Below are positions 1 to 64,000 of a stretch of 64,000 nt of DNA, piece after piece. Origin of the DNA: Umezawaea endophytica (GTDB lineage: Bacteria; Actinomycetota; Actinomycetes; Mycobacteriales; Pseudonocardiaceae); NCBI RefSeq assembly GCF_025061645.1, contig NZ_JANYMP010000002.1:622494-686493 (forward strand). The letters run 5' to 3'. Within the stretch, counting starts at the first letter, position 1; the number at the start of each line of letters is the position of its first letter. A model generated the notes under the pieces. That model was not told where the DNA came from. It was given only the letters and a program-made list of their open reading frames with translations, and ran no database searches. The translations under genes were made by a program, and so were the position numbers.

Positions 1-379
1 CGCGGGTCTCGTCCACCACGGCGTCGCCGGTGTCGCCGTAGAACCCGATCGCCGACGCGTTCACCAGCGTCGGCACGCCGTGCTCGACCACGGCGGCGGC
101 CAGCACCTCGGTCGGCACGTTCCGGCTGTCGCGCAGCACCTGCTTGCGGGCGTCGGTCCAGCGCTTGTCCGCCACGCCCGCGCCGCACAGGTTCACCACG
201 GCGTCGACGCCGTCGAGGGCGCCGTCGTCGAGGCGACCGGCGGGCGGGTCCCAGCCCCGCTCGTCGGGCGCCTTCGGTGTGCGCCGCACCAGCCGGAGCA
301 CCTCGTGCCCCTCGCCGCGCAGCGCCGCCACCAGGCTGGTTCCGATCATCCCGGATGAACCGGCGATCACGACGCGCAT
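1..379 (-). CDS. TIGR01777-family NAD-dependent epimerase-like protein (partial, N-terminal part)
   Basis: The first 126 codons are visible; the gene runs off the left edge, so the C-terminus is missing. The ATG at 379 opens a Rossmann fold with the glycine motif [14 protein letters not shown] at residues 3-16. Further on are [21 protein letters not shown] and the [10 protein letters not shown] segment typical of TIGR01777/YfcH/SDR39U1-type short-chain dehydrogenase relatives. Substrate is unknown for this family. It is transcribed the same way as the downstream-lying sucB and lpdA but separated from them by a terminator. In M. tuberculosis the same family (Rv2216) also sits beside dlaT, which supports the assignment. 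Confidence 0.85.
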
Positions 380-463
380 GGGTTGATCGTCTCCCAAGGG
401 TGGGGTTCGTGCACAGCGGGGGGCAATTCTCACAAAACGGACGTGCTTCACGGTGACAAGACA

Positions 464-498
464 GAGCCCCCCGGCGCGGACACCGCACCGGGGGGCTC
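464..498 (-). terminator. Rho-independent-type hairpin after sucB
   Basis: Arms GAGCCCCCCGG (464-474) and CCGGGGGGCTC (488-498) are perfect complements. The loop itself holds a GCGG/CCGC pairing that extends the stem past one mismatch. It lies 13 bp beyond the sucB stop codon and before the next minus-strand gene. Confidence 0.75.
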
Positions 499-511
499 GT
501 CGCGAGCGGGA

Positions 512-2251
512 TTACAGGCCGAGGTCGGCCTCGAACGCGCCCTCTTCCAGGCGGTTCTTGATGGTGGTGAGGAAACGACCGGCGTCGGCCCCGTCCACCA
601 GGCGGTGGTCGTAGGTCAGCGCCAGGTACGCCATCGAGCGGATGGCGATGTTGTCGTCGCCGTTCTCGTCCGTGATGACCACGGGGCGCTTCTTGACCAC
701 GCCGACGCCCAGGATGCCGACCTGCGGCTGCTGGATGATCGGGGTGTCGAAGAGCGCGCCGTTGCTGCCCAGGTTCGTCAGCGAGAAGGTGCCGCCGGAC
801 AGCTCGTCCGGGGTGACCTTGTTCGCACGGGTGCGGGCGGCGAGGTCGGCGATGTTGTGCGCCAGACCGGCCAGGTTGAGGTCACCGGCGTTGTGGATGA
901 CCGCGTTGAGCAGGCCGCGCTCGGTGTCCACCGCGATGCCGAGGTGCTCGGCGCCGTAGTAGGTGACCTCCTTGGCCTCCTCGTTGATCGAGGCGTTCAG
1001 CTTCGGGTGCTGCTTGAGCGCCTCGACCGTGGCCTTCGCGAAGAACGGCAGGAACGTGAGCTTGACGCCCTCGCGCTGCTCGAACGCCGACTTGGCGCGG
1101 GTGCGCAACCGGGCGATCTTGGTCACGTCGACCTCGAACACCTGGGTGAGCTGCGCCGACATCTGGAGCGACTCGCGGGTGCGCTGCGCGACGATCTGGC
1201 GCAGGCGCGGGAGCTTCTGCGTGCTGCCCCGCAGACCGCTCTGGTCGGCCTTGGCCGGGGCCGCGGCACGGGCGGGAGCGGCGGCGGCCGGAGCCGGGGC
1301 GGCGGGCGCGGGAGCCGGGGCCTTCTTGGCCTCGACCGCGGCCAGCACGTCCTGCTTGCGGATGCGGCCACCGACACCGGTGCCCGTCAGCGAGTTCAGG
1401 TCGATGCCGTTCTCCGACGCGAGCTTGCGGACCAGCGGCGTCACGTACGGGGTGCCGTTGGACGACTCCTCGGACGCGGCGGCCGGGGCAGGTGCCGACT
1501 GGGCCGGAGCGGGCGCGGCGGCGGGCTTCGGAGCCTCCTGCTTGGGGGCCTCCTGCTTCGGGGCTTCCTGCTTCGGCGCCTCGGGAGCGGGCGTCGGCGC
1601 GGGGGGCGGTGCGGAGGACTGCGCCGGGGAACCGGAGCCGACGACCGCGAGCTGACCGCCGACCTCGACGGTCGAGTCCTCGGCCGCGGTGATCTCCAGC
1701 ACGGTGCCCGCCACGGGCGACGGGATCTCGGTGTCGACCTTGTCGGTGGACACCTCCAGCAGCGGCTCGTCGACCTCGACGGAGTCGCCGACCTGCTTCA
1801 ACCAGCGGGTGACGGTGCCCTCGGTGACGGACTCGCCGAGCGCGGGCATGACGACCGGGGTGCCGCCGCCGGAGCCGCCGGACGGCGCGGGCGCCTCCTG
1901 CTGCTCCTGCTCGGGGGCCTCGGCCTGCGGCTCGGGGGCCTGCTCGGGCTCGGGTTCGGGCTCCGGCTGGGCTTCCTCGGAAGGCGTCGCGGTGGGCGCG
2001 GTCTGCTCACCGGCGCCGTCGCCGATCACCGCCAGTTCGGCGCCGACCTCGACGGTCTCGTCCTCCTGGGCGACGATCTTCTGCAAGACCCCGGCCGCGG
2101 GCGACGGGATCTCGGTGTCGACCTTGTCGGTCGAGACCTCCAGCAAGGGCTCGTCGACCTCGACCCGGTCACCCTCCTGCTTCAACCAGCGGGTGACCGT
2201 GCCCTCGGTGACGCTCTCGCCGAGTGCGGGCATTTGGACGGAGAAGGCCAT
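512..2251 (-). CDS. sucB: Dihydrolipoamide acyltransferase (E2) of the 2-oxoacid dehydrogenase complex
   Basis: E2 component: transfers acyl groups from a lipoyl arm to CoA in the cytoplasmic pyruvate/2-oxoglutarate dehydrogenase complexes. It has 579 residues. Two lipoyl domains (about 3-77 and 131-205) each carry the DKVDTE lipoylation site (K43 and about K171). They are followed by Pro/Ala/Glu linkers, a peripheral E3-binding domain ([15 protein letters not shown], about 290-330) and a catalytic domain with the DHRLVDG motif near residue 549. The start at 2251 is chosen for [11 protein letters not shown] at the N-terminus and a GAGGAG ribosome site about 9 nt upstream. lpdA lies 55 nt upstream on the same strand, so E3 and E2 are probably co-transcribed. 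The symbol dlaT is used in mycobacteria, where one E2 serves more than one complex. Confidence 0.96.
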
Positions 2252-2306
2252 CGTTCGCTGACTCCTCGTGCTTGAGTTGCAGGTTCGGCTGACTTGTTTG
2301 CGACGG

Positions 2307-3677
2307 TCAGCCGTGCACGTGCAGCGGCTTGCCGGCCAAGGCGAGGAAGGCCTCGCCAAGGGCTTCTGTCTGGGTCGGGTGGGCGTGGATCAGCGGAGCC
2401 ACGTCCTCCGGGAAGGCCTCCCAGCTATAGATGAGCTGGGCCTCGCCGATCAGCTCGCCGACGCGCTCGCCGACGAGGGTGATGCCGACGACCGGACCGT
2501 CGGGCGCCTTCACGAGCTTGACGCCACCGGCGGTCTTGAGGATCTGGCTCTTGCCGTTGCCCGCCAGGTCGTAGATGAAGGTCTCGACCGTGCCGTACTT
2601 CTCCTTGGCCGCCGCCTCGGAGAGGCCGACCGAGGCGACCTCGGGCTTGCAGTAGGTGACGCGGGGGATGCCCGCCTCGTCGATGACCTTCGGGTTCTGC
2701 CCCGCGATCTCCTCGGCGACGAAGATGCCCTGCTGGAAGCCGCGGTGCGCGAGTTGCAGGCCGGGCACGATGTCGCCGACGGCGAACACGTTCGGCAGGT
2801 TGGTGCGGAGGCGCTCGTCGGTGATGACGAAACCGCGCTCGGTGGTGACACCGGCCTCCTCGTAGCCGTGGCCCGCGCTGTTCGGGCCGCGGCCGACGGC
2901 CACCAGCAGCAGGTCGGCCTCGATGACGTCGCCGGACTCCAGCGACACCGACACGCCGGAGTCGGTCTGGGTGGCGCCGGTGAACCGGACGCCGGTCTTG
3001 AACTTGATGCCGCGCTTGCGGAAGGCGCGTTCGAGCTGCTTGGAGGCGTACTCGTCCTCGGCCGGGACCAGTCGCGGCAGCGCCTCGACGATGGTCACCT
3101 CGGCGCCGAACGAGCGCCACACGCTGGCGAACTCCACGCCGATGACGCCGCCACCGAGCACGACGACCTTCTCCGGGATGAAGTCCAGGTTGAGCGCCTG
3201 GTCGCTGGTGATGACCCGGCCGCCGATCTCCAGACCGGGCAGGCTCTTGGCGTACGAACCGGTCGCGAGGACCACGTTCTTGCCGGTGTAGCGGTCGCCG
3301 TTCACCACGACGGTGTTCGGTCCGACGAACGTGCCCGCGCCCTCGACCAGGGTGACCTTGTTGGCCTTGGCCAGACCCTGCAAGCCCTTGTAGAGCTTGC
3401 TGATCACGCCGTCCTTGTACGAGTTGACGCCCGCGATGTCGATGCCCTCGAGCGAGCTCTTGATGCCGAACTGGTCGCCCTCGCGGACGTTGTCGGCGAC
3501 CTCCGCCGCGTGCAGCAGGGCCTTCGTCGGGATGCAGCCGCGGTGCAGGCAGGTCCCCCCGAGCTTGTCCTTCTCGACCAGGACGACGGACAGACCGAGC
3601 TCAGCCGCGCGGAACGCGCAGGCGTAGCCGCCTGAGCCGCCGCCGAGGATGACGAGGTCGGCGGAGGTGTCGGTCAC
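2307..3677 (-). CDS. lpdA: Dihydrolipoyl dehydrogenase (E3)
   Basis: FAD-dependent disulfide oxidoreductase that reoxidises the dihydrolipoyl groups of E2 using NAD+. It has 456 residues. The FAD-binding [10 protein letters not shown] lies at residues 12-21, the redox disulfide [11 protein letters not shown] gives C43 and C48, a second dinucleotide motif [13 protein letters not shown] sits mid-protein, and the C-terminal [13 protein letters not shown] holds the catalytic His/Glu pair. A GTG start at 3677 is preferred because GAGGAG lies 6 nt upstream; an in-frame ATG at 3704 would add nine residues but leaves that ribosome site inside the gene. It is first in an operon with sucB, which fits a lipoyl-complex partner. 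Initiator and family are both clear. Confidence 0.96.
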
Positions 3678-3868
3678 TTCGAACTCCTCGACAGTGGTGA
3701 ACATGCCTTACATCCGCGCGGGTGCGCGCGGGTACTCAAGTCATCTTGTCACTAGCTCGGAGCAAGCGGCGACGGGGCCTCGATCGGGTGTCCCTTCGGG
3801 ACGATTTGCCGCCTGCTTCACAGGGCTGCCGGCACCATGGGGGTACAGGTCTCGGAGGAGGTGGCCCC

Positions 3869-4198
3869 GTGGGGCTCTTAGATCGTTTCCGCAGGAAGCC
3901 CAAGCCGGGAGTGCTGCGCACCGCGTCGTCGAACGACACCGGGCACCTGGAGGAGTGGGCCGCCGCGCGCCACGGCGTCGAGGCGTTCGTCGAGCCCAAG
4001 ACGACCGTGACCGAAACAACTGTGGTGCTGGTCGCACACGACGGCGAGTGGACCCGCAGGCGGATCGACGGCACCGACGGGGCGAAGAAGTTCGCCCGGA
4101 AACTCGGGATGCCGATTTACGACGCGGGCATCGTGGGTTACCCGCAGCGCATGCGCGATTACACGGCCAGGCAGAAGAAACGACCCAACGCTTCGTAA
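3869..4198 (+). CDS. Conserved actinobacterial protein of unknown function
   Basis: A 109-residue soluble protein with a basic N-terminus (LLDRFRRKPKPG). I do not recognise a functional family, and there is no signal peptide or membrane segment. The GTG start at 3869 is chosen because GGAGGAGGT ends about 7 nt upstream; longer in-frame starts lack such a site. It faces the divergent lpdA promoter on its left, and converges with pepA across a strong shared terminator. Its body (about residues 20-105) mixes charged helices and short strands, with GWEWTRR-like and KKFARKLGMPIYD-like stretches, and codon use matches the neighbours. It is a real gene by reading frame, ribosome site and spacing, but its role is unknown. 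Confidence 0.8.
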   Translation: MGLLDRFRRKPKPGVLRTASSNDTGHLEEWAAARHGVEAFVEPKTTVTETTVVLVAHDGEWTRRRIDGTDGAKKFARKLGMPIYDAGIVGYPQRMRDYTARQKKRPNAS

Positions 4199-4203
4199 AG
4201 ACC

Positions 4204-4249
4204 GAAATGGGTGGGCCCCCGGCGGGAAACGCGGGAGCCCACCCATTTC
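4204..4249. terminator. Bidirectional terminator between convergent genes
   Basis: A 13-bp perfect stem, GAAATGGGTGGGC (4204-4216) with its complement at 4237-4249, lies between the small plus-strand gene and pepA on the minus strand. A/T-rich ends on both sides suit termination in both directions. Confidence 0.85.
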
Positions 4250-4264
4250 CATTACCGAGCGTGA

Positions 4265-5761
4265 CTACCCGTTGGCCGCGATGTCCGCGAGGACGGCCGC
4301 CAGGGTGCGGACCGGGACGCCGGTGCTGCCCTTGGTCGTGTACCCGGTGGGGCCGCCGGAGTGCCAGGACGGGCCCGCGATGTCGATGTGGGCCCACTGG
4401 ACGCCGTCGGTCACGAACTCGCGGAGGAAGATGCCCGCGGCGAGCATGCCGCCCCAGCGGTGGCCCATGACGTTCGCGAGGTCGGCCAGGCGCGAGTCGA
4501 GGTCGGCGCGCAGTTCCTCGGGCAGGGGCATGGCCCAGGCGTTCTCGCCCACGGCGCGGCCGGTGGCGGCCACGCGGTCGCGGAACTCGTCGGAGCCCAT
4601 GACGCCCGCGGTCTTCTTGCCGAGCGCCACGACGGCCGCGCCGGTCAGCGTGGACGTCTCGATCAGGTAGTCCGGGTCGTCCTCGCAGGCGCGCGCGATG
4701 GCGTCGGAGAGGATCAGCCTGCCCTCGGCGTCGGTGTTGAGGACCTCGACGGTCTTGCCGCCGTACATGGTCAGCACGTCGCCGGGCCGGTAGGCCGCGC
4801 CGGACGGCATGTTCTCCGCCATCGGCACCCACGCGGTGATCTCCAGCGGGTACTTGAGCTTCGCGGCCAGCACGATCGTCGCGACGATCGCGGCGGCGCC
4901 GCCCATGTCGGAGGTCATCTCGTCCATGCCCGCGGCGGGCTTGATGGAGATGCCGCCGGTGTCGAACGTGATGCCCTTGCCGATCAGCGCGACCTTCTTC
5001 GTCGCCTTCGGGCCGGTGTAGGTCAGGCGCACCAGGCGCGGCGGGCGGGACGAGCCCATGCCGACGCCGAGGATGCCGCCGTAGCCCGCCTTGCGCAGGG
5101 CCTTCTCGTCGAGCACCTCGACGTCGAGGCCCGCGGCCTTGCCCAGCGCCGCGGCGCGGTCGGCGAACGACGCCGGGAACAGGTCGTTCGGCGGCGTGTT
5201 GACCAGGTCGCGCGTGGTGGTGACGGCCTCGGCGATGGCCGTGGCCGCCTTGAGCGAGGCGCGGTGGTCCTTGAGCGCGCCGGTGGCCGGGACGGCCAGG
5301 TCGAGCTTGCCGACCGGGCCGTCGCCCGCCTCGGACTTGTAGGTGGTGAAGCCGTACCCGCCGAGCAGCGTGCCCTCGACGGTCGCGCCGAGGTGGACGG
5401 CGGACAGCGTTGTCACGGCGCGCTTGCGGCCCGTCAGCGCGCGGGCGGCCGCACCGGCGGCGCGGCGGACCTGCTCCTCGGTGATGGCGCCGTCGGCGTC
5501 CGGCTTGCCGAGGCCGACCGCGATCAGCAGCGGCGCGGCCAGCTTGCCGAGCGTCGGCAGCTTGACGACCTCTTCGGCCTTGCCCTTCGCGCCGACGGTG
5601 TCGAGCAGGGCGACCAGCCCGCCCTCGAACGCGGCGTCGACGGCGGCGCCGCCGTCGGCCAGCGCGAGGCCGTCCGGACCCTGGACCGTGCCCAGCACGA
5701 CGACATCCGCGGCAAGGGTGGTGAGGTCACTGTCAGTAAGCGCCAGCTTCGGCCCTGTCAC
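4265..5761 (-). CDS. pepA: Leucyl aminopeptidase (M17 family)
   Basis: Cytoplasmic di-metal exopeptidase removing N-terminal residues from peptides. It has 498 residues. The N-terminal macro-like domain is followed by the M17 catalytic domain with the metal/catalytic segments [26 protein letters not shown] and NTDAEGRL. The GTG start at 5761 is preferred: AAGGAG lies 6 nt upstream, whereas an ATG at 5791 has no good site and adds ten residues. It converges with the small gene to its right end and is divergent from the APC permease. The M. tuberculosis pepB gene occupies the same place in the conserved order. Confidence 0.95.
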
Positions 5762-5957
5762 GTGGTGCTCCTTGGCGATTCCTCCCGGCACTACTTATCT
5801 GTGCGGCGGGAACGGGGGTGGATCCTGATGGATGCTAAAGGTCTTCCGACCTCCACTGTCGACGGCACCATCGATTGCGCGGAGTAACAATTAACACGAT
5901 CGGGGGACCGCCGTCGGCCGGTTACGGTTCCTGCGGGCAATCTGCCAGTGTGTAGTC

Positions 5958-7265
5958 GTGACGCAATCGCCTCATGGCCGTTCGGCTGTGCCCGCGGCCT
6001 TGGTGCTCGGGCTCACCTCGACCACTGGTGCCGGCGTCTTCCTCGGACTCGCCCCCGCCGCCTCGGTGGCGGGCCGGTGGCTCCTCCCGGCCGTCGTGGT
6101 CGCGGCGCTGGCCGCGCTGTGCAGCGCCTTCTCGACCGCCGACCAGTCGCGCGCACTCCCCGCGGCGGAGGGCGGCTACGGCTACATCCGCCACCAGCTC
6201 GGCCCGTGGCCCGCCCGCCTCGGCGCGAGCGCCTACCTGCTGGGCCGCGCGGGCGTCGCCGCGGCACTGGCAGGCATGGCCGCCGCGTACGCCTTCCCGG
6301 AGAACCGGACGCTCGTCGCGCTGCTCGTGCTCGTCTGCGCCGGGGTGCTCGCCGCGACGGGCGTGCGCTGGAGCGGCGCCGTCCTCCTGCTCGTGGGCCT
6401 GGTGGTGTTCGCGGTGCTCGCGCTGGTCGTGGTCACCTGCTTCGGCGTGGCACCGCCCCCCGCCCCCGCCGCGCCCCCCGTCGACGAGGGCTTCACGTCG
6501 TTCATGGCCGTGGCCGCGATCATGTTCGTCGCCTTCTCCGGCTTCGAGCGGATCACCGCCCCGCTGCGGGGCGACCCCGTGCACTCCGTCCGGACGCTCC
6601 GGGTGGCGATCCCGCTGCTCATCGCCCTCACGCTCGGCGTGACCCTCGCCGTCGCCGCCGCCGCGCGGCACCAGCTCGGCTCCGCCCGGCTCGCCCTCTC
6701 GCCCGCCCCGCTGCGCGACGCGCTGCTCGCCGCGGACGGCGGCTGGCTCGTGCCGCTCGTCCAGTTCGGCGCGGTCGTCGCGGCGCTGGCGGTGCTCGTC
6801 CCCGTCCTCGGCGGCCTCCGGCGCACGCTCGGCGGACTGGCGTCGAACGGCGACCTGCCCGTCCGGCTCGCCCCCACCGCTGGTCGGGCGCCCGCGCTGG
6901 ACCTGGTGGGCGGCGCGGCCGTCGCCGTCGTGGTGCTGTTCGTCCCACCCGCGACGGCCCTCGCGATCGGCGCGTGCGGCACCCTGTTCTACTACGCGTT
7001 CACGAACGCCTCGGCGCGGCTGCTGCTGCACGAGGACCGCACGTGGCCGATGCGCACCGCCTGCGTCGGGCTCGGCCTGTCGGTGCTGCTGGCGATGAGC
7101 GCGCCGATCGTGGCTCTGCTCACGACGGCCGTCACCACGCTCGTGGGGGCCGCGCTGCTGGGGCTGGGCGGCTGGATCGGCGCCCGTTCGAGGGTGAAAC
7201 AGGTCCCGCCGCGGGAAGGTCGGACGTCCGATTCTCGGGATGGCGATTTTCTGAAGCAAGAGTAG
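5958..7265 (+). CDS. APC-superfamily amino acid permease
   Basis: Predicted inner-membrane amino acid transporter with 435 residues and about 12 hydrophobic segments from residue 15 onward. The N-terminal [15 protein letters not shown] matches the APC signature around TM1, and [13 protein letters not shown] around residues 73-85 matches the GGxYxY region before TM3. The GTG start at 5958 gives a short cytoplasmic N-terminus; no strong ribosome site is visible. Only 16 nt separate its stop from ilvE, so the two are probably one transcript, which hints at a branched-chain or other hydrophobic amino acid substrate. That substrate is an inference only. The gene is not at this place in the mycobacterial order as I remember it. 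Confidence 0.85.
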
Positions 7266-7281
7266 GGATTATCGTCTACCC

Positions 7282-8382
7282 ATGACGACAGCGCTGCCTT
7301 TCACCGTGACCTCCAACCCGCAGCCGGCCACCCCGGAACGCGTAGCGGAGGTACTGGCGAAGCCGGGCTTCGGCCAGCACTTCACCGACCACATGGTGAC
7401 GATCCGCTGGAACCGGGCACAGGGGTGGCACTCCCCGGCCGTCGAGCCCTACCACTCGCTGGAACTCGACCCGGCCTCCATGGTCCTGCACTACGGCCAG
7501 GCGATCTTCGAGGGCCTCAAGGCGTACCGCAGGCCCGACGGGTCCATCGCGTCGTTCCGCCCCGAGGCGAACGCGGCCCGCTTCCGCCTGTCGGCGCAGC
7601 GGATCGCCATGCCGGAGCTGCCGGACGAGCTGTTCCTGGAGTCCATCCGGCAGTTGGTCGCCGTCGACGAGCGCTGGGTGCCGTCCGCGGCGGAGGAGTC
7701 CCTGTACCTGCGGCCGTTCATGATCTCCAGCGAGGTCGGGTTGGGCGTCCGCCCGTCGGCCGAGTACCTGTACGTGCTGATCGCGTCCCCGGCGGGCATG
7801 TACTTCCCCGGTGGCGTGAAGCCGGTGAGCGTGTGGCTGTCGACCGAGTACGTCCGCGCGGCCCCCGGCGGCACGGGCGCGGCCAAGTTCGCGGGCAACT
7901 ACGCCGCCTCGCTGGTGGCGCAGGCGCAGGCCGCCGAGAAGGGCTGCGACCAGGTCGTGTGGCTCGACGCCGTGGAGCGCCGGTGGGTCGAGGAGATGGG
8001 CGGGATGAACCTGTTCTTCGTCCTCGGCTCCGGGGCGGACGCCCGCGTCGTCACGCCCGAGCTGACCGGCACGTTGCTGCCCGGCATCACCCGCGACTCG
8101 CTGCTGCGGATGGCGGCCGACCTCGGCCTCCCGGTCGAGGAGCGGCGTTTCTCCACCGAGGAGTGGGAGAAGAAGGCCGAGTCCGGTGAGCTGACCGAGG
8201 TGTTCGCCTGCGGCACCGCCGCGGTGATCACGCCCGTCGGCCACGTGAAGCACGCGGACGGCGAGTTCAGCGTGTCCGGCGGCGTGACCGGCGAGGTGAC
8301 CAAGAAGCTGCGCGAGCGGCTGACCGGCCTCCAGCACGGCACGGTCGAGGACGCGCACGGCTGGATGTCGAGGCTCGGCTAG
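7282..8382 (+). CDS. ilvE: Branched-chain amino acid aminotransferase
   Basis: Class IV PLP-dependent transaminase that interconverts Leu, Ile and Val with their 2-oxo acids, using glutamate. It has 366 residues, the normal length for actinobacterial IlvE. Diagnostic segments are [24 protein letters not shown] with the PLP lysine K202, [11 protein letters not shown] and [12 protein letters not shown]. The ATG at 7282 has only a weak ribosome site and lies 16 nt after the APC permease stop, consistent with coupling or a promoter within the permease end. The gene converges with cobS across a short hairpin. Rv2210c (ilvE) is at the matching place in M. tuberculosis. Confidence 0.96.
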
Positions 8383-8389
8383 AGCGGGC

Positions 8390-8419
8390 GGGGTGAGGGG
8401 CTTCCCGGCCTCTCACCCC
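8390..8419. terminator. Hairpin between convergent ilvE and cobS
   Basis: GGGGTGAG (8390-8397) pairs with CTCACCCC (8412-8419), and the stem extends inward with wobble pairs to a four-base loop. It overlaps the cobS stop codon, and no long U-run follows. Confidence 0.55.
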
Positions 8420-9132
8420 AGCGCGCAGCCGACCAGCACCACGAGCGTCGCCAGCTCGCAGGCCGCGCCCAGCACGTCGCCGGTGATGCCGCCGAAGCGC
8501 TTGCGCGTGTGCCTCACCAGCAGCAGCACCACGCCGAGCGCCACCGCGACGGCGACCGGGCCGTGCGGCACGACGAAGAAGCTCGCGACCGCGAGCGCGG
8601 TCCACCAGAACGCCACCACGGGCCACGACTGGCTGCCCGCCACGAGCGCGCCGAGACCTTCCGGCCGCGCCGCGGGCACCCCCTTCAGGCAGCACGCGGC
8701 GAACGCCGCCCGCCCCGCCGCCAGCGCCACGACCACCGCGCCCCACGGCACCGCGCCGAACGCGGACGCCTGCGCGCCCAGCACGACGATGAGCGTGACG
8801 ACCGCGAACGGACCCGCGCCGCCGTCCTTCATCACGGCCAGCGCCCGCTCCGGCGGCCCGTAGCAGCCGAGCCCGTCGGCGGTGTCCGCCAACCCGTCCA
8901 GGTGCATCCCCCTGGTGCCGAGCCCGAGCAGCCCCACGGCCAGCAGCCCCGCCAGCATCGGCGGCGCGTCCAGCCACGCGAGGCCGTGCAGGACCGCGGC
9001 CGTGACGGCACCCAGGAGCACGCCCACCAGCGGCGCCAGCGTGATCGCCTGCCGCGCGACCCGCGCGTCGACGTCACCGGAGCGCACCGGCAGCACGGTC
9101 AGCCAGGACAGTGCGAGCCGAACACCGTCCAC
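8413..9132 (-). CDS. cobS: Adenosylcobinamide-GDP ribazoletransferase (cobalamin synthase)
   Basis: Integral membrane enzyme joining adenosylcobinamide-GDP and alpha-ribazole(-phosphate), the last step of the cobalamin nucleotide loop. It has 239 residues and several hydrophobic helices. The acidic metal-binding segment MHLDGLADTADGLG lies around residues 76-89 and KDGGAGPFAV about 100-110. It starts with GTG at 9132. It is the last gene of a minus-strand cobU-cobT-cobS order, 69 bp after cobT, so it likely uses the cobT product alpha-ribazole phosphate. Length and motifs are normal. Confidence 0.95.
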   Translation of the reverse strand: MDGVRLALSWLTVLPVRSGDVDARVARQAITLAPLVGVLLGAVTAAVLHGLAWLDAPPMLAGLLAVGLLGLGTRGMHLDGLADTADGLGCYGPPERALAVMKDGGAGPFAVVTLIVVLGAQASAFGAVPWGAVVVALAAGRAAFAACCLKGVPAARPEGLGALVAGSQSWPVVAFWWTALAVASFFVVPHGPVAVAVALGVVLLLVRHTRKRFGGITGDVLGAACELATLVVLVGCALG

Positions 9133-9201
9133 CGCTAGCCCGCGCCCGTCGTCCGGGCGGGGCGGACGTCGTCCACCGCCCGCCCTCGTCGTGCCACCCG
9201 G

Positions 9202-10269
9202 CTACTCCTTGCCCGAGATGCCCGCGCTGTCGAACGTGGCCATCTCCGCGAGGACCCTCGTCGCCATCATCACCAGCGGCAGCGCGGCCACCGCGCCGGT
9301 GCCCTCGCCCAAGCGCATGTCGAACTCCAGCAGCGGCTGGAGGTTTAGGTGGCCCAGCGCGAGCGCGTGCGACGGCTCGGCCGAGCGGTGCCCGGCCTTC
9401 CACCACTCGCGGGCGCCCGGAGCCAGCTCCTCGGCCACGACCGCCGCCGCGCCGACCACGACGCCGTCCAGGATGACCGGCACGCCGCGGAACGCCGCCT
9501 GCGCGAGGAAGCCGACCATCGCGGCGATGTCCGCGCCGCCGGCGGTGGCCAGCAGCGCCACCGGGTCGCTGATCACCTTTCGGGCCCGGCGCAGCGCGTC
9601 GCGGATCGCGGCCGTCTTGCGCATCCACGCGGCGTCGTCGATGCCCGTGCCGCGCCCGACCACGCTCACCGGCTCCGACCCGGTGAGCGACGCGATCAGC
9701 ACCGCCGCCGGAGTCGTGTTGCCGATGCCCATGTCACCCGCGATCAGCAGGTCGGCGCCGCCGTCGACCTCCTCGTCGGCGATCCGCATGCCCGCGGTGA
9801 TCGCCTGCACGGCCTCCTCGCGGGTCAGCGCGTCCTCGCGGTCGATCGACCCGGAGCTCCGGCGCACCTTGAAGGCGCTCACCACGTCCGGCGTGTCGCC
9901 GTCGACCGCGATGTCGGCCACCCGCACCGTCGCGCCCGCGACCGTGGCCAGCACGTTCACCGCGGCCCCGCCGGTGAGGAAGTTGGCCACCATCTGGGCC
10001 GTGACCTCGCTGGGGTAGGCCGACACGCCGTGCTTGGCGATCCCGTGGTCGCCCGCGAACACCACGACGCGGGGCCGGGTGAACGGCCGCGGCGGGCAGA
10101 CGCCCTGGCACGACGCCACCCACGCGGCGACGCCCTCCAGGGTGCCGAGCGAGCCGACCGGCTTCGTCAGCGTGTCCAACCGGGCCAGCGCTTGGAGCAG
10201 GGCCTCCCCGTCGGGCGCAGCCACGGGCGGGAACGTGAAGCCCGCGTCGGTGTCCTCGCTGGTGCTCAC
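9202..10269 (-). CDS. cobT: Nicotinate-nucleotide:dimethylbenzimidazole phosphoribosyltransferase
   Basis: Makes alpha-ribazole phosphate from nicotinate mononucleotide and the lower-ligand base for cobalamin assembly. It has 355 residues. Recognisable segments are [12 protein letters not shown] (about 30-41), [26 protein letters not shown] and GRGTGIDD, with E-LAPGAREW and LGEGTGA toward the C-terminus. The start at 10269 is a GTG with GGAGGT 8 nt upstream; the GTGA at 10266-10269 overlaps the cobU stop codon, so translation is probably coupled. The operon has no visible cobalamin riboswitch upstream. Confidence 0.96.
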
Positions 10270-10817
10270 GGCCCAGTACCTCCGGCTTCGCGCAATGTCA
10301 GTGGGATTCCCGCGACGAGCAGCAGCACCTCGTCGCACACCTCGGCCAGCCGTGCGTTCAGCGAGCCGAGGTGGTCACGGAAGAGCCTGCCAGAGCGGGT
10401 GGACGGCACGACGCCGAGGCCGACCTCAGCCGACACGACGACCAGCCTCGCCCGGCACCGCCCCGCCGCGTCGACCAGGTCCGCGCACGCGCGCTCCACC
10501 TCGTCGGCCCCGCCGCCCTCCCACGCGCCCGCGTCGTCCAGCACACCCGTGAGCCAGGTGGCGAGGTCGTCCACGAGGAGCGGCGGACCGTCGGCGGGCG
10601 CCGCCGCCAGCAGTTCCGGCAGGTCAGGCGCCTCGACCGTCGTCCACGTGCTCGGCCTGCGCTCGACGTGCCGCGCGATCCGCCGGTCCCAGTCGTCGTC
10701 GCCGGGGTAGCGGCGGGCGGTCGCCACGTACGTCACCACGGGGTCCGTCAGCAGGCCCTCGGCGTGCGCGGACTTCCCGGACCGGGTGCCGCCGAGCACG
10801 AGTGTCCGACGCGTCAC
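10266..10817 (-). CDS. cobU: Bifunctional adenosylcobinamide kinase / guanylyltransferase
   Basis: Phosphorylates adenosylcobinamide and transfers GMP to it, giving the CobS substrate. It has 183 residues, the usual size. The P-loop [12 protein letters not shown] lies at residues 9-20, followed by [21 protein letters not shown] with the guanylylation histidine region, and [27 protein letters not shown] near the C-terminus. It starts with GTG at 10817. It is the first gene of the cobU-cobT-cobS operon and overlaps cobT by four bases. The 71-bp divergent gap to the small plus-strand gene must hold both promoters. Confidence 0.95.
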
Positions 10818-10888
10818 ACCGAACTCCGTCCACCGATCGCTTAGCCTGACCTGGAACGTTACCCGGAGGACATCCCCAGGAGGCCGTC

Positions 10889-11089
10889 GTGGACTACCGG
10901 TGGCGCTACCAGGACGAGCAGGGCCGCGAGGTCGACGGCCCGGCCGAGACCTTCGCCGACCAGAACGACGCCGAGGACTGGTTCAGCGCGCAGTGGCAGG
11001 AGCTGGCCGACGCGGGCATCACCCAGGTGACGCTGCTGCGCAGCGAGTCCGAGGTCTACGGCCCGATGTCGCTGGCCCAAGCGGACTAG
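10889..11089 (+). CDS. Small conserved protein of unknown function
   Basis: A 66-residue acidic soluble protein starting at GTG 10889, with AGGAGG about 5 nt upstream. It has aromatic residues at the N-terminus (DYRWRYQDE) and an EDWFSAQWQELADAG helix in the middle. I do not recognise a functional domain. It is divergent from cobU, and its TAG stop overlaps the stop of the convergent GNAT gene by four bases in the self-complementary CTAG. Codon use and the ribosome site support a real gene. Confidence 0.8.
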   Translation: MDYRWRYQDEQGREVDGPAETFADQNDAEDWFSAQWQELADAGITQVTLLRSESEVYGPMSLAQAD

Positions 11090-11466
11090 AGCCGCCGCAC
11101 CATCCCGTCCACCCGCTGGAAGCCGAGCTTCTCGTAGAACGGCCGCACGTCGTCGTCGCAGCAGAGCTGCACCTGGTACAGCTCCTCCACCAGGGACACC
11201 GCGACCTCGACCAGTGCTCGTCCGACGCCCCGGCCCTGGTGGCCGGGCAGCACCTCCAGCAGCGGGATGCTCGCCATCAGCACCCCGTCGGTCAGCACCG
11301 TGACGAACCCGACCACCTGGTCGCCGTCCATTGCGACCACCGCGTGCGCCGAGCCGCGCAGCAGCGCCAGGTGCTGTTCGGGTGAGGGCGGCGAGGGCCA
11401 GCCCACGAAGAAGCCGTCGAGCTGGTCGGGCCGCAGCCCCTCAACCGACGCGCGAAAATCGATCAT
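11086..11466 (-). CDS. GNAT-family N-acetyltransferase
   Basis: Predicted acetyl-CoA-dependent N-acyltransferase of 126 residues. The core motif A is IPLLEVLPGHQGRGVGRALV (about residues 67-86), with the acetyl-CoA pyrophosphate loop Q-G-R-G-V-G, and the C-terminal DDDVRPFYEKLGFQ is the usual Y/F segment of the fold. Substrate is unknown. It is transcribed toward the small plus-strand gene and overlaps its stop by four bases. A hairpin lies between it and the upstream aldo/keto reductase gene on the same strand, so it probably has its own promoter. Confidence 0.9.
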   Translation of the reverse strand: MIDFRASVEGLRPDQLDGFFVGWPSPPSPEQHLALLRGSAHAVVAMDGDQVVGFVTVLTDGVLMASIPLLEVLPGHQGRGVGRALVEVAVSLVEELYQVQLCCDDDVRPFYEKLGFQRVDGMVRRL

Positions 11467-11479
11467 CCCGGCACGGTAG

Positions 11480-11506
11480 GGCCCCGCGGGTGAACCCCGC
11501 AGGGCC
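11480..11506. terminator. Hairpin between the aldo/keto reductase and GNAT genes
   Basis: Stem GGCCC-GCGGG pairs with CCCGC-GGGCC, with one C/A mismatch and a five-base loop. It is placed 10 bp beyond the reductase stop. The T-run follows it on the plus strand, so action on the minus-strand transcript is uncertain. Confidence 0.55.
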
Positions 11507-11515
11507 TTTTCCGCA

Positions 11516-12502
11516 CTACACGGTGACGGTGAGCCTGGGGTCGGTCTCGGCCACCCCGTCGAGCACGGCGTCGATCTTCGCCAGCAGTTCGGCCTCGAGC
11601 TTCACGCCCGCCGCCTTCACGTTCTCGTTCACCTGGTCTGGGCGGGACGCGCCGATGATCGCCGAGGCCACGTTGGGGTTCTGGAGGACCCAGGCGACCG
11701 CGAGCTGGGCCAGGCTGAGGCCCGCCTCGTCGGCGAGGGGCTTGAGCTCCTGGACCTTGGCGAGCACGTCGTCGCGCATCCAGCGCGAGATCATCTTCGA
11801 GCCGTTCTCGTCGGTCGCCCGCGAGCCGTCGGGTGCCGGCTGACCCGGCGCGTACTTGCCGGTCAGGATGCCCTGCGCGATGGGGGAGAAGACGATCTGG
11901 CTCAGGCCCTCGCGTTCGGAGGTCGGCACGACCTGCGATTCGATGACCCGCCACAGCATCGAGTACTGCGGCTGGTTCGAGATGAACGGCACGTTCAGCT
12001 CACGGGCCAGCGCGGCGCCTCGGCTGATCTGCTCGGCGTTCCACTCCGACACGCCGATGTAGAGGGCCTTGCCGGAGCGGACGATGTCCGCGAACGCCAG
12101 CATGGTCTCCTCCAGCGGCACCGTCCGGTCGTACCGGTGCGCCTGGTAGAGGTCCACGTAGTCGGTCTGGAGCCGCTTCAGCGACCCGTCGATCGACTCC
12201 AGGACGTGCTTGCGCCCCAGGCCCTTGTCGTTCGGACCTTTGGGACCCGTGGGCCAGTACACCTTCGTGAACAGCTCGTACGAGGCGCGGCGCTCACCCT
12301 TCAGGGCGCGGCCGAGCACCTCCTCGGCCTTCGTGTTGGCGTACACGTCGGCCGTGTCGAACGTCGTGATGCCCGCGTCCAGAGCGGCCCGGACGCAGGC
12401 CGTCGCCTGGTCCTCCTCGACCTGCGAGCCGTGCGTGAGCCAGTTGCCGTACGAGATCTCGCTGATGTTCAGGCCGCTGCGGCCAAGACGTCGAAACTCC
12501 AT
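11516..12502 (-). CDS. Aldo/keto reductase family protein
   Basis: NADPH-dependent oxidoreductase of the AKR (beta/alpha)8 fold, 328 residues, most like the YghZ/Kv-beta-type branch. The catalytic tetrad is visible as DTADVY (Asp and Tyr, about residues 49-54), the Lys of FTKVYWP (about 79-81) and the His of YQAHRYD (about 118). Cofactor-binding residues lie in IIGASRPDQVNENVKA near the C-terminus. It starts at ATG 12502. It sits alone between the DUF3043 gene and the GNAT gene on the same strand. Substrate cannot be told from sequence. Confidence 0.93.
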   Translation of the reverse strand: MEFRRLGRSGLNISEISYGNWLTHGSQVEEDQATACVRAALDAGITTFDTADVYANTKAEEVLGRALKGERRASYELFTKVYWPTGPKGPNDKGLGRKHVLESIDGSLKRLQTDYVDLYQAHRYDRTVPLEETMLAFADIVRSGKALYIGVSEWNAEQISRGAALARELNVPFISNQPQYSMLWRVIESQVVPTSEREGLSQIVFSPIAQGILTGKYAPGQPAPDGSRATDENGSKMISRWMRDDVLAKVQELKPLADEAGLSLAQLAVAWVLQNPNVASAIIGASRPDQVNENVKAAGVKLEAELLAKIDAVLDGVAETDPRLTVTV

Positions 12503-12543
12503 GAGCCCGAGCCTAGACCGGTGTCGTTCGTCTTGCTAAGAAC

Positions 12544-13188
12544 CTACTTGATCGTGTCACTAGGCGAGACTCGTGGCTTCGGTACGCGCAAGCGGCGGAG
12601 CTGACTTGCCCTGATGAACGAGTACCAGCCGATCGACAAACCGCGAATCGTCTCGTTCGGGAACTTCGCTCGCACCTTCTTGGCGACGATGCGGCCGAGG
12701 ATGATGCCCTCCAGCACCATCGCCAGCAGCATGAACGTCGTCACCAGCGTCGCGTACTGCTGCACGATGACCAGCGGCGTCAGCAGCGCGGCGAACACCA
12801 CGATCGCCAGCGGCATGAACAGGCCCATGAGGTTGCGGCGCGCGTCGACCAGGTCGCGGATGTAGGCCTTGACCGGGCCGCGGTCGCGGGGCAGCAGGTA
12901 CTTCTCGTCGCCGGACATCATCTTCGCCCGGCGGTCGGCCGCGGCGGCGCGGCGTTCTTCCTTGGTGAGCTTGCTCTTGTTGCCGCGGGCGCGCTTGAGC
13001 GCCTCGCGCTGCGTGCGGGGAGGCGGCGGGACCGGGCCGGTCCGCCTGCCCTGCGCTTCGCGCCGCTTCGGGGTGGGACGACCCTTGCCCGGCGTGCGGC
13101 TCTTGTCGCCCTCGTCGGTCACCACCTCCGGGACGGTCTCGTCAACGGTGGCGGTGGTCTCGTCGGAGCTGCGGCGCAGGAACCTCAC
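12544..13188 (-). CDS. DUF3043 family membrane protein
   Basis: A 214-residue actinobacterial membrane protein of unknown function. The N-terminal ~100 residues are basic and disordered (GKGRPTPKRREAQGRR, then KLTKEERRAAAADRR), followed by a conserved DRGPVKAYIRDLVDARRN segment and two hydrophobic helices at about residues 125-146 and 150-175. A short basic tail ends the protein. The GTG start at 13188 gives the expected VRFLRR N-terminus; longer frames run into the divergent glycerate kinase promoter. Rv2206 in M. tuberculosis is the positional counterpart. Confidence 0.88.
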   Translation of the reverse strand: MRFLRRSSDETTATVDETVPEVVTDEGDKSRTPGKGRPTPKRREAQGRRTGPVPPPPRTQREALKRARGNKSKLTKEERRAAAADRRAKMMSGDEKYLLPRDRGPVKAYIRDLVDARRNLMGLFMPLAIVVFAALLTPLVIVQQYATLVTTFMLLAMVLEGIILGRIVAKKVRAKFPNETIRGLSIGWYSFIRASQLRRLRVPKPRVSPSDTIK

Positions 13189-13228
13189 CCGACAAGGGTA
13201 TGACAGTCCGTTCCGTACCCTTCGCGAG

Positions 13229-14233
13229 GTGCGCGTACTGGTGGCTCCTGACTGCTTCGGCGGGACCCTGACGGCGGGCGAGGCGGCCTCGGCCATCGCC
13301 GACGGCTGGCGGGCGACCGCTCCCGACGACGAACTCCTGCTGCGGCCGCTGGCCGACGGCGGGCCTGGTTTCGTCGACGTCCTGCACGCCGCGCTGGGCG
13401 GTGAACTGCACGTGGTCGAGGTCACCGGCCCGCTCGGCACGCCCGTGCCCGCGCGGTGGCTGGAGCACGACGGCACGGCCTACATCGAGTCCGCCGAGGC
13501 GTGCGGCCTGCACCTCGTGCCCGCCGACCAGCGGGCCGAGTGGTGCGAGCGCGCCACCACCCGCGGTGTCGGCGAACTGGTCCTCGCCGCTTCCGGGGCG
13601 CACACGATCGTGGTCGGCCTCGGGGGCTCCGGCACCACCGACGGCGGCGAGGGCCTGCTGTCCGTCGTGACCGACGTCACCGCCCGGCTGGTCGCCGCGT
13701 CCGACGTGGAGAACCCGCTGCTCGGCCCGCACGGCGCCGCGGCCACGTTCGGCCCGCAGAAGGGCGCCTCCCCGGAGGCCGTCGCACGCCTGGAGGCCAG
13801 GCTGGCGGGCATGGACCGCCTGCGCGACGTCCGCGACCTGCCGGGAGCGGGCGCGGCGGGCGGCCTCGGCGCGGCCCTGCTGGCACTGGGCGCCACCGTC
13901 ACGTCCGGCGCGGGCCTGGTGCGGGAGTTGACCGGCCTGGACGCCGCCCTCGCCGCCGCCGACCTGGCCATCACCGGCGAGGGCAGCTTCGACTGGCAGT
14001 CGCTGCGGGGCAAGCTGGTCACCGCGGTCGCCTCCGGCGCGTCGGCCCGCGGCATCCCCTGCCTGGTGCTCGCGGGCCAGGTCAGCGTCGGTCGCCGGGA
14101 GGCGGGCGCGGCGGGCATCACCGACTCCTACGCGGTCGCCGAGCACGCGGGTTCCGTGGCCGCCGCCATGGCCGATCCCGCCGGGACGCTCGGCGCCCTC
14201 GCGGCCCAGGTCGCGGGACAGTGGTCACGGTGA
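13229..14233 (+). CDS. Glycerate kinase
   Basis: Phosphorylates D-glycerate with ATP (2- versus 3-position not decidable here). It has 334 residues. Family features are the N-terminal VLVAPDCFGGTLTAGEAA and PLADGGPGFVDVL, the central GLGGSGTTDGGEGLL glycine-rich loop, and ITGEGSFDWQSLRGK in the C-terminal part. The GTG at 13229 is chosen because it begins directly with VRVLVAPD and leaves 40 bp to the divergent DUF3043 start. It is slightly short for the family, which is common in Actinobacteria. Rv2205c is the positional counterpart. Confidence 0.9.
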   Translation: MRVLVAPDCFGGTLTAGEAASAIADGWRATAPDDELLLRPLADGGPGFVDVLHAALGGELHVVEVTGPLGTPVPARWLEHDGTAYIESAEACGLHLVPADQRAEWCERATTRGVGELVLAASGAHTIVVGLGGSGTTDGGEGLLSVVTDVTARLVAASDVENPLLGPHGAAATFGPQKGASPEAVARLEARLAGMDRLRDVRDLPGAGAAGGLGAALLALGATVTSGAGLVRELTGLDAALAAADLAITGEGSFDWQSLRGKLVTAVASGASARGIPCLVLAGQVSVGRREAGAAGITDSYAVAEHAGSVAAAMADPAGTLGALAAQVAGQWSR

Positions 14234-14337
14234 CGTCCGACTTGTCGGCCTCCTGTGCCACCATGGGTGGTGGAACAAAGCGGGTACCGCCCGTGTTGAC
14301 AGGGCTGACCGCCCGTTTCGACCTCTGAGGGAGAGCT

Positions 14338-14727
14338 ATGACCACCGCTCAGGACGCAGCAGCCTCCACCGAAGCAGCCGCACCGGCTCCTGAAGCGCCC
14401 ACGCACGGCGTGACGCTCACCGACCAGGCGGCCGCGAAGGCGAAGGCGCTGCTCGACCAGGAGGGCCGCGATGACATGCACCTGCGCATCGCCGTCCAGC
14501 CCGGCGGCTGCGCGGGCCTCCGCTACCAGCTCTTCTTCGACGAGCGCAGTCTCGACGGTGACGCCGTCCGCGACTTCGGCGGCATGAAGGTCGCCGTCGA
14601 CCGGATGAGCGCGCCGTACGTCGAGGGTGCCGTCATCGACTTCGTGGACACCATCGAGAAGCAGGGCTTCACGATCGAGAACCCGAACGCGGGCGGCTCG
14701 TGCGCCTGCGGCGACTCGTTCCACTAG
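14338..14727 (+). CDS. erpA: ErpA/HesB-type iron-sulfur cluster insertion protein
   Basis: A-type carrier that binds and delivers Fe-S clusters, cytoplasmic. It has 129 residues, with an Ala/Pro-rich N-terminal extension of about 22 residues before the conserved VTLTDQAAAKAKALL. The three ligand cysteines are C58 (PGGCAGLRY), C122 and C124 (GGSCACGDSF). The ATG at 14338 follows GAGGGAGAG. It stands alone, with its own upstream region containing TTGACA at 14296, and ends in a strong terminator. Nearby respiratory genes (Rieske protein, oxidase) are possible clients, which is an inference. Confidence 0.92.
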   Translation: MTTAQDAAASTEAAAPAPEAPTHGVTLTDQAAAKAKALLDQEGRDDMHLRIAVQPGGCAGLRYQLFFDERSLDGDAVRDFGGMKVAVDRMSAPYVEGAVIDFVDTIEKQGFTIENPNAGGSCACGDSFH

Positions 14728-14736
14728 TCCTCACCG

Positions 14737-14775
14737 CGAAAGGGCGGCCACCCCACCGGGGCGGCCGCCCTTTCG
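14737..14775. terminator. Terminator between erpA and the 49-aa ORF
   Basis: A 13-bp perfect stem CGAAAGGGCGGCC (14737-14749) pairs with 14763-14775 across a 13-base loop. It lies between two convergent genes and can serve both. Confidence 0.85.
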
Positions 14776-14802
14776 GCGTTCCGCCGGGTGGGGTGGCGGA
14801 AC

Positions 14803-14952
14803 TCAGACGCCGTAGTCGTTGAGCGCGTCGAACCGCCGCGCCGTGCTCTCGTCGACCTCCCACGAGGCGGCGGCGCGGGGTGCGGGCAGCGGGTGCTCCG
14901 CGTGCGTGATCGAGCGCGGGATACCGGCGCAGTCCTCGATCAACTCGGTCAT
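14803..14952 (-). CDS. Small ORF, 49 residues, unknown function
   Basis: An ATG at 14952 opens 49 codons (start MTELIEDC, end FDALNDYGV) closed by TGA. Nearly all codons end in G or C, as in real genes of this genome, and AGAGG lies 8 nt upstream. It has one cysteine (residue 8), no membrane segment, and an acidic C-terminal half WEVDESTARRFDAL likely to be helical. It is isolated between two strong terminators (14737-14775 and 15059-15092), so it needs its own promoter, and that region holds two dyads. It could be a small regulatory or structural protein. A peptide precursor is possible, but no maturation genes are next to it: asnB nearby looks like the metabolic enzyme. I do not recognise a family. 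Confidence 0.65.
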   Translation of the reverse strand: MTELIEDCAGIPRSITHAEHPLPAPRAAASWEVDESTARRFDALNDYGV

Positions 14953-14981
14953 GGTGGCAGCCTCTGGCGTAGTCACCCCCC

Positions 14982-15029
14982 GACCGTAGGACGCACGGTC
15001 TGACCTGCGATAGCCCTACCAAACGGTAG
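14982..15029 (-). promoter_or_regulatory. Two inverted repeats in the promoter region of the 49-aa ORF
   Basis: GACCGT-7 nt-ACGGTC (14982-15000) and CTACC-AAAC-GGTAG (15016-15029) lie 30-77 bp upstream of the small ORF start. They could be operator half-sites. No convincing -10/-35 pair was recognised. Confidence 0.4.
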
Positions 15030-15058
15030 TCTCCGGCCGGGTGAGCCACCCCACCGCG

Positions 15059-15092
15059 CGCGAAAGCCCCCGCCGAGGCGGGGGCTTTCGCG
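15059..15092. terminator. Terminator downstream of asnB
   Basis: A 16-bp perfect complement, CGCGAAAGCCCCCGCC (15059-15074) with 15077-15092, lies 9 bp beyond the asnB stop. The innermost pairs probably open to form the loop. Confidence 0.85.
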
Positions 15093-15101
15093 GTCCAGCG
15101 G

Positions 15102-17030
15102 CTACAGCTTGACGGGGTAGTGCGGCTCGGGCACGACGGGGGAGATGCGCCCCTCGACGAAGATCCCGTGCCACAGCATGAAGACCAGCAGCGCCCAGAT
15201 GCGGCGGCTGTGGTCCTGCACGTTGCTGCGGTGCTCCTCGATGATCCGCCGCACCGCGGCCTTGTCGATGTACTGGTCCGTCTGCGACTCGGCCACGATC
15301 TGCAACGACCAGTCGTGCATCTCCTCCTTCAACCAGTGCCGGATCGGCACCGGGAAGCCGAGCTTGCGGCGGTTGATGACGTGCGACGGGATGATGTCGC
15401 GGATCGCCTTGCGGAGCGCGTACTTCGTCGTGTCCTTGGTGATCTTCAGCTCGGACGGGATCTGCGAGGCGATCTTGAAGACCTCGGGGTCCAGGAACGG
15501 GACGCGCAGCTCCAGCGAGTTCGCCATGGTCACCTTGTCGGCCTTGACCAGGATGTCGCCGCGCAGCCAGGTGAACAGGTCCACGTGCTGCATGCGGGTC
15601 ACCGGGTCCCAGTTCGCCGACTCGCGGTAGGCCTGGGCGGTGGCGTCCATGTGCGTCACGCTCGGGTCGTACGTCTTGAGCACCGCGCGGACCTGGTCGT
15701 CCATGAAGATGCGCGCGTTGCCGTAGTAGCGCTCCTCCAGCGTGAGCGCCCCGCGGCGCAGCAGGTCCTTGCCGCGCACGCCCTGCGGGATCTTCGTGGA
15801 GACCTTGCCCATCGCCTTGCGCAGCGCGCCGGGCACCTTCTCGAACGGCGCCAGCGACAGCGGCTCGCGGTAGATCGTGTAGCCGCCGAACAGCTCGTCC
15901 GCGCCCTCACCGGACAGCACGACCTTCACGTGCTGGCGGGCTTCGCGGGCGATGAACCACAGCGGCACGAGCGCCGGGTCCGCCACCGGGTCGTCCAGGT
16001 ACCAGGTGATCAGCGGCAGGGAGTCCATCATCTCCTGCGCGGTCACGGTCCGGACGACGTGCTTCACGCCGATCGCGGCGGCCGACTCGGCGGCCACGTC
16101 GACCTCGGAGAAGCCCGAGCGCTCGAAGCCCGTGGTGAAGGTGATCAGGTCCGGGTTGTGCTCCTTGGCCAGCGCGGCGATGACCGTGGAGTCGATGCCG
16201 CCGGACAGGAACGAGCCGACCGTCACGTCCGCGCGCATGTGCTTGGCCACGGAGTCGCGCAGCGCCTCGGCGATCTCGTCGTACAGGCGGTTCTCGTCCG
16301 ACTCGCCGCGGACCGCGCGCGGCCGGAAGGTCGCCGGGAAGTACCGCTCCATGACCGGCTTGCCGCCGGGGCGGATGGTGAACGAGGTGCCGGACTCGAT
16401 GCGCCGGATGTCGCCGTGCAGCGACTCGGGCTCGGGCACGTACTGGAGGATCAGGTAGTGCTGGAGCGCCTTGCGGTCCAGCGCGGGCCGGATGCCGATG
16501 GTGTCCGCGAGGGCGAGCACGCTCTTCTTCTCGCTGGACAGCGCGACGCCGTTCGGGCCGACCGCGTAGTACAGCGGCTTGATGCCGAACGGGTCCCGCG
16601 CGCCGAAGACGACCTTGCGCTGCGAGTCCCAGATCAGGAACGCGAACATGCCGCGCAGCCGCGCCACGGCGGCCGGGCCGAGGTAGTGGTAGGCCGCGAC
16701 GATGGTCTCGGTGTCGCCGTCCGTCGAGAAGCGCGCGCCGTACTTGCTCGTCAGCTCCGCCCGCAGCTCCAGGTAGTTGTAGATCTCGCCGTTGAACAGG
16801 ATCGTGTACCGACCCGGCTCCTCCGGCGGTCCCCACGGCATGGGCTGGTGGGAGTGCTCGACGTCGATGATCGACAGGCGGTTGAAGCCCCAGACCACCT
16901 CGTCGCCCTGCCACGTCCCGCTCTCGTCAGGCCCGCGGTGCCGCTGGCAGCGCAGCGCCGCCGCCACCGCGGAGCGCGCGTGCTCTGCCTCGTTCTTGCC
17001 AGGGCTAACCAGTCCCACGAAGCCGCACAC
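15102..17030 (-). CDS. asnB: Asparagine synthase (glutamine-hydrolysing)
   Basis: Makes asparagine from aspartate, glutamine and ATP. It has 642 residues. The GTG at 17030 is chosen because the second codon is then cysteine (C2), the nucleophile of class II glutamine amidotransferases; AAAGGTG lies about 9 nt upstream, and longer reading frames would bury it. The glutaminase domain (2-210) has the RHRGPDESG and NGEIYNYLELR segments. The synthase domain has the ATP pyrophosphatase loop SGGIDSTV and LSGEGADELFGGY. The gene is divergent from ctaC. Rv2201 is the counterpart. This larger subtype also occurs in cell-wall amidation roles in relatives, so a housekeeping Asn role is likely but not certain. 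Confidence 0.93.
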   Translation of the reverse strand: MCGFVGLVSPGKNEAEHARSAVAAALRCQRHRGPDESGTWQGDEVVWGFNRLSIIDVEHSHQPMPWGPPEEPGRYTILFNGEIYNYLELRAELTSKYGARFSTDGDTETIVAAYHYLGPAAVARLRGMFAFLIWDSQRKVVFGARDPFGIKPLYYAVGPNGVALSSEKKSVLALADTIGIRPALDRKALQHYLILQYVPEPESLHGDIRRIESGTSFTIRPGGKPVMERYFPATFRPRAVRGESDENRLYDEIAEALRDSVAKHMRADVTVGSFLSGGIDSTVIAALAKEHNPDLITFTTGFERSGFSEVDVAAESAAAIGVKHVVRTVTAQEMMDSLPLITWYLDDPVADPALVPLWFIAREARQHVKVVLSGEGADELFGGYTIYREPLSLAPFEKVPGALRKAMGKVSTKIPQGVRGKDLLRRGALTLEERYYGNARIFMDDQVRAVLKTYDPSVTHMDATAQAYRESANWDPVTRMQHVDLFTWLRGDILVKADKVTMANSLELRVPFLDPEVFKIASQIPSELKITKDTTKYALRKAIRDIIPSHVINRRKLGFPVPIRHWLKEEMHDWSLQIVAESQTDQYIDKAAVRRIIEEHRSNVQDHSRRIWALLVFMLWHGIFVEGRISPVVPEPHYPVKL

Positions 17031-17262
17031 AGCGATTGGCACCTTTCGTGTCGCGTGTAAGGAAGGCACCAGTATGCCGGGGTGGCTCGGTGTGACCGAA
17101 ACTGCACTACGGCGCACTGCCCCCGAGCGGTGCGCCCCACCGTGCTGAGCTACGCTCCCGCATGATCCCGGCCAGGAATTCCTCTCGGTCGGACAGCGTG
17201 TTTTTCACCGGCCCGCAGACCACCACCGCGGGCCGCGCACCGTCTTTGAGGAGGCGCGAGCA

Positions 17263-18198
17263 GTGGGCCTGAAGGAGGGCACCAGGGCAGCACGGACGGC
17301 CAAGGTCGCCGGGCTGGTAGGCCTGGTAGGCATCGGGGCCACCGGTTGCTCCACGGACGAGGTCCTGCGCTTCGGATGGCCCGTGGCCGTCACGCCGCAG
17401 GCCGAGAGGATGCGCGAGCTGTGGACCTGGTCCGTGGTCGCCGCGCTCGTCGTGGGTGTGATCGTCTGGGGACTGATCGCGTGGTCGATCGCGTTCCACC
17501 GCAAGAAGAGCGAGGAACTGCCTCGCCAGACGGCGTACAACCTGCCGCTGGAACTCGTGCTCATCGTCGTTCCGACGATCATCGTGGCGGTTCTCTTCTA
17601 CTTCACCGCGATCACCCAGAACTACGTCACGGACAAGTCGAAGCCCGCTGACGTCACGGTCGACGTGATCGCGTTCCAGTGGAACTGGGAGTTCCAGTAC
17701 CCCGGTTTCAAGACCGAGGACGCGAACCAGGCCGTGAGCACCATCGGCAGCTCCGGCGAGGTCCCGCTGCTCGTGCTGCCCGCCGGCAAGTCGATCCGCT
17801 TCACGCTGAGGTCGACCGACGTCATCCACTCCTTCTTCGTGCCGGAGTTCCACTTCAAGCGGGACGTCTTCCCCGAGCCGAAGAAGAACAACCAGGACGA
17901 CGTCTTCCAGATCGACCAGATCGACCGTCCGGGCTCCTTCGTAGGCCGCTGCGCCGAACTGTGCGGCACCTACCACTCGGTGATGAACTTCGAGGTCCGC
18001 GCCCTCGAGTCGGCCGACTTCGACAAGTACATCAAGCTGCGCCAGCAGGTCAACGAGAAGACCGGCAAGACCTACACGGCCGCCGAGGCTCTCACCGAGC
18101 TGAACTGCGCCGACTGGTGCACGCCGCACGCGACCACGACCGAGCCCTTCAACACCGATCGGACCGCCCGCGAGGCGTCCGGCGGCGGCTCGAAGTAG
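17263..18198 (+). CDS. ctaC: Cytochrome c oxidase subunit II
   Basis: CuA-bearing subunit of the aa3 oxidase, anchored in the membrane with its globular domain outside. It has 311 residues. The N-terminus is a lipoprotein-type signal with lipobox GATGC (C29), followed by two transmembrane helices (about 55-78 and 98-120). The cupredoxin domain carries HSFFVPEF and the CuA ligand block GRCAELCGTYHSVM. The GTG at 17263 follows GAGGAGG. An extended C-terminus is typical of actinobacterial CtaC, which works with the diheme QcrC rather than a soluble cytochrome c. ctaF follows 33 nt downstream. Confidence 0.96.
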   Translation: MGLKEGTRAARTAKVAGLVGLVGIGATGCSTDEVLRFGWPVAVTPQAERMRELWTWSVVAALVVGVIVWGLIAWSIAFHRKKSEELPRQTAYNLPLELVLIVVPTIIVAVLFYFTAITQNYVTDKSKPADVTVDVIAFQWNWEFQYPGFKTEDANQAVSTIGSSGEVPLLVLPAGKSIRFTLRSTDVIHSFFVPEFHFKRDVFPEPKKNNQDDVFQIDQIDRPGSFVGRCAELCGTYHSVMNFEVRALESADFDKYIKLRQQVNEKTGKTYTAAEALTELNCADWCTPHATTTEPFNTDRTAREASGGGSK

Positions 18199-18231
18199 TC
18201 CGGGCAGCGAGCACGAGAGCGAGGAAGAACA

Positions 18232-18630
18232 ATGAAGGTCGAAGCCCGGATTTTTGACTTGATCACCGTCTTCTCATTCCTGATGGCCGTCGTCTACGGC
18301 GTCTGGTCGAAGGAACCGGTGGGCATCGTGGCCCTGGCACTGACCGGCGGCCTGGCACTGATCGTCGGCACCTACTTCCGCTTCGTCTCACGCCGAATCG
18401 AACAGCGCCCAGAAGACAACCCCAACGCAGAAATCAGCGACGGCGCAGGCGACCTGGGCTTCTTCAGCCCAGGAAGCTACTGGCCCATCGCCCTGGCCGC
18501 CTCAGCAGCAATCGCAGGCCTGGCAATGGCCTTCTGGCACATCTGGCTACTGGTAATCGCAGTAGCACTACTGCTGATCACCATCGGCGGCCTGGTCTTC
18601 GAATACCACACCGGCCCCAACCACGAGTAG
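18232..18630 (+). CDS. ctaF: Cytochrome c oxidase subunit IV
   Basis: Small actinobacterial subunit of the aa3 oxidase. It has 132 residues and four predicted hydrophobic helices: about 8-28 and 30-48, then 82-100 and 104-124. The ATG follows GAGGAAG. It is co-transcribed with ctaC. Codons change within the gene: the last ~240 bases use A-ending codons such as GCA, GTA, CTA and CCA, which the first half and ctaC avoid. This change occurs on the side facing repeat copy 1. A strong terminator follows. Confidence 0.93.
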   Translation: MKVEARIFDLITVFSFLMAVVYGVWSKEPVGIVALALTGGLALIVGTYFRFVSRRIEQRPEDNPNAEISDGAGDLGFFSPGSYWPIALAASAAIAGLAMAFWHIWLLVIAVALLLITIGGLVFEYHTGPNHE

Positions 18631-18647
18631 CAACAGCACACAGCGAA

Positions 18648-18678
18648 AAAAGGGCCGCCCCACCGGGGCGGCCCTTTT
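18648..18678 (+). terminator. Terminator after ctaF
   Basis: A 14-bp perfect stem AAAAGGGCCGCCCC (18648-18661) pairs with 18665-18678, has a three-base loop, and is followed by a pyrimidine run TTTTCTCTTT. Confidence 0.9.
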
Positions 18679-18768
18679 CTCTTTGCTCTGCTGTACTTGC
18701 TCTGCTTTGCTCTACCCGCCTGAAAAGCCGATTGACCACCCACAGGCAGCCACGGTATCCCTAAAACC

Positions 18769-18883
18769 GTGGCCGATTTTACTTGGGGTTTTTGGCGCTA
18801 AACTCAGTCGGGCGGCAAGCTCTCCACCTGCCGTTTTGGCCCGACTAGCGCCAAAAAGAGGGGCCCCAAGTCAAATCGGCCAC
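18769..18883 (+). repeat. 115-bp palindromic intergenic element, copy 1
   Basis: Imperfect long hairpin. Outer arms GTGGCCGATTT and AAATCGGCCAC, then ACTTGGGG/CCCCAAGT after one mismatch. Next TTTTTGGCGCTA/TAGCGCCAAAAA with a GAGGGG bulge on the 3' side, then GTCGGGC/GCCCGAC. The apex carries a small GGCA/TGCC hairpin. It is identical over 115 bp to copy 2 (inverted) and has one difference from copy 3. It lies in a convergent gap between ctaF and the acyltransferase. The remaining bases of the 18631-18961 gap hold the ctaF terminator and C/A-rich sequence with two CCACGCTGGAACC direct repeats (18885 and 18909). Short ORFs across it are translation artefacts. Confidence 0.9.
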
Positions 18884-18961
18884 ACCACGCTGGAACCGGC
18901 ACTCAACCCCACGCTGGAACCGCACTCACCCAACCAACCCGACCAGCAGCTCAAGCGAGGA

Positions 18962-19633
18962 TCAAGCCGCAGCACTAGCCTGATAGTTATCCACATAATC
19001 CTGCCCGGACAACTCCAGGATGTTATAAACAATCTGATCCGTAACCGACCTTAACACAGGCAACGAATCCTGCATCCCCGCATACCGGGAAAAGTCCAAC
19101 GGCTTCCCGAACCGCACCGTGACCGGCACGATCTTCGGCAACCGCCCCCCAACGGCCATCACCTTGTCGGTCCCCACCAACCCGATAGGCACCACAGGAG
19201 CCCCGGACTCCAAAGCGATCCGAGCCACCCCGGTACGCCCCCGGTGCAACATCCCGTCCAATGACCGGGTCCCCTCGGGATAGATCCCGAAGGCCTCCCC
19301 GTCCCCCAACACCTTGATCACGGTGTCCAGCGAGTCCCGAGCCGACCGCCCCTGCCCGCGCCGCACCGGGATGTTCCCCATCCCCGTGAAGAACCACCGC
19401 GACAGCGCCCCGCGGATCCCGGTCCCCTCGAAGTACTCGGCCTTGGCGAGGAAGTACACCCGCCGCGGCACCACGATCGGAATGATCATGCTGTCGACGA
19501 ACGACAGGTGGTTGGCGGCGAGGATCACAGGCCCTGTGCCGGGGATGTTCTCCAAGCCTTCGACCGTCGGTCGGTACACCATCCGCGCGATGGGGGAAAC
19601 CACTCGCGTCATGACCGTGGACAGCAGTGTCAT
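18962..19633 (-). CDS. 1-acyl-sn-glycerol-3-phosphate acyltransferase family protein
   Basis: Membrane-associated PlsC-type acyltransferase, about 223 residues. The catalytic NHLSFVD (HX4D) follows an N-terminal hydrophobic region, with the acceptor-binding block FGIYPEGTRSLDG and the conserved GAPVVPIGLVGTDKV further on. The ATG at 19633 is preferred (GAGG about 4 nt upstream), although upstream in-frame starts exist and the spacing is tight. The C-terminal codons, nearest to repeat copy 1, are G/T-rich on the coding strand, unlike the neighbours. A second member of the same family lies at 46.1 kb. The exact acceptor lipid is not known. Confidence 0.85.
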   Translation of the reverse strand: MTLLSTVMTRVVSPIARMVYRPTVEGLENIPGTGPVILAANHLSFVDSMIIPIVVPRRVYFLAKAEYFEGTGIRGALSRWFFTGMGNIPVRRGQGRSARDSLDTVIKVLGDGEAFGIYPEGTRSLDGMLHRGRTGVARIALESGAPVVPIGLVGTDKVMAVGGRLPKIVPVTVRFGKPLDFSRYAGMQDSLPVLRSVTDQIVYNILELSGQDYVDNYQASAAA

Positions 19634-19787
19634 CGCTCCTCGCTCGCTCAAGGCTCGCAACGGGGTGACGCGGCCACCGGATCCGACCGCGTTCGTAGTA
19701 CCAGCATGAACCCGCATCGTTGCGGTGGCGTGAACCAGTGACTGAAACCTCAGCCAACAGTCCCCGAATCTGCCCGAACGGCGCAAT

Positions 19788-19911
19788 CGGTCCGTCGACT
19801 GGGCCGTCAGTTCGGCATCGGTCCGGTGGCTGGGCCGTCAGTTCGGCATCGGTCCGGTGGCTGGGCCCTCAGTTCGGCATCAGTCCGTCGGCTGGGCCTT
19901 CAGCTCGGTGG
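19788..19911 (-). repeat. Four 31-bp tandem units at the 3' end of trpD
   Basis: Units at 19788, 19819, 19850 and 19881 are each 31 bp and nearly identical, with a GGGCC-TCAGTTCGGCAT core. The last unit encodes the trpD C-terminal residues (TELKAQPTD and stop), and the first three lie beyond the stop. So the array looks like amplification of the trpD end. It lies in the 19634-19879 gap, which otherwise shows only the promoter side of the acyltransferase gene. Confidence 0.85.
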
Positions 19912-20929
19912 ACAGGACGGCCCAGCGCCGCAGCAGTTCCGCCGCCGCCCCGGAGTCGATCGCCTCACCGGCCCTGCCGAGCGCGCCCGCCAGGTCCGCG
20001 TGCAGGTCCCCTGACAACCCGCCGTGAGCCGCGATGGCCCCGGCGGCGTTGATCAGCACGGCGTCCCGCACCGCGCCGGGCTTCCCGGCGAGCAGTTCGC
20101 GGACCACCTCGGCGTTCACCGCCGCGTCACCGCCGCGCAGGTCCTCCGGCAGCGCCGGACGCACCCCGAGCCGGGAGGGGTCGATCACATCGGTCCGCAC
20201 GGTGCCGCCGTCGGCGACCCACACCGCGGTGGTCGTGGTCGTGGTGATCTCGTCCAACCCGTCGTCCCCGCGCACCACCAGCGCCGTCTTGCCCCGCCGC
20301 GCGAACACCCCGGCGATCAGCGGCGCGGCGTTCACCCGCGCGCACCCGACGAGGCCCACGGCGGGCTGCGCCGGGTTCGTCAGCGGCCCGAGCAGGTTGA
20401 ACACGGTGGGGATCCCGATCTCACCGCGGGTGGGCCCGGCGAACCGGAGCGCCGGGTGGAAGATCGGCGCGAAGCAGAACCCGACCCCGAGTTCCGCGAC
20501 GGTCGCCTGGACCCCCGCGGGCGGCAGGTCGATGGCGACGCCCAGCGCTTCGAGCACGTCGGCCGTGCCGCACTTCGACGACGCCGCCCGGTTCCCGTGC
20601 TTGACGATCGGCACCCCGGCGGCGGCCGTCACGATCGCGGCCATGGTCGAGATGTTCACCGACCCGGAGTTGTCACCCCCGGTGCCGACGATGTCCACGG
20701 CCCGCGCGTCCACGGTGAAGCGGCGCGCGTGCTCCAGCATCATGGTGGCGAACCCGTCGACCTCCTCGGGCGTCTCGCCCTTGGAGCGCAGCGCCACGAC
20801 GAACGCGGCGATCTGGGCGCTCGTCGCGGACCCGGTCATGACCTGGTTCATCGCCCAGCCGGTGTCCTCGGCCGAGAGGTCGACCTTGTCGACGAGCTGG
20901 TTCAGCAGCAGCGGCCAGGTTCTGGACAT
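19880..20929 (-). CDS. trpD: Anthranilate phosphoribosyltransferase
   Basis: Second step of tryptophan synthesis: joins PRPP and anthranilate. It has 349 residues. The signature blocks are DIVGTGGDNSGSVNISTMAA (PRPP-binding loop, about 82-101), KHGNRAASSKCGTADVLEALG and FAPIFHPALRF, with GPLTNPA in the middle. The ATG at 20929 is chosen from homology; only a weak AGG precedes it. It is downstream of a receiver-like gene by 10 bp. No trp leader peptide was seen. The last codons lie in a 31-bp tandem array. Confidence 0.95.
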   Translation of the reverse strand: MSRTWPLLLNQLVDKVDLSAEDTGWAMNQVMTGSATSAQIAAFVVALRSKGETPEEVDGFATMMLEHARRFTVDARAVDIVGTGGDNSGSVNISTMAAIVTAAAGVPIVKHGNRAASSKCGTADVLEALGVAIDLPPAGVQATVAELGVGFCFAPIFHPALRFAGPTRGEIGIPTVFNLLGPLTNPAQPAVGLVGCARVNAAPLIAGVFARRGKTALVVRGDDGLDEITTTTTTAVWVADGGTVRTDVIDPSRLGVRPALPEDLRGGDAAVNAEVVRELLAGKPGAVRDAVLINAAGAIAAHGGLSGDLHADLAGALGRAGEAIDSGAAAELLRRWAVLSTELKAQPTD

Positions 20930-20939
20930 GGCCTGCCGC

Positions 20940-21353
20940 TCAGCCGCGCACGACGGGCAGCGACACCGCGGTCCGCAGCACCTCGGCCACGGTCTCGGCG
21001 GCGGCCAGCGGGTCCAGCGGGTGGACGACCACCGCGTCCGCCTGCGACCAGGTGGCGAGCCACCGGTCGTCCCGGCGGCGCACCGACACCACGATCGGGG
21101 GGCAGTCGGTGATCTCGTTCTTGAGCTGGCGGGACAGGCCCATGCCGCCGGTCGGCTGCGCTTCGCCGTCGAGGATGAGGAGGTCGGCGTTGCCGTTGTC
21201 CACCTCGTACAGCACCTCGGCGATCGTGCCCACCTCGATGTAGTCCACCTTGCCCAGGTCCGGGGCGGGCCGACGACCCACGGCCGTGATGATCGTCTCA
21301 CGCACCTCGGGGCGGTGGCTGAACACCAGGATCTTCGTGGTCGGCGTGCTCAT
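20940..21353 (-). CDS. Orphan response-regulator receiver-like protein
   Basis: A stand-alone CheY-like fold of 137 residues with no output domain. The LLILDGEAQPTGG segment (about 58-70) gives an Asp at the normal phosphorylation place. PPIVVSVRRRDD gives the Ser/Thr region, but the usual KP lysine is replaced by His in VVVHPLDP. So phosphorylation may be altered or the domain may signal by binding. The ATG at 21353 opens MSTPTTKILVFSH. It is 10 bp upstream of trpD on the same strand and likely co-transcribed. No histidine kinase is close. Confidence 0.8.
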   Translation of the reverse strand: MSTPTTKILVFSHRPEVRETIITAVGRRPAPDLGKVDYIEVGTIAEVLYEVDNGNADLLILDGEAQPTGGMGLSRQLKNEITDCPPIVVSVRRRDDRWLATWSQADAVVVHPLDPLAAAETVAEVLRTAVSLPVVRG

Positions 21354-21404
21354 GTGGACGATCCTCCGGCGGGTCGGGTGACCAGGTGTGGCGATGCTAT
21401 CGGC

Positions 21405-21809
21405 CTAGCCGGGCTCCGGTTGCAGCGCATCCCACCCCGGTGCGTCACCGCCGAGCCGCTGGGTGAGGCCCGCCATCCGCGAACGCTCCTGCGCGCAGTG
21501 CAGCGCGTCCAGCACCTGCACCCGAACGGCCTCCCAACAACCCGGTCCCCGGTCGCTCGGACGCAGCTCGTAACCGTCCTGCGCGAGCATCGAAGCGGCA
21601 CGTTCTACCTGGTCAGGAGGTAGGACGAGGTGGTGGCGCAGCACCGCGGGCCGATCGGGCCGCCAGCGCGGCGAGCGGGCGAGCGCCGCCGAGTCCGCCT
21701 CGGCCGGGTCGAAGGCCTCGACGACCACGACCAGTCCGGGTGATCCGGTCAGGAGTTCGGGTTCCCGATCCCCGCCGAGCCGTTCACGCAACCAGCCGAG
21801 CATCCCCAT
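21405..21809 (-). CDS. Conserved hypothetical protein
   Basis: A 134-residue soluble protein. It starts [13 protein letters not shown] (ATG at 21809, or two codons later), with GGAGG about 13 nt upstream. Its body has [36 protein letters not shown] and a C-terminal arginine-rich helix. I recognise no named domain; the [16 protein letters not shown] part looks like an alpha/beta small-molecule or partner domain. It is divergent from ctaE and upstream of the receiver gene on the same strand. Confidence 0.75.
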
Positions 21810-21911
21810 GCGATTCGTTCACCCTCCGTGATCCGGACAGCCGGTGAGCCGCCGTTCACCCCGGTTGGACCCGATGGGCGGACGGAAAACCTGCAAGCAA
21901 TAATGCGTCAC

Positions 21912-22511
21912 GTGACAACGGCAGCGCCTTCCACCGGCCAGCGCGTGCACTCGCTGAACCGCCCGAACATGGTCAGCGTCGGCACGATCGTCTGGCTGTC
22001 CAGTGAGCTCATGTTCTTCGCTGGGCTCTTCGCCATGTTCTTCACGGTGAAAGCCCAGAACGAAGGTGCCTGGCCCCCGGAACCGACCGAGCTGAACAGG
22101 CCTTACGCCCTGTTCTTCACCGTCATCCTGGTGGCCTCCTCCTTCACCTGTCAGTGGGGAGTGTTCGCCGCCGAGCGCGGCGACGTCTTCGGTCTGCGCC
22201 GCTGGTACACGGTGACGCTGATCATGGGCGCGATCTTCGTCGCTGGACAGGCCGGGGAGTACTACGAGCTGGTGCACCACGGCACGACGATCCCGTCGTC
22301 CGCGTACGGCACCGTCTTCTTCCTCACGACCGGCTTCCACGGCCTGCACGTGATCGGCGGCCTGATCGCCTTCGTGTTCCTGCTCATCCGCACCAAGCTG
22401 AGCAAGTTCACCCCGGCGCAGGCGACGTCCGCGATCGTCGTGTCGTACTACTGGCACTTCGTCGACGTCGTCTGGATCGGCCTGTTCGCCGTCATCTACA
22501 TCGTGCCCTGA
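21912..22511 (+). CDS. ctaE: Cytochrome c oxidase subunit III
   Basis: Integral membrane subunit of the aa3 oxidase, about 199 residues. It has five main hydrophobic helices, [21 protein letters not shown] at the start and the FHGLHVIGG and [11 protein letters not shown] segments near the C-terminus, which are typical. The GTG at 21912 matches the usual MTTAAP-type N-terminus; an in-frame ATG three codons earlier (21903) is equally possible, and no Shine-Dalgarno is seen for either. It heads the ctaE-qcrC-qcrA-qcrB operon, so oxidase and bc1 subunits are made together. Confidence 0.94.
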
Positions 22512-22561
22512 CCCACCACGAAGCACGAAGCCCCGAACTGACAGCAAGGGTTGCCGCACAC

Positions 22562-23368
22562 ATGACCACCAACACCAAGAGGGCCCGGACGCGCACCAAG
22601 CTGCGCAGGCGGATCTCGGGCCTCCTCGCGCTCGGGTTCGCATTGCTCAGCGCGGGCTTTCTGTTCACGGCGCTCGCGCCGAACCCGCAGACCGCCCAGG
22701 CGCAGGACGACCCGGCCCTGGTGCGTCAGGGTGAACAGCTCTACAACAACACCTGCCTGAGCTGCCACGGCACGGCGCTGGACGGCGTGAAGGACCGCGG
22801 CCCGAGCCTCATCGGCGTCGGCGAGGCCGCCGTGTACTTCCAGGTCTCCACCGGCCGCATGCCGATGGCGCGCCAGGAGGCGCAGGCCCAGCGCAAGCCG
22901 GTCAAGTTCACGCCGGAGGAGATCGACGCGCTCGGCGCGTTCATCCAGTCCAGGGGCGGCGGCCCGGAGAACCCGGAGGAATCCGGTCAGGCGCTGCGCG
23001 GCGACGAGCCCGCCCGTGGTGGCGAGCTGTTCCGCCTCAACTGCGCGGCCTGCCACAACTTCACCGGCCGCGGCGGTGCCCTGTCGTCCGGCAAGTTCGC
23101 GCCTGAGCTCGACGGTGTGACCGAGGAGCAGCTCTACACCGCGATGCTCACGGGCCCGCAGAACATGCCGAAGTTCTCCGACCGGCAGCTCACGCCGGAG
23201 GAGAAGAAGGACATCATCGCGTACATCAAGTCGGTCACCGACGGGAACAACAACCCCGGTGGTGCCGCCCTCGGCGGGCTCGGCCCGGTATCCGAGGGTC
23301 TGATCGCGTTCATCGTGGGGATCGCCGCCCTGATCGGCGTGACCCTCTGGATCGGAGCCAAGGCATGA
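22562..23368 (+). CDS. qcrC: Cytochrome bc1 complex diheme cytochrome c subunit
   Basis: Membrane-anchored diheme cytochrome c that passes electrons from the Rieske/cytochrome b part to CtaC inside the actinobacterial supercomplex. It has 268 residues: an N-terminal signal/anchor (about 18-40), two haem c sites CLSCH (C65, C68, H69) and CAACH (about 160-164), and a C-terminal transmembrane helix (about 245-265). The ATG at 22562 is 50 bp after ctaE. Its end overlaps the qcrA start in ATGA. Confidence 0.96.
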   Translation: MTTNTKRARTRTKLRRRISGLLALGFALLSAGFLFTALAPNPQTAQAQDDPALVRQGEQLYNNTCLSCHGTALDGVKDRGPSLIGVGEAAVYFQVSTGRMPMARQEAQAQRKPVKFTPEEIDALGAFIQSRGGGPENPEESGQALRGDEPARGGELFRLNCAACHNFTGRGGALSSGKFAPELDGVTEEQLYTAMLTGPQNMPKFSDRQLTPEEKKDIIAYIKSVTDGNNNPGGAALGGLGPVSEGLIAFIVGIAALIGVTLWIGAKA

Positions 23369-24489
23369 GCGGCGACACGCCGACCGAGCTGCCCACTGAG
23401 GACGAGCTCGGGAAGATGAGCAGGGACGAGCTGGTCAAGCTCGGCCTGAAGATGGACGGCGTCGAACTCGTCCACTACGAGGACAAGTGGCCGGTCAAGG
23501 GCACGCGCGCGGAGAAGCGGGCGGAGCGCCTCGTCGCGCTCTGGTTCCTGATCGCCGCGCTGGGCGGTGTCGCCTTCCTCGCCGCGTTCCTGTTCTGGCC
23601 GTGGCGCTACGAGGCCCCCGGCACCGACAAGCACCTGCTGTACAGCCTGTACAACCCGATCATCGGCATCACCCTGGGCATCGCGATCCTGGGCCTCGGT
23701 GTCGGCGCGCTGCTGTACACGAAGAAGTTCATCCCGGACGAGCTCGCGGTCCAGCAGCGCCACGACGGCCCGTCGTCGCAGGTCGACCAGGCCACGGTGC
23801 TGGCCGAACTGGCCGACGCCGGTGAGCGCAGCACCCTCGGCCGCCGGTCGCTGATCAAGAAGACCGCCGGTCTCGGCGCGGGCATCTTCGGCCTCGGCGT
23901 GCTGGCCGTCCCGCTCGGCGGGCTGATCAAGAACCCGTGGCAGGACAGCGAGAGCAGCAAGTCGCTCTGGCACACCGCGTGGAAGCCGGAGAACGGCGAG
24001 AAGGTCTACCTCCGCCGCCACACCGGCCGGTTCCACGAGGTCGAGCTGGTCCGCCCGGAGGACCTGGAGGCCGGTGGCTTCGAGACCGTCTTCCCGTTCC
24101 GCGAGTCCGACCGGGACGACGAGGACAAGCTCGTCCACGCCATCAAGAGCGCCGACGGTCCGGTCATGCTGATCCGCCTGCGTCCCGGCCAGCCGGTCGT
24201 CAAGCGTGCAGGTCAGGAAGACTTCAACTACGGTGACTTCTACGCGTACTCGAAGATCTGCACCCACCTGGGCTGCCCGACCTCGTTGTACGAGCAGCAG
24301 ACCGGTCTGCTGCTCTGCCCGTGCCACCAGTCGCAGTTCGACGTCTTCCACTACGCGAAGCCGCGGTTCGGTCCGGCCACCCGTGCCCTGCCGCAGTTGC
24401 CCATCACGGTGGACGAGGACGGGTACTTGATCGCTCGCGGTGACTTCATCGAAGCCGTGGGTCCGGCGTTCTGGGAGCGTAAGTCATGA
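23365..24489 (+). CDS. qcrA: Ubiquinol/menaquinol-cytochrome c reductase Rieske iron-sulfur subunit
   Basis: 2Fe-2S subunit of the bcc complex. It has 374 residues, with the actinobacterial long N-terminus and three hydrophobic helices (about 55-78, 94-117 and 170-190). The last follows the twin-arginine-like [17 protein letters not shown]. The Rieske motifs are CTHLGCP (about 300) and CPCHQSQFD (about 320). Start and stop both overlap the neighbouring genes by four bases, which couples translation in the operon. Confidence 0.97.
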
Positions 24490-26150
24490 GTGCCATCACC
24501 ACTCCGACGAAGCAGCCCAACGCGGCTGCTCGCGCGGTCGGCGGGGCCGCCAAGGCCGCTGACGAGCGCTACCACTTCGCGGGCGGCATGCGGAAGCAGC
24601 TCAACAAGGTCTTCCCGACGCACTGGTCGTTCCTGCTCGGTGAGATCGCGCTCTACAGCTTCATCATCCTGCTGCTGTCCGGCACGTACCTCGCGCTGTT
24701 CTTCGACCCCTCCATGGAGGAGGTCGTCTACAACGGCGCGTTCACGAACCTCCAGGGCATCGAGATGTCCCGCGCGTTCGAGTCGACCCTCCAGATCTCG
24801 TTCGAGGTCCGCGGCGGTCTGTTCGTCCGCCAGGTGCACCACTGGGCCGCGCTGCTGTTCATGGGCGCGATCGTCGTGCACATGTTCCGGATCTTCTTCA
24901 CCGGCGCGTTCCGCCGCCCGCGTGAGATCAACTGGGTCATCGGCATCCTGCTCTTCATGCTCGGCGCGATCGAGGGCTTCCTCGGCTACTCGCTCCCCGA
25001 CGACCTGCTGTCCGGCACCGGCCTCCGCGTGATGGCGGCGCTGCTGATCTCGTTCCCCGTGGTCGGCACCTGGATCAACTGGCTGGCCTTCGGCGGGGAG
25101 TTCCCCGGCACGGAGATCATCCCCAGGTTCTACACGCTGCACATCCTGCTGATCCCCGCGATCATCCTGGGTCTCGTGGCGGTCCACCTGGCGCTGGTCT
25201 GGTACCAGAAGCACACGCAGTTCCCCGGCGTCGGCCGCAAGGAGACCAACGTCGTCGGCGTGCGCATCATGCCGGTGTTCGCGGCCAAGGGCGGTGGCTT
25301 CTTCGCCGTCGTCGTCGCGATCACCGCCATCATGGGCGGCCTGTTCCAGATCAACCCGGTGTGGAACTTCGGCCCGTACAACCCGGCGCAGGTGTCCGCG
25401 GGCGTCCAGCCCGACTGGTACATGGGCTGGACCGACGGCCTGATCCGCCTGTGGCCCGCGTGGGAGCTGTACCTGGGCAACTACACCGTCCCGGCGCCGT
25501 TCCTGCCGTTCCTCCTCGGTCTCCCGCTGCTGACCGGCATCGCCGCGGTCTACCCGTGGATCGAGAAGAAGCTGACCAAGGACTACGCGCACCACAACCT
25601 GCTCCAGCGTCCGCGCGACGTCCCGGTGCGCACCGCGCTGGGCGCGATGGCGATCTCGTTCTTCATGGTCCTGCTGCTCTCGGGCGGCAACGACATCATC
25701 GCCATGAAGTTCGACATCTCGTTGAACGCGCTCACGTGGGTCGGCCGGGTGGGCATGCTGCTGGTGCCGCCGCTGGCGTACTACATCACCTACCGGTTGT
25801 GCCTGGGTCTCCAGCGCGCTGACCGCGAGGTGCTGGAGCACGGCGTGGAGACCGGCATCATCAAGCGGCTGCCGCACGGTGAGTTCATCGAGGTCCACCA
25901 GCCGCTGGGTCCGGTCGACGACCACGGGCACCCGTTGCCGCTGGCCTACCAGGGTGCTTCGGTGCCGAAGAAGATGAACAAGCTGGGGTCCGCCGGGCAT
26001 CCGGTTCCGGGTAGCTTCCTGACCCCCGACTCGCCTGAGGAGACCATCGCGTTGGTCAACGCTCGGAAGGCGCACGGGGTGTCGGAGGAGATCTCGGCGG
26101 AGAACATGCCTGGTGAGTTGGCGGGCAAGCCGCAGCAGCCTGACGCTTGA
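24486..26150 (+). CDS. qcrB: Cytochrome bc1 complex cytochrome b subunit
   Basis: Quinol-oxidising cytochrome b, the target site of Q203-type drugs in mycobacteria. It has 554 residues. The N-terminal four-helix part holds haem ligands in [18 protein letters not shown] and [21 protein letters not shown], and the quinol-site region is near FNPWN-type NPVWNFGPY. An actinobacterial C-terminal extension of about 130 residues follows the last helix. The last ~150 bases shift toward G/T-rich codons, on the side facing repeat copy 2. A strong terminator ends the operon. Confidence 0.97.
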
Positions 26151-26161
26151 GTTTGATCGTT

Positions 26162-26196
26162 GAAGGGCCCCGCACCTCTTGGGTGCGGGGCCCTTC
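26162..26196. terminator. Terminator after qcrB
   Basis: A 15-bp perfect stem GAAGGGCCCCGCACC (26162-26176) pairs with 26182-26196 across a five-base loop. It is followed by GTCGTTTT and lies between convergent genes. Confidence 0.9.
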
Positions 26197-26208
26197 GTCG
26201 TTTTGGTC

Positions 26209-26493
26209 TCAGCCTTCTTCGAGGCCGATGGAGAAGGCGGCTTCGGTGTCCCGCTTGGAGTAGGAGCGGAAGGAGATGTGGGTGTCGGTGTTCAGCACGC
26301 CGGGGACCTTGCTGATGTGGCCCGGGACCAGTTCGGCCAGGTCCTCGTGGCGGGCCACCTTGACGATGGCGATCAGGTCCACGTCACCCGCGCAGGAGTA
26401 GACCTCCGTGACGCCTTCGATCTCGGCGATCGTCTGGGCTGCGTCGGGGATGGATTCGGCAGCGGCCTGGATCAGCACGATCGCGTTGATCAC
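26209..26493 (-). CDS. Stand-alone Lrp/AsnC ligand-binding (RAM) domain protein
   Basis: A 94-residue protein made only of the AsnC-type effector domain (NAIVLIQAAAESI, DVDLIAIVKV, KVPGVLNTDTHISF), without the helix-turn-helix. Such proteins can bind amino acids and modify Lrp partners; the ligand here is unknown. The GTG at 26493 has AGGAGG 6 nt upstream. It converges with qcrB. Upstream lies G/T-rich DNA and repeat copy 2, so its promoter must be in or beside those. No full-length Lrp gene is next to it. Confidence 0.9.
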   Translation of the reverse strand: MINAIVLIQAAAESIPDAAQTIAEIEGVTEVYSCAGDVDLIAIVKVARHEDLAELVPGHISKVPGVLNTDTHISFRSYSKRDTEAAFSIGLEEG

Positions 26494-26645
26494 TGGGTCC
26501 TCCTAGTCAGATGGTGTGCGGGCAATGCTAGAGGGCCCTGGTGGGTTGGGTGTGGTGGCTGGGGTCGTGATGGGGTGCCGGGGGTGGGTCCGGGGGTGCC
26601 GGGGGTGGCTTGGTGGTCGCCTGGGGGCGCCGGTTTGGGGGTGGG

Positions 26646-26760
26646 GTGGCCGATTTGACTTGGGGCCCCTCTTTTTGGCGCTAGTCGGGCCAAAACGGCA
26701 GGTGGAGAGCTTGCCGCCCGACTGAGTTTAGCGCCAAAAACCCCAAGTAAAATCGGCCAC
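26646..26760 (-). repeat. 115-bp palindromic intergenic element, copy 2 (inverted)
   Basis: On the minus strand it is identical to copy 1, base for base. It lies in the 26494-26883 gap between two minus-strand genes: 123 bp after the exonuclease/GIY-YIG stop and about 150 bp before the RAM-domain start. The rest of the gap is extremely G/T-rich: by hand count 95 of 120 bases at 26521-26640 and 86 of 120 at 26761-26880 are G or T. It has no gene I can support. Confidence 0.9.
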
Positions 26761-26883
26761 GGTTGAGGGGGGCGTGGCGCGTTTCGTCGTGGTGGGGGAA
26801 ATAAAGGGATCAAGGGGAGACTGGTTGGTTGGATCGAGACTGGCTGGGCAGTTCCGTGGGGGCGGCTCTGTCGGTGGTCTGGT

Positions 26884-28587
26884 CTAGTGGTCGTACTCCC
26901 GGTACTGGTCTCTTCCGGCGTCGGCCAGCTCCACCCACTCTCGCCAGGCGCCTGCGGCTGCTGCTGGTGAGGTCCAGGGGGCTGAGCAGCGGACCAAGCG
27001 GGTTCCTGGGCGGTTCAGCCAGCGCAGTACCAGGCTCGCTTCCTCGGGTGTGGCTCCCCTGAGGGGGCCTTCTCCTGGCAGGACTGTTTCTGCCGAAGCC
27101 ACTAATGCGTCCACGATCGGTAGGTAGCGGGTGCCTCTTTTCGCTACCCCGGCTGAGGCCAGGCGGCCGTGGCGGACTACGGCGAATTCCCAGCCGCCTT
27201 CGCCGTCGGGTCTTGCGGCTACCAGTTCGGCCAATTCGGCCAGTGCGGCCAATCGTTGTCCCCGGTCCAGCACGCGGATCAGGGCGGCCATTCGGTCTCT
27301 GCGGCCCGCGGCTTCCTCGAAGCGGTGTGCTGTGGCGTAGGAGTCCAGTTGGGCGACCAAGCCGTGCAGTGGGGCTACGTCGCGGCCGGCTATCAGTTCC
27401 TGTAGGGCGGTTACGGCTGGGGAGTACTCGACTGCTGTTTGCTTGCCTGCGCAGGGGGCGGCGCAGCGGCCTAGTTCGTGCAGGGCGCAGGGGGTGCCGC
27501 GTTGGACCTTCAGCGGGATTCGTTGGGTGCAGGCGCGGATGGGTAGGGCTTCCAGGACCGCGTCTGCTGCTGTCTCGGCTGCTCGGCGGGATCTGAAGGG
27601 GCCCAGGGCGCCTGTGCGGGCTTCTCGCACCATGGACAGGCGTGGGTATGCCTCCTCCGTCAAGGTGAGCCACCAGGCGTTCTGGGGGTTCTTCGAGCGG
27701 CGGTTGTACGCGGGCTTGTGCGCGGCGAGCAGGCGTAGTTCTCGTACTTCCGCTTCCAGGGAGTGGGCGCACGAGATGGAGTCGACTCGGATGGCCAGTG
27801 CGACCATTTCGCGGAGCCTGGCGCGGCCCTCGCTGGCGGTGAAGTACTGCCGTACGCGTTTGCGCAGGTCTGATGCCGTGCCTACGTACAGGACCTCTTC
27901 GTTCGGGCCGCGGAACAGGTAGACGCCCGGTTCGTGGGGGAGGTGGGCGGCCATTTCCCGTTTGCGTCGTTGTTGGGGGGTTACCTCTGGTAGGTAGGCG
28001 AGCAGCTCCTCCAGGGTTTGGACGCCCAGTGGGCCTACCCGTTCCAGCAGGCGGTGCAGGACCTCGACCGTTGCGCGGGCGTCGTCCAGGGCGCGGTGGG
28101 TCGGGGTGGTGGCGGTGCCGAAGAGTTGGGCCAGTGCTCCCAGGCGGCAGCTCGGTGCCTCGTCGCGGCTGAGGACGCGCCGGGCCAGGCGGACCGTGCA
28201 GACCACGCTCGGTTTCGGCCAGTGGTAGCCGTGGCGTTCGCACGCGGCCTTCATGAAGCCCACGTCGAAGCCGGAGTTGTGCGCCACCAGCACGGCGCCC
28301 GCGGCGAACTCGAGGAACGCGGGGAGGACCACATCCATGCGAGGTGCGCCGGTCACCATGAACTGCGTGATGCCCGTCAGGGCCACGACCTGCGGTGGGA
28401 TGCCCCGCTCCGGGTCCACCAGGGTCGCGAACTCGCCCAGCACCTCGCCGCCGCGGATCTTCACGGCGCCGATCTCGGTGACCGCGTCGTCGTTCGCGCT
28501 GCCCCCGGTGGTCTCCAGGTCGAAGACCACGAACGTCGTGTCGCGAAGCGGGGTGCCCAGTTCGTCGAACGAGAGTTGCGCGTTCAC
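26884..28587 (-). CDS. DEDD 3'-5' exonuclease fused to a UvrC-like GIY-YIG nuclease domain
   Basis: A 567-residue protein. The N-terminal exonuclease (about 10-175) has FVVFDLETTGG (D and E), AHNSGFDVGFM and THRALDDARAT. It is followed by a UvrC/Cho-like GIY-YIG domain (about 215-300) with EPGVYLFRG, VLYVGTASDLRKRVRQYF and the Glu of HSLEAEVREL. The C-terminus resembles the UvrC middle region (CALHELGRCAAPC) and lacks UvrC RNase H features. A role in DNA repair nicking and trimming is likely; Rv2191 has the same architecture. The GTG start at 28587 is inferred from the VNAQLSFDE N-terminus. The 3' third has relaxed G/T-biased third positions facing repeat copy 2. Confidence 0.9.
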   Translation of the reverse strand: MNAQLSFDELGTPLRDTTFVVFDLETTGGSANDDAVTEIGAVKIRGGEVLGEFATLVDPERGIPPQVVALTGITQFMVTGAPRMDVVLPAFLEFAAGAVLVAHNSGFDVGFMKAACERHGYHWPKPSVVCTVRLARRVLSRDEAPSCRLGALAQLFGTATTPTHRALDDARATVEVLHRLLERVGPLGVQTLEELLAYLPEVTPQQRRKREMAAHLPHEPGVYLFRGPNEEVLYVGTASDLRKRVRQYFTASEGRARLREMVALAIRVDSISCAHSLEAEVRELRLLAAHKPAYNRRSKNPQNAWWLTLTEEAYPRLSMVREARTGALGPFRSRRAAETAADAVLEALPIRACTQRIPLKVQRGTPCALHELGRCAAPCAGKQTAVEYSPAVTALQELIAGRDVAPLHGLVAQLDSYATAHRFEEAAGRRDRMAALIRVLDRGQRLAALAELAELVAARPDGEGGWEFAVVRHGRLASAGVAKRGTRYLPIVDALVASAETVLPGEGPLRGATPEEASLVLRWLNRPGTRLVRCSAPWTSPAAAAGAWREWVELADAGRDQYREYDH

Positions 28588-28699
28588 GAGTCGGGAAACT
28601 AATCGAGGGGTACGACATTTTTGATCGAGGGCTCGGTGGAATCGTCGACGCGGGCCATCCAACACGGTGTGCGTGGCTACTGCGCCGTAGCCTGTACCG

Positions 28700-30064
28700 G
28701 TGCACGACCCGAACCCCGAACCCGACGAGCTCGCGCCCCCTGACCTGGAGGACGCCGAGCCGACGCTCGCCGTCGAGTCCACTGTGGACTGGGGTGGGCT
28801 GCCGGACGGGCTGCGGGCCAGGTTGGCGGAGTTGGCCGCCGACGCGCTCGGGGACATGGCCAAGGTCGACGTGCCGCAGTCGCTGCGGTCGGTGGCGCGG
28901 TTCGCGCCGACGAAGCGCGCGCGGCTGGGCGGGTCGTCGCTGATCGCTGGGTTGAAGACGTCGGCGAACTTCCGGACAGCGGTGGTCGAGTGGCTGCGCA
29001 AGAACCGGCCGTCGACGCTGGAGCTGACGGCGCCGGACCCGGTGGCCGCCGCCGCGGCGGCGGTGCTGCTCGGTGACGAGGTGGCGACGCACTACGTGGA
29101 GCTGGTGGCGCGGCGGGCGGGTGACGCGGCGTTGCGGCTGGAGCGGGACGCGGCGGTGCTGAAGGCCGAGCGGATGGACGCCGAGCTGGAGCGGCTGCGC
29201 GCGGAGCGGGCGCAGACGACCGGGTTCGCGGAGAAGATCCGCGAGGAGGCCGAGGTCGAGCTGGAACGCCTGCGCAAGCGGTTGCGCGAGCAGGGTGTGC
29301 GGCTCAAGGAGGCGAAGGACCGGGCGGAGTCGGCGGCGACGGAGGTCGCGCAGGCCCGTGCGGAGGCGCAGGCGCAGTTGGTCCGCCTGACCGCCGAACG
29401 CGACCGGGAACGGGAGCGGGCCGAGACCGAGCGGGCCAAGGCGGCGCGGGCGGAGGCGGACGCGGACGTCGCCCGCCAGTCCGCCCGCGAGGCCAGGCAG
29501 GCCGACGAGGTCCGGCTGGCGCTGCTCGTGGACACCCTGGACGGCGCGGTCAACGGGCTGCGCCGCGAACTGGCGCTCGGGGGCGCCGGGCCGCGCCCCG
29601 CGGACCTCGTGCGCGGCGCCAGCGCGGCGCAGGGAGCGGTCGGGCGGGTCGAGGACCCCGCCGCGCTGGACCGGCTGCTCGCGCTGCCCGCTGTTCACCT
29701 GATCGTGGACGGCTACAACGTCACCAAGACCGGTTACCCGGACCTGCCGCTGTCGGACCAGCGCGACCGGCTGGTGCACCAGCTCGCCGTGCTGGCCGCG
29801 CGCACGGGCGCCGAGGTCACGCTGGTGTTCGACGGCGCGGGCGTGGTCGCCGTGCCCGCCGCCGCGCCGCGGGGCGTCCGCGTGCTGTTCAGCGATCCCG
29901 GAGTGCTCGCGGACGACGTGATCCGGGCACTGGTGACGGCCGAGCCGGAAGGGCGGCCCGTCGTGGTCGTCACGTCCGACCGCGCGGTCGCGGACTCGGT
30001 CCGCAGGCGCGGCGCGCACCCGGTGCCGTCGGCGGTGCTGCTGGCTCGACTCGGTCGGGTTTGA
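28700..30064 (+). CDS. NYN-domain protein with long coiled coil (putative RNA-binding/nuclease)
   Basis: A 454-residue protein. An N-terminal region (about 30-140) of unknown fold precedes a highly charged coiled coil (about 150-290; many ERLRAER/KEAKDRAE heptads) and a C-terminal NYN/PIN-like domain (about 330-454). That domain has HLIVDGYNVTKTGYP, VTLVFDGAG, VLFSDPG-LADD and VVVTSDRAVADSV, the acidic residues expected of a metal-dependent nuclease (YacP/NYN type). Substrate is unknown; RNA is most likely. The GTG at 28700 is only about 15 bp downstream of a plausible promoter, with no clear ribosome site, so the mRNA may be leaderless. It is divergent from the exonuclease gene by 112 bp. 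Confidence 0.85.
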   Translation: MHDPNPEPDELAPPDLEDAEPTLAVESTVDWGGLPDGLRARLAELAADALGDMAKVDVPQSLRSVARFAPTKRARLGGSSLIAGLKTSANFRTAVVEWLRKNRPSTLELTAPDPVAAAAAAVLLGDEVATHYVELVARRAGDAALRLERDAAVLKAERMDAELERLRAERAQTTGFAEKIREEAEVELERLRKRLREQGVRLKEAKDRAESAATEVAQARAEAQAQLVRLTAERDRERERAETERAKAARAEADADVARQSAREARQADEVRLALLVDTLDGAVNGLRRELALGGAGPRPADLVRGASAAQGAVGRVEDPAALDRLLALPAVHLIVDGYNVTKTGYPDLPLSDQRDRLVHQLAVLAARTGAEVTLVFDGAGVVAVPAAAPRGVRVLFSDPGVLADDVIRALVTAEPEGRPVVVVTSDRAVADSVRRRGAHPVPSAVLLARLGRV

Positions 30065-30209
30065 GGCTTTTCTCACCCCTCCGTGCGCCATCCGGACGCC
30101 CAAGGTCACGCTTGTGCATTTTTTCTCGATCACCAGGTGGACGCGGGCGCTCACTTTTCGTAACCTGGCCGAGACCTCGTGGCAGGTGGTCGTCCACCCT
30201 GGACGGCGA

Positions 30210-30335
30210 CACGGGATCACCGCCGAAACGGCCCGTCGGGGAGCCGTGCCGGAGAAGATCGATCTGCGGGCTGTGCAACGGCTCGGCGCGCCCCGCGCGC
30301 CTTGAGTCCCGCCAGCCCCCGGTGGGCGGTTCATC
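30210..30335 (+). ncRNA. Probable c-di-AMP (ydaO-yuaA) riboswitch
   Basis: In the 292-bp gap before the NlpC/P60 gene, ACCGCC (30219-30224) pairs with GGCGGT (30325-30330) as a closing P1. Inside are CGCCGAAAC, GGGGAGCC (30238-30245) and a 3' block CCCGCCAGC...CCCGGTGGGCGG. These resemble actinobacterial ydaO elements (CCCGTCAGCTAA..CCCGGTAGGCG type). GAGCCGT/ACGGCTC (around 30241-30283) and a GGCGCG hairpin add internal stems. This class often precedes cell-wall hydrolase genes. About 110 nt is short for the class. Confidence 0.65.
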
Positions 30336-30356
30336 ACGAAGGAGACATGCGCGACT

Positions 30357-31397
30357 GTGGCGTCGCAACGACTCAAGCGCGGTATGCGCGGGGCGATCGC
30401 AGCCACTGCGGTTGCCGCCGTGGCAGCGAGCATCGCCCCCGCGTCAGCGGTGGCCCAGCCGAACACCCCGGCGACCGCTTCCGAGGCGCTGAAGCAGTAC
30501 AACGAGCTGTCCGAGCAGGCTTCCAAGCTCAACGAGGAGCTCCTCCAGGCCGAGGAGAAGCAGGGCCAGAACCAGGAGGAGCTCGACAAGGCCACGGCCG
30601 ACGTCGCGGCGGCCGCGCAGGTCGGCGACCAGGCGAAGGCCGACGAGGAGACGTTCCGCCAGCAGGTCGACAAGTTCACCGAGGCGTCCTTCGAGGGCGC
30701 GCGGTTCAACCAGCTCTCGGCACTGCTGGTCAGCGACTCGCAGCAGGACTTCCTCAACCGCATGTCGGCGCTCGGCGTGCTCGCCTCGGACAACTTCGAG
30801 GCGCTCGACAAGCTCTCGGGCGCGGTGGAGCAGGCTTCGGACGCGACCAAGAAGGCCACCGAGGCCCAGGCGCGCGCGAAGTCGGCGAACGACGAGGCCA
30901 TCAAGATCACCGAGGACATCAAGAAGCGCGCGGCCGACCTCGACACCCAGAAGAAGGACGTCAAAGCGGCGCTGACCAAGCTGTCGGGGTCCGAGAAGAA
31001 GACGCTGACCGACTCCGGCGACATGAGCGACATCGCCGTGCCGTCGGGTGCCGCGGGCATGGCCGTCGCGTTCGCGCTCAGCAAGCGCGGCGACATGTAC
31101 TCCTACGGCGCGACCGGCCCCGACGTCTGGGACTGCTCCGGCCTGGTGATGATGGCCTACCGGTCGGCGAACGTGAACCTGCCGCGCACCAGCCAGGGCC
31201 AGGGCTCCGCGGGCCGCGCGGTCAGCCGTGGCGAGGTCACCGCGGGCGACATCATCGCCTACAACGGCTTCGGCCACGTCGCGCTGGCGATCAGCAACAC
31301 CGAGGTCGTCCACGCGTCCACCGACGGTGTGCCGGTCAAGATCGTGCCCCTGGACGCTCCGGGCTCGATCTCGGCCATGCGGCGCGTCGCGGGCTGA
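30357..31397 (+). CDS. NlpC/P60 peptidoglycan endopeptidase (RipC-like)
   Basis: Secreted D,L-endopeptidase that cuts peptidoglycan stem peptides. It has 346 residues. The signal peptide is about 1-33 (GAIAATAVAAVAASIAPASAVAQP). A coiled-coil region (about 40-215) with alternating charged/Ala/Gln heptads precedes the NlpC/P60 domain (about 225-346). Catalytic Cys is in DVWDCSGLVMMAY, His in GFGHVALAI, and a third polar residue in VVHAS. The GTG at 30357 has AAGGAG 12 nt upstream. The gene lies behind a probable c-di-AMP riboswitch and is the counterpart of Rv2190c. No dedicated anchoring signal is seen. Confidence 0.93.
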   Translation: MASQRLKRGMRGAIAATAVAAVAASIAPASAVAQPNTPATASEALKQYNELSEQASKLNEELLQAEEKQGQNQEELDKATADVAAAAQVGDQAKADEETFRQQVDKFTEASFEGARFNQLSALLVSDSQQDFLNRMSALGVLASDNFEALDKLSGAVEQASDATKKATEAQARAKSANDEAIKITEDIKKRAADLDTQKKDVKAALTKLSGSEKKTLTDSGDMSDIAVPSGAAGMAVAFALSKRGDMYSYGATGPDVWDCSGLVMMAYRSANVNLPRTSQGQGSAGRAVSRGEVTAGDIIAYNGFGHVALAISNTEVVHASTDGVPVKIVPLDAPGSISAMRRVAG

Positions 31398-31441
31398 GCT
31401 CCGATCCGGTGGAGGCCACCGCACCGACTACTGTCGGGGCG

Positions 31442-32707
31442 GTGGCCTCCACCGCATCACGGGTACGGGCGTTGCTCGTCGCGGCCATCGTCGCGACGTT
31501 CCTCGCCGGGCTCTCGCAGGTCGTCCAGCCGGTCGGCGCGTCGACCCCGCCGCCGCAGGCCGCTCCCGCCGCCGCCGACGTCCGCGCGCCCGTCGTCCGG
31601 GCCCTGCTGGACCGCCGCGCCGCTGCGCTGAGGGACCGCGACGAAGCCGCGTTCCTCGCCACCGTCGACCCGGCCGACCCGGTGTTCCTCGACCACCAGC
31701 GCGACCTGTTCCACAACCTCGCGGGCGTCCCGCTCGCCGAGTGGGGCTACGAGGTCGATCCCGCCGCCCAGACCACGCCGACCGCCCGCCCCGCCGCCGA
31801 CGAACTGTGGGCGCCCGCCGTCCGGCTGAGGTACCGGCTCGAGGGCGTGGACGCCCAGCCCAGCACCCGGCCGATGGGCTACCTGTTCGCCCGGCACGGC
31901 GACCGGTGGCTGCTGGCGTCGGACACGGCCGCGGGGGAGACGTGGCGGGGTCCGTGGGACTTCGGGCCGTGCCACGTGCTGACGTCGCCCTCCGGGCTCG
32001 TGCTCAGCCACCCCGGCGGTGAGGCGCTGGCGGCGCGGGTCCTCGCCGAGTTGGACAGCGCCGTCGCCGTCGTCACGGAGGTGTGGGGCACGGCGTGGCC
32101 GCGCCAGGTCGCCGTGCTGGTGCCCGGTGGGCAGGAGGAGATGCGCGCGCTGGTCGGCCCCGCGTTCGCCGTGGGCTCGATCGCGGGCGTCGCGGTCGCG
32201 GAGCAGATCGACCCCGTCGCGCACACCGCGAGGGGCCAGCGGGTCGTCCTGAACCCCGCCAGCGCCACGGCCCTGTCCCCGCTGTCGCTGCGGGTGCTCC
32301 TGCGGCACGAGATCACCCACGTCGCCGTGCGCGGCAACACCGTCGACGGCGCCCCCATGTGGCTGCTGGAGGGCTTCGCCGACTACGTCGGGTTCCGCGG
32401 CAGCGAGGTCCCGGCGGCCAAGGCGGCACCCGCGCTGGCCGCGAGCGTGCGCACCGCGCTGCCCACCGCACTGCCGTCGGACGCCGACTTCCGCGGCCCG
32501 ACCATGGACCTCGCCTACCAGGAGGCGTGGTCGGTCAACCGCTACCTCGCCGGGTTGCTGGGTGAACCGGGCCTGGTCGCGCTGTACCGGGCGCTGGCCG
32601 CGGAGAAGTCCGATGTGGACGGCGTGCTGCGCGCCGCGATCGGCACCGACCGCGCGGGCCTGACCGAGGGCTGGCGGGAGTTCCTGCGGGCCGAGTTCCC
32701 GCGGTAA
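31442..32707 (+). CDS. Putative secreted/anchored zinc metallopeptidase (gluzincin-like)
   Basis: About 421 residues. An N-terminal hydrophobic segment (about 10-30; LLVAAIVATFLAGLSQVV) suggests secretion or anchoring. The middle has no named domain. The C-terminal part carries LLRHEITHVAV (HExxH) and WLLEGFADYVG, whose Glu is the expected third zinc ligand, matching peptidase-MA-type gluzincins. The start is uncertain: GTG at 31442 is chosen to place the signal near the N-terminus, and GTG at 31409 also opens the frame. It stands between RipC and pimB', both envelope genes. Substrate unknown. Confidence 0.75.
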   Translation: MASTASRVRALLVAAIVATFLAGLSQVVQPVGASTPPPQAAPAAADVRAPVVRALLDRRAAALRDRDEAAFLATVDPADPVFLDHQRDLFHNLAGVPLAEWGYEVDPAAQTTPTARPAADELWAPAVRLRYRLEGVDAQPSTRPMGYLFARHGDRWLLASDTAAGETWRGPWDFGPCHVLTSPSGLVLSHPGGEALAARVLAELDSAVAVVTEVWGTAWPRQVAVLVPGGQEEMRALVGPAFAVGSIAGVAVAEQIDPVAHTARGQRVVLNPASATALSPLSLRVLLRHEITHVAVRGNTVDGAPMWLLEGFADYVGFRGSEVPAAKAAPALAASVRTALPTALPSDADFRGPTMDLAYQEAWSVNRYLAGLLGEPGLVALYRALAAEKSDVDGVLRAAIGTDRAGLTEGWREFLRAEFPR

Positions 32708-32721
32708 GTACGGTAGGTCGG

Positions 32722-33858
32722 GTGCGTCGGACCCTCCTGGTGACCAATGACTTCCCGCCCCGCCCCGGCGGGATCCAGTCCTACCTGCACGCCTTCGCGT
32801 CCAGGCTCCCCGCCGACGACCTGGTCGTCTACGCGCCGTCGTGGGACTCGCCCACCGGCAGCCACCCCGAGTTCGACGCCGCGCAGCCGTTCCAGGTGGT
32901 CCGCCACCCCACCAGCCTCATGCTGCCCACCCCGGACGTCCTGCGCCGCGCAGGCGACGTCGTCCGCGCCGAGGGCTGCGACACCGTCTGGTTCGGCGCG
33001 GCGGCCCCGCTCGCCCTGCTCGGGCCGTCGCTGCGCAGGGCGGGGGTCGAGCGCGTCCTCGCCTCCACGCACGGCCACGAGGTCGGCTGGTCCATGCTCC
33101 CCGGCGCCCGCCAGGCGCTGCGCCTGATCGGCTCGGACGCCGACGTCGTCACCTACGTCAGCAAGTACACCCGCTCCCGGTTCTCCGCCGCGTTCGGCCG
33201 ACTGGCGGCGCTGGAGCACCTGCCGTCCGGAGTGGACACCGACGTGTACCGGCCCGACCCGGCCGCCCGCGCCGAGGTGCGCGCCCGCTACGGCCTCGGT
33301 GACCGGCCCGTGGTGCTGTGCGTGTCGCGCCTGGTGCCGCGCAAGGGCCAGGACGTGCTGATCCGCGCCCTGCCCGCGATCCGCGAGCAGGTCCCCGACG
33401 CGGCGCTGCTCATCGTCGGCGGCGGCCCGTACCGGGCGAAGTTGGAGGCGCTGACCGCGTCCACCGGAGTCGCCGAGCACGTGGTGCTGACCGGGTCCGT
33501 GCCGTGGTCGGAGCTGCCCGCCCACTACACCGCGGGTGACGTGTTCGCGATGCCGTGCCGCACCCGAGGCCGCGGCCTGGACGTCGAAGGCCTGGGGATC
33601 GTCTTCCTCGAAGCGTCGGCGACGGGGCTGCCCGTGGTGGCGGGGAACTCGGGCGGGGCACCGGAAACGGTGCTGGACCACGAGACCGGCCGGATCGTCG
33701 ACGGGCAGGACGTCGCGGAGGTCGCCAGCACCGTCGCCGGACTGCTGGCCGACCCGGAGCAGGCGGCGAAGATGGGCGCGCGTGGCCGCCAGTGGGCGTC
33801 GGAGCGGTGGAACTGGGACGACCTGGCCGCGCGGCTGCGCGGATTGATCAACGGCTGA
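32722..33858 (+). CDS. pimB: GDP-mannose-dependent PIM alpha-1,6-mannosyltransferase (PimB')
   Basis: GT4 glycosyltransferase that adds the second mannose to phosphatidylinositol mannoside at the inner face of the membrane. It has 378 residues. Features are the N-terminal TNDFPPRPGGIQSYLHAFA, the central LCVSRLVPRKGQDVLIRA and IVGGGPYRAKLE, and EGLGIVFLEASATGLPVVAG with the catalytic E-x7-E near residue 288. The GTG at 32722 lies 14 bp after the metallopeptidase stop. It matches Rv2188c in family and place. A 44-bp repeat and a terminator follow. Confidence 0.93.
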   Translation: MRRTLLVTNDFPPRPGGIQSYLHAFASRLPADDLVVYAPSWDSPTGSHPEFDAAQPFQVVRHPTSLMLPTPDVLRRAGDVVRAEGCDTVWFGAAAPLALLGPSLRRAGVERVLASTHGHEVGWSMLPGARQALRLIGSDADVVTYVSKYTRSRFSAAFGRLAALEHLPSGVDTDVYRPDPAARAEVRARYGLGDRPVVLCVSRLVPRKGQDVLIRALPAIREQVPDAALLIVGGGPYRAKLEALTASTGVAEHVVLTGSVPWSELPAHYTAGDVFAMPCRTRGRGLDVEGLGIVFLEASATGLPVVAGNSGGAPETVLDHETGRIVDGQDVAEVASTVAGLLADPEQAAKMGARGRQWASERWNWDDLAARLRGLING

Positions 33859-33859
33859 C

Positions 33860-33947
33860 CTGAGGGCTGACCGAGGGCTGGGCGGCGGCCGATCGAGCGC
33901 TGGTTGAGGGCTGACCGAGGGATGGTCGGCGGCTGTTCGGAAGCTGG
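33860..33947 (+). repeat. Two imperfect ~44-bp tandem units
   Basis: TGAGGGCTGACCGAGGG occurs twice (about 33862 and 33906), each followed by a related GGTCGGCGGC-like segment. They lie between the pimB' stop and the next terminator. No ORF is supported. Confidence 0.6.
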
Positions 33948-33978
33948 CTGGAGGCCGTGGCCGGGCCACGGCCTCCAG
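33948..33978. terminator. Terminator between pimB' and the DUF397 gene
   Basis: A 15-bp complement CTGGAGGCCGTGGCC (33948-33962) pairs with 33964-33978; the centre opens to form the loop. It separates two convergent genes. Confidence 0.85.
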
Positions 33979-33981
33979 CGC

Positions 33982-34161
33982 TCAGCCGTCGAACCGGCCC
34001 GACTTCACGTCCGCCAGGAACGCCGTGAACTCGGCCCGGTCCACACTCAGAACAGGGCCGGATGGGTTCTTCGAGTCGCGCACCGCGTCGAGGCTGTTCG
34101 CCACCTCGACGCAGCTCGTGTTAGCTCCGCTGCTGGTCGACTTCCGCCACGTGACTGTCAT
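33982..34161 (-). CDS. DUF397 domain protein
   Basis: A 59-residue protein starting at ATG 34161: MTVTWRKSTSSGANTSCVEVA, then VRDSKNPSGPVLSVDRAEFTAFLADVK. This is the DUF397 pattern (WRKSSxS, CVEVA, VRDSK) found in abaA/whiJ-type clusters of Actinobacteria. The first 41 bases overlap the end of the upstream XRE gene, so the two are translationally tied. Such pairs behave as regulator plus small partner; a toxin-like or antagonist role is inferred, not shown. It converges with pimB' across a terminator. Confidence 0.93.
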   Translation of the reverse strand: MTVTWRKSTSSGANTSCVEVANSLDAVRDSKNPSGPVLSVDRAEFTAFLADVKSGRFDG

Positions 34162-35002
34162 GGGTCCTCGCGATCCGTTCCGCCTCGCTTCTGATGAGCT
34201 CGGTGGACTGTTCCGGGCTCAACGCGATGCCCAGCAATTCCAGCACGGCCGACTGGTAGACCGCGACGTCGTCCTCATCCGGCACGAAGACGGCACTGCG
34301 GGCGTTCTCCAGGTGCACGACCGACACCCCGCCTTCCATGGTCAGCAGAACGAACGGCCCGTAGAGGCCGGGGTGCCAGTCCGTGCCCGTGGTGACGACC
34401 CTCAGGTCGATCGTGCGAAGACCGCTCATCGCCAGCAGGTAGTCGAGCTGCTCGACGACGACCTCGGGACCGCCGATCATCTGCCGCAGCGCCGACTCAC
34501 CGATCAGCGCGGTGCAGCGGGCCGCCTTCTTGCGGGTCAGGATGTCCTTGCGGCCCATGCGAATCGCGACCCTGGTCTCGATCTCGCCGTCCGGCACTCC
34601 GGCGGCCCGCATGATCGCCCGCGCGTAAGAGCTGACCTGGAGCAGACCGGGGATGACCAAAGGCGACCACTCGACGTAGTCCTGCGTCATCTGCTCGACG
34701 TCCAGCAGCGCCGCGAGTTGAACCGGCTGCTCCGGGAGGTCCGCGCCCTGCCACGGTGATCCGCTCGTGTCGCGGGCCGACTCGATGATCTCGTCCCGCT
34801 CCGCGCCGGTCACACCGACGGCGTCCAGGATCGCCGCCACCTCGTCCTGGCTCGGTACCCGCTCACCGCTCTCGCTGCGGGAGACCACGGACTGGTCCAA
34901 CCGAAGTTGCTTCGCGAGCATCCGCTGGCTGATTCCTGCTGTTTCGCGGGCAGCTCGAAGCTTGGCGCCCAAGGCGATCGCCTTCGGGGTGTTGCGGATC
35001 AT
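34121..35002 (-). CDS. XRE-family regulator with DUF5753 (Scr1/WhiJ-like)
   Basis: A 293-residue protein with an N-terminal XRE helix-turn-helix (about 12-70: LRAARETAGISQRMLAKQLRLDQSVVSRSESG). A C-terminal DUF5753-type domain of about 200 residues follows (DYVEWSPLVIPGLLQVSSYARA..., RMGRKDILTRK...). It is the usual partner of DUF397 proteins in Actinobacteria and is likely a transcription factor for its own cluster. The start at 35002 is an ATG. Its promoter region has an 8-bp-arm perfect palindrome (35066-35092) that is a likely operator. The codon use is somewhat less GC-biased than neighbours, which suggests later acquisition. Confidence 0.93.
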   Translation of the reverse strand: MIRNTPKAIALGAKLRAARETAGISQRMLAKQLRLDQSVVSRSESGERVPSQDEVAAILDAVGVTGAERDEIIESARDTSGSPWQGADLPEQPVQLAALLDVEQMTQDYVEWSPLVIPGLLQVSSYARAIMRAAGVPDGEIETRVAIRMGRKDILTRKKAARCTALIGESALRQMIGGPEVVVEQLDYLLAMSGLRTIDLRVVTTGTDWHPGLYGPFVLLTMEGGVSVVHLENARSAVFVPDEDDVAVYQSAVLELLGIALSPEQSTELIRSEAERIARTHDSHVAEVDQQRS

Positions 35003-35065
35003 GCGGCCAGCCTAAGCGCTTTTCTGACCTGCGGAAGTCCCTCGATCAGGTAATTGACGGCTTCC

Positions 35066-35092
35066 ATGTCCATAGTAATTCTGAATGGACAT
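35066..35092. promoter_or_regulatory. Palindrome, probable operator for the XRE regulator
   Basis: ATGTCCAT (35066-35073) and ATGGACAT (35085-35092) are perfect inverted arms with an 11-bp A/T-rich spacer. On the minus strand TACTAT (35077-35072) inside it could be a -10 element for the XRE gene. It lies between the divergent XRE and 69-aa genes. Confidence 0.65.
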
Positions 35093-35110
35093 TGCAGGTG
35101 GGAGGCATAA

Positions 35111-35320
35111 ATGGACCGGTGGTCAACAAATGACCTCGATGATGTGAGGGAGTGCTTGAGCCGGTTGTCGTTCGCGTTCACGGATCTCCTCGGTAATCAG
35201 CCCGACCCGGCCCTGGCAGCTCGGAGATTGGGCGAACTGGCGGGTATCGCGCGGGAGATCGGCGTCCTGTGCGACCAGCGCGCGACGCGAATCGGAATTG
35301 ACCAGGGGGAAATCTCGTGA
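35111..35320 (+). CDS. Small hypothetical protein of the XRE/DUF397 cluster
   Basis: 69 residues, starting MDRWSTNDLDDVRECLSRL, with GGGAGG 7 nt upstream. It is mostly helical by residue pattern, with LSFAFTDLL and LGELAGIAREIGVLCDQRATR. No known domain. It overlaps the next gene by four bases (GTGA), and its promoter shares the palindrome with the XRE gene. It probably belongs to the same regulatory module. Confidence 0.8.
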   Translation: MDRWSTNDLDDVRECLSRLSFAFTDLLGNQPDPALAARRLGELAGIAREIGVLCDQRATRIGIDQGEIS

Positions 35321-35634
35321 TGGGCGTTCGGCTGTTCCGCTGGTTCCCCGCCGACGGTCGGCGGCACGCGATCCCGGTCGAACTGGTCGTCTCCGACGAG
35401 GGGGCCACGCTGTGCGGCGTCCCGATCACCGTTCCGCGCGAGCGGGGGACGAAGGCGGAGTGGTGCTGGCCGACGTGCCCGACGTGCGACGCGGTGTGGC
35501 GCAAGCGCGAAGGCCTGGCACCCGCGCCGGTGCGGGCGTCGGTGCCGGCTCGGGCGTCGGTGCCGGCGCGAGTGCCGGTGCCAGCTCGGGCGCCAGTGCC
35601 GATGCGCGCGCCGGTGCCGGTGCGGGCGCGGTGA
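35317..35634 (+). CDS. Small zinc-finger-like protein with a Pro/Ala/Val/Arg repeat tail
   Basis: 105 residues. The first ~70 hold VELVVSDEGATLCG and WCWPTCPTCDAVW, with a CxxC pair and other cysteines as a likely zinc site. The last ~38 are a low-complexity repeat of PVPARA/PVRA-type units encoded by degenerate GC-rich triplets (GTGCCGGTGCGG-like). The start is the GTG of the GTGA overlap with the previous gene. The tail may vary in length between strains. Function unknown; zinc-ribbon partners are common beside XRE/DUF397 genes. Confidence 0.78.
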   Translation: MMGVRLFRWFPADGRRHAIPVELVVSDEGATLCGVPITVPRERGTKAEWCWPTCPTCDAVWRKREGLAPAPVRASVPARASVPARVPVPARAPVPMRAPVPVRAR

Positions 35635-35637
35635 CCG

Positions 35638-38600
35638 TCAGCCCGCGAGGCCGGTGTCGCGGCGCAGCCGAGCCGCGGCGGCGGCCTGCTCCTCCGCGGC
35701 CCCGGCGTCGCCGAGCGCGTCGTGGATGGTCGCCAACTCGGCGCGCGCCAACGCTTCCGTGATCCGCAGCCCTACGTCCAGCGCGATCGTCAACGCCTTC
35801 CCGCACAGCTCCAGCGCTTCCCGCGGCGCGCCCAGCAGCCGTCGCGTCGTGGCCAGCCCGATCAACGCCCGCGCCGCGGCGGGCTGGAACCCGATCCGGT
35901 TCGCCTTCGTGAGCGCCTGCTGGAACTGCTCGTCGGCCGTCCGCAGCCGTCCGAGCAGCCGGTTCGCGTCCGCCATGACCACGAGCACGTTGGTGGTGGT
36001 CTGCTGGTCGCCGCTCTCCGCCAGTTCGTCCAGCGCCCGGCCCGCCACCGCCAGCGCCTCGACGGGCCTGCCGAGGTCCACGTTGGTCACCGCCGTGCTC
36101 TCCAGCACCCGCGCGGTGGCTTCCTTCGCGCCCACCTCCAGGCTCACCGCGAGCGCGGTCTCCAACTGCGCCAGCGCCGCCTCGGGTTCACCGCGCAGCC
36201 TCAGCACGACTCCGAGGAAGTTGCGGCACGTGGCCTCGCTGCCCTTGAGTCCGTTGGCGCTGCTGATCTTCAGCGACTCCGTCAGGTGCGTGTGCGCCTC
36301 GGTCAGGTCGCCTGTCTCGATCGCCAGCATGCCCAGGCTGATGAGGACGGTGCTGCGCGCGGCCTTCACGCCGTTGGGGCCGCTCATGAGGTCCAGGCAC
36401 AGCCGCAGCACCCGCCGGGCCGCGACGAGGTCGCCGGACTCCACGTGCACGAGGCCCAGGTTGTTCAGCGCGCCCACCTCCGAGGCGGTGTTGCCGAGCG
36501 AGCGGTGCAGTTCCAGCGCCTGCTCGTAGTGCGACGCGGACGTGGCGAACTCGCCGAGCTTCCAGTGCAGCGTCCCGAGGTTGCCGTGCATGGCCGCCTC
36601 GGCGGCGAGGTCGCGCTCCTCGTGGGCCGCGTGCAGGCCGTAGCGGGCGGTGACGAGCCATTCGCTGACGTGCTTGCCGATCCACAGGTAGCCGCGCAGC
36701 GCGTCGGCCAGCCGCCACGACATCGACGCGGGCCCCTGCTCGGTCGCCGACCGGATCGCCTCGGTGAGGTTCGCGCGTTCGCCGTCCAGCCACCGCAGCG
36801 CCTGCGGCGGAACGGTGATCCTGGGCAGCCGCACGGACTTCGCCTCACCGCTCGGCAGGCGCAGCAGGTCCGGGTACAGCAGTTCGGCGCACCGGTCGAC
36901 GGTCCGGACGTAGAACTCCAGCAGCCGGACGCGGGCCGCCCGCTGCTCGCCCTCGTCGTCCTGCGCGGCCCGGCGCCTCGCGGCGAACAGCATGAGCTGG
37001 TCGTGGAACTGGTAGCGCCCCGGTGACGGCTTCAGCAGCAACTGCACCTCGCTGAGCCTGGCGAGCAGCCTGGTCGCCACGGGCACGTCGACGTCGGCCA
37101 CGTTGGCGGCGGCCTCGGCGGTGAAGTCGTTGCCCGGCACCAGGCTCAGCAAGCGGAACAGGCGCTGCTGCTCCGGGGGGAGCGCGGCGTACGCGAGGTC
37201 GACGGCGGCCAGCGGCTGGTCGGCGGGCAGCTCGGCCAGGTAGCTCGCGACCGTGCCGCCGGACGTGGTCGCCACGTTCGCGGCGGCCACGCGCAGCGCC
37301 AGCGGCAGGTGCGCGCAGCGGCGTGCCAACTCCTCCACCGACGCGCCGTCCGAGCCCACACCGAGGATGCCCGTCAGCAGCGCCACCGACTCCACGGGTT
37401 CCAGCGCCTCCACCGGGAGCCGCCGCGCGCCGTTCATCGCGATGAGGCCGCGCAGGTCGCCGCGACTGGTGACGATCACCGGGCAGCTCGCCGCGCCGGG
37501 CAGCAACGGGCGCACCTGGTCGGGCGCGGAAGCGTTGTCCAGCACCAGGAGCATCCGCCTGCCGGTCAGCAGGGAGCGGAACAGCGTGCTCTGCTCCTCG
37601 GCCTCCAGCGGGATCTGCTGCGGGGGCACGCCGAGCGCGCGCAGGAACCGCGCGAGCACGTCCACGGTCGCCGTGGGCGGCCCGAGGCCGTAGCCGCGGA
37701 GGTCGACGTACAGCCTGCCGTCGGGGAACCGGTCGCGGAGCTGGTGCGCCACGTGCACGGCGAGCGAGGTCTTCCCGACGCCCGCCGGACCGGACAGCGT
37801 CACGATCGGCACGGCGGTGCCGGGGTCCTCCGACGCGACCAGCTCGACCACCCGCCGCGCCAGCGCCGCGCGTCCGACGAAGTCGGCGAGGTCGTTGGGC
37901 AGCCTGCCCGGCAGCGGCTCCTCGTGGGCGGCGGCGGGCGGCGCGGCCAGTTGCGGATCGCCGGTCAGGATGGCCTGGTGCACGGCCCGCAGGTCCTCGC
38001 CGGGGTCGACGCCGAGCTGCTCGTCGAGCATCCGGTCGACCTGGCGGAACACCTCCAGCGCCTCGGCCTGGCGGCTGCTGCGGTAGAGCGCGAGCATCAA
38101 CTGCGCCCAGAACCGCTCCCGCAGCGGGTGGTCGACGGTAAGGCCGCGCAGCACGGGCACGAGCTGCGCGTGGTTGCCCAGCGCCAGTTCCACGTCGGCG
38201 TGCTGCTCGTGCAGCTCCATCAGCACCTCGGTCAGCCGGGGAGCTTCGTGGCGGTGCAACGACTCCGACGGCACGTCCGCCAACGCGGGGCCGCGCCACA
38301 GCGCGATCGTCTCGGCGCAGATCTCCTGCGCGGCCACCAGGTCGCCCGCCTCGGCGGCTTCCCGCGCCCGTACCGCGCCCGTGGCGAACCGGTGCACGTC
38401 GATCCGGTCGAGCGGCACGGAGAGCTGGTAGCCCGTCGACGTCGTGACGATCGACTCGGGCTCGCCCAGCACCTGCCGCAGCCGCATCACGTACGTCTGC
38501 AACGTGCCGCGGGTCCGCTCGGGGGGCGCGTCGCCCCACAGCGCCTCGACCAGGTCGGCGATCGGGACGGGGCGGTTCGCGCTCAGCAGCAGGCACGCCA

Positions 38601-38697
38601 GCAGGGCGCGGTGCTTGCCCGCTCGGATCGGGACCACCCGGCCGTCCCGGCGGACCTCCAGAGGTCCCAGCAACCGGAACTCGCCAGCCGATCCCAT
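35638..38697 (-). CDS. AfsR/SARP-type regulator with BTAD, NB-ARC and TPR domains
   Basis: A 1019-residue transcriptional regulator. The domains, in order, are an OmpR-like winged helix (about 8-92; FRLLGPLEVRRDGR ... YVMRLRQVLGEPE), a BTAD helical domain (about 100-245), an NB-ARC ATPase (about 275-510; Walker A GPAGVGKTSLAVH, Walker B LLVLDNAS), and TPR-like helices to the end (about 640-1010). The ATG at 38697 has GAGGGG about 7 nt upstream. Such proteins switch on secondary metabolism or development in actinomycetes. Here no biosynthetic cluster is in view, so the target is unknown. It stands just beyond the XRE/DUF397 block and outside the mycobacterial order. Confidence 0.93.
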   Translation of the reverse strand: MGSAGEFRLLGPLEVRRDGRVVPIRAGKHRALLACLLLSANRPVPIADLVEALWGDAPPERTRGTLQTYVMRLRQVLGEPESIVTTSTGYQLSVPLDRIDVHRFATGAVRAREAAEAGDLVAAQEICAETIALWRGPALADVPSESLHRHEAPRLTEVLMELHEQHADVELALGNHAQLVPVLRGLTVDHPLRERFWAQLMLALYRSSRQAEALEVFRQVDRMLDEQLGVDPGEDLRAVHQAILTGDPQLAAPPAAAHEEPLPGRLPNDLADFVGRAALARRVVELVASEDPGTAVPIVTLSGPAGVGKTSLAVHVAHQLRDRFPDGRLYVDLRGYGLGPPTATVDVLARFLRALGVPPQQIPLEAEEQSTLFRSLLTGRRMLLVLDNASAPDQVRPLLPGAASCPVIVTSRGDLRGLIAMNGARRLPVEALEPVESVALLTGILGVGSDGASVEELARRCAHLPLALRVAAANVATTSGGTVASYLAELPADQPLAAVDLAYAALPPEQQRLFRLLSLVPGNDFTAEAAANVADVDVPVATRLLARLSEVQLLLKPSPGRYQFHDQLMLFAARRRAAQDDEGEQRAARVRLLEFYVRTVDRCAELLYPDLLRLPSGEAKSVRLPRITVPPQALRWLDGERANLTEAIRSATEQGPASMSWRLADALRGYLWIGKHVSEWLVTARYGLHAAHEERDLAAEAAMHGNLGTLHWKLGEFATSASHYEQALELHRSLGNTASEVGALNNLGLVHVESGDLVAARRVLRLCLDLMSGPNGVKAARSTVLISLGMLAIETGDLTEAHTHLTESLKISSANGLKGSEATCRNFLGVVLRLRGEPEAALAQLETALAVSLEVGAKEATARVLESTAVTNVDLGRPVEALAVAGRALDELAESGDQQTTTNVLVVMADANRLLGRLRTADEQFQQALTKANRIGFQPAAARALIGLATTRRLLGAPREALELCGKALTIALDVGLRITEALARAELATIHDALGDAGAAEEQAAAAARLRRDTGLAG

Positions 38698-38988
38698 GAT
38701 CAATCCCCTCGACCCGTTCACCGCCCCCAAGCCTATTCGGGCGCTGACGGCGGGTGTCATTGCGGCGTCAGCGATACGACAGAGCGGTACGGCAGTCTAG
38801 GAGACGTCCCGGTTGGGGGATCGGGACGCGAACTTCATCGGGTCCGCTGCGAAGCGGATACGCGATCTACTGGGGGTCGGGTGGCTCACGGTCTCACCGT
38901 CGTGAGCCACCCGTCTTAACTTCGGGCCGTTTTGCGGAAAACGGCCTCGCCGGGGGCGGCCGTGGCCAGGCCGCCCCCTTTCACATCC
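38698..38988. other. Intergenic gap with three hairpins
   Basis: The left part holds the promoter side of the regulator gene. The right part has three hairpins in a row: 38879-38912 (GGGTGGCTCACG stem), 38925-38946 (GGCCGTTTT stem) and 38952-38978 (10-bp GGGGGCGGCC stem). The last lies 10 bp beyond the fadD stop and can terminate it. No gene or motif is otherwise seen. Confidence 0.75.
38952..38978 (-). terminator. Terminator after the acyl-CoA ligase gene
   Basis: GGGGGCGGCC (38952-38961) pairs perfectly with 38969-38978 around GTGGCCA. It lies 10 bp beyond the ligase stop, with two further hairpins behind it. Confidence 0.75.
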
Positions 38989-40800
38989 CTACCTCGTGTA
39001 GATGGCCGTGATGTCGTCGGCGTACTTGCCCGCCACGATCGTCCGGCGCAGCTTGAGGCTCGGCGTGATCTCCCCGCTCGCCTCGGTGAAGTCCGCGGGC
39101 AGGATCCGGAACTTCTTGATCGCCTCGGCCTTCGACACGGCGAGGTTCGCCTCGTCCACGGCCGTCTGGATCTCGCCGACGAGGTCCGCGTCGGTCACCA
39201 GGTCGGCGACGGTCACGTCCTCGCCCTTGTCGTGCTGCTTCTTCCAGGTGGGGAAGAACTCGGGGTCGATCGTGATCAGCGCGCCGATGAACGGCTGGGC
39301 GTCGCCGACGACCATGCACTGGCTGATCAGCGGGTGCGCGCGCAGGCGGTCCTCGAGCACGGCGGGGGAGACGTTCTTGCCGCCCGCGGTGACGATGATC
39401 TCCTTCTTGCGCCCGGTGATCTTCAGGAAGCCGTCGTCGTCCAGTTCGCCGATGTCGCCCGAGTGGAACCAGCCGTCGTCCAGCGACTCCTTGGACGCCT
39501 CCGCGTTGTTCCAGTAGCCGCGGAACACCACGTCGCCCTTGATCAGGATCTCGCCGTCGTCGGCGATCCGGATCGAGGTGCCGCCGATCGGCAGGCCGAC
39601 GGTACCGACCCGGAACGCCTTGCTGGTGTTCACGGCGCACGCCGCGCTGGTCTCGGTGAGGCCGTAGCCCTCGAACACCGGCACGCCGATCCCGCGGAAG
39701 AAGTGCGCGAGGCGGGCGCCCAGCGGCGCGCCGCCCGACACCGCGGCGATGCAGCGACCGCCGAGCGCTGCCTGGAGCTTCGTGTAGACGAGCTTGGAGA
39801 ACAGCGCGTGCTTGGCCTTGAGCACCAGGCCCGCGCCGCCCTTGTCGAGCGCCTCGCTGTACTCGACGGCGGTCGCCTCGGCCGCGTCGAAGATCTTGCC
39901 CTTGCCGCTGCCGTGCGCCTTCTGCTTGGCGCCGTTGTAGACCTTCTCGAACACCCGCGGCACCGCCACGACGAACGACGGCCGGAACGAGGCCAGGTCC
40001 TCCACCAGGTTCTTCACGTCCGAGGTGTGGCCCAGCGTCACCCGCGAGTACACGCCGCAGATCGCCAGCGCCCGCGCCAGGATGTGCGCGAGCGGCAGGA
40101 ACACCAGCAGCGAGTTGCCCGCGATCAGCAGCTCCGGGAACGCGACCAGCGCGCCCCTGACCTCGGACAGGAGGTTGGCGTGGGTCAGCTCGCAGCCCTT
40201 GGGGCGACCGGTCGTGCCGGACGTGTAGACCAGCGTCGCGGTGTCGTCCGCGCCGACCTGCTTGCGGCGCTCGCGCACGTCGTCGTCCGACGACTCGGCG
40301 CCCAGCGCCGTCAGCTCGTCGATCGCGCCCGCGGCCCCGTCGGAGGCCGGGCCGTCGATCTGCCACACGTGGCGCACCTCGGGCAGCCGGTCCACGACGG
40401 AGTCGACGGTGGCGCGGTGCGCGGAGGTCTCGATGAACACGGCCTTGGCGGAGGAGTCCGACAGGATCCACTCCACCTGCTCGGCCGACGAGGTCTCGTA
40501 GATGGGCACGACGACACCACCGGCGGACCAGATGGCGAAGTCGAGCAGTGACCACTCGTAGCGGGTCTTGGACAGCAGGCCGATGCGGTCGCCGGGCTGC
40601 ACGCCCGACGCGATCAACCCCTTCGCCACGGCGAGGACCTGCGCGGCGAAGTCACGAGCCGTGACGTCGACCCAGGTGCCGTCGACGCGGCGGCGGAAGC
40701 TGACGGCGTTGCCGAAGCGCTCCGCGTTCGCCCACACCATGTCGGTGAGGTTCTCCTCGGCAGCCACGGGGCTGGTGGCGGGGACGCTGAACTCACGCAC
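38989..40800 (-). CDS. Long-chain fatty acid-CoA ligase (FadD15-like)
   Basis: AMP-forming acyl-CoA synthetase of 603 residues. The P-loop TLVYTSGTTGRPKGCELTH is near residue 180-195, the FEGYGLTET block near 395, and the GDIGELDDDGFLKITGRKK segment with the catalytic Lys region near 470-490. The GTG at 40800 has GGAGG 5 nt upstream. Substrate chain length cannot be told. It is divergent from the following small gene and matches Rv2187 in place and family. Confidence 0.93.
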   Translation of the reverse strand: MREFSVPATSPVAAEENLTDMVWANAERFGNAVSFRRRVDGTWVDVTARDFAAQVLAVAKGLIASGVQPGDRIGLLSKTRYEWSLLDFAIWSAGGVVVPIYETSSAEQVEWILSDSSAKAVFIETSAHRATVDSVVDRLPEVRHVWQIDGPASDGAAGAIDELTALGAESSDDDVRERRKQVGADDTATLVYTSGTTGRPKGCELTHANLLSEVRGALVAFPELLIAGNSLLVFLPLAHILARALAICGVYSRVTLGHTSDVKNLVEDLASFRPSFVVAVPRVFEKVYNGAKQKAHGSGKGKIFDAAEATAVEYSEALDKGGAGLVLKAKHALFSKLVYTKLQAALGGRCIAAVSGGAPLGARLAHFFRGIGVPVFEGYGLTETSAACAVNTSKAFRVGTVGLPIGGTSIRIADDGEILIKGDVVFRGYWNNAEASKESLDDGWFHSGDIGELDDDGFLKITGRKKEIIVTAGGKNVSPAVLEDRLRAHPLISQCMVVGDAQPFIGALITIDPEFFPTWKKQHDKGEDVTVADLVTDADLVGEIQTAVDEANLAVSKAEAIKKFRILPADFTEASGEITPSLKLRRTIVAGKYADDITAIYTR

Positions 40801-40912
40801 GTCGACCTCCGGACGGTTGTTTGTTACCGGTGGGGAAACTTAGCCTGTGATTCCGGCGATACACCAGGCCGGTGGGGTGTTCCGTGACCGTGTCGTGGCA
40901 CTCTTCCGAGCC

Positions 40913-41293
40913 GTGGCGAGTGTCGACGTGGTTGACGAGACCTTCCTGGTGGTGCCGCGAGCGGTGGTCGCCGCCGCTTTCGCGCCGCCCTCCGCCTGGC
41001 GTCGATTCTGGCCCGATCTCGATCTCCAAGTCTATTTGGACCGCGGCGACCAGGGGCTGCGGTGGACCGTCGGCGGCGCGCTGACCGGCACGATGGAGGT
41101 CTGGCTGGAGGAGGTGCTCGACGGCACCCTGCTGCACTACTTCCTCCGCGCCGAGCTGCCGGGCGACGTGCCCGCCAAGCGCGTCCGCCGCGAGATCCGC
41201 CGCCGCCAGCTCGCGGCGAAGGAGGTTTCCCTCGGCCTCAAGATGACCTTGGAAGCGGGTCGCGCCCCCGGTTGCCCGCCGCTCGTGTCGTAG
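40913..41293 (+). CDS. Conserved SRPBCC-like protein (Rv2186c-like)
   Basis: About 126 residues. The core DLQVYLDRGDQGLRWTVGG and MEVWLEEVLDGTLLHYFLRAEL looks like a SRPBCC/START-type beta grasp, and the C-terminus has a basic helix. Function unknown. The start is uncertain: GTG at 40913 gives the VDVVDETF N-terminus with family-like length. An upstream GTG at 40847 would run into the ligase promoter, and GTG at 40928 is also possible. It is followed after 9 nt by the metallophosphoesterase gene. Confidence 0.75.
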   Translation: MASVDVVDETFLVVPRAVVAAAFAPPSAWRRFWPDLDLQVYLDRGDQGLRWTVGGALTGTMEVWLEEVLDGTLLHYFLRAELPGDVPAKRVRREIRRRQLAAKEVSLGLKMTLEAGRAPGCPPLVS

Positions 41294-41302
41294 GTTTGGG
41301 GA

Positions 41303-42091
41303 GTGCGGGTTCACGTCGTCTCCGATGTCCACGGCAACACCGAAGCGCTGGCCCGCGCGGGGGACGGCGCCGACGCGCTCGTCGTCCTGGGCGACCTGGT
41401 CGACTTCGTCGACTACCACGACCACGGCAGCGGCATCCTCGGCCAGGTCTTCGGCGCCGAGAAGGTCGGCGTCTTCGCCGAACTCCGCCGCGGCCCGATG
41501 GGCCCGGAGACAGGCCTGTTCCTCCGGTCCCTCTGGGGCAGCCTGGACGACCCGCGCGCGGTGGTCGAGGAGGCCGTCCGCACCCAGTACGCGGAGATGT
41601 TCGCCGCCATGACCACCCCCACCTACGCCATCCCCGGCAACGTCGACTCGCCCGCGCTGTGGCCGGAGTTCGCCCGAGAGGGCCTGCACATGGTCGACGG
41701 CCAGGTGGTCGAGATCGGCGGCCTGCGGTTCGGCTTCACCGGCGGCGCCCTGCTGGGCAGGGGCCACGTCCTGCGCCCGGACGCGCCGTGGCTCCCGTAC
41801 CTCCGCCGCGAGGAGGAGTTCGCCGCCGCGGTCGAGAAGCTCACCGACGTCGACGTCCTCTGCTCCCACATCCCGCCGTCCGTGGCGGAACTCACCTACG
41901 ACGTGGTCGCCAGGCGTGCCGAGGCGGGCTCCACGGCACTGCTCGAAGCCATCCACCGCGAACAACCGCGCTGGTCCGTTTTCGGCCACGTCCACCAGCC
42001 GATGTCGCGGAGGGTCCGGATCGGCCGCACCGAGTGCGTCAACGTCGGCCACTTCCAGCGCCTGGGCAGGCCGTACGCGTTGAGTTGGTGA
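41303..42091 (+). CDS. Calcineurin-like metallophosphoesterase
   Basis: 262 residues with the full set of metal-binding blocks: SDVHGN (about 7-12), GDLVD (about 33), PGNVDS (about 112), SHIPP (about 190) and GHVHQ (about 226). A role as phosphodiesterase or phosphatase in the cytoplasm is likely; the substrate is unknown. The GTG at 41303 follows the previous gene by 9 nt, so both are probably one transcript with the SRPBCC-ArsA genes downstream. Confidence 0.9.
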   Translation: MRVHVVSDVHGNTEALARAGDGADALVVLGDLVDFVDYHDHGSGILGQVFGAEKVGVFAELRRGPMGPETGLFLRSLWGSLDDPRAVVEEAVRTQYAEMFAAMTTPTYAIPGNVDSPALWPEFAREGLHMVDGQVVEIGGLRFGFTGGALLGRGHVLRPDAPWLPYLRREEEFAAAVEKLTDVDVLCSHIPPSVAELTYDVVARRAEAGSTALLEAIHREQPRWSVFGHVHQPMSRRVRIGRTECVNVGHFQRLGRPYALSW

Positions 42092-42113
42092 ACTACCGGG
42101 TAACCTGCTGCGC

Positions 42114-42548
42114 ATGGCCGACGAGTCCACCCAGTCAATCGTGATCGACGCGCCGCCGGAGGAAATCCTGGCGGTCATCGCGGACTTCGAGTCGTACCCG
42201 GACTGGGCGAACGGGGTGAAGCGCACCGAGGTGCTCGAATCCCGTGAGGACGGTCGGGCGGCGCAGGTGAAGTTCAACATCGACCAGGGCCCCATCAAGG
42301 ACGAGTACGTGCTGGCCTACGAGTGGGCCGCCGACGGCGTCAGTTGGACCCTGGTCAAGGGCAACATGCAGAAGTCGCAGCAGGGCAGCTACCGCCTGAA
42401 GACCTCCGGCGGCGGCACCGAGGTGACCTACACGCTGTCCGTGCAGCTCGTGGTCCCGATGATCGGCCTGTTCCGCCGCAAGGCCGAGAAGATGATCATG
42501 GACACCGCCCTGAAGGAGCTCAAGCGGCGCGTGGAAAACGCTGGATGA
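42114..42548 (+). CDS. SRPBCC family protein (Rv2185c-like)
   Basis: 144 residues. The cyclase/dehydrase-like fold is seen in SIVIDAPPEEILAVIADFESYPDW at the N-terminus and the long C-terminal helix KAEKMIMDTALKELKRRVE. It would bind a hydrophobic ligand; none is known. The ATG at 42114 lies 22 bp after the phosphoesterase stop. The end overlaps the ArsA-like ATPase gene in ATGA, which suggests a shared function. Confidence 0.88.
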   Translation: MADESTQSIVIDAPPEEILAVIADFESYPDWANGVKRTEVLESREDGRAAQVKFNIDQGPIKDEYVLAYEWAADGVSWTLVKGNMQKSQQGSYRLKTSGGGTEVTYTLSVQLVVPMIGLFRRKAEKMIMDTALKELKRRVENAG

Positions 42549-43771
42549 CGCGCGTCCTGCTCTTCACCGGCAAGGGCGGCGTCGGCAAGACGACGCTCGC
42601 CGCCGCCACCGCGGCCCAGCTCGCCGCCGACGGGCGCAAGGCGCTCGTCGTCTCGACCGACCCCGCGCACTCCCTCGGTGACGCGCTCGGCGTCCCGCTC
42701 GGTGGCCAGCCGTCCGAAGTGGACTCCGGGCTCTACGCGGCCCAGATCGACCCGCGCGGCCTCGTGGACGACGCGTGGCGCGACCTGCGCGGCCACCTGC
42801 GGACCATCCTGGCGGGCGCTGGCGTCGACGAGCTCGACGCCGAAGAGCTGACCGTGCTGCCCGGTGTCGAGGAGCTGCTGGCGCTGGCCGAGGTGCACCG
42901 CCTCGCCACCACGGGCCCGTGGGAGACCGTCGTGGTCGACTGCGGCCCGACCGCCGAGACCCTGCGCCTGCTCGCGCTGCCCGAGGCCTTCGCGGGCTAC
43001 CTCGAACGCCTCTTCCCGACCCACCGGCGCGTCGTGCGCGGCCTGCTCGCGGGCGTCGCGGGCACGGCGACCGTGGAGAAGTGGGACGCGACCGCCGACG
43101 CGCTCGGCAGGCTCGCCGAACACCTCGACCTGCTCCGCGCGCTGCTCGCCGACCAGACCACGACGACCGTCCGCCTCGTGCTCACCCCCGAACGCGTGGT
43201 CGCCGCCGAGACCCGCCGCACGCTCACCGCGCTGGCGTTGCAGGGCATCCGCGTCGACGGCGTCGTCGCCAACCGCCTCGTCCCCGACCCCGGCTCCGCC
43301 GAGGGGCCGTCCGCGACGTGGCTGCGCACCCGCCGCGGTGAGCAGGACGCCGTGCTGGCCGAGCTGCGCCAGTCCGCCGAGCTGACCGGCATGGGCGACG
43401 TGCGGGTCGTCGACCACCGCGCCGCCGAACCCGTCGGCGTGCAGGCGCTGCTGGACGTGGCCGCCGAGCTGTACCGGGGCGAGGACCCGCTGCGGGGCGT
43501 CGAGGCGTCCGCCGCGCCCTTGCTGGAGGTCAGCGGCGGCGGCAAGGGCACCGAGGCCGAGTACCTGCTGCGCATCGTGCTGCCGCTGGGCGACGACGTG
43601 GCGCTGGACCTCGCCAGGGTGGGTGACGAACTGGCCGTCACGGTCGACGGCAGGCGCAAGCTGGTGGCGTTGCCGTCGCTGCTGCGCCGGTGCGTCGTGA
43701 CCGGCGCCGAGATGGACGAGACCGGGTTGGCGGTCAGCTTCCGACCCGACCCCAACCTGTGGATGCGGTGA
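42545..43771 (+). CDS. ArsA/GET3-family ATPase
   Basis: 408 residues. The deviant Walker A is FTGKGGVGKTTLAAATA (about 7-23), followed by STDPAHSLGDALGVPL and VVVDCGPTAETLRLL. The C-terminal half carries a small beta-rich domain (LLRIVLPLGDDVALDLARVGDELAVTVDGRRK). No arsenical-resistance genes are near, so a GET3-like or other targeting role is an inference. The start overlaps the SRPBCC stop by four bases, and the next gene begins 4 bp after its stop. This matches the Rv2184c place. Confidence 0.9.
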   Translation: MTRVLLFTGKGGVGKTTLAAATAAQLAADGRKALVVSTDPAHSLGDALGVPLGGQPSEVDSGLYAAQIDPRGLVDDAWRDLRGHLRTILAGAGVDELDAEELTVLPGVEELLALAEVHRLATTGPWETVVVDCGPTAETLRLLALPEAFAGYLERLFPTHRRVVRGLLAGVAGTATVEKWDATADALGRLAEHLDLLRALLADQTTTTVRLVLTPERVVAAETRRTLTALALQGIRVDGVVANRLVPDPGSAEGPSATWLRTRRGEQDAVLAELRQSAELTGMGDVRVVDHRAAEPVGVQALLDVAAELYRGEDPLRGVEASAAPLLEVSGGGKGTEAEYLLRIVLPLGDDVALDLARVGDELAVTVDGRRKLVALPSLLRRCVVTGAEMDETGLAVSFRPDPNLWMR

Positions 43772-43775
43772 CCCT

Positions 43776-44126
43776 GTGGCGGACGACAAGACGGCGAAGC
43801 TCGTCGAAGAACTGCGACTGCTGGTCGACGTGGCCGCCGAACGCGCCCAACCGTGGCTGCACCGCATCGCCACCGAGGGCGCGGGCGACCACAACCCGCA
43901 GACCTGCGGCTGGTGCCCGGTCTGCAACGCCGCGGCCCTGATCAAGGGCGACCGCTCGGAGTTGGCCGCCAAGGCCGCCGAACACGTCTCCGGCCTGCTC
44001 ACCCTGCTCCGCATGGCCCTCACCGACCCAGCGACCCCAGCCCAGCCCGAACCCCAGCAGGACGAACCGCGGGTCCAGCACATCCAGGTGGTGCGCCGGA
44101 AGTCCGACCAGGGTTCGCAGTGCTGA
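43776..44126 (+). CDS. Conserved hypothetical protein (Rv2183c-like)
   Basis: 116 residues, GTG start at 43776, four bases after the ATPase stop. The body has an amphipathic N-terminus (ELRLLVDVAAERAQPWLHRIA), then CGWCPVCNAAALI with a CxxC pair that could bind a metal. A low-complexity proline/glutamine C-terminus follows. No known domain. The end overlaps the ROK kinase start by 7 bases. It probably forms a transcript with the upstream genes. Confidence 0.8.
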   Translation: MADDKTAKLVEELRLLVDVAAERAQPWLHRIATEGAGDHNPQTCGWCPVCNAAALIKGDRSELAAKAAEHVSGLLTLLRMALTDPATPAQPEPQQDEPRVQHIQVVRRKSDQGSQC

Positions 44127-45091
44127 CGGTAGGCGTCGACATCGGCGGCACCAGCGTCCGCGCGGGCGTCGTCAACGCCGACGGCGCCGTCATCGACATC
44201 ACCCGCGCCCTCACCCCAGGCGAAGAAGGCCCGCTAGAAGACGCCATCACCACCGCGGTCGCCGAACTGGCCACCCGCCACCACATCTCCGCGGTCGGCC
44301 TAGCCGTAGCGGGCTTCGTGGCCACCGACCGCCGCACCGTCCGCTTCGCCCCCCACCTGGCATGGCGCCAAGCCCCAGTAGCCCAACGCCTCTCCCGCCG
44401 CACCGGCCTACCGGTAGTGCTGGAACACGACGCCAACGCGGCGGCACTGGCAGAACACCGCTTCGGCGCCTCCAGAGGCGCCAAGATCGCCGTCATGGTC
44501 GCCCTGGGCACCGGCATCGGCGGCGCACTGCTCATAGACGGCAAGGTCTACCGCGGCGCCCACGGCGTCGCACCAGAACTGGGCCACCTACGCTTGGTCC
44601 CCGACGGCCGCCCTTGCCCGTGCGGCAAGAACGGCTGCTGGGAACGCTATTGCAGCGGCACCGCCCTCAGCACCACAGCCGTAGAACTGCTGGCGAAGAA
44701 CCCCGGCGTCTCAACGGTCCTGGTCAGAGAAGCCCTGCACGACTCCCGCGCCATCACCGGCAGACGAGTAGCAGCAGCAGCCCGCGACGGCGACCCACTG
44801 GCCCTACGAGCCATGGCGGACCTGGCCAAATGGCTAGGCGACGGCTTGGCCTTGGTCGCGGACGTCTACGACCCGGAAATGGTAGTGATCGGCGGCGGAG
44901 TCTCAGAATCCGCACCACTATTCCTGGACGACGCCCGAGAACGCTACGCGGAAACCATCACCGGCGCAGGCCACCGCCCATTGGCACGAATCCGAACGGC
45001 CCAATTGGGAGACGACGCAGGCTTGGTAGGCGCAGCAACACTTGCACGCGACCTGGCAAGCCACACCACCCCCAACGGCCGAAAGCGCTAG
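44120..45091 (+). CDS. ROK-family sugar kinase (glucokinase-like)
   Basis: 323 residues. The ATP site is DIGGTSVRAGVV (about 7-18), then EHDANAAALAEHRFGA, GTGIGGALLIDG and the zinc block ELGHLRLVP ... CPCGKNGCWERYCSG (about 155-185). No helix-turn-helix is present, so it is a kinase rather than a repressor. Sugar specificity is not decidable; glucose is usual. The GTG at 44120 overlaps the previous gene by 7 bases. The last ~850 bases use many A-ending codons (CTA, GTA, GCA, CCA, AGA), rising toward repeat copy 3. Confidence 0.9.
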   Translation: MLTVGVDIGGTSVRAGVVNADGAVIDITRALTPGEEGPLEDAITTAVAELATRHHISAVGLAVAGFVATDRRTVRFAPHLAWRQAPVAQRLSRRTGLPVVLEHDANAAALAEHRFGASRGAKIAVMVALGTGIGGALLIDGKVYRGAHGVAPELGHLRLVPDGRPCPCGKNGCWERYCSGTALSTTAVELLAKNPGVSTVLVREALHDSRAITGRRVAAAARDGDPLALRAMADLAKWLGDGLALVADVYDPEMVVIGGGVSESAPLFLDDARERYAETITGAGHRPLARIRTAQLGDDAGLVGAATLARDLASHTTPNGRKR

Positions 45092-45120
45092 CCAGACGCG
45101 CCCGTTTAGGGCTTTGACCT

Positions 45121-45219
45121 GCACAGCCAATAGGTGACCCACAGCAAAACCGGCAGCCGACGGGCGACCCACAACAAACCGGCATCCAACAAGCGACCCA
45201 CTACGTAACCCGCAGCCAG
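45121..45219 (+). repeat. Degenerate ~30-bp tandem units before repeat copy 3
   Basis: Three imperfect units (about 45121, 45152 and 45181) share a G-C/T-GACCCAC core and an AACC end; a fourth partial unit follows. A single related segment lies before copy 1 (GACCACCCACAGGCAGCC, about 18734). It is part of the 336-bp gap between the ROK gene and the next minus-strand gene. Confidence 0.6.
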
Positions 45220-45231
45220 GGCCCTAAAACC

Positions 45232-45346
45232 GTGGCCGATTTTACTTGGGGTTTTTGGCGCTAAACTCAGTCGGGCGGCAAGCTCTCCACCTGCCGTTTT
45301 GGCCCGACTAGCGCCAAAAAGCGGGGCCCCAAGTCAAATCGGCCAC
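45232..45346 (+). repeat. 115-bp palindromic intergenic element, copy 3
   Basis: Same structure and orientation as copy 1, with one difference: C instead of A in the 3' bulge (GCGGGG versus GAGGGG, at 45322). Homology with copy 1 extends outward through CCCTAAAACC on the left and ACCACGCTGGAACC on the right (about 45222-45360). A second CCACGCTGGAACC follows at 45366. It sits in a convergent gap. The remainder of the 45092-45427 gap is C/A-rich with no supported gene. Confidence 0.9.
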
Positions 45347-45427
45347 ACCACGCTGGAACCCCCACCCACGCTGGAACCCCACCCACCACCAACCCACTTC
45401 TACATAACCGGTCGACCCCCCACCGAC

Positions 45428-45883
45428 CTACAGGACCGCCCCGTCATCCCATCCGGAGTCCGGCGGTGGACCGGGCTTGACCCGCATCACCAGCCACCCA
45501 ACCCCCCCGCACAACACCACGAGCGCCACCGGCACGCTGATCTGCGTCGACAGCCCGAAGAGCTGCGGCACCACGAGCAGCACCACACCCACGACGATGA
45601 TCACCAGCGCGGCGATCGTCCCCACCCGCAGCCGGGGCAGTGGTGGCGGGTCCGGCGGCACGAAGTGCTCGTCGTCGTCCTCGTCGTCCGGTTCGGGCAC
45701 CGCGACCCGCGGCTGCCCCTCCGGTCGGATCCCGGCGGCCACCGGTTCGTCAGCGGGTTCGTCGAACGAGGGGGGATCGGGCCAGTTGGCGCCCATCCCG
45801 TCCCGTTCCAGGCTCGCGACGATTTCGGCGAAGGCCGCGTCCACGTCCTCGGGGCCGTCGGTCGAGTCGCGTCGGGAATCCAT
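45428..45883 (-). CDS. Small membrane protein of unknown function
   Basis: 151 residues. The first ~85 are acidic and Pro-rich (SLERDGMGANWPDPPSF, PEPDDEDDDEHF), followed by two hydrophobic helices (about 98-117 and 125-143). A short cytoplasmic tail rich in Pro and Asp ends it. The ATG at 45883 is chosen for GGAG about 7 nt upstream; longer frames have no such site. It is divergent from the acyltransferase gene at 46.1 kb and converges with the ROK gene across repeat copy 3. It may be part of the envelope gene set, but no role can be given. Confidence 0.78.
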   Translation of the reverse strand: MDSRRDSTDGPEDVDAAFAEIVASLERDGMGANWPDPPSFDEPADEPVAAGIRPEGQPRVAVPEPDDEDDDEHFVPPDPPPLPRLRVGTIAALVIIVVGVVLLVVPQLFGLSTQISVPVALVVLCGGVGWLVMRVKPGPPPDSGWDDGAVL

Positions 45884-46080
45884 CGGCGTGCTCCAGCCCT
45901 CCCGTGTCCGGGCGTCGTCTTCTTCCCTGTCATCGTCCCACGCGCGCCCGGCGTTCCGGGCTCCGGCAGCCGGGCGGATGTGGACCCGCACCTACTGGCA
46001 ACGCGCGTTCGTTGTGCCTTGTGCCGTCGGCTACGTAGGCTGAGGTCGGATCAAGGTCGGTGAGGGAGGCGCTCCCAGCA

Positions 46081-46842
46081 GTGCTGTACTGGTTGATGAA
46101 GCACATTTTTCTCGGACCCGTGCTGAAGGTGTTCTTCCGTCCCCGGATCATCGAGGGCGCCGAGAACATCCCGAAGGAGGGTGGCGCCATCCTGGCGAGC
46201 AACCACCTCGCGGTCTCCGACTCCTTCTTCCTGCCGCTGAAGCTGTCGCGGAGGGTGACGTTCCCTGCCAAGATCGAGTACTTCACGGGCACGGGCATCA
46301 AGGGCTGGTTGCAGAGGTCGTTCATGTCCGGCGTCGGCCAGGTGCCGATCGACCGGTCGAGCGCCTCGGCGGCCCAGGGAGCCCTGTCGACGGGCGTGCG
46401 GATCCTGCGCGAGGGGAAGCTGCTCGGCATCTACCCCGAGGGCACCCGCTCGCCGGACGGCCGCCTCTACAAGGGCAAGGTCGGCGTCGCCTGGATCGCG
46501 CTGGAAGCGGGCGTGCCGGTGATCCCGATCGCGATGTTCGGCACCGACAAGGCCAACCCGATCGGCTCCCGCATGTGGAAGCCGACCCCGATCACGATCA
46601 AGATCGGCAAGCCGCTCGACTTCTCCCGCTACGAGGGCCTCTCCGGTGACCGGTTCGTGCTGCGGTCCATCACCGACGAGATCATGTACGCGCTGATGGA
46701 GCTGACCGGCCAGGAGTACGTGGACGTCTACGCGGCGAAGGCCAAGGAGGACCAGGCCGCCGCGGAGGCGGGAGCGGTCGAGGTCCCGGCGCAGCAGGAC
46801 GCCAAGTCGGCCGATCGCGTGCCCGAGACGAAGGCGGGCTGA
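46081..46842 (+). CDS. 1-acyl-sn-glycerol-3-phosphate acyltransferase family protein
   Basis: About 253 residues. N-terminal hydrophobic start (LYWLMKHIFLGPVLKVFF), then NHLAVSDSF (HX4D-type), FMSGVGQVPIDR, GIYPEGTRSPDG and VPVIPIAMFGTDK. The last ~35 residues are Glu/Ala/Gln-rich and probably disordered. The GTG at 46081 is preferred because family members begin MLYW; another GTG at 46060 would add seven residues. It is the counterpart of Rv2182c. The acceptor lipid is unknown. Confidence 0.9.
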   Translation: MLYWLMKHIFLGPVLKVFFRPRIIEGAENIPKEGGAILASNHLAVSDSFFLPLKLSRRVTFPAKIEYFTGTGIKGWLQRSFMSGVGQVPIDRSSASAAQGALSTGVRILREGKLLGIYPEGTRSPDGRLYKGKVGVAWIALEAGVPVIPIAMFGTDKANPIGSRMWKPTPITIKIGKPLDFSRYEGLSGDRFVLRSITDEIMYALMELTGQEYVDVYAAKAKEDQAAAEAGAVEVPAQQDAKSADRVPETKAG

Positions 46843-46863
46843 GCGGCCACCTAGGGTGGCGCG

Positions 46864-47376
46864 GTGCGTTTCTTCTACGACTGCGAATTCATCGAGGACG
46901 GCACCACCATCGACCTGATCTCGATCGGTGTGGTGACCGAGGAGGGCGATGAGTTCTACGCGGTCTCGACCGAGTTCGACCCCGCCAAGGCCGGTCCCTG
47001 GGTGCGCAACAACGTGCTCAACCAGCTCCCGCCGCCCGCGGACCCGACCTGGCGCAGTCGGGAGAAGCTCCGGCGCGACCTGCTGGACTTCCTCGGCGGG
47101 CCGAAGGCGGCCCGCGACGAGGTCGAGCTGTGGGCGTGGTTCGCGGCGTACGACCACGTCGCGCTCGCCCAGCTCTGGGGCGCCATGCCCGCGCTGCCGC
47201 GCAGCCTGCCGCGCTTCACCCGCGACCTCAGGCAGCGCTGGGACGACGTGGGCAGGCCCCGGCTGCCGCAGGCGCCCGCCGACGCGCACGACGCCCTCGC
47301 GGACGCCAGGCACAACCTGGCGCGCTGGAAGGTGATCGAACAGGAGCGCAAGAAGCGCGGTTTCCCGGTGGCGTGA
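46864..47376 (+). CDS. Polyadenylate-specific 3'-exoribonuclease AS
   Basis: 170 residues of the RNase AS family (Rv2179c). DEDDh metal ligands are visible: DCEF (Asp/Glu, about 6-8), AYDHVAL (Asp, about 98-104) and the C-terminal HDALADARHN with the His and last Asp. It trims 3' poly(A)-like ends of RNA. It starts at GTG 46864, 21 bp after the acyltransferase stop, so is probably co-transcribed. Length is normal. Confidence 0.93.
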   Translation: MRFFYDCEFIEDGTTIDLISIGVVTEEGDEFYAVSTEFDPAKAGPWVRNNVLNQLPPPADPTWRSREKLRRDLLDFLGGPKAARDEVELWAWFAAYDHVALAQLWGAMPALPRSLPRFTRDLRQRWDDVGRPRLPQAPADAHDALADARHNLARWKVIEQERKKRGFPVA

Positions 47377-47513
47377 GCACAGAAATGTGACCGCGGTGTT
47401 GCTGCACCGATCCAGTCCGTGACACGCTTCGGGCTCCGAGGTAGTGACGCCGGGCACCGACGCCCTGGGCGACACTCGACCAAACGGTCTTCGAGAGAGA
47501 TTGGGCGAAGCAG

Positions 47514-48539
47514 ATGCGCATCGGTGTGCTCACTGGCGGCGGGGACTGCCCTGGCCTGAACGCGGTCATCAGGGCCGTCGTTCGCAAGGGTGTCGAGGTC
47601 CACGGCTGGGACATCGTCGGCTTCCGCAACGGGTGGCAGGGGCCGATCGAGGGGCTGACGAAGCCCATCGGCCTCGCGGACGTCGAGGACATCCTGACCA
47701 GGGGCGGCACGATCCTCGGGTCCTCGCGGACGAACCCGTACAAGGTCGACGGCGGCGTCGACAAGATCCGCAAGGTGCTCTCCGACGAGGGCGTCGACGC
47801 GCTGATCGCGATCGGCGGCGAGGACACCCTCGGCGTCGCGAAGCGCCTCACCGACGACGGCATCGGCGTCGTGGGCGTGCCGAAGACGATCGACAACGAC
47901 CTCGGCGCGACCGACTACACGTTCGGCTTCGACACCGCGGTGCACATCGCGACCGAGTCGATCGACCGGCTGCGCACCACCGCCGAGTCGCACCACCGCG
48001 CGCTCGTCGTCGAGGTCATGGGCCGGCACGCGGGCTGGATCGCGCTGCACTCCGGTCTCGCCGGTGGCGCGAACGTCATCCTCGTCCCGGAGCGCCCGTT
48101 CAGCGTCGAGAAGGTCGTCAACTGGGTCGAGCAGCGCTTCGAGAAGCAGTACGCGCCGATCATCGTCGTGGCCGAGGGCGCTGTGCCCGAGGGCGGCGCC
48201 GAGGTCCTGCACTCCGGTGAGAAGGACGCGTTCGGCCACGTCCGCCTCGGCGGCGTCGGCACCTGGCTCGCGGAGGAGATCGCGCAGCGCACCGGCAAGG
48301 AGTCCCGCGCGGTCGTGCTGGGCCACACCCAGCGCGGCGGCATCCCGACCGCGTACGACCGCGTCCTCGCGACCCGCTTCGGCCTGCACGCGGCCGACGC
48401 CGTCGCCGACGGCGACTTCGGCGTGATGGTGGCGCTCCGCGGCACCGAGATCGTCCGCGTCAAGCTGGCCGAGGCGACCGCCGAACTCAAGACGGTCCCC
48501 GCGCACCGCTTGGCCGAGGCCGAGGTCTTCTTCGGGTAG
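47514..48539 (+). CDS. pfkA: 6-phosphofructokinase with PPi-type active-site residues
   Basis: Group III PFK of 341 residues. The start at ATG 47514 gives MRIGVLTGGGDCPG. In the phosphoryl-donor loop it reads GGEDT, so residue 104 is Asp rather than the Gly of ATP enzymes. Residue 124 in PKTIDND is Lys, as in pyrophosphate-dependent enzymes; Amycolatopsis methanolica PPi-PFK has this pair. PPi dependence is therefore likely but not proved. Substrate block HIATESIDRL and MGRHAGW follow. It stands alone, with 137 bp upstream for a promoter, and a strong terminator behind. Confidence 0.94.
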   Translation: MRIGVLTGGGDCPGLNAVIRAVVRKGVEVHGWDIVGFRNGWQGPIEGLTKPIGLADVEDILTRGGTILGSSRTNPYKVDGGVDKIRKVLSDEGVDALIAIGGEDTLGVAKRLTDDGIGVVGVPKTIDNDLGATDYTFGFDTAVHIATESIDRLRTTAESHHRALVVEVMGRHAGWIALHSGLAGGANVILVPERPFSVEKVVNWVEQRFEKQYAPIIVVAEGAVPEGGAEVLHSGEKDAFGHVRLGGVGTWLAEEIAQRTGKESRAVVLGHTQRGGIPTAYDRVLATRFGLHAADAVADGDFGVMVALRGTEIVRVKLAEATAELKTVPAHRLAEAEVFFG

Positions 48540-48552
48540 ACGTGTTCTGAGG

Positions 48553-48582
48553 GAGGGCCCCGAGGACTTCCTCGGGGCCCTC
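48553..48582. terminator. Terminator between pfkA and the DUF2891 gene
   Basis: A 13-bp perfect stem GAGGGCCCCGAGG (48553-48565) pairs with 48570-48582 around a four-base loop, then TTGCTTTC. It lies between convergent genes. Confidence 0.9.
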
Positions 48583-48588
48583 TTGCTT

Positions 48589-51111
<2,523 letters not shown>

Positions 51112-51127
51112 GGAACGCTTAACGACG

Positions 51128-51162
51128 ACCGGCCCCCGACAACGACGTTGTCGGGGGCCGGT
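51128..51162 (+). terminator. Terminator after aroG
   Basis: A 16-bp perfect stem (51128-51143 with 51147-51162) around a GAC loop is followed by TTCGTTTTT. It is one of the strongest in the window. Confidence 0.95.
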
Positions 51163-51172
51163 TCGTTTTTGG

Positions 51173-51574
51173 TCAGATGGTCGTACCGGGTGTCACGACG
51201 GGCAGACCCGCGTCGTGCGCCGCTTGGGCGAGGCGCTTGTCGTAGGTGATGAACTGGGTCAGCGTCGGGGTGAGCATCTGAGCGCTGGCGAGGTGCAAGG
51301 CGTCCAGGCTGCGCAGGTGCTTGCCCGGCAGCGTCGCGGCACGGGGAATGGTCACGTTGATCGGCAGCTTGGTGATCTTCTCCAGAAGAGCGGCCGCTTT
51401 GTCGTGAGCCGCCTTGCCCGCGCCGTGGCGGGTGAGTGTGCGCCCGATCTCCACCTGTGCCAATTCGCTGCTGAACAGCATTTCCGAGCTCAGGCCGACA
51501 TGGGTGGCCAGTGCTCCGCTGTGTTCCTCCGCCTGAACGAGCTTCACCAGTGCACAGGAGTCCAGGTAGATCAT
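51173..51574 (-). CDS. PIN-domain ribonuclease toxin (VapC-type)
   Basis: 133 residues of the PIN fold. Acidic residues are D5 (MIYLDSCALVKL), the Glu of LAQVEIGRTL, the Asp of LRSLDALHLASA and the Asp of FITYDKRLAQ. The ATG at 51574 overlaps the antitoxin stop in ATGA. The target RNA is unknown. It stands just after the aroG terminator, and nothing matches it in the mycobacterial order. Confidence 0.9.
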   Translation of the reverse strand: MIYLDSCALVKLVQAEEHSGALATHVGLSSEMLFSSELAQVEIGRTLTRHGAGKAAHDKAAALLEKITKLPINVTIPRAATLPGKHLRSLDALHLASAQMLTPTLTQFITYDKRLAQAAHDAGLPVVTPGTTI

Positions 51575-51888
51575 CGGGTTTCTTCCTCGCGCATTTCGAT
51601 CAAGGTTTCGGACAGGGACTGTTCGTGCGGTTGAGCGGCTAGCGGCGGGTCGGTCAAGAGCCACCGCTTCAGCTCCGCCTGCTTCTCCTGCCAGTCCGAT
51701 GGCAGGATCCCGGCCTTGACCATGCCGCCGATCATCGCCTCGGCGAAATCCGGTGGGCTGATGACGGCGATCGGGACACCGTCCTCGACCACCTCGACGT
51801 TCTCGCCCGCCGCGACCCGCTCCAGCACTCCCGCGAGATCGTGCAGCAGTTCATCCGCGGTTACCCGTGCAATTTCCACAACTTCCAC
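51571..51888 (-). CDS. VapB/Phd-type antitoxin
   Basis: 105 residues. The N-terminal Phd/YefM-like DNA-binding part (VEIARVTADELLHDLAGVLERVAAGENVEVVEDGVPIAVISPP) precedes a toxin-binding tail rich in Gln/Glu/Arg. The start is a GTG at 51888 or another three codons later. The stop overlaps the toxin start by four bases, which gives normal antitoxin-first order. The operator is probably in the 51889-51943 interval, but no palindrome was recognised. Confidence 0.85.
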   Translation of the reverse strand: MEVVEIARVTADELLHDLAGVLERVAAGENVEVVEDGVPIAVISPPDFAEAMIGGMVKAGILPSDWQEKQAELKRWLLTDPPLAAQPHEQSLSETLIEMREEETR

Positions 51889-51943
51889 AATTGCACGCTA
51901 GCAGCGCACCGGGCAAGAAAGGGAACCACTATCGAGCGAACTA

Positions 51944-51978
51944 TTCGGGGGAATTGACCACCGGTCAATTCCCCCGAA
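51944..51978. terminator. Terminator after the PASTA kinase gene
   Basis: A 16-bp perfect stem TTCGGGGGAATTGACC (51944-51959) pairs with 51963-51978 around ACC. It lies 3 bp beyond the kinase stop. Confidence 0.9.
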
Positions 51979-51981
51979 CAC

Positions 51982-54084
51982 CTAAAGCGCCGTCAACGTG
52001 ATCCGCGAACCCTTCTCCACCTTCGACCCCGGCGGCACGGACTGGTTCAGCACCGTCGCGTTCCCGTTCCGGCTGAACTGCAGGTCCACCTTCAACCCGA
52101 GGTCTTCCAGTTGCTTCTTCGCGTCCTTCAGCTTCTTCCCCTCGACCTTCGGCACGGTCACCCCTTCGGGCGCCGACGACAGCACGACCGTCACCCGCTT
52201 GTTGGTTCCGGGCTGCACGACGGTGTTGGCCGGGGGATCGGTGCGGACCACTCGGCCGCCCTCGACGTTGCCGTTCTTCTCCGCGGGCCCCTCCACGGGC
52301 TCGAAACCCAGTGACGTGAGTTCCGCGAAGGCCTCGTCCTTGGTCTTCCCGGCGACGTTCGGCACCGGTTTGGGCTGGGAGCCCTTGCTCAGCACGATGA
52401 TCACCGTCGAGCCGACCTTGACCTGCGTGCCGGGCTGGGGCTTCAGCGTCACGACCTTGCCCTTCGGCACGGTGTCGCTGAACGCGTCGTCCTCCGGGTT
52501 CAGCGCGGACTTCAGGCCGCCCTGCTCGATGTCCTTCTGCGCCACGGCCGGGTCGATGCCCGCCTGCACGGTCGGCACCACGGGCTTCCCGAGCGACACG
52601 AACACCTTGACCGCGTCGCCCCGCAGCTTCTCCGTGCCCTCGGGCGGGTCGGTGCGGAGCACCTTGCCCTTGGGGACCGTGTCGCTGGCCTCCAGCGAGA
52701 TCGTGGACTTCAGCGACGCGCCCTGGAGGAGCACGACGGCGCTCTCCTCCTCGTTGCCGACCACGCCGGGAACGGCGGTGAACCGGCCGCTGCCCATCCA
52801 CCACGCGGTGACGCCCACGAGGATGGCCAGCACGACGACGAGGCTGACCCAGAGGGCGAAACGGCGCTTGTTCTTCTTCCGCTCCTCCTCGTACAGCTCG
52901 GCGGCCGTCTTCTTCGGCGGGCGCTTCCGGGCCGCGGGCTTGGTCGGCGCGGCGGGAGGGGGAGGCGGGGCCTGCTGGAAGGAGGTGCGGTTGAGCGCCA
53001 CGGTCCCCTGAGGACCCTGAGCGCCGTCCTGAACCCCACCCGCGGGCCCACCGGGTAGCCGAGGTGCCCTGGTGATGACGGTGGCCGCAGAAGCGGCGGC
53101 AGAGGCCAGCACGGGCATGGTCAGCTCGGCGGGCGGCGAACCCTGCCCCGGTGCCTGCACGGGGCGGACCCTCACGGTCGCGTCGTGCTGGCCCGGAGCG
53201 GGCGCCGGGACGGGCGTCTTCGACACGCCGAGCGAGAGCCGCACCCGCTCGGCCTCGGCCAGGAACGCAGCCGCGTCGGCGGGGCGCTGGGCCGGGTCGC
53301 GCCGGGTGGCTCGCACGACCAGCCGGTCCAGTTCCGGCGGGATGCCGGGGTTGAGCGTGCTGGGGGCCGGGACGTCCTCGTTGACGTGCCGGTAGGCGAC
53401 CGAGATCGCCGTGTCCCCGAGGTACGGCGTCACCCCGGTCAGCATCTCGTAGAGCACGATCCCGGCCGAGTACACGTCGCTGCGGGAGTCCGAAGCGCCG
53501 GTGGCCACCTGCTCGGGGGAGAGGTAGGCGACCGTGCCCAGGATGGTGCTGTCACTGGTGGTGCTGGCGTTCGCGACCGCCCTGACCAGTCCGAAGTCCG
53601 CGACCTTGACCACCCCGTCGTGGCCGATCAGCACGTTCTCCGGCTTCACGTCCCGGTGCACCAGGCCCGCCTGGTGCGCGGCGGCCAGCGCCGACAGCAC
53701 CGGTTCGAGCACGCTCAGCGCGAGCGGCGTGCTCAGGGTGCCCCGTTCGGTGATGAGGTCGCGCAGGGTGCCGCCCTCGATGAGTTCCATGATGAGGAAT
53801 ACGTGCTCACCGTCGGGTGTGCCTCTGTCGACCCCCTGATCGTGCACGGCGACGATGCCGGGGTGCTTCAGGCGGGCCGCCGTGCGGGCCTCCTGCTCGA
53901 AGCGGGCGACGAAGGCGCGGTCCGCGGAGAACTGGGGATCCATCACCTTGATGGCGACGGCGCGGTCCAGGCGCGTGTCCACGCCGCGGTAGACGGTGGA
54001 CATGCCGCCACGAGCGAGCACGCGGTCCACCCGGTAGCGGTGTTCCAGCAATCCGCCGATCACGTTCGTACCAGACCTCTCCAC
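51982..54084 (-). CDS. Serine/threonine protein kinase with four PASTA domains
   Basis: Membrane receptor-like kinase of 700 residues. The kinase domain (about 16-280) has VLARGGMSTVYRG, VAIKVMD, LVHRDVKPENVLI and KVADFGLV. A Pro/Ala/Lys-rich juxtamembrane segment (about 290-405) leads to one transmembrane helix (about 408-428, WVSLVVVLAILVGVTAWWM). Four PASTA repeats (about 432-700) would bind muropeptide or lipid II outside. The GTG at 54084 is the longest start; a GTG seven codons later is possible. M. tuberculosis PknL at this locus has no PASTA tail, so this is more like PknB in architecture. It is divergent from the Rv2175c-like gene. Confidence 0.93.
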   Translation of the reverse strand: MERSGTNVIGGLLEHRYRVDRVLARGGMSTVYRGVDTRLDRAVAIKVMDPQFSADRAFVARFEQEARTAARLKHPGIVAVHDQGVDRGTPDGEHVFLIMELIEGGTLRDLITERGTLSTPLALSVLEPVLSALAAAHQAGLVHRDVKPENVLIGHDGVVKVADFGLVRAVANASTTSDSTILGTVAYLSPEQVATGASDSRSDVYSAGIVLYEMLTGVTPYLGDTAISVAYRHVNEDVPAPSTLNPGIPPELDRLVVRATRRDPAQRPADAAAFLAEAERVRLSLGVSKTPVPAPAPGQHDATVRVRPVQAPGQGSPPAELTMPVLASAAASAATVITRAPRLPGGPAGGVQDGAQGPQGTVALNRTSFQQAPPPPPAAPTKPAARKRPPKKTAAELYEEERKKNKRRFALWVSLVVVLAILVGVTAWWMGSGRFTAVPGVVGNEEESAVVLLQGASLKSTISLEASDTVPKGKVLRTDPPEGTEKLRGDAVKVFVSLGKPVVPTVQAGIDPAVAQKDIEQGGLKSALNPEDDAFSDTVPKGKVVTLKPQPGTQVKVGSTVIIVLSKGSQPKPVPNVAGKTKDEAFAELTSLGFEPVEGPAEKNGNVEGGRVVRTDPPANTVVQPGTNKRVTVVLSSAPEGVTVPKVEGKKLKDAKKQLEDLGLKVDLQFSRNGNATVLNQSVPPGSKVEKGSRITLTAL

Positions 54085-54154
54085 AACTACCGATCGTACG
54101 GAGGACGAGGATGACCCGGTTGGCGCAGGGCGTTCAAAGAGAGGTTATGGCATC

Positions 54155-54529
54155 GTGACCCCCGTGAGTGCGATTCCCGCCGCTGCGGATGTATTGGCCC
54201 CCGACCTGGAGGTCCTCGACCTCCCGACGGTCGCCGACCGCCTTGGCCTACCCATCACCCGTGTCCACCAGCTCCTCCGCGACGGGCAGTTGCTCGCCGA
54301 ACGGCGTGCCGGTGTGCTCGTGGTCCCCGCCGACTTCATCGCCGCAGCAGGCGTCGTGAAGGGGTTGTTCGGCACGGTCACCGTGCTGCGCGACTCCGGC
54401 TACTCGACCGACGAGATCCTGCGCTGGCTCTTCACCGAGGACGAGACGCTGCCCGGCACGCCCATCGAGGCGCTGCGCGGCGACCGTGGTCGCGAGGTGA
54501 AGCGCCGGGCTCAGGCCCTGGCGTTCTGA
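54155..54529 (+). CDS. Rv2175c-like DNA-binding protein
   Basis: 124 residues. A winged-helix/HTH core is [43 protein letters not shown], followed by a C-terminal domain with [14 protein letters not shown]. Rv2175c, its counterpart, is a DNA-binding protein phosphorylated by PknL in M. tuberculosis. Its divergent place beside the PASTA kinase suggests the same kinase-substrate relation here, which is an inference. The GTG at 54155 has an N-terminal extension with Thr and Ser. Its last 19 bases overlap the convergent crtB end. Confidence 0.88.
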
Positions 54530-55458
54530 CCCGTTCCCGGATGGACGGCCCGCGCCACGACGGCGCGGGCCAGACCAGGTAGCGCCACGGCCAGCCGTCG
54601 CGCCCGCGGCACGACCACCCGTCGGGAGAACACCTGGTAGTCGGCCGCCACGATGCCGTCCAGGATGTCCCGGTAGAGAGTCAGCGCCGTTCCGACGCAC
54701 GGCCGGGAGACCGGCCGCAGCCCCGGCACGCCCTTTTCCGCTTCGCGGTAGACGGCGTAGGTGTGCGCGGCGAGGTGCGCGAAAGCCCGCCGCACCCGCT
54801 GCTCGGACCGCCCGGTCCGCCTGCACCGCAGGAGCAGGTCCCGGTCGACGCCGTACGCGTCCAGCACGTCCAGCGGCAGGTAGAGCCGCCCCCGGTCGAG
54901 GTCCTCGCCGACGTCCCGGAGGAAGTTCGTGAGCTGGAACGCGACCCCCAGCGCCGCCGCTCCCGCCTCGACCTCGTCGCGCGGGCCGACGGTGCCCAGC
55001 ACCGGCAGCATCTGGAGGCCGATCACGGCGGCCGACCCGTGCACGTACCGGCCGAGCGCGGCCAGGTCGGCGTACTCGGTGACCTCCAGGTCCATCCGCA
55101 TCGACGCCAGGAAGTCGGTGAACAGGGTCCGCTCGATCCCGTGGCGCTCGACGGTGTCCGCGAGCGCGGCGAGGACCGGGTGGTCCGTCCGGTGGCCGTC
55201 GAGCTGGGCGCCGAGCTGCTTCTCCAGCCGGTCCAGCTCCGCTCCGCGCTCGGCCGACGAGTTCGCGTCCACGATCTCGTCCGCCCACCGCGCGAACCCG
55301 TACAGCGCGTGCACGGCAGGGCGCTGCGCGGGCGTGAGCAGGCGCGTGGCCAGGTAGAACGTCTTCCCGTAGCTCGCGTTCAGGCGCTTGCAGCGCGCGT
55401 AGGCCAGTCGCACCGCCGGGTCGGTGACCCCCGCGGCGTCGAGTTCCCGGTCGCTCAC
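54511..55458 (-). CDS. crtB: Phytoene/squalene synthase family protein (CrtB-like)
   Basis: Head-to-head prenyl condensation enzyme of 315 residues. The two aspartate-rich motifs are [10 protein letters not shown] (about 70) and [16 protein letters not shown] (about 188), with [11 protein letters not shown] and FQLTNFLRD before them. The GTG at 55458 overlaps the mannosyltransferase stop as GTGA. The presence of crtI and a GGPP synthase upstream on the same strand suggests phytoene for carotenoids rather than squalene. Confidence 0.9.
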
Positions 55459-56981
55459 GGGCGTGGCCCGTACCTGCTCGACAGCTCCAGGGGGTCCGGC
55501 CGCCCCAGCGAGACGGTGGCCAGCGAGGACACGGCGACGACGAACGCCAGGTAGAACCACGAGTACAGCCCCGTGTCGCCGTTGGGGAACGTCACCAGCA
55601 GCAGCACGCAGGAGAAGAACACCACGGCCCGCAGGCCGGTCAGCGTCCACGCCAGCCCGGCGCCGAGGGCCAGCGGCCAACTGAAGTACCAGGGCAGCGT
55701 GGCGGGTGAGAGCAGGGCGACCGCGAGCATGGTCAACGCCGCGTGCCGGATGGCGTTGGGTCCGCCGTCCTCCGCCGCGCGCCACTGCCGCCAGGCGATG
55801 TAGATCAGCAGCAGCGACCCGGCGCCGCGGGCGACGGTCATGAAGACACCGGGCTCGACCGACACGAAGGTGTTGACCACGGTGAAGGCGAAGTCACCGA
55901 CCGCGCTGGGCAGCGACAGCCAGTTCACGATCGTCGAGGACGAGCTGAGGGCCGGGATCCAGCCCAGGTCGACCTTCGCGACGACCGTGCAGACGGCGAA
56001 CACGGCGGCGAACACCGCGATCCCCCCGCCGATGGTCTTCGCGAAGCGCGCCCGCTGCGTGCCGTCGAGCCGCGCGGCCCACACCAGCACCAGGAACGGC
56101 AACGCGATCACGGCGGTGGCCTTGATCGCCACCGCCAACGTCACCAGCGCGATCCCGATCACGTGCCGCCGGTCCAACACCAGCAGCACCCCGGCCGCCA
56201 TCAACCCGACCATCAGGATGTCGTTGTGCCCCCCACCGATCAGGTGGACCAGCATCAACGGGTTGGCCCCCGCCAGCCAGAGCGCGACGGCGGGACGGCC
56301 GCCGAGGTGGCGGGCGAGCCCGGGCAGCGACCAGCACAGCAGCGCGAGCCCGGCCGCGAGGATGATCCTCATCAGCACGACACCGGTGATCACGCTGCCG
56401 CCGGTGGCCCACACGACGCCCTTGGCGATCAGGATGAACAGCGGCCCGTACGGCGCGGGCGTGTTCTGCCACACCCAACTCACGTTGTCGCTCAACGGAC
56501 TCGGCAACGCCGCGGGCCCCACCCGGTACGGATCGAACCCGTGCAACGCCAACTGCCCCTGCGCCAAGTACGAGTACACGTCCTTGGAGAACAACGGCGG
56601 CGACAACAACAACGGCAACGTCCACGCCGCGATGGCGATCACCACCGCCGCACTGCCCACGTACCGGTTGCGCACCATCCGACCCAGCCGCACCCACGCC
56701 CAGATCACCAACCCCAGACCCGCGTACAGCACCCCCGTCGCCAGATCACGACCGTGCCCGTACCGGACCCAGCTCAACGACGTGTTCGTCAGCAGGGGAT
56801 CGATCTTCAGGACCGCGCCCGCTCCCGCGCCGCCGATCGAGAGCAGCGTCACGCCCACGACCCCCAGCAGGATCGTCCTGATCGGGATACCGGTCGGTTC
56901 CGCGGGCGCGCGCGTAGCAGCGGACGGCGCCTGCTGCACGGACGCGGCGCCCGATCTGGGAGGGGACGGAGTTGAAGCCAT
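55455..56981 (-). CDS. Alpha-1,6-mannopyranosyltransferase (MptA/MptB-like, GT-C)
   Basis: Polyprenol-phosphomannose-dependent transferase extending the lipomannan/lipoarabinomannan mannan backbone, active on the outer side of the membrane. It has 508 residues and about 12-13 transmembrane segments. The first extracellular loop holds [23 protein letters not shown] with the acidic GT-C residues. The ATG at 56981 ([10 protein letters not shown]) is preferred. It sits between crtI and crtB. MptA (Rv2174) versus MptB cannot be decided by eye; place in the order favours MptA. Confidence 0.9.
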
Positions 56982-57135
56982 CGCGGCAACATCGTTGCAC
57001 AGCGCGCTCACACGCCGGAACGCGATGGCGGGCAAGCGCCGCGGGGCTCCCGCGTCCCGGAGGATCTTCGCACGTGGAGATCGCTCCGGGCAGTGCCCAT
57101 GTGGAGTATTCGCGGCGGGGCGGCGCGCGGTTCGA

Positions 57136-58656
57136 TCAGCTCACGACGGACGTCCTGGCCCGTGCGGAACGGGTGCGCAGCGGCGTGCCGGCGACCCGTG
57201 ACGCGGCCAGCTTCCCGGAGATCAGCACCGGCGGGACGCCGACGCCGGGCGTGGTGCCGCAGCCCGCCAGCACCACGTTGTCGACGCCATCGACCAGGTT
57301 GCGCGGCCGGAACGGCCCGGTCTGCGCAAGCGTGTGCGCCGCCGAGAACGGCGTGCCAGCGGCGAGGCCCTGGTCCGCCCAGTCCTGGGGCGTGACCAGC
57401 CGCGACGTCTCGATCGACGCCTCGAACCCGGTCAGCCCGCGGGCCTCGAGGGTGCGCAGCAGCTCGTCGCGGTACGCGGGGCCGACGCGCGGCCAGTCGA
57501 TCGGCCCGGTCTCCAGGTTCGGCGCGGGCGCGAGCACGAAGTTCAGGTGCCGGTCGGCGGGCGCGAGCGACGGGTCGCTCAGCGTCGGCTGGGTGACCAG
57601 CAGCGACGGGTCGCTCATCAGCCGACCCGTCGAGGTGATCTCGTCGAACGTCCGGTCCCACGCGTCGCCGAAGAAGATCGTGTGGTGCCCGAGTTCCGAC
57701 CACGTCCGGTTCGTGCCCGCGTGCAGCACGACCGCCGACGGCGACCAGCGCACCGGGCGCGGGCGGCGCGGGGCCTTGCCGAGCAGCCGGTAGGCCACCG
57801 GCAGGTCGGGGGTCAGCACCACGGCGTCGCACGGGATCCGCTCTCCGCCGGTCGTGCGGACGGCCGTGACGCGGCTGCCGATGCGCTCCAGCCAGGCGAC
57901 GGCGGTGTCGTAGCGGAAGGTCGCGCCCGCGGTGGCCGCGGCGCCCGCCATCGCGTCCGGCAGCGCCCGCATCCCGCCGCGCGGGAACGTCACGCCCGCG
58001 ATCGTGTCCATGTACGCGATCACGGCGTACGCGGCCAGCGCCCGCCGGGGCGGCACCCCGGCGTAGAGCGACTGGAACGAGAACACGCGCTGGAGGCGCT
58101 CGTCGCGCAGGAACCGCCCGATGGCCGGGCCGAGCCGCCCGAACCCGCCCAGCGCCGCCAGCTTGGCCAGCGACGGGCCGAGCACGTCGGTGGGGGAGTC
58201 GAAGTTGCCGCCGATGAACTGGTCGCGCTCGACCCGGTACAGCTCGGTGAGCCACGTCCGCAGCCGCCGGTAGCCCGCGGCCTCCGCGCCACCCGCGAAC
58301 CGCCGGACCTCGGCCTCCATCGCGTCCGCGTCGGCGTGCACGTCGAGCGTGCCGCCGTCGGCGAACCGCGCCCGGTAGGCGGGCTCGACGGGCAGGAGGT
58401 CCAGCCGGTCGGAGAGCGACTCGCCGACCGCGGCGAGGGCGTCCTCCACCAGCTCCGGCATGGTCAGCACGGTCGGCCCGGTGTCGATCCGGTAGCCGTC
58501 CAGGTCCAGCCGCCCGGCCCGGCCGCCGGGCGTGGGGTCGCGCTCGACGACGGTCACCGCCCGGCCCGCGCCGAGCAGGTGCAGCGTCGTGGACAGCCCG
58601 GCGAGGCCCGCGCCCACCACGACGACGTGGTCGGTGCGCCCCGGTAGCGTCTTCAT
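57136..58656 (-). CDS. crtI: Phytoene desaturase family protein (CrtI-like)
   Basis: FAD-dependent carotenoid desaturase of 506 residues. The dinucleotide fold VVVVGAGLAGLSTTLHLLGAG (about 11-31) is followed by ERDPTPGGRAG. The C-terminal block GPFRPRNLVDGVDNVVLAGCGTTPGVGVPPVLISGKLAA matches bacterial CrtI. The ATG at 58656 follows the GGPP synthase stop by one base. The number of desaturation steps cannot be told. It is part of the idsA-crtI-mpt-crtB transcript, with a 154-bp gap before the mannosyltransferase that holds no clear signal. Confidence 0.9.
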   Translation of the reverse strand: MKTLPGRTDHVVVVGAGLAGLSTTLHLLGAGRAVTVVERDPTPGGRAGRLDLDGYRIDTGPTVLTMPELVEDALAAVGESLSDRLDLLPVEPAYRARFADGGTLDVHADADAMEAEVRRFAGGAEAAGYRRLRTWLTELYRVERDQFIGGNFDSPTDVLGPSLAKLAALGGFGRLGPAIGRFLRDERLQRVFSFQSLYAGVPPRRALAAYAVIAYMDTIAGVTFPRGGMRALPDAMAGAAATAGATFRYDTAVAWLERIGSRVTAVRTTGGERIPCDAVVLTPDLPVAYRLLGKAPRRPRPVRWSPSAVVLHAGTNRTWSELGHHTIFFGDAWDRTFDEITSTGRLMSDPSLLVTQPTLSDPSLAPADRHLNFVLAPAPNLETGPIDWPRVGPAYRDELLRTLEARGLTGFEASIETSRLVTPQDWADQGLAAGTPFSAAHTLAQTGPFRPRNLVDGVDNVVLAGCGTTPGVGVPPVLISGKLAASRVAGTPLRTRSARARTSVVS

Positions 58657-58657
58657 G

Positions 58658-59737
58658 TCAGTAGGCCCGCTTCGTCGCGCTGACGGCCAGTTCCGCCAGC
58701 CGCTCTCCTGCGGGGGCCACGACCGGCGCGGCCTCCAGCGCGGCCATCGCGGACGTGGTCAGCTCGGTGATCCGGTCCTCGATCGCGTCCACGGCGCCCA
58801 CGCCGATCAGCGCGTCGCGCACCTCGTCGACCGTCTCCACGTCCAGCTCCGGGTTGCCGAGCGCCTTGTGCAGCACGTCGGCGCCGTACTCCATGCCGAG
58901 CGCCACGAGCAGCGTCCGCTTGCCCTCGCGCAGGTCGTCGCCCGCGGGCTTGCCGGTGACCGCGGGGTCGCCGTACACGCCGAGCAGGTCGTCCCGCAGT
59001 TGGAAGGCGACGCCGATGTCCGCGCCGAACCGGCGCAGCCCGTCGATCAGCTCCGGCGACCCGCCGCCGAGCGCGGCGCCCATGTGCAGCGGCCTCTCCA
59101 CGGTGTACGCGGCGGTCTTGAGCCGGTCGATCCGCAGCGCGGCCTCCGGCGAGGAGTCGCCGCGCGCCTGCGTGAGCACGTCCAGGTACTGGCCCGCGAG
59201 CATCTCGGTGCGCATGTCCCGCCACGGCAGGCTGAGCCGCTGGAGCGCGTCCGTCGGCAGACCGGCGGCGAACAGCATGTCGTCCGCCCAGGCCAGCGCG
59301 ATGTCGCCGATCAGCACGGCCGCCGCGAGCCCGAACCGCTCCGGCTCGCCGAGCCAGCGCCGGTCGCGGTGCTCCTGGGCGAACGCGATGTGCACGGTCG
59401 GCTGGCCGCGGCGCACCTCGGAGGCGTCCATCAGGTCGTCGTGCACCAGCGCGCACGCCTGGATCAGCTCCAGCGAGCTGACCGCCGTGAGCACGGACTC
59501 CGCGAGTGGCCCCTCCGGGTCACCGCCCGCGGCCCGCCAGCCCCACCAGGCGAACGTCGGGCGGATGCGCTTCCCACCGCTGAGGACGAACGCGGCCAGG
59601 CCGTCCACCGCCCCGGTGAAGTTGTCGTCCATCAGCTCGCCCAACGCGCGCCGGTCGGCCAGGTAGGCCGCCAACGCCTCGTCGACGTGCTGGGGGAGGG
59701 CGAGGTCCAACGGGTGGAGCAGTTCTGGGGCGGACAC
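58658..59737 (-). CDS. Polyprenyl diphosphate synthase (probable GGPP synthase)
   Basis: Trans-prenyltransferase of 359 residues. The first aspartate-rich motif is VHDDLMDAS (about 93-101) and the second QLRDDLLGVYGD (about 238-249); GGKRIRPTF is at about 54-62. Small residues before the first motif allow C20 product, but length is not proved. The GTG at 59737 is inferred from VSAPELLHP; GAGGTGA lies about 13 nt upstream. It heads the carotenoid/mannosyl operon and is the counterpart of idsA2 (Rv2173). It is divergent from metF. Confidence 0.92.
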   Translation of the reverse strand: MSAPELLHPLDLALPQHVDEALAAYLADRRALGELMDDNFTGAVDGLAAFVLSGGKRIRPTFAWWGWRAAGGDPEGPLAESVLTAVSSLELIQACALVHDDLMDASEVRRGQPTVHIAFAQEHRDRRWLGEPERFGLAAAVLIGDIALAWADDMLFAAGLPTDALQRLSLPWRDMRTEMLAGQYLDVLTQARGDSSPEAALRIDRLKTAAYTVERPLHMGAALGGGSPELIDGLRRFGADIGVAFQLRDDLLGVYGDPAVTGKPAGDDLREGKRTLLVALGMEYGADVLHKALGNPELDVETVDEVRDALIGVGAVDAIEDRITELTTSAMAALEAAPVVAPAGERLAELAVSATKRAY

Positions 59738-59842
59738 CTCTCTATGGTCACCTCTCCGGCGCTCCACCGCCGCACCGGGGCCCTCGTCCCAGCAAGTGAA
59801 TGGTGTCTCCCACGCGTCGGACACCCCACTAGGGTGGTGGTC

Positions 59843-60727
59843 ATGACGACGGTGGTCGAGCGGTTGCACGGGCGAGGTCCCCTGTTCTCGGTCGAGTTCT
59901 TCCCTCCCCGCGACAGCGCGGAAGAGCTGGTCCTGTGGCGCGCGATCCGCGAACTGGAGCCGCTCGACCCCGCTTTCGTCTCCATCACCTACGGCGCGGG
60001 CGGGTCCAGCCGCGACTTCACCATCCGCACGACCGGCCGCGTCGCGCAGGAGACGACCCTGGTGCCGATGGCGCACCTGACCGCCGTCGACCACTCCGTC
60101 GCCGAGCTGCGCAACGTGATCGGCTGGTACGCGGCCGTCGGCGTGCGCAACATCCTGGCCGTGCGCGGCGACCCGCCCGGCGACCCCAACGGCGAGTGGA
60201 TCGCCCACCCCGAGGGCCTCACCTACGCCGAGGAGCTGGTCCGGCTCTGCCGCGAGCTCGGCGACTTCTGCGTGGGCGTCGCGGCGTTCCCGTACGGCCA
60301 CCCGCGGTCCGGCGACGTGGACGAGGACACGAAGTTCCTGGTCCGCAAGCTGCGCGCGGGCGCGGACTTCGCCATCGCCCAGCTCTTCTTCGAGCCGGAG
60401 GACTTCCTGAGGCTGCGCGACCGGGTCGCCGCGCTCGGCTGCGACGCCGCGCTGATCCCCGGCCTGATGCCGCTGACGACCCCGCGCACGCTGGCCAAGA
60501 CGATCGAGCTGTCCGGCGCCGACGTCCCCCCGTCGGTCGCCCGCAAACTGGACCCCTTCGTGGACGACCCGGTGGCCTTCCGGAAAGCTGGTGTCGACCT
60601 GGTGACGGAGATGGGGGAGCGGCTGCTCGCCGAAGGCGTGCCCAGCCTGCACTTCTACACCCTGAACCGCTCGAAGGCGACGAGGGAAGTGGTGGCCCGG
60701 TTGGGCCTGGTCCCCGCGCGCACGTGA
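59843..60727 (+). CDS. metF: Methylenetetrahydrofolate reductase family protein
   Basis: FAD-type TIM barrel reductase of 294 residues, making 5-methyl-THF for methionine synthesis. It has SVEFFPPRD at the N-terminus, SITYGAGGSSRD (about 50), VRGDPPGD and KFLVRKLRAGADFAIAQLFFE (about 165-185), and LHFYTLNRS near the end. It is the normal length for the bacterial enzyme. The ATG at 59843 has no clear ribosome site. The next gene begins 10 bases after its stop. Rv2172c has this place in M. tuberculosis. Confidence 0.93.
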   Translation: MTTVVERLHGRGPLFSVEFFPPRDSAEELVLWRAIRELEPLDPAFVSITYGAGGSSRDFTIRTTGRVAQETTLVPMAHLTAVDHSVAELRNVIGWYAAVGVRNILAVRGDPPGDPNGEWIAHPEGLTYAEELVRLCRELGDFCVGVAAFPYGHPRSGDVDEDTKFLVRKLRAGADFAIAQLFFEPEDFLRLRDRVAALGCDAALIPGLMPLTTPRTLAKTIELSGADVPPSVARKLDPFVDDPVAFRKAGVDLVTEMGERLLAEGVPSLHFYTLNRSKATREVVARLGLVPART

Positions 60728-60737
60728 GGAGGTGCGG

Positions 60738-61355
60738 ATGTCCGCCTTCGACGAGAACTTCAAGAAGAACGCGGCCGAAGCCCGGCGAGCCCGGTCCGAG
60801 GCGCACAAGCGCGGCCTGGCCGACGACTTCGAGGCCAAGATGCGTTCTGCCGCGCCGGTGATCGCACGGGTCTGCCGCGACATGGCGGCCGTGCTCCGCG
60901 TGGCGCGGGTGCCCGTCGCCACCGACGACGGCTGGTCACTCCCGGACCTGCCGTCGGTGCTGTCCGCCCCGCCCCGCTACACCGCGGCGGACCGCTTCGG
61001 CAAGCGCTTCGGCCTCCAGTTGGCCACCCCGTCCTGGGCCACCCTGACCCCCGACGGCGCGCTGCTCAGCGACCGGTTCAAGTCCAGCGTCCGCAGGGAG
61101 AGGACGGCCGAGCGCGAAGCCCGGATCCGAGCCGTCCACCAGGCCATCGCGGTCAGCGACGTGAACGCGCTCGCGGGCACCACCCTCGAAGCCGACTTCG
61201 GCATGACCCACCGCCTGGTGCTGGACCGGAACACCCGCGTCCTGTTCGTCTGCGCGGGCGTCCAGGGCGCGCGGCCGACCGTGCTGCCGTTCTCCGAGTA
61301 CGGGAGCAGGGCGTCCTCGGCCCTCGTCCAGGCCTGGGAGCACCGCGGGCGCTAG
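60738..61355 (+). CDS. Conserved hypothetical protein
   Basis: 205 residues. The ATG at 60738 has AGGAGG 5 nt upstream, so the alternative GTG two codons earlier is less likely. The N-terminal ~50 residues are a charged helix (AEARRARSEAHKRGLADDFEAKM). The body has no known domain but contains LVLDRNTRVLFVCAGVQGARPTVLPFSEYGSRA as a conserved-looking block. It is probably transcribed with metF. Function unknown. Confidence 0.78.
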   Translation: MSAFDENFKKNAAEARRARSEAHKRGLADDFEAKMRSAAPVIARVCRDMAAVLRVARVPVATDDGWSLPDLPSVLSAPPRYTAADRFGKRFGLQLATPSWATLTPDGALLSDRFKSSVRRERTAEREARIRAVHQAIAVSDVNALAGTTLEADFGMTHRLVLDRNTRVLFVCAGVQGARPTVLPFSEYGSRASSALVQAWEHRGR

Positions 61356-61382
61356 AGGATCACCCGTCCCGGTGACGCTCGA

Positions 61383-62036
61383 TCAGGCGACCAGGCTCCT
61401 CCGGTGCGCGACGAGCGCCAGCACCACGACGATCAGCGCGGCCCCGCCCGTGAGCGCCCCGACCAGGAACACCCACCCGATCAGCCCCTCGGAGTTCGCT
61501 CCCGCGTACTGCACGGTCGCGTTCAGCATCGACGCCTGGCCGGGTTTGGGGCTCCAGGCGATCGTGCCCTCTTCCTCCTCGCGGCCGTTGGTGTTGACCA
61601 CCCCGCCAGGAAAACTGATCTTCACCTGGATGTCCGCGCGGTCGATCGGCACCTGCGTCAGGTCGACCGAGCCGGACATCGTGACCAGGTTGCCCGAGCG
61701 GCGGAAGCTGATCTGGTAGCGGCTGCTGGACGAGCTGGTGGCGAGCGAGAGGGTGCGGACCTCGTCGAAGGTCAGGCCGTTGAAGAAGAGCTGGGTGCCC
61801 GCGTAGGCGTCGACCTTGTACGGCTTGGTCGTGACGCGGCTGGCCAGCTCCGACGGCACCCGCAACTGGGGGCCCGGATCGTTGTCCGCGGTCGGCGGGG
61901 TCGCGGCGATGATCTCGCCGGACACGCGGTCGTCCTCCGACACCGCCATGGCGGCGTGCAGGCGGACGCACCCCGACAGCGAGAACGCCGCGAGGAGCAG
62001 GAAGACCGGCAGGAGGAGCACACGGGCTCTGGACAC
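61383..62036 (-). CDS. LppM-family lipoprotein (DUF3153)
   Basis: 217 residues. The GTG at 62036 gives a signal peptide with the lipobox FSLSGC (C at about residue 23), so the protein is lipidated outside. A beta-rich DUF3153 domain follows (VPSELASRVTTKPYKVDAYAGTQLFFNGL, EEEGTIAWSPKPG). A C-terminal transmembrane helix (about 185-206) and basic tail end it. LppM of M. tuberculosis (Rv2171) is the counterpart. It is divergent from the DUF885 peptidase by 117 bp. Confidence 0.9.
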   Translation of the reverse strand: MSRARVLLLPVFLLLAAFSLSGCVRLHAAMAVSEDDRVSGEIIAATPPTADNDPGPQLRVPSELASRVTTKPYKVDAYAGTQLFFNGLTFDEVRTLSLATSSSSSRYQISFRRSGNLVTMSGSVDLTQVPIDRADIQVKISFPGGVVNTNGREEEEGTIAWSPKPGQASMLNATVQYAGANSEGLIGWVFLVGALTGGAALIVVVLALVAHRRSLVA

Positions 62037-62153
62037 CTGGTCATCCTGCCGGCAAGGAGCGGTGTGGACCTTGTCAGCCAACCGTTCGACTGGTAATCGT
62101 GAGCAAGCCTAAAGACCTTTCGGGTGTCCGAACCGGGCGGTAGCGTGCCGGAC

Positions 62154-63833
62154 ATGGCTTCCTCTTCGGCTGGTGTGCACGGCATCAGCAACCGGTTCGT
62201 GACCGACTACGCGGCGTTGGACCCGATCGCGGCGACCCAGCTCGGTCTGCCCGGAGGTGAGGACCAGCTCACCGACTACTCGCCGGAAGGCCACGCGGCG
62301 CGGTACGAGCTGACCGTCAAGGCCGTCCGCGACATCGAGGCCACCGAGCCCGTCGACAAGTCCGAGAGCGACGCCAAGGCGGTCTTCCTCGAACGCAGCG
62401 AGGTCGCCACCGACCTGCACGAGGCGGGCCGGTCCGAGGGCGACCTCAACGTGCTCGCCAGCCCCGTGCAGAACCTGCGCGAGATCTTCGACCACATGCC
62501 GACCGACACCCCCGAGCAGTGGGCCGTCGTGGCCCGCCGCCTCGCCGCGATGCCCGCCGCGGTCGCGAACCTCCGCGCGGGCCTGACCTACGCCTCGGAC
62601 AAGGGCAGGACCGCCGCGCTGCGCCAGGTCACCAAGGTCGCCGACCAGTGCGACACGTGGTCCGGCCGCCGCGGCGGCAAGTCCTTCTTCGCCGGACTGG
62701 TCGAGGGCGCGCAGGTGGACGACGCGCTGCGCGCCGACCTGGAACGGGGCGCGACGGCCGCGTCCGAGGCCTACGGCGACCTGGCCGCGTTCCTGCGCGA
62801 CGACCTCGCCGCCAAGGCCCCGGAGAAGGACGCCGTCGGCGAAGAGGTCTACCGGCTCTCCTCGCGGTACTTCATCGGCTCCCGCCTCGACCTCGCCGAG
62901 GCCTACGAGTGGGGCTGGGAGGAGTTCACCCGCATCGAGACCGAGATGAAGCAGATCGTCGGCCGGATCAAGCCCGGCGCGACGCTCGCCGAAGCCGCGG
63001 CGGCGCTCGACGCCGACCCCCGCTACCTCGTGCACGGCCAGGCCGGGCTCCAGTCGTGGATGCAGCAGCTCTCCGACAAGGCCCTGATCGACCTGCGCGA
63101 CGTGCACTTCGCGCTGCCGGACGAGCTGATGAAGCTGGAGTGCCGGATCGCCCCGCCCGGCGGCGGCGTCGGCGCGTACTACAGCAGCCCGACCCCGGAC
63201 TTCTCCCGCCCCGGCCGCATGTGGTGGTCCGTGCCCGCCGACAAGGAGTCGTTCTCCACCTGGCGCGAGCTGACGACCGTCTACCACGAGGGTGTTCCCG
63301 GCCACCACCTCCAGGTCGCGACCGCCGTCTACCACGCCGACAAGCTCAACGACTACCAGCGCCTCTTCTGCTGGGTCTCCGGCCACGGCGAGGGCTGGGC
63401 CCTCTACGCCGAACGGCTGATGCGGGAACTCGGCTACCTCGACGACGACGGCAACCTGCTCGGCATGCTCGACGCCCACCTCTTCCGCGCGGCCCGCGTG
63501 ATCGTGGACATCGGCATGCACCTGGAACTGGAGATCCCGAAGGGCACCGGCTTCCACGAGGGCGAGCGGTGGACCCCCGAGCTGGGCCTGGAGTTCATGC
63601 TCACCCGGACCATCACCGACGCCTCGCACGTCCACGACGAGATCGACCGCTACCTCGGCTGGCCGGGCCAGGCCCCGTCGTACAAGATCGGCGAACGCCT
63701 CTGGCTCGCCGCGCGCGACGACGCCCGCGCCCGCCACGGCGCCGCGTTCGACCTCAAGGAGTTCCACCAGAGCGCGCTGGAGATGGGCGCCATGGGGCTC
63801 GACACGCTCCGCGAACGGCTCGCCGAGCTCTGA
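62154..63833 (+). CDS. DUF885 family protein (putative zinc peptidase)
   Basis: 559 residues. The DUF885 fold, a helical peptidase-like fold near M3/M32 families, has the zinc site YHEGVPGHHLQVA (about 385). GEGWALYAERLMRELGYLDD (about 415-434) provides the further Glu. The ATG at 62154 gives MASSSAGVHGISN; a GTG at 62124 is the alternative, with no strong ribosome site for either. Substrate unknown. It is cytoplasmic, with no signal sequence. Confidence 0.87.
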   Translation: MASSSAGVHGISNRFVTDYAALDPIAATQLGLPGGEDQLTDYSPEGHAARYELTVKAVRDIEATEPVDKSESDAKAVFLERSEVATDLHEAGRSEGDLNVLASPVQNLREIFDHMPTDTPEQWAVVARRLAAMPAAVANLRAGLTYASDKGRTAALRQVTKVADQCDTWSGRRGGKSFFAGLVEGAQVDDALRADLERGATAASEAYGDLAAFLRDDLAAKAPEKDAVGEEVYRLSSRYFIGSRLDLAEAYEWGWEEFTRIETEMKQIVGRIKPGATLAEAAAALDADPRYLVHGQAGLQSWMQQLSDKALIDLRDVHFALPDELMKLECRIAPPGGGVGAYYSSPTPDFSRPGRMWWSVPADKESFSTWRELTTVYHEGVPGHHLQVATAVYHADKLNDYQRLFCWVSGHGEGWALYAERLMRELGYLDDDGNLLGMLDAHLFRAARVIVDIGMHLELEIPKGTGFHEGERWTPELGLEFMLTRTITDASHVHDEIDRYLGWPGQAPSYKIGERLWLAARDDARARHGAAFDLKEFHQSALEMGAMGLDTLRERLAEL

Positions 63834-63841
63834 CGGGGGCA

Positions 63842-63870
63842 GGGGCTGCCCGGTGCGACCGGGCAGCCCC
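63842..63870. terminator. Terminator between the DUF885 and GNAT genes
   Basis: A 13-bp perfect stem GGGGCTGCCCGGT (63842-63854) pairs with 63858-63870 around a GCG loop. It ends at the first base of the next stop codon. Confidence 0.9.
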
Positions 63871-64000
63871 TCACGTCATCGGGAGTTCCCGCCCCAGCAC
63901 CGCGAACGGCCTCGGGTCGCCGGTGAACTGGTAGTGCCGCAGCACGTCCTGGAAACCCACCCGCCGGTACAGCCGCCACGCGTTGCTCGGCCCCTCCGGC
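63871..64000 (-). CDS. GNAT-family N-acetyltransferase (partial, C-terminal end)
   Basis: The last 42 codons of a gene that enters from the right edge. The peptide PSNAWRLYRRVGFQ is the typical GNAT C-terminal part (LYRRxGF), and HYQFTGDPRPFAVLGREL ends it. The stop is TGA at 63871-63873. Rv2170 in M. tuberculosis is a GNAT protein at this place, which supports the call. Nothing can be said on substrate. Confidence 0.8.
   Translation of the reverse strand, partial: PEGPSNAWRLYRRVGFQDVLRHYQFTGDPRPFAVLGRELPMT

Follow-up and report, generated by a model that had tools for sequence, protein, structure and literature searches.

A strongly covarying family of extragenic hairpin repeats, possibly REPIN-like, behind genes of Umezawaea and other Pseudonocardiaceae

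REP sequences are short palindromes with a GTAG-type tag, the ERIC or IRU repeats of enterobacteria are extragenic imperfect palindromes of about 127 bp for which we know of no transposase, and integron attC sites are imperfect hairpins with extrahelical bases, located in cassette arrays, which keep their structure while their sequence varies and are recognised as folded single strands. The element studied here, an imperfect hairpin found three times in a 64-kb stretch of DNA (64,000 nucleotides, hereafter the window), is by these descriptions similar to ERIC/IRU in its palindromic form and extragenic position and in having no known transposase, and we know of no cross-genus covariation in ERIC of the depth seen here. 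It is similar to attC in forming an imperfect hairpin with extrahelical bases and in keeping structure over sequence, but it is dispersed, whereas attC sites are found in cassette arrays. REPINs combine extragenic inverted ends with a hairpin-forming spacer that shows compensatory changes, as set out in the retrieved part of PMC3116915, and the present element shares with the REPIN/RAYT system of Pseudomonas described there its extragenic location, high copy number, conserved inverted ends and a spacer capable of forming a hairpin with compensatory changes. However, its arms are not REP palindromes, as on inspection GTGGCCGATTTTACTTGGGG is not self-complementary and contains no GTAG, and it has three stacked stems, conserved asymmetric bulges and A/C-rich, T-poor flanks. 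The retrieved part of PMC3733652, in which the GTAG tag also appears, places GTAG- and CGTC-tagged REPs mainly between convergent or tandem genes near 3′ ends, as in the present family, and gives the CGTC type likewise as lacking a dedicated transposase; unlike the present element, those REPs are units of 20–40 bp with a tetranucleotide tag, and GT pairing in stems, the frequency of which is cited for them there, is scarce in the present hairpins. The literature searched yielded no account of a repeat of this kind in Pseudonocardiaceae, and the retrieved part of the RepRanger paper (PMC12306157) mentions neither Pseudonocardia nor Amycolatopsis nor Saccharothrix.

The three copies lie at 18769..18883 (plus strand, 115 nt), 26646..26760 (minus strand) and 45232..45346 (plus strand), as stated in the initial annotation, and copies 1 and 2 do not differ over their 115 nt, while copy 3 departs from them by the single change of GAGGGG to GCGGGG inside a bulge. 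It had also been claimed that the copies are outside genes and adjoin the 3′ end of at least one gene, and this holds for all three, each of which is in such a spacer. Copy 1 separates ctaF from a convergent acyltransferase gene; the neighbours of copy 2 are an AsnC-like gene (26209-26493, minus strand) and a called gene, also on the minus strand, that ends at 26884; and copy 3 follows a ROK-family gene (stop at 45091) at a distance of 140 nt and has on its other side a called minus-strand frame at 45428-45883, overlapped by a frame at 45428-45991 without Pfam match. In copy 1, on the plus strand, the 5′ outer arm (18769..18788, GTGGCCGATTTTACTTGGGG) contains the motif TTKAC-NN-GGGG and is followed by the 5′ half of the middle stem (18789..18799), the sequence of which varies among subfamilies and genera with pairing retained, the 5′ bulge AAACTCA (18800..18806), the inner stem GTCGGGC/GCCCGAC with the apical stem-loop (18807..18845), the 3′ half of the middle stem (18847..18857), the asymmetric bulge GAGGGG (18858..18863) and the 3′ outer arm (18864..18883, CCCCAAGTCAAATCGGCCAC). 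Family members are about 115–125 nt long and have, from the outside inwards, the outer stem, the middle stem, a 5′ bulge (e.g. AAACT), the inner stem and the apical stem-loop. The paired blocks comprise outer arms of 20 bp with one T.C mismatch, a middle stem of 11 bp, an inner stem of 7 bp and an apical stem of 4 bp; the outer-stem mismatch is at one fixed place and mostly T.C (123 of the 176 Umezawaea copies defined below). The 3′-side bulge (A)GGGG is immediately 5′ of the outer-stem CCCC, and most cross-genus rows have (A)GGG(G) before CCC(C). Moreover, the short parts that are alike across genera are TTKAC-NN-GGG(G), the GGGG/CCCC bulge and GTCAA, with drift even there in some genera. Pairing stops abruptly at the base of the outer stem in the window's genome, as 76 of 83 copies match at 5 letters outside the core and 3 of 83 at 6 letters.

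Copy 1 with its flanks was folded against 200 shuffles as control, and the predicted energy was -67.9 kcal/mol (z -7.40) as RNA and -73.6 kcal/mol (z -6.95) for the complement, none of the shuffles folding as well on either strand; the four paired blocks, the GAGGGG bulge and the small apical hairpin described for the element earlier were recovered in this fold. Covariation, which the initial annotation had proposed as a check, is deep. In an alignment of 34 sequences (33 from Umezawaea and one from Labedaea), 96.2% of cells were paired and double changes occurred at 20 of 38 pairs, with a covariation score of 0.234 vs 0.078 in shuffles that leave relatedness in, and no shuffle of 500 scored as high; sliding was used as a second control, both here and for the cross-genus set. 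In 42 cross-genus sequences, which were left when 13 reverse-strand rows of 55 had been removed before counting, and which lean to pairing because the alignment was fitted to the model, double changes occurred at 35 of 38 pairs, the score was 0.747 vs 0.184 shuffled, and several pairs were found in all four Watson–Crick types. Twenty-one Labedaea copies were collected by the arm motif without requiring middle-stem pairing, thus with less bias toward pairing, and in the best of ten registers 10 of 11 middle-stem pairs formed in nine copies and all 11 in twelve. The letters thus differ between species, and the predicted folded shape is kept. An Rfam scan of the window at gathering scores gave no match, and a scan of 20 loci at relaxed E-values gave none above cut-off at any element, so that, the literature searched being likewise silent, the earlier statement that the element was not recognised stands. 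In the latter scan a mir-3479 match adjoins one element without overlapping it, and a SorX match overlapping the element in locus L264 was rejected as an identity, being sub-threshold (24.5 of 46.6 bits, E 0.13). A tRNA search of the window found none.

Three copies in 64 kb was right but understates the family. In the window's genome, a draft of 11.02 Mb in 65 contigs (G000), a covariance model (better strand per place) found 83 full copies and one partial copy, and a pattern scan of the loci likewise gave 83. A DNA search of this genome with the element gave 43 matches, with 40 candidates scored, and a search with the arm alone gave 88 forward and 87 reverse matches, compared with 5 and 0 for a reversed control pattern. 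A second Umezawaea (G002, one contig of 11.79 Mb) has the element at 90 places by the covariance model (better strand), and 81 of these were analysed, six being left out before the pattern scan and three being missed by the pattern; from Umezawaea tangerina DSM 44720 (G001), 12 copies were used from the many matches listed. The Umezawaea set is therefore 176 copies (83 from G000, 12 from G001 and 81 from G002). The search of relatives, also proposed earlier, found related hairpins in 48 of 297 Pseudonocardiaceae genomes, belonging to 9 of 46 genera, at 12 scored candidates per genome, Labedaea rhizosphaerae being among the carriers. In an order-level sample searched with a second model (9 candidates scored per genome), 12 of 397 genomes had matches, namely 11 Pseudonocardiaceae, including three outside the 48 carriers (G142, G159 and G190), and G397, which is outside this family and has one weak but similar hairpin (L353, 1490-1630) that is possibly a divergent member or could instead be misbinned DNA in a 78%-complete draft genome. 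Among 396 genomes at phylum level (again 9 candidates scored per genome), only G000 itself and G709, another actinobacterium, matched, and the G709 match (L354, 1490-1627) was rejected as a member because it is an unrelated, near-perfect palindrome with arms of about 60 bp. Within these samples, the family was found almost only in Pseudonocardiaceae. Copies within 400 bp of each other formed eight doublets, five in G000, two in G002 and one in G001, all of them inverted.

As main explanation we consider a REPIN-like family of hairpin repeats, spreading genome-wide and persisting at 3′ ends, to which we give an even chance. In the well-sampled genomes the family is present in dozens of near-identical copies of genome-specific sequence, like a population of REPINs; copies would arrive in spacers behind genes and persist wherever no promoter follows them, and the predicted folded shape with its defined bulges is kept rather than a fixed sequence. 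Copying may occur via a folded single strand, which a trans-acting enzyme would recognise, and both mobilisation and function are what we infer for the element. Against this explanation, the analysis connected no mobilising gene with these repeats. The Y1 transposase PF01797 was absent in all three Umezawaea, where the earlier proposal to look for a RAYT gene thus came up empty, and in the one Labedaea examined; overall it was absent in 29 of the 48 carriers and present in 19, where it may be of RAYT or IS200 type, by a model that also matches 5 of 14 control genomes. A REPIN proper was hence rejected for Umezawaea, and the absence of Y1 transposase there and in the 29 carriers is a further difference from REPIN/RAYT; any trans-acting enzyme in Umezawaea is probably not a Y1/RAYT transposase. 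No transposase near the copies was found among the best 25 of 199 and the best 25 of 230 neighbour families, which were all ordinary (143 of 143 neighbour genes scanned from G000 and 148 of 154 from G002, with 22 from G001 left out).

The initial annotation had suggested that the outer arms could be terminal inverted repeats of a MITE-like element, and a classical MITE, descended from a DDE transposon that shares its terminal inverted repeats, would account for the 20-bp inverted arms, the extragenic position, the high copy number and an element-free site. The inverted arms stand, but we consider a MITE very improbable, because no clear target-site duplication was found at 83 + 81 copies and no longer element with the same ends was found among the 100 arms listed, of 175, in the draft genome G000. 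Among those 100 arms, all exact matches, 96 pair at 74–79 nt, and the other four are explained by an inexact partner in a full copy (two), a truncated copy and a contig end; moreover, covariation extends to the internal stems, for which a MITE would have no need. The largest excess of direct repeats (30 observed vs 19.8 expected, 3 letters, at unequal offsets) is ascribed to subfamily flanks. No excision product was seen either, and both negatives also count against REPIN-like spread.

Gene neighbours were taken from a gene caller trained on these loci, and for none of the 176 Umezawaea copies did the overlap with a called gene exceed 10 nt. Both neighbours were known for 166 copies (one was unknown for the other 10), of which 71 were convergent, 89 tandem and 6 divergent, while the spacer available was 8% convergent, 55% tandem and 37% divergent in a small baseline of 45 element-free spacers of at least 150 nt, drawn from the window and 18 U. 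tangerina loci. Of the 89 tandem copies, 72 were closer to the 3′ end of the upstream gene (median 139 vs 412 nt), and 60 were in transcript direction vs 29 opposite (p = 0.001). Likewise, the 27 matches in other genera (one Labedaea) and the 21 Labedaea copies showed no gene overlap above 15 nt, and none of the 18 matches and 15 Labedaea copies with both neighbours known was divergent. The element is found behind rnpB in all three Umezawaea, at 38, 109 and 381 nt, on the minus strand behind a plus-strand gene, and in locus L247 it is 131 nt behind 5S rRNA. This placement brings in the main rival explanation, a functional 3′-end element, i.e. a structured RNA acting as terminator, 3′-end stabiliser or barrier to convergent transcripts, which would be copied because it is useful, with folding selected in each copy. 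We regard it as tenable if somewhat improbable: the position at 3′ ends, the strand and distance bias of tandem copies and the copies behind rnpB and 5S rRNA argue for it, and the 29 antisense tandem copies argue against it, as do those adjoining rnpB. Spread of the REPIN-like kind and a function at 3′ ends are not exclusive.

The base changes give a mixed picture for a structured RNA. G.T pairs made up 2.3% of outer- and middle-stem cells vs 9.3% in the RNase P RNA of 27 carrier genomes, a different molecule with pairs chosen by RNAalifold in 27 of 28 sequences (L333 left out), and the scarcity of wobble pairs argues against a structured RNA. Distinct events within Umezawaea were 28 G.T and 22 A.C, so no strand stands out, which also speaks against the 3′-end element, and across genera they were 14 and 4, with the plus strand favoured, which speaks for it. 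In the 12 nt that follow the hairpin, TTTT was absent from the element strand in all 176 Umezawaea copies; on the other strand such runs occurred in 16 of 83 copies of G000, again in favour of the 3′-end element, and in 0 of 12 in G001 and 0 of 81 in G002. An intrinsic terminator was thus rejected as a general feature, the T-run being confined to a minus-strand minority (16 of 176, all in G000). Hence, of the earlier suggestion of a role in 3′-end formation or as a structured RNA, the strong 3′-end position is retained, and the T-run counts on the element strand and the rare wobble pairs weigh against it. Together, wobble scarcity, event counts and T-run counts lean towards a constraint that may act on DNA or on a double-stranded form. 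One such possibility is a DNA-architecture site, where a topoisomerase or nucleoid protein would bind a cruciform or palindrome lying between convergent transcription units, with which the near-strict Watson–Crick symmetry, the nearly equal G.T and A.C events within the genus and the enrichment between convergent genes are consistent. It is unlikely nevertheless, since the asymmetric bulges and 5′/3′ differences are retained across genera, copies in G002 show no replication-strand bias and have an uneven density along the chromosome, and we know of no binding protein for such a site.

The flanks bear on how the copies came to their places. Upstream (18720..18768) and downstream (18884..18961) of copy 1, the plus strand is A/C-rich, the upstream flank lying in a stretch for which the orthologous spacers in G001 and G002 have no equivalent and the downstream flank containing degenerate CACGCTGGAACC units. 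In general, the flanks on the element strand are A/C-rich and T-poor (T 7–8% in G000 and 8–11% in G002 over the first 40 nt on each side) independently of gene direction, and element-free spacers are balanced. Where the elements of two copies were 98% alike or more (353 pairs in G000 and 29 in G002, from up to 3000 random pairs per genome), the first 40 nt of flank were only 64–85% alike and further out likeness fell to near background, so that about 40 nt per side are apparently carried along with the hairpin and decay afterwards. The hairpin is far better conserved than this co-inherited flank, which suggests constraint or gene conversion acting on each copy rather than passive insertion, and counts in favour of the 3′-end element. 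In the orthologous spacer of copy 1 the element is absent in G001 and G002, where 71 and 102 nt separate the aligned blocks vs about 330–350 nt in the window; the terminator is kept there, and the window spacer also has an ordinary terminator, which, like the lack of an Rfam match above cut-off, argues against the 3′-end element. With this element-free spacer, the 83 copies and the deep covariation, the early proposal of recent spread or selection gains support.

The nearest copy was in the same genome for 83 of 83 copies of G000, 78 of 81 of G002 and 10 of 12 of G001 among those compared, and only 10 of 83 G000 copies had a neighbour gene in common with a compared G001 or G002 copy, again against the 3′-end element. 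Among 17 cross-species pairs with a common neighbour gene, each copy had a closer match inside its own genome in 16, the exception being G001_2/G002_0 (97% alike). In 2 of the 17 pairs the partner was the best match in the other genome, and in one pair the second best, so that shared descent can be seen to some extent. One and the same spacer may be occupied in two or three species, mostly by an element of the type of the respective genome, which random insertion alone does not predict. This fits a history in which copies inserted repeatedly at favoured places or underwent gene conversion within genomes, together with a few old insertions that are shared. Selfish spread and host function could also be merged, in a structure-addressed mobile repeat for which putative non-HUH/Y1 machinery would read the folded single strand with its bulges, and which would have been kept across Pseudonocardiaceae as a boundary at transcript 3′ ends; we hold this combination to be doubtful.

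Pseudonocardiaceae are known for their antibiotic producers, and the present family adds to them a large, strongly covarying group of nucleic-acid elements without Rfam match above cut-off. Since a REPIN-like population exists without Y1 transposase in 29 of 48 carriers, the question of what copies orphan REP-like repeats becomes testable. Moreover, two Umezawaea genomes each provide some 80–90 natural hairpins, located for the most part at gene ends, as material for studies of 3′-end formation. In G000, a run of N is found inside one element copy (L181, G000:C4) and a contig end inside another (L182, G000:C9), and in other draft genomes some matches are close to contig ends; the hairpin may break assemblies, because such runs and ends fall in or near copies. 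The window also contains other repeats, namely four tandem 31-bp units (19786-19909, 84–100% alike) that overlap the low end of a called frame (19880-20929, minus strand), and a 234-nt direct repeat (1616-1849 and 2000-2233, 80% alike) with both units in one long open frame, which perhaps represents repeated domains within one protein.
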